From Lachnospiraceae bacterium (GTDB lineage: Bacteria > Bacillota > Clostridia > Lachnospirales > Lachnospiraceae): DNA of 11,229 nucleotides. The DNA lies in contig JAGCCY010000250.1 in the NCBI GenBank assembly GCA_017651385.1, positions 1-11,229 of the forward strand, written 5' to 3'. The stretch's first letter is position 1. Every line of letters starts with the position of its first letter. Below, in pieces: positions 1-11,229 of the stretch. Under the pieces are notes generated by a model, which was given only the letters and a program-made list of their open reading frames with translations, was not told the DNA's origin and ran no database searches. The position numbers were made by a program, and so were the translations under genes.

Positions 1-120
1 ATTTATGTAAGACATTTAACGGATGAGGGCATGAAAGTCAAGGATGCATGCGTAAAAGCGGGTTTTTCCGATTATACCATGTATTTTCGCGCACGCAAAA
101 AACACGGGTTAAAAGAATGA
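1..120 (+). CDS. C-terminal end of a probable AraC-type HTH regulator (partial)
   Basis: An open frame runs from base 1 to a TGA at 118-120 and gives 39 residues; the start lies outside the window. The tail contains KDACVKAGFSDYTMYFRAR followed by KKHG, which resembles the second helix-turn-helix of AraC-family activators (consensus around IA..vGFsd.syF.r.FKk..G). The protein stops right after that motif, as AraC-type C-terminal DNA-binding domains usually do. Its stop overlaps the next gene's start as ATGA (117-120), so the two genes are probably co-transcribed and translationally coupled. Effector and targets cannot be inferred from this fragment. The family call is moderate because only one helix-turn-helix is visible. 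Confidence 0.55.
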   Translation: MYVRHLTDEGMKVKDACVKAGFSDYTMYFRARKKHGLKE

Positions 121-2234
121 AACATTATCTTAAGGTCTTTTTTATAAGTTTAATAGCCGTTTCTTTGTTGTTAAGTTCCTGTACGGGTAAGAACGATATA
201 AGTGCCGGCGAAAGTATTGAAGTTTCCGAACCTTTAATGGAATCCGAAAATAACGCTCTTTCAATTTCCGAAGATGAGGTTGCCGAAGATGAACCTGTCA
301 TAGAAGTCCCCGGTCCGGTTATTGAAGAAATCGATCTGATCCCCGATGAAGATTTTATGGAGACGTTTGTTTTTCCCGATGTACTCGGTGAAGTAAACAA
401 TGCAACGGTCGTCAATTCCGTTATCGGATATAAAGGATATAAGGGTCAGGGAAGTCTGTATGTTTATGTGGATGAAAATGTTGAATCCTACGACCTTTTT
501 ATAAATGATATAAGGATCGACACAGGCAATATCAAAAAGCCGTGCTTTCATATCGATGCATCCGATATTTCAAAAAACGGGATAAATTCCGTTCAGGACA
601 CAAATATAAGGCCTGCTGATATGAAAGAAGCGGTAAAGATATATGTTGAGTACCCCGGGATTTTAACCTGCACACCCGAAGAAGCCGGTATTAATCCCGA
701 AGTATTCACTCTTATAGACAATATCGTAAGGACCGATGTCGAATACGGTTTTCCTTCCGCCCAGCTTGCGGTCATCAAAGACGGAAGGCTTATATACAGT
801 AATGCATGGGGTTATTTAAATAATTATAATGAAGATCTTACTCCGATAGAAGGTAAGATCCCCGTTACTACGGATACTTTATACGATCTTGCTTCAAACA
901 CAAAGATGTACAGTATAAATTACATGGTCCAGTATCTTGTATCAAGAGGTGAGCTTGATATCAATGAGAAGGTCATTGATATCATCGGAGACCGGTTTGC
1001 GGATCTTACCGTGGATGTCGATTATAAAGGGCAGATCAATCCCGGACTTGAAACCGTAAAGTCGTGGAAGAGCATGATCACGGTTAAAGATCTTCTGTGT
1101 CACACCGCAGGTTTTCCTTCAAGTCCCAAATATGAAATACCAAACTATGATTTTAAAGAAGCCCGCATCGTAGACGATCATATAAATCCTCTGTATACGG
1201 AGCCGCTCGGATGGGATTCGACGCTTTACTCAATATGTAAGACCCCCACATATTATGCGCCCGGTTCGAAAGTTGTATATTCGGATGTAGATTATATGCT
1301 TCTTTTCTTTATATTGGATCAAAGGATCGATATTTCTTTAAAGGAGATCTTCTTTGAGCCTATGGGGTTAAACAGGATCACTTACAATCCGCTTGATAAC
1401 GGCTTTTCAAAAGAAGACTGCGCTGCTACGGAACTTAAAGGAAACACAAGAGAAGGCAGGGTCTACTTTGACGGTATAAGAGATTACACATTGCAGGGCG
1501 AAGTTCATGATGAAATGGCGTATTTTACCATGAACGGCATTTCCGGCCATGCGGGACTCTTTTCAAATGCCGAGGATCTTGCAAAGCTGGCTACACTTAT
1601 GCTCACGGGCGGATATAACGGGCATACTTATTTTTCAAGAGAAGTCATAGATACGTTTACTTCACCCGTCTCCGAAGATCTTGCCGACTGGGGGATAGGC
1701 TGGTGGCGAAACGGCGGAGAGGAGGGCCGTCCGTGGTATTTTTCAACGGAATCGGGTGATGACAATTTCGGTCATCAGGGCTGGACAGGTACGCTTACCG
1801 TTATAGATCCTAACGAAGATATGGTCATCGTATACCTTACAAATAAGATCAATTCTCCTCTTGTTGATAAGTATATAAGCACATCTAAATTTGAAGGCGG
1901 TGTTTTTACATCGGGAAGCTTAGGATTTTCAACGGAGCTTATATACAGAGGACTTAACAAGTGCGATGCGGATATGCATGACTCTCTTTTAAGCTTAAGT
2001 GCCGATATGGTGGCCGAAAGCATTAAGCTGATTTCGGTAAACGGAGGTAAAAACCCGGATGCAGGTAGTGCCGCAGTTAGAAATGCCTATTCAAAGATGG
2101 ATGTTCTGATATCCCTTTATGAAACTGATAAGACCGACGAAGCAAAGCAGTATGTTGAAGAAGCGCTTAAGCTTTTTGACGAGACAAGAGACAGCGAAGC
2201 GCTGGCCAAATTCAGGGAAAGAATAAATAATTAA
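117..2234 (+). CDS. pbp4b: Lipoprotein PBP4B/YfeW-family serine hydrolase (class C beta-lactamase fold)
   Basis: This is a 705-residue predicted exported lipoprotein. The start ATG 117 begins a lipoprotein signal peptide with lipobox LSSC (Cys22); an upstream in-frame ATG at 48 would add 23 polar residues ahead of it and is rejected. Residues 23-93 form an acidic linker. Residues about 94-182 look like a small beta-rich domain, and about 190-605 form the beta-lactamase/PBP domain. Catalytic motifs are SNTK (Ser260, Lys263), YSD (388-390, in place of YxN) and HQG (553-555). Blocks such as DLASNTKMY, YSDVDYMLL, GISGHAGLFSN and GHQGWTGT match E. coli YfeW (PBP4B) as I recall it. YfeW is much shorter, so the N-terminal module and a helical tail (about 606-705) are extra. 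The likely role is cell-wall D-alanyl peptide or ester hydrolysis outside the membrane; the substrate is unknown. There is no clear Shine-Dalgarno sequence, and translation is probably coupled through the ATGA overlap. Confidence 0.88.
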   Translation: MKHYLKVFFISLIAVSLLLSSCTGKNDISAGESIEVSEPLMESENNALSISEDEVAEDEPVIEVPGPVIEEIDLIPDEDFMETFVFPDVLGEVNNATVVNSVIGYKGYKGQGSLYVYVDENVESYDLFINDIRIDTGNIKKPCFHIDASDISKNGINSVQDTNIRPADMKEAVKIYVEYPGILTCTPEEAGINPEVFTLIDNIVRTDVEYGFPSAQLAVIKDGRLIYSNAWGYLNNYNEDLTPIEGKIPVTTDTLYDLASNTKMYSINYMVQYLVSRGELDINEKVIDIIGDRFADLTVDVDYKGQINPGLETVKSWKSMITVKDLLCHTAGFPSSPKYEIPNYDFKEARIVDDHINPLYTEPLGWDSTLYSICKTPTYYAPGSKVVYSDVDYMLLFFILDQRIDISLKEIFFEPMGLNRITYNPLDNGFSKEDCAATELKGNTREGRVYFDGIRDYTLQGEVHDEMAYFTMNGISGHAGLFSNAEDLAKLATLMLTGGYNGHTYFSREVIDTFTSPVSEDLADWGIGWWRNGGEEGRPWYFSTESGDDNFGHQGWTGTLTVIDPNEDMVIVYLTNKINSPLVDKYISTSKFEGGVFTSGSLGFSTELIYRGLNKCDADMHDSLLSLSADMVAESIKLISVNGGKNPDAGSAAVRNAYSKMDVLISLYETDKTDEAKQYVEEALKLFDETRDSEALAKFRERINN

Positions 2235-2253
2235 AGATGTAAAGTATTTTTAC

Positions 2254-2282
2254 TTGACACGCAAAAGACTCTTTGTTATTAT
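2254..2282 (+). promoter_or_regulatory. Sigma-A-type promoter for ylxM-ffh
   Basis: TTGACA (2254-2259) is followed after exactly 17 bases by TATTAT (2277-2282). This is a perfect -35 box and a good -10 box, 20 bases after the pbp4b stop. The predicted start near 2289 leaves a leader of about 20 nt with AGAGGTG before ylxM. A short inverted repeat AAGTA-TTTT-TACTT (2242-2255) touches the -35 box. No intrinsic terminator separates this promoter from pbp4b. Confidence 0.85.
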
Positions 2283-2309
2283 GTTCAAGGTGCTTTTTAA
2301 GAGGTGACT

Positions 2310-2651
2310 ATGGACAAGTTGATCGAACGGGGTCTTTTGTTTGATTTTTACGGAGAACTTCTTACCGAACATCAGCAGAAGATATACAGTGACGCGGTAT
2401 TCAACGATCTTTCTTTGTCGGAGCTTTCCGAGGAAGAAGGCATTTCAAGACAGGGCGTACACGATATAATCAAACGATGTGACAAACAGCTTGAACTTTA
2501 CGAAGAAAAGCTTAAGCTCGTCGATAGATTTAAAGCGATCAAGAAAAACGCTTCTTTGATCGATGAAATAGTATCCGCAGATAAGAATATGGATACTGCT
2601 TCGAAAGAAAAGATAAAAGGTATTTTAAAGAGTATTCTTGAGGAAATATAA
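2310..2651 (+). CDS. ylxM: YlxM family SRP-associated DNA-binding-like protein
   Basis: This is a 113-residue protein of the UPF0122/YlxM family, encoded almost invariably next to ffh in Firmicutes. It opens with MDKLIERGLLFDFYGELL and carries a sigma-70 region-4-like helix-turn-helix (LSLSELSEEEGISRQGVHD), then a charged helical tail. YlxM is reported as a modulator of the signal recognition particle in streptococci; direct DNA binding is not established. ATG 2310 is chosen over in-frame GTG 2304 because GAGGTG at 2301-2306 serves as the Shine-Dalgarno sequence and the family begins at MDKL. The TAA overlaps the ffh start as TAATG, which points to tight translational coupling with Ffh. Confidence 0.92.
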   Translation: MDKLIERGLLFDFYGELLTEHQQKIYSDAVFNDLSLSELSEEEGISRQGVHDIIKRCDKQLELYEEKLKLVDRFKAIKKNASLIDEIVSADKNMDTASKEKIKGILKSILEEI

Positions 2652-4006
2652 TGGCTTTTGAGAGTTTAACAGAAAAGCTTTCCAATGTATTTAAGAATTT
2701 AAGAGGCAAGGGCCGATTAAGTGAAAATGATGTAAAAGAAGCACTTAAAGACGTTAAGATGGCCCTGCTTGAAGCGGATGTAAACTTTAAGGTTGTAAAA
2801 CAGTTTATAGCAAGTGTTTCGGAACGTGCGGTCGGACAGGATGTAATGCAGGGTATCAATCCCGGGCAGATGGTCATCAAGATCGTTAACGAAGAGATGT
2901 GTAAGCTCATGGGCAGCGAGATAACCGAGCTTACATTCAGACCCGGTAAAGAAGTAACCGTATTCATGATGTGCGGTCTTCAGGGTGCAGGTAAGACAAC
3001 TGCCACAGCCAAGCTTGCCAATGCTTTAAAGACAAAAGGAAAGAAAACCCTGCTGGTTGCCTGCGATATATATCGTCCCGCGGCCATCGAACAGTTAAAG
3101 ATAAACGGTGCGAAGGTAAATACCGAGGTTTTTGAAATGGGAACCGACGTCAAGCCTTCAGTCATAGCAAAGAACGCTTACGATTATGCGGTGAAGAATA
3201 ACTTCAACGTTATGATCATAGATACGGCCGGACGGCTTCATATAGACGAAGACATGATGGCCGAACTTGTGGATATCAAGAACACGGTCGATGTGCATGA
3301 AAGCATACTTGTTGTCGATGCAATGACCGGTCAGGATGCCGTTAACGTGGCAGGTGAGTTTAACGAAAAGGTCGGTATCGACGGAGTTATCTTATCCAAA
3401 GCGGACGGCGACACAAGAGGCGGTGCCGCACTTTCGGTTAAAGCGGTCACCGGCAAGCCTATCTTATATGTCTCAAACGGTGAAAAGCTTGACAATATCG
3501 AGCCTTTTTACCCTGACAGAATGGCAAACAGGATCCTCGGTATGGGCGATGTGTTATCGCTTATCGAAAAAGCCGAGGAAGCCAATCGCGACAGAGACAT
3601 AGAAAAAGATAAGGAAATGGCTTCAAGGCTTAAGAAAGGCAAGTTTGACTTTAACGATTACCTTGAGAGCATGAAAGCAATGAGAAAGATGGGCGGTCTC
3701 GGTTCCATTATGTCAATGCTTCCCGGTATGGGCGGCAAAATGCCCGATGTCGATACCGAAGAAGGCGAAAAGAAACTTAAACAGACCGAAGCCATCATAT
3801 ACAGCATGACAAAAGAAGAAAGAGCCAATCCCAAGCTTATGAGTCCGCAGAGAAAGTTCAGGATCGCCAAAGGCGCAGGTGTGGATATAGCCGAAGTAAA
3901 CCGCTTTATCAAGCAGTTTGAGCAGGCTCAGAAAATGATGAAACAGCTTCCCGGAATGTTCGGAAAGCACGGAAAGATGCCGAGATTCGGCGGATTCCCT
4001 TTTTAA
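2651..4006 (+). CDS. ffh: Signal recognition particle GTPase Ffh (SRP54)
   Basis: This is the 451-residue protein subunit of SRP. It binds hydrophobic signal sequences and 4.5S/scRNA and docks with FtsY to target membrane and secreted proteins. The N domain includes the ALLEADVNFKVV motif. The G domain follows, with P-loop GLQGAGKTT (109-117), DIYRPAAIEQL, DTAGRLHID and LSKADGDTRGG (SKAD instead of TKxD). The Met-rich M domain contains MLPGMGG, the RNA-binding stretch QRKFRIAKGAG (400-410) and a Met-rich C terminus. Length is normal for the family. The usual SRRKR-type basic motif reads QRKFR, and the following GSG reads GAG. The start overlaps ylxM by one base, with GAGG at 2640-2643 as Shine-Dalgarno sequence. 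No ftsY is visible upstream within the window. Confidence 0.98.
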   Translation: MAFESLTEKLSNVFKNLRGKGRLSENDVKEALKDVKMALLEADVNFKVVKQFIASVSERAVGQDVMQGINPGQMVIKIVNEEMCKLMGSEITELTFRPGKEVTVFMMCGLQGAGKTTATAKLANALKTKGKKTLLVACDIYRPAAIEQLKINGAKVNTEVFEMGTDVKPSVIAKNAYDYAVKNNFNVMIIDTAGRLHIDEDMMAELVDIKNTVDVHESILVVDAMTGQDAVNVAGEFNEKVGIDGVILSKADGDTRGGAALSVKAVTGKPILYVSNGEKLDNIEPFYPDRMANRILGMGDVLSLIEKAEEANRDRDIEKDKEMASRLKKGKFDFNDYLESMKAMRKMGGLGSIMSMLPGMGGKMPDVDTEEGEKKLKQTEAIIYSMTKEERANPKLMSPQRKFRIAKGAGVDIAEVNRFIKQFEQAQKMMKQLPGMFGKHGKMPRFGGFPF

Positions 4007-4018
4007 CACGGTAACTTA

Positions 4019-4037
4019 TCGGTATCAAAGATACCGA
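4019..4037 (+). repeat. Perfect inverted repeat in the ffh-rpsP gap
   Basis: TCGGTATC (4019-4026) is separated by AAA from its exact reverse complement GATACCGA (4030-4037). It lies 12 bases after the ffh stop and ends 31 bases before rpsP. No U-tract follows, so it is not a standard intrinsic terminator. It could be an RNA hairpin that stabilises or separates the ffh and rpsP messages, or a dyad operator. Only the symmetry is seen directly. Confidence 0.6.
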
Positions 4038-4068
4038 GTAGTCATATAACAATTGGAGGTAAATTAAA

Positions 4069-4314
4069 ATGGCAGTAAAAATCAGATTAAGAAGAATGGG
4101 TCAGAAGAAAGCTCCTTTTTATAGAATAATCGTAGCAGATTCCAGATCCCCTCGCGACGGACGTTTTATCGAAGAAATCGGTACATACGATCCCAACACA
4201 GAGCCCGCAGCTGTAAAGATCAACGAAGATGCAGCAAAGAAGTGGCTTGAAAACGGTGCTCAGCCTACAGAGGTTGTAAGCAGACTCTTTAAGAATGCCG
4301 GAATCGAGAAATAA
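4069..4314 (+). CDS. rpsP: 30S ribosomal protein S16
   Basis: This is an 81-residue S16, a small-subunit protein that binds the 5' domain of 16S rRNA during early 30S assembly. It starts [20 protein letters not shown] and continues with [20 protein letters not shown], the family signature, and its length is typical. A strong Shine-Dalgarno sequence, TTGGAGGT (4053-4060), stands 8 bases before ATG 4069, consistent with high expression. It sits between ffh and khpA as in many Firmicutes. Its message may be punctuated by the inverted repeat just upstream. Confidence 0.98.
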
Positions 4315-4352
4315 ACAGTCACGTAGTTTCACAACTCAGAATAGGAGAGCTC

Positions 4353-4580
4353 ATGAAAGAACTTGTAGAAGTAATCGCAAAAGCTCTTGTTGAAAACCCT
4401 GACGAGGTTGTGGTTATTGAGACCAAAGAAGGTCGTGACACCATTCTCGAACTTCATGTTGCCCCTTCGGATATGGGCAAGGTTATCGGCAAACAGGGGA
4501 GAATAGCCAAGGCGATCAGAAGTGTTGTCAAGGCAGTCTCCACTAAGGAAAATACAAGAGTAGATGTGAAAATCAGCTGA
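4353..4580 (+). CDS. khpA: KH-domain RNA-binding protein KhpA (YlqC)
   Basis: This is a 75-residue protein made of one KH domain. The RNA-contacting GxxG loop is GKQG at residues 46-49, within MGKVIGKQGRIAKAIR. KhpA acts with KhpB/EloR as a cytoplasmic RNA chaperone linked to cell elongation and division in streptococci and other Firmicutes. The rpsP-khpA-rimM position is conserved in the phylum. AGGAG at 4343-4347 precedes ATG 4353. The gap from rpsP (4315-4352) shows nothing else. B. subtilis has ylqD between this gene and rimM, which is absent here. Confidence 0.95.
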   Translation: MKELVEVIAKALVENPDEVVVIETKEGRDTILELHVAPSDMGKVIGKQGRIAKAIRSVVKAVSTKENTRVDVKIS

Positions 4581-4583
4581 TCG

Positions 4584-4605
4584 TTGGGAGGGGAAACCCT
4601 CCCAA
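4584..4605 (+). promoter_or_regulatory. GAAA-tetraloop hairpin between khpA and rimM
   Basis: TTGGGAGGG (4584-4592) pairs perfectly with CCCTCCCAA (4597-4605) around a GAAA loop of the GNRA class. This nine-base-pair, GC-rich stem starts three bases after the khpA stop and ends just before the GAGG (4609-4612) ahead of rimM. Only three Ts follow, so full termination is unlikely. Plausible roles are 3'-end protection of rpsP-khpA mRNA, partial attenuation or control of rimM initiation. The structure is visible; the role is inferred. Confidence 0.65.
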
Positions 4606-4622
4606 TTTGAGGATTATGACCT

Positions 4623-5129
4623 ATGGAAGATTTTTTGCGTATAGGCGTTGTTACGACCGCACACGGTGTAAAGGGTGAGCTTAAGGTTTTTCCCACGACC
4701 GATGATATGAATCGCTTTAAAAAACTTAAGAGTCTTTATGTCGAAAAGAAAAACGTACGCAAAGAATTCAAAATTTCGGGCGTAAAATTTTTCAAACAGT
4801 TTGTTCTTTTGAAGCTTGAAGGCATAGACACCATGGATGATGCTCTTATATATAAGGACGCGGATCTTTTAGTGGACAGAAAGCATGCGGTAAAGCTTGA
4901 AAAGGACGAATATTTCATAACAGATCTTATCGGACTTGATGTTTTTGATGAAAACAACGAAAGGATCGGTATCCTTAAAGAAGTTTATCCTACCGGTGCC
5001 AATGATGTGTATGAGATCGAAACACCGGATGATAAGACATTTCTTTTACCCGCGATCAAGGATTGTATCCTTGATGTGGATATTAAAAACAAAAAGATGA
5101 CCGTTCATATTTTGGAGGGGCTTATATGA
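4623..5129 (+). CDS. rimM: 16S rRNA processing / 30S maturation protein RimM
   Basis: This 168-residue RimM is a cytoplasmic 30S assembly factor that binds S19 and helps mature the 16S 3' (head) domain. The N-terminal beta-barrel begins with LRIGVVTTAHGVKGELKV, the family signature. The C-terminal PRC-barrel includes EYFITDLIGLDVFDE and then DVYEIE, FLLPAIKDCI and a DxxxKKMTV-like end. Length is normal. ATG 4623 gives the conserved start; an ATG at 4616 is in another frame. The end overlaps trmD by ATGA (5126-5129), the usual rimM-trmD coupling. Confidence 0.97.
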   Translation: MEDFLRIGVVTTAHGVKGELKVFPTTDDMNRFKKLKSLYVEKKNVRKEFKISGVKFFKQFVLLKLEGIDTMDDALIYKDADLLVDRKHAVKLEKDEYFITDLIGLDVFDENNERIGILKEVYPTGANDVYEIETPDDKTFLLPAIKDCILDVDIKNKKMTVHILEGLI

Positions 5130-5872
5130 TGCATTTTCATATTATGACGCTTTTTCCCGATATGGTCTTAAACGGTCTTAATACAAGCATTTTAAAGCGC
5201 GGTATTGATGCGGGATATATAGATATTGAAGCGGTCAATATAAGAGATTTCACGGAAAACAAGCATAATCGCGTTGACGATTATACATACGGCGGAGGAG
5301 CCGGAATGCTCATGCAGGCTCAGCCCGTTTATGACTGCTGTGAATATATTCAGGATAATATATTAAAGTCAGGCAGAAAGAAAGCAAGGGTCGTGTTTGC
5401 GACTCCGAGAGGCATTACTTTTACCCAGAAAAAGGCGGAAGAGTTTTCTTCGGAAGAAGATTTGATAATTCTCTGCGGTCATTACGAGGGTATTGACGAG
5501 CGTGTTTTAAACGAGATAGTTACGGATCATATTTCGATCGGTGATTATGTCCTTACCGGGGGAGAACTTCCGGCCATGGTAATGGTCGATTGTATATCAA
5601 GGCTTATTCCGGGTGTTTTAAGTAACGAAGAATCTTCAACGGTAGAAAGCTTTTCGGACGGACTTTTGGAATATCCGCAATATACAAGGCCCGAAGAGTG
5701 GCACGGTGAGAAAGTTCCCGAGGTCCTGCTTTCGGGACATCATTTAAATATTGAAAAATGGAGGCTTGAAAGATCGCTTGAAGAGACAAAGCGTTTCAGG
5801 CCGGATCTGTACGATATATATGTAAAAACACATCCGATACAGGAAAAAAAGCGTAAAAATAAGGGAAATTGA
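5126..5872 (+). CDS. trmD: tRNA (guanine-N1-)-methyltransferase TrmD
   Basis: This 248-residue SPOUT-class enzyme transfers a methyl group from SAM to N1 of G37 in tRNAs, preventing +1 frameshifting; it acts as a homodimer. Visible motifs are GGGAGMLMQ (56-64), FATPRG, GHYEGIDERV and IGDYVLTGGELPAMVMVD, which form the trefoil knot, and SDGLLEYPQYTRP with the probable catalytic Asp178. Length is typical. The start is ATG 5126, with GGAGG at 5114-5118 seven bases upstream. The adjacent ATG 5129 (Met2) is an alternative, since many homologues begin MHFH or similar. No terminator follows, so transcription may continue into rplS. Confidence 0.98.
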   Translation: MMHFHIMTLFPDMVLNGLNTSILKRGIDAGYIDIEAVNIRDFTENKHNRVDDYTYGGGAGMLMQAQPVYDCCEYIQDNILKSGRKKARVVFATPRGITFTQKKAEEFSSEEDLIILCGHYEGIDERVLNEIVTDHISIGDYVLTGGELPAMVMVDCISRLIPGVLSNEESSTVESFSDGLLEYPQYTRPEEWHGEKVPEVLLSGHHLNIEKWRLERSLEETKRFRPDLYDIYVKTHPIQEKKRKNKGN

Positions 5873-5882
5873 CAATTTATGC

Positions 5883-5911
5883 TTGCAAAGGATGGAAGGC
5901 TGTGTTAAAAT
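5883..5911 (+). promoter_or_regulatory. Extended -10 promoter upstream of rplS
   Basis: TTGCAA (5883-5888) is followed after 17 bases by TAAAAT (5906-5911). A TG sits one base upstream of the -10 hexamer (5903-5904), giving the extended TGtTAAAAT form. The predicted start near 5918 places the structured region described next at the 5' end of an rplS mRNA. This gives rplS its own promoter in addition to read-through from trmD. Confidence 0.7.
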
Positions 5912-5915
5912 GCCA

Positions 5916-5963
5916 ATGTTGCATTAATGGGATGGTCCTCTGTTGCGGATGCATTATGAACAT
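5916..5963 (+). promoter_or_regulatory. Probable L19 ribosomal-protein leader
   Basis: The rplS 5' UTR has nested complementary arms. ATGT (5916-5919) pairs with ACAT (5960-5963), and TGCAT (5920-5924) pairs with ATGCA (5949-5953). Between them lie GGGATGGTCC and TCTGTTGCGG. The location, directly between an rplS promoter and its Shine-Dalgarno sequence, fits the L19 leader family of low-GC Gram-positives (Rfam L19_leader). In that family L19 is thought to bind its own mRNA and repress it. The pairing is seen directly; the family assignment is from position and general resemblance, without a covariance-model score. Confidence 0.6.
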
Positions 5964-5987
5964 CTAACGATATAAGGAGGATTTACG

Positions 5988-6335
5988 ATGAACGACATTA
6001 TTAAGTCAATCGAAGAAGCTCAGCTTAAGGAAAACATTACCGAGTTTGGTGTTGGTGATACCATTAAGGTTTATGCCAAGATCAAGGAAGGTGAAAAGGA
6101 AAGAATTCAGGTATTTGAAGGCACCTGCATCAAGAGACAGGGCGGCAGCACAAGAGCTACATTTACCGTAAGAAAGACTTCCAACGGTTGCGGCGTAGAG
6201 AAGACTTGGCCGTTACATTCCCCCAATGTAGACAAGATCGAAGTTGTCCGCAAGGGTAAGGTACGTCGTGCTAAGCTTTACTACTTAAGAGATCGTGTAG
6301 GTAAGGCTGCAAAGGTTAAAGAACTTATAAGATAA
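5988..6335 (+). CDS. rplS: 50S ribosomal protein L19
   Basis: This 115-residue L19 is a large-subunit protein at the 30S-50S interface. The sequence contains [50 protein letters not shown] and [19 protein letters not shown], which identify the family along its full length. AAGGAGG (5974-5980) is an ideal Shine-Dalgarno sequence before ATG 5988. It has its own promoter, a structured leader and a strong terminator just downstream, so it forms a compact unit that can be controlled separately from the trmD operon. Confidence 0.98.
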
Positions 6336-6348
6336 TTGAAAAACAGAG

Positions 6349-6380
6349 CGGAGCAGAAATTATTCTGCTCCGTTTTTTTT
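6349..6380 (+). terminator. Rho-independent terminator after rplS
   Basis: CGGAGCAGAA (6349-6358) pairs perfectly with TTCTGCTCCG (6363-6372) around an ATTA loop, and eight Ts (6373-6380) follow directly. This is a strong textbook intrinsic terminator, 13 bases after the rplS stop. It closes the translation gene cluster. Confidence 0.95.
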
Positions 6381-6392
6381 ACGCATAATTTG

Positions 6393-6401
6393 TGATAAGA
6401 T
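6393..6401 (+). promoter_or_regulatory. Extended -10 element immediately before the first lepB paralogue
   Basis: TGaTAAGAT (6393-6401) matches an extended -10 element. The only -35 candidate at normal spacing is the T-run of the terminator, so activity would depend on the TG extension. The start site expected about seven bases downstream falls on or next to ATG 6408, which would give a leaderless or near-leaderless mRNA. The position right after a strong terminator supports a real promoter here. Confidence 0.5.
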
Positions 6402-6407
6402 AGAAAA

Positions 6408-6998
6408 ATGAGCAGAAGATATAACGGACTTGATTTTAACAGAAAGCCCAAGAAGAAAATCGATCAAAGCCACCTTCATGAACTTATCAGCTGGATATTC
6501 TGGCTTTCGGTTTCGGGCAGTATAGTATTTGTACTCATAGATGTGTTCGGTCTTCGTACAAATGTCATCGGAAATGCCATGGAACCTTCATTGTATTCCG
6601 GTCAGCAGATACTTATAAACAGGATGATCTACAACATTTCTTCTCCCGAACGCGGTGATGTTGTGGCATTTCTTCCTAACGGCAACGAAGACTCACATTT
6701 TTATATAAGGCGTGTTATCGGGGTGCCCGGTGATACCGTTAAGATCGTAGACGGATACATATATATAGATGATGTTTTGCTGGACGAAGAGGGTGCATAC
6801 GATAAAATAGCCAATCCGGGTATTCTTGAAAATCCGATAACCCTTTCTGAGGATCAGTTCATAGTTTTCGGCGATAACAGGAATTTCTCGGAAGATTCAA
6901 GATCGTGTAACATCGGTATCGTCGAGAGTTCTTATCTGGTCGCAAAAGTCTGGTTTAAGATATCGAATAATTTGGAATTTATGGGCTTTGTGAGGTAA
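6408..6998 (+). CDS. lepB: Signal peptidase I paralogue with both catalytic residues substituted
   Basis: This is a 196-residue S26-family protein with a basic cytoplasmic N terminus (1-26), one membrane segment (about 27-47) and an extracytoplasmic domain. Fold motifs are kept: MEPSL after the nucleophile site, ERGDVVAF, YIRRVIGVPGDTV and the box E motif GDNRNFSEDSR (155-165). The nucleophile position, normally Ser before Met, is Ala57 (GCC, 6576-6578). The general-base Lys of YIKR is Arg101 (AGG, 6708-6710). It should therefore not cleave signal peptides; lepB is its homology name only. The frame is intact, so it is not an obvious pseudogene. No Shine-Dalgarno sequence precedes ATG 6408, and the next in-frame ATG is Met58, too late to be a start. 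It lies between rplS and rbgA, where Firmicutes often carry lepB. A substrate-binding or regulatory role beside the active copy is inferred. Confidence 0.9.
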   Translation: MSRRYNGLDFNRKPKKKIDQSHLHELISWIFWLSVSGSIVFVLIDVFGLRTNVIGNAMEPSLYSGQQILINRMIYNISSPERGDVVAFLPNGNEDSHFYIRRVIGVPGDTVKIVDGYIYIDDVLLDEEGAYDKIANPGILENPITLSEDQFIVFGDNRNFSEDSRSCNIGIVESSYLVAKVWFKISNNLEFMGFVR

Positions 6999-7000
6999 AA

Positions 7001-7879
7001 ATGGCAACAGTTCAATGGTATCCGGGTCATATGAGCAAGGCAAGGCGCGAAATGGAAGCCGATATGAAGCTCGTGGAGCTTGTAATCGAAATAGTCGACG
7101 CACGCTGCCCTGTATCGTCCAGAAATCCCGATATAGATAAAATTGCAAAAGGAAAATCAAGGTTAATACTTCTTAACAAGGCTGATCTTGCCGATAAATA
7201 TATAAGCGAGAAGTGGAAAAAATATTTTGAAGATAAGGGTATAAGAGTCGTCTTTATCAATTCAAAACAAAAAGAAGGCATAAGGAATGTCTTACCCAAT
7301 GTCAAAGAAGTGTGTGCCGACAAGATAAAGAGAAATCTTGAAAGGGGCATCAAAAATCAACCCATAAGAGCGATGGTCGTAGGCATACCCAATGTCGGGA
7401 AATCCACTTTTATAAACGCTTTTGCCGGAAGGAACATCACAAAAACGGGAGATAAGCCCGGAGTCACCAAGGGCAAGCAATGGATTAAGATAAATCCCGA
7501 GCTTGAACTTCTTGATACGCCCGGTATACTCTGGCCAAAATTTGAAGATCAGGAAATCGGCAAAAGACTTGCAATGATCGGTTCCATAAACGATGAAATA
7601 CTTGTGGTTGAAGAACTTGCCGGAAATCTTCTGGATTATCTCTACGATAATTATTTCGATCTTATCAAAGAAAGATATAAGATCGACGAAGATACATTAA
7701 AACCTCTTGAAGACGATGCACAGTTTGTCACTAAGGAATCTGTATTGCTCGATAAGGTTTCTTTGACTTTAGGCTGTCTTAAAAAGGGCGGAGTTCCGGA
7801 TTATTTTAAAGCCGCGTCAAGATTTCTTGACGAATTCAGAGCCGGAAGTATAGGAAAAATATCACTTGAAAGGCCGTAA
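7001..7879 (+). CDS. rbgA: Ribosome biogenesis GTPase RbgA (YlqF)
   Basis: This is a 292-residue circularly permuted GTPase needed for late 50S assembly in B. subtilis, acting on the 45S intermediate. Motif order is permuted: NKAD (G4, 59-62), then GIPNVGKS (G1, 128-135), then PGVTKG around 153-158 (G2 region), then DTPG (G3, 172-175). The N terminus has WYPGHMSKARRE, including His10, which should correspond to the His implicated in RbgA GTP hydrolysis. A helical C-terminal ANTAR-like region follows. Length is typical. It starts two bases after the upstream stop, with GAGGT at the end of that gene as Shine-Dalgarno sequence. It is the gene between the two signal peptidase paralogues. Confidence 0.97.
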   Translation: MATVQWYPGHMSKARREMEADMKLVELVIEIVDARCPVSSRNPDIDKIAKGKSRLILLNKADLADKYISEKWKKYFEDKGIRVVFINSKQKEGIRNVLPNVKEVCADKIKRNLERGIKNQPIRAMVVGIPNVGKSTFINAFAGRNITKTGDKPGVTKGKQWIKINPELELLDTPGILWPKFEDQEIGKRLAMIGSINDEILVVEELAGNLLDYLYDNYFDLIKERYKIDEDTLKPLEDDAQFVTKESVLLDKVSLTLGCLKKGGVPDYFKAASRFLDEFRAGSIGKISLERP

Positions 7880-7883
7880 AGAT

Positions 7884-8417
7884 ATGGATTCAAGATTAAA
7901 AGACATTTTAAGCACAAGTATATATTTTCTTGCAGTTTTGGCAGTCGCGTTTCTGCTGATCAAATATGTGGGACAAAGAACGGAAGTTAACGGCAGTTCC
8001 ATGAATGAAACCTTGTTTGACGGCGACAATCTTATCTTAAATAAGATATCCTACAGATTTCACGATCCCGAAAGATTCGATATAGTTGTTTTTCCTTTCA
8101 GGGACGGATCAAACAAGACATACATAAAGCGCGTTATCGGTCTTCCCGGTGAGACGGTCCAGATACTTGAAGACGGGACTATCCTGATAAATGATGAAGA
8201 ACTTGTCGAATCATACGGCAATGCTGTCATAAAAGATCCAGGAAACGCCGCAAAGCCGATAAAACTTAACGATAATCAGTATTTTGTTATGGGAGACAAC
8301 CGTAATGATTCAAGCGATTCAAGGTTTAACGAAGTCGGTATAGTCAACAGGAAAGAAATACTCGGTAAAGTCTGGGTGAGATTTTATCCGTTTACAAAGA
8401 TCGGGGTTATTAAATAA
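7884..8417 (+). CDS. lepB: Signal peptidase I, active-site dyad intact
   Basis: This is a 177-residue membrane serine protease of family S26 that removes signal peptides from Sec and Tat substrates at the outer membrane face. A single N-terminal membrane segment lies at about 13-29. NGSSMNETLFDG carries the catalytic Ser39, YIKRVIGLPGE carries the catalytic Lys82, and GDNRNDSSDSR is at 137-147. ATG 7884 lies four bases after the rbgA stop, with AAAGG at 7869-7873 as a weak Shine-Dalgarno sequence. An in-frame TTG at 7866 inside rbgA would add six residues and is less likely. It is clearly homologous to the protein at 6408-6998 but keeps the dyad that one lacks, so it is the functional enzyme of the pair. 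Confidence 0.95.
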   Translation: MDSRLKDILSTSIYFLAVLAVAFLLIKYVGQRTEVNGSSMNETLFDGDNLILNKISYRFHDPERFDIVVFPFRDGSNKTYIKRVIGLPGETVQILEDGTILINDEELVESYGNAVIKDPGNAAKPIKLNDNQYFVMGDNRNDSSDSRFNEVGIVNRKEILGKVWVRFYPFTKIGVIK

Positions 8418-8421
8418 GCTT

Positions 8422-9078
8422 ATGACAGCCAAAGAGTTAAAAGAACAAAAACGGCTTGAAAAATATCAAAAAGAAGTCGAAAGGACCGAAAAACTCAAAG
8501 AGTTTGAAAAGCAGTACGAATATTTGGGATATGTCTGCGGAATAGACGAAGTCGGAAGAGGTCCTCTGGCGGGGCCGGTTGTAGCCGGTGCGGTGATACT
8601 TCCAAAAGACAGCAAGATACTTTATCTTAACGATTCAAAAAAATTATCGGAGAAAAAACGCGAGGAATTATACACGGTCATTTATGAAAATGCGGTCTCC
8701 GTGGGGATTGGATTTGCCGGGCCGGACAGAATAGATGAGATAAATATCTTAAATGCCACATATGAAGCAATGCGTATGGCAATAAGTAAACTGTCGGTCA
8801 CACCCGATGTTCTTCTAAACGATGCGGTCACCATCCCCGAAGTTATGATAAAGCAGGTCCCTATAATCAAAGGAGATGCAAAGAGCGTCAGTATTGCGGC
8901 AGCAAGCATTGTCGCAAAGGTTACAAGGGACAGGCTTATGGTCGAATACGATAAACTGTATCCCGAATACGGATTTTCAAAAAACAAAGGATACGGAACG
9001 GCAGAGCATATAGAAGCTCTAAAAAAATACGGCAAATGCGAGATACACAGAAACAGCTTTATCAAAAATTTTGTATAG
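8422..9078 (+). CDS. rnhB: Ribonuclease HII
   Basis: This 218-residue enzyme cuts the RNA strand of RNA-DNA hybrids and removes misinserted ribonucleotides. GIDEVGRGPLAGPV supplies Asp42 and Glu43. LLNDAV supplies Asp134 and KGDAKS supplies Asp152, completing a DEDD metal site. IAAASIVAKVTRDRLM and YPEYGFSKNKGYGT are also family signatures. The first 35 residues are a charged, probably coiled-coil extension ahead of the catalytic fold. Start ATG 8422 is four bases after the lepB stop. No good Shine-Dalgarno sequence is visible, so translation is probably coupled. The rbgA-rnhB association is common in Firmicutes. Confidence 0.97.
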   Translation: MTAKELKEQKRLEKYQKEVERTEKLKEFEKQYEYLGYVCGIDEVGRGPLAGPVVAGAVILPKDSKILYLNDSKKLSEKKREELYTVIYENAVSVGIGFAGPDRIDEINILNATYEAMRMAISKLSVTPDVLLNDAVTIPEVMIKQVPIIKGDAKSVSIAAASIVAKVTRDRLMVEYDKLYPEYGFSKNKGYGTAEHIEALKKYGKCEIHRNSFIKNFV

Positions 9079-9092
9079 ATGAAAGGTAAGAT

Positions 9093-10772
9093 ATGCCGCT
9101 TATTAACACAGATTTTTTGGCTTCACATGTAAATACCGAAGTTACTTCCAATCAATCCGTCGAAGTAACACAGGCCGTATCGGAAGCCAATAAAGAGGCT
9201 GTACTTAATATGATAGATAACCTTACTGCAGGTGATACGATCCTCGGTAAGGTCTTGTCGCAGTCCGGAAAAAACCTTTCGATCCTCACAAATAACGGTG
9301 TTACGATAAATGCAAAGAACTCCGCTCAGATAGTATTTGAGAAGGGCTCAAATATCCTGTTTGAAGTTCAAAAGCGTTCGGGTAACGATCTTTCGATCAG
9401 ACCGTTATATCAGAACACAAGCATTCAAAAGACCGCCGAAGTTGCTTTAAGACAGGCGGGTCTTCCAATCAACGAAAGAAGTCTTGAAATGACCGGCCGA
9501 AATATGGAATACGGAAATCCCATAGACCGTCAGTCTTTGATCGAGTCATACAAAGATGTGGCTTTATATCCAAACGAAAGTGTTAAGAGCATCATCGATC
9601 TTCAAAAGATGGATATCCCTGTCACAAACGATTCCCTTAATCAGTATAAGGCATATATGAGTATGGAAAATTCGGTCGTGGCGGCTTTTGATACCATAAC
9701 CGGCGATCTTTTAACCGATATGGCGGATAAATTGAAGTCTATGGATCCCGCTTCTTTAAACGGGGCAATTCCCGGCGATGTTCTTAATGATCTTTCAAAG
9801 ATCGCGGAAAGCCTTTCGGGCGGTGGGAATCCGGCAAATGTGTTCTTTGGCGAAGAAGAGATCGCTTCGCTTATAAATGATGCGCATGAAGCGGGTATCA
9901 CTCTTCCTTCATTTGAAGATAATGCGGAGATCTCACGCATGAATCCCGCAGAAGCTTTTAAGCTTCTTTTAAATGATATAAGCGATCCCAAAGCATATAT
10001 AAGCGAAGAAATAAAGCCGGCCGATATCGGCGAAAGACCCAACGATATTTTTAATTTAAATCAGCAAAACGACAGATCTTTAAATCCACAGGTTACAAAC
10101 CAAACGCAGGCAGCCGATCTTAATCCGTTTGCATCGGTAGCGGAGCTTATGTCAAAAGATTCGGTAAAAGATGCGTTTAAAAAGGTCCTTGGTTCACAAT
10201 GGTCGGTTGAAAGTGAAAAACTGTCGGATAAAACAGAGATCAGGAATCTTTACGACAGGTTATACAACCAGACAAAAAACATACTTGATATATTGAATTC
10301 CAATCCCGAAAAGAATCCCGCAAAGGACAGCATTAACAATCTAAGGCAGAATCTTGAGTTTATGAATGACCTTAACAATTATGTCCCTTATGTGCAGATC
10401 CCTTTCCATACCGAAAACGGATATAATAACTCCGAATTATACGTATACACCAATAAAAAGAATCTTGCCGCAAAGGACGGAGAAGTAAGCGCGTTCATAC
10501 ATCTTGACATGGATCATTTAGGGCCTACGGATGTCTATGTAAAAATGAGCGATCTTCATGTATCCACTAATTTTACCGTAAAGGACGAGGATACACTTAT
10601 CTTTCTTGAACATCATCTTGATTTTCTTGAGAAAAGACTCGAAAAAAAGGGGTATTCATTTGAGGCAAACGTAAGTGCAGATAAAGATAAGGTGTCGCCC
10701 ATAGAACAGGTGCTCAGCGCAAACGAACAGCATCTTTATCTTCAGGACACTTCATTTGACGCGAGGGTTTGA
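9093..10772 (+). CDS. FliK-like protein (YlqG-like), flagellar hook-length control C-terminal domain
   Basis: This is a 559-residue, soluble-looking protein with no signal peptide or membrane segment. Residues about 45-110 form a beta-rich module (AGDTILGKVL, FEVQKRSGNDLSIRPL) like one at the N terminus of clostridial FliK-like proteins. A long, polar, Asn/Ser-rich middle follows. Residues about 434-530 resemble the FliK C-terminal Flg_hook domain, notably LDMDHLGPTDVYVKM and the helix FLEHHLDFLEKRLEKKGY. A FlhB C-terminal homologue follows two bases downstream. B. subtilis has the comparable ylqG-ylqH pair after rnhB. FliK proteins are secreted rulers that contact FlhB to switch export specificity; whether this copy does so is unknown, as no flagellar genes are near. 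AAAGGT (9082-9087) precedes ATG 9093. Confidence 0.75.
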   Translation: MPLINTDFLASHVNTEVTSNQSVEVTQAVSEANKEAVLNMIDNLTAGDTILGKVLSQSGKNLSILTNNGVTINAKNSAQIVFEKGSNILFEVQKRSGNDLSIRPLYQNTSIQKTAEVALRQAGLPINERSLEMTGRNMEYGNPIDRQSLIESYKDVALYPNESVKSIIDLQKMDIPVTNDSLNQYKAYMSMENSVVAAFDTITGDLLTDMADKLKSMDPASLNGAIPGDVLNDLSKIAESLSGGGNPANVFFGEEEIASLINDAHEAGITLPSFEDNAEISRMNPAEAFKLLLNDISDPKAYISEEIKPADIGERPNDIFNLNQQNDRSLNPQVTNQTQAADLNPFASVAELMSKDSVKDAFKKVLGSQWSVESEKLSDKTEIRNLYDRLYNQTKNILDILNSNPEKNPAKDSINNLRQNLEFMNDLNNYVPYVQIPFHTENGYNNSELYVYTNKKNLAAKDGEVSAFIHLDMDHLGPTDVYVKMSDLHVSTNFTVKDEDTLIFLEHHLDFLEKRLEKKGYSFEANVSADKDKVSPIEQVLSANEQHLYLQDTSFDARV

Positions 10773-10774
10773 GC

Positions 10775-11068
10775 ATGGCTGATGAGATAAAGAAAAACAA
10801 TTCAAAACAGGCTATTGCCCTTCAGTACGATCCCGATGATATCGCCCCCAGAGTCCTTGCGACCGGACAGGGACTTGTCGCGGAAAAGATCCTCGAAACG
10901 GCCAAGGATAACGATGTGCCCATTCACAAGGACGAACAGCTTGCGAAGACTTTGTCGAAGCTTGAAGTCGGAGATGCGATCCCGCCCGAGCTTTATGAAG
11001 TTGTGGCCGAGATCCTTGTATTTGTGGACGCAATGGATAAGATCAAAGGAAAAATGGACAGAAATTAA
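10775..11068 (+). CDS. Free-standing FlhB C-terminal-like protein (YlqH-like, EscU/YscU family)
   Basis: This 97-residue protein is equivalent only to the cytoplasmic C-terminal fragment of FlhB, the flagellar/type III export specificity switch. AIALQYDPDD matches the AVALKYDP stretch after the FlhB cleavage site. VPIHKDEQLAKTL, EVGDAIPPELYEVVAEIL and a helical end follow the FlhB domain to its C terminus. The membrane half is absent. The autocleavage motif NPTHY is replaced by NNSKQ, so self-cleavage is not expected. ATG 10775 is chosen because GAGGG (10763-10767) stands seven bases upstream; TTG 10769 is an in-frame alternative. It follows the FliK-like gene by two bases, suggesting that the two products interact. 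Confidence 0.85.
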   Translation: MADEIKKNNSKQAIALQYDPDDIAPRVLATGQGLVAEKILETAKDNDVPIHKDEQLAKTLSKLEVGDAIPPELYEVVAEILVFVDAMDKIKGKMDRN

Positions 11069-11071
11069 TAT

Positions 11072-11229
11072 ATGAATACCAAAAGACAGGGTAAGGAAGG
11101 CGAAGATCTGGCCTGTATGTATATAAGCGAAAAAGGCGGGAAGATCCTTTCAAGAAACTATGCGATAAGGGATGCGGAGATCGATATAATCTATGAAGAA
11201 CCCGTTACGGAAAATCCGTTTGATATAAG
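11072..11229 (+). CDS. yraN: YraN family endonuclease-like protein (partial, N terminus)
   Basis: The first 52 codons of an open frame run off the window end. The N terminus MNTKRQGKEGEDLACMYISE, then GGKILSRNYAIRDAEIDIIYEE, matches the UPF0102/YraN family, whose consensus is roughly G..GE..A..yL...G..il..Ny....GEIDlI. YraN has an archaeal Holliday-junction-resolvase-like restriction fold; its cellular role is uncertain. The catalytic-type acidic pair is present in AEID, with Ala replacing the usual Gly. It starts three bases after the preceding stop with no clear Shine-Dalgarno sequence, so coupling is likely. yraN near rnhB is a frequent arrangement. Confidence 0.88.
   Translation, partial: MNTKRQGKEGEDLACMYISEKGGKILSRNYAIRDAEIDIIYEEPVTENPFDI

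Follow-up and report, generated by a model that had tools for sequence, protein, structure and literature searches.

The window, that is, the whole 11,229-nt stretch of DNA analysed here, belongs to a MAG of the Lachnospiraceae (345 contigs totalling 1.9 Mb; completeness 72%) and carries two S26 genes on either side of rbgA, all on the forward strand. The rplS gene (ribosomal protein L19; positions 5988 to 6335; Pfam Ribosomal_L19, 169.4 bits) is the 5' neighbour of the first S26 gene (copy 1; 6408 to 6998). Copy 1 is followed by a GTPase gene (7001 to 7879), which we take to be rbgA (ylqF), by the second S26 gene (copy 2; 7884 to 8417) and by rnhB (ribonuclease HII; 8422 to 9078; Pfam RNase_HII, 148 bits). 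The gene order given in the initial annotation was correct, with Pfam matches at both flanks. A terminator-like hairpin followed by a T run (6349 to 6380) sits between rplS and copy 1. Its 10-pair stem spans 6349 to 6372; the program lists the hairpin on the reverse strand, and the T run was read on the forward-strand sequence. From copy 1 through rnhB, consecutive genes are separated by gaps of 2 to 4 bases. Since the terminator-like hairpin lies 5' of copy 1 and these short gaps continue through rnhB, the four genes are probably co-transcribed, with copy 1 as the first gene of the operon. Downstream of rnhB (9093 to 11068), the window encodes first a protein that contains a FliK-type Flg_hook domain, then a small protein matching the FlhB C-terminus (Bac_export_2). 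The two resemble the ylqG/ylqH pair that follows rnhB in other Firmicutes.

Copy 1 is an open frame of 196 amino acids. It scored 100.4 bits against Pfam PF10502 (curated cut-off 22.9) and 106.6 bits against NCBIfam TIGR02227 (curated cut-off 47) over the whole domain, which places it in the S26 (type I signal peptidase) family. Copy 2 likewise scored above both curated cut-offs, and the two copies are the only PF10502 matches in the incomplete assembly. In an alignment of 165 residues with 39% identity, Ala57 of copy 1 stands opposite Ser39 of copy 2, and Arg101 opposite Lys82. The codons bear out the residues first reported: GCC (6576 to 6578) for Ala57 at the nucleophile site in box B, AGG (6708 to 6710) for Arg101 at the general-base site in box D, and, in copy 2, TCC (7998 to 8000) for Ser39 and AAG (8127 to 8129) for Lys82. 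The frame of copy 1 is intact, as is its box E, GDNRNFSEDSR (residues 155-165; 6870 to 6902). A functional signal peptidase I requires a Ser nucleophile and a Lys general base, and copy 1 has neither. It is a dyad-less S26 protein retained beside a Ser/Lys one, as expected of an inactive paralogue of the SpsA kind. Hereafter, dyad states are written as the nucleophile-site residue followed by the general-base-site residue (S/K for Ser/Lys, A/R for Ala/Arg).

The same A/R pair was found in a sister genome (G004, also listed as L003), the protein of which is 96% identical to copy 1, and the named record Tb.RUG.242 (L221) has the same copy 1 as this sister. Two database clusters, P0003 and P0008, which are 96-97% identical to copy 1, are also A/R. 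Since the sister genome and both clusters share the two residues, it is unlikely that an assembly error lies behind Ala57 and Arg101.

An AlphaFold2 model of copy 1 had a pLDDT of 78.9, with values below 50 at residues 159-166, within box E. A helix at residues 20-47 of the model (6465 to 6548) is predicted to lie in the membrane, judging from its composition. In the Foldseek search with this model, the top match was SpsB of Staphylococcus aureus (E 3.2e-7, probability 1.00, TMq only 0.50), followed by E. coli SPase I and then SipA, with TM-scores of about 0.5. The best PDB match by sequence profile was also SpsB. The model thus has the SPase I fold. Copy 1 resembles SpsB and E. coli LepB (PF10502, TIGR02227) in its fold, single anchor and boxes C to E, but lacks both of the catalytic residues that these enzymes possess.

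The boxes were compared between 115 A/R proteins of the Agathobacter ruminis type and 104 S/K proteins related to that of the window, the score being the frequency of the most common residue in each set, averaged over the box. Conservation in the A/R set was at least that in the S/K set for box C (0.89 vs 0.84), box D (0.90 vs 0.85) and box E (0.96 vs 0.96). Box B, in contrast, was looser in the A/R set (0.75 vs 0.85), mainly at residues 59-60, right after the nucleophile. Glu at residue 59 had a frequency of 0.57 in this Agathobacter set versus 0.99 in the S/K set; Pro at residue 60 was lost, with Asp as the commonest residue at 0.24. The looser box B stands out all the more because diversity is lower in the A/R set than in the S/K set (mean identity 0.70 vs 0.66). 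The A/R proteins thus retain the fold and probably much of the cleft, and vary more freely near the site of the lost nucleophile. Given the looser box B, the A/R cleft may be unable to bind ordinary signal peptides. Copy 1 of the window itself has Phe154 where its S/K relatives have Leu at a frequency of 0.96, and Cys167 where they have Gly at 0.98. A cytosolic GLxF-type motif was present in 97 of the 184 S/K and 23 of the 28 A/R copy-1 proteins, versus 7 of the 140 copy-2 proteins. This pattern hints at a cytosolic-side partner specific to copy 1, and kinship alone could explain it.

Between copy 1 of the window and that of its A/R sister (L221), dN/dS was 0.047 (bootstrap 95% 0.015-0.091), based on 8 nonsynonymous and 39 synonymous differences in the one pair that represents the window lineage. 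In the same pair of genomes, the values were 0.058 for copy 2, 0.062 for rbgA and 0.093 for trmD; rplS, with no nonsynonymous change, and rnhB, with only 31 codons aligned at the end of the sister contig, were not used. Among A/R pairs above 72% identity, the 25 with an estimate ranged from 0.047 to 0.192 with a median of 0.09, and S/K pairs above the same identity ranged from 0.021 to 0.208; these overlapping pairs are not independent of one another. Purifying selection clearly acts on the dead copies. The A/R pairs tend to have higher dN/dS than most S/K pairs, and the dead copies may thus be slightly less constrained than the live ones. As for the relaxed selection that was named at the outset as evidence against retention, the window pair shows purifying selection close to that on live genes, which favours retention, and the higher tendency of the A/R pairs points the other way.

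Among copy 1 and the best 120 of its 567 database relatives, 104 proteins were S/K, 12 A/K, 3 A/R, 1 S/T and 1 S/R. The window protein and the two clusters with 96-97% identity make up the three A/R proteins. Twenty of the listed relatives lie at 68-77% identity; 19 of them were S/K, which indicates that the double change is recent in the window lineage. The remaining one (P0022) keeps Ser and has Thr at the base site. Close Ser/Lys relatives had been held by the initial annotation to speak against its claim. They do exist, and they point to a recent loss; as a sign of decay they fail, since purifying selection continues and many species elsewhere share the A/R state. In the genus of the window, 17 other genomes were searched and copy 1 was present in 14 of them: 11 are S/K, 2 are A/K (G002 and G014) and 1, the sister, is A/R. 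The Ser-to-Ala change alone is therefore also present within this genus. A Thr-type ("GETM") copy 2 that had appeared in several members of the genus was a regular-expression artefact; profile alignment found no Thr-type copy 2. A search of 397 family genomes with a DNA pattern for GNAME gave matches in 40 genomes. When 30 of these loci, the window's own match not among them, were read by translation, only one (L060) had GNAME at the S26 nucleophile site; another (L035) was an S26 protein with the motif elsewhere, and the rest were other proteins or frames.

The A/R state was found in five genera: that of the window, that of A. ruminis, and the genera g68, g224 and g28. In the window genus, the window species and its sister are A/R and the remainder mostly S/K. 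For the genus of A. ruminis (G308), 60 genomes were searched and copy 1 was read in 58, of which 29 were A/R, 3 S/R and 26 S/K. The A/R copies cluster nearest to A. ruminis, with 23 among the 30 best matches and 6 among the next 28, and the A. ruminis record NZ_PDYG01000087 itself has an A/R copy 1. Among the A. ruminis copy and the best 120 of its 7963 scored database relatives, 115 were A/R and 6 S/R. All four species of g68 are A/R, every one of them with an S/K copy 2, as are both species of g224; the two species of g28 differ, one being A/R and the other S/K. The A/R state can thus be young in places, as in the mostly S/K genus of the window and in the mixed g28.

We analysed the number of origins with a copy-1 tree in which the two dyad columns were masked and, as a check on tree artefacts as the source of the recurrence, with trees of a second gene product, RbgA. 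The minimum number of changes over all dyad states, and between kept and altered dyads, was 14 and 13 in the copy-1 tree (202 proteins), 16 and 14 in an RbgA tree of 222 rows, and 16 and 13 in an RbgA tree of 81 chosen rows, bearing in mind that single-gene trees can inflate such counts. In the 81-row tree, a single clade for all 28 A/R rows was rejected by the AU test (p-AU 4.5e-5), which shows that A/R has more than one origin. The origins in the window lineage and in g28 are the clearest separate events, since S/K sister species exist in both. Copy 1 is therefore not the single odd gene for which it was first taken.

To place these losses, we examined the surroundings of rbgA in the family. 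The gene was located in 217 of 220 family genomes, and its flanking DNA was read in 129 (L061-L189), including the window. The upstream copy was present in 122 of the 129: 109 S/K, 4 A/R, 4 A/K, 4 S/R and 1 G/M. The downstream copy was present in 77: 75 S/K, 1 G/E and 1 Q/R. With one S26 gene on each side of rbgA in 74 of the 129 genomes, the arrangement split by rbgA, which the initial annotation had made part of a possibly undescribed combination, is common. In these 74 genomes, both copies were intact in 63, the upstream copy alone was altered in 9, the downstream copy alone in 1, and both in 1. Overall, 13 of 122 upstream copies versus 2 of 77 downstream copies were altered (Fisher p 0.051), and the 9-to-1 split gave a sign test p of 0.021. 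As the window had been chosen for its dyad state, the counts were repeated for the 128 other genomes. The upstream copy was then altered in 12 of 121 (3 A/R, 4 A/K, 4 S/R and 1 G/M) versus 2 of 76 downstream (Fisher p 0.084); among the 73 genomes with both copies, 8 were altered upstream only, 1 downstream only and 1 in both, and 63 were intact (sign test p 0.039). These counts are suggestive of a modest bias of dyad loss to the upstream copy, one that is not significant by the Fisher test without the window. In the same 128 genomes, Ala and Arg co-occurred beyond expectation (3 A/R, 4 A/K and 4 S/R against 109 S/K; Fisher p 0.004, uncorrected for kinship). The reverse case was seen in one genome (L173; G147), where Gly/Glu is found in the copy immediately 3' of rbgA and Ser/Lys in copy 1 and in a third S26 protein further downstream.

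We checked 18 genomes in which copy 1 or copy 2 is altered, and 17 of them had another S26 protein with Ser/Lys. The exception is G242 (L179), an assembly of 89% completeness, where the two S26 proteins flanking rbgA are G/M and Q/R and a third S26 protein was not found. Either a third S26 gene is missing from this assembly, or export in this organism manages without an SPase I of the Ser/Lys type. Spot checks of 11 further genomes of the A. ruminis genus (L335-L338, L343-L350) showed a Ser/Lys S26 protein away from rbgA in each. Since at least two S26 matches were present in 148 of 150 sampled family genomes, such a back-up is a permissive rather than a specific condition for the loss. One 5.7 Mb family genome (G166) had 22 PF10502 matches, against 1 to 7 in the other 149 genomes of that search. 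In L340 (G044:C48), an extra S26-like protein away from rbgA has Ser and Gly as its dyad-site residues.

To our knowledge, dyad-less signal peptidases have been known only as single cases, namely SpsA and SipA. The SpsA and SpsB genes of S. aureus are adjacent, whereas the copies of the window flank rbgA. SpsA is described as an inactive S26 paralogue (PMC12445088). Copy 1 is unlikely to have inherited its dead state from staphylococcal SpsA, since the relatives nearest to it carry Ser/Lys. SipA of Streptococcus pyogenes is reported to have lost the dyad, with Asp48 and Gly85 at its sites, and to have kept the peptide-binding cleft; it is described as devoid of peptidase activity and as essential, in a non-enzymatic role, for pilus polymerisation (PMC4049620). 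Copy 1 shares with SipA the S26 fold and the loss of the dyad, and SipA (4n31) appears at ranks 13 and 20 of the Foldseek search with its model. The residues at the dyad sites, however, are Ala and Arg, and copy 1 lies in the rplS-rbgA-rnhB region; a Pfam scan of ten other window proteins detected no pilin or sortase families. The S36A mutant of SpsB (PDB 4wvg) was crystallised as a folded apoenzyme (PMC4704075). It likewise has Ala in place of the Ser nucleophile, but it is engineered and keeps its Lys, whereas the natural form has also exchanged Lys for Arg. The peptide complexes in that report used the wild-type form of SpsB, so that peptide binding by S36A was not demonstrated there (PMC4704075). 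Arg at the catalytic-base position (Arg152) is described in the phage 186 CI repressor of the LexA/signal-peptidase superfamily (PMC12984324); that protein is a phage repressor, whereas copy 1 is a membrane-bound S26 protein. Inactive S26 paralogues are thus of a known kind, and their recurrent loss of the dyad at one locus of a family appears to be new. Among the titles and abstract openings listed in searches of the open-access literature, we found no Lachnospiraceae case, Ala/Arg pair, recurrence at one locus or Agathobacter case.

The retention of copy 1 for a non-proteolytic function is well supported. The initial annotation had proposed such a retention, and the proposal stands in that a dyad-less copy lies beside an active-looking paralogue and is under selection against amino-acid change; its picture of a lone oddity does not. 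Binding of signal peptides, partnership with LepB and surface assembly, which it suggested as functions, are candidate roles. The exact job is probably a role at the export site. We lean towards the explanation that selection has kept copy 1 as a pseudo-signal-peptidase, which acts on preproteins or together with the live peptidase. Under this explanation, copy 1 would have been partly a non-cutting protein already before the loss of the dyad, namely an export-site adaptor, docking signal peptides in its cleft, pairing with the active peptidase or the Sec machinery, or both. Cutting by copy 1 would have become dispensable once copy 2 or another S26 protein covered cleavage. Because the SpsB catalytic mutant was crystallised with the same Ser-to-Ala exchange, the form with a natural Ala could bind a signal peptide and leave it uncut; the folded SpsB mutant and the precedent of SipA together favour an export factor that binds preproteins or the peptidase. 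Ala is one base from a TCN Ser codon and Arg one base from Lys, so that both would be mild swaps, which the fold should survive. The convergence on Ala/Arg can accordingly reflect selection to keep the fold, and alone it is no proof of a special role of this pair.

Copy 1 might instead be a negative regulator, which competes for preproteins or forms an unproductive heterodimer with copy 2 and thereby slows some cleavage. The active/inactive pair around rbgA, with gaps of 2 and 4 bases behind the terminator-like hairpin and hence probably co-transcribed, would suit such a role, and an A/R copy occurs together with an S/K copy 2 in G044, in the window species and in all four species of g68. In the Agathobacter-type A/R loci with about 3 kb of downstream sequence, however, copy 2 is absent beside rbgA in 7 of 7, and the S/K copy of Agathobacter lies elsewhere in the genome, so that tight co-expression is not general. 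We consider negative regulation doubtful.

It is also conceivable that copy 1 is a redundant duplicate, freed by another S26 protein to lose catalysis and drifting toward a pseudogene. The recent loss in the window lineage and in g28, the looser box B, the somewhat higher dN/dS of the A/R pairs and the nearly constant presence of a back-up S26 protein would agree with drift. Against it, dN/dS lies far below 1 in all 25 A/R pairs with an estimate, boxes C to E are unchanged, and the A/R copies read have intact frames: 29 genomes in the A. ruminis genus and four of four species in g68. Drift is thus improbable.

Substitutions of the Ser and of the Lys in LepB and SipS abolish activity. Cutting by copy 1 through another nucleophile or base (Arg as the base, a nearby Ser, or water) would agree with the intact box E and with the existence of S/R copies (4 of 122 in the family sample and 3 of the 58 copies read for the A. 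ruminis genus), which indicate that an Arg base is tolerated beside Ser, but it is very unlikely, since Ala57 offers no nucleophile, none of the tabulated box B to E positions has turned into an invariant Ser, Thr or Cys next to it in the A/R set, and the dyad-less SipA is reported to be without peptidase activity (PMC4049620).

Returning to the selection-kept, non-cutting export protein, we tentatively extend it to the family: the S26 protein upstream of rbgA may be a dual-function export factor with a non-proteolytic main job in many Lachnospiraceae, either docking signal peptides or organising the active peptidase. Its catalysis would then have been discarded repeatedly and convergently, often in favour of Ala/Arg, leaving in the Agathobacter group a natural signal-peptide trap under the annotation "signal peptidase I". 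The same swap at one genomic position across the family, with selection ongoing, provides replicated natural experiments on the non-cutting roles of signal peptidases, some of them in isolates such as A. ruminis. Some gut-bacterial proteins annotated as "signal peptidase I" are probably not peptidases, and such misannotation bears on signal-peptidase inhibitors, lists of essential genes and models of the secretome.
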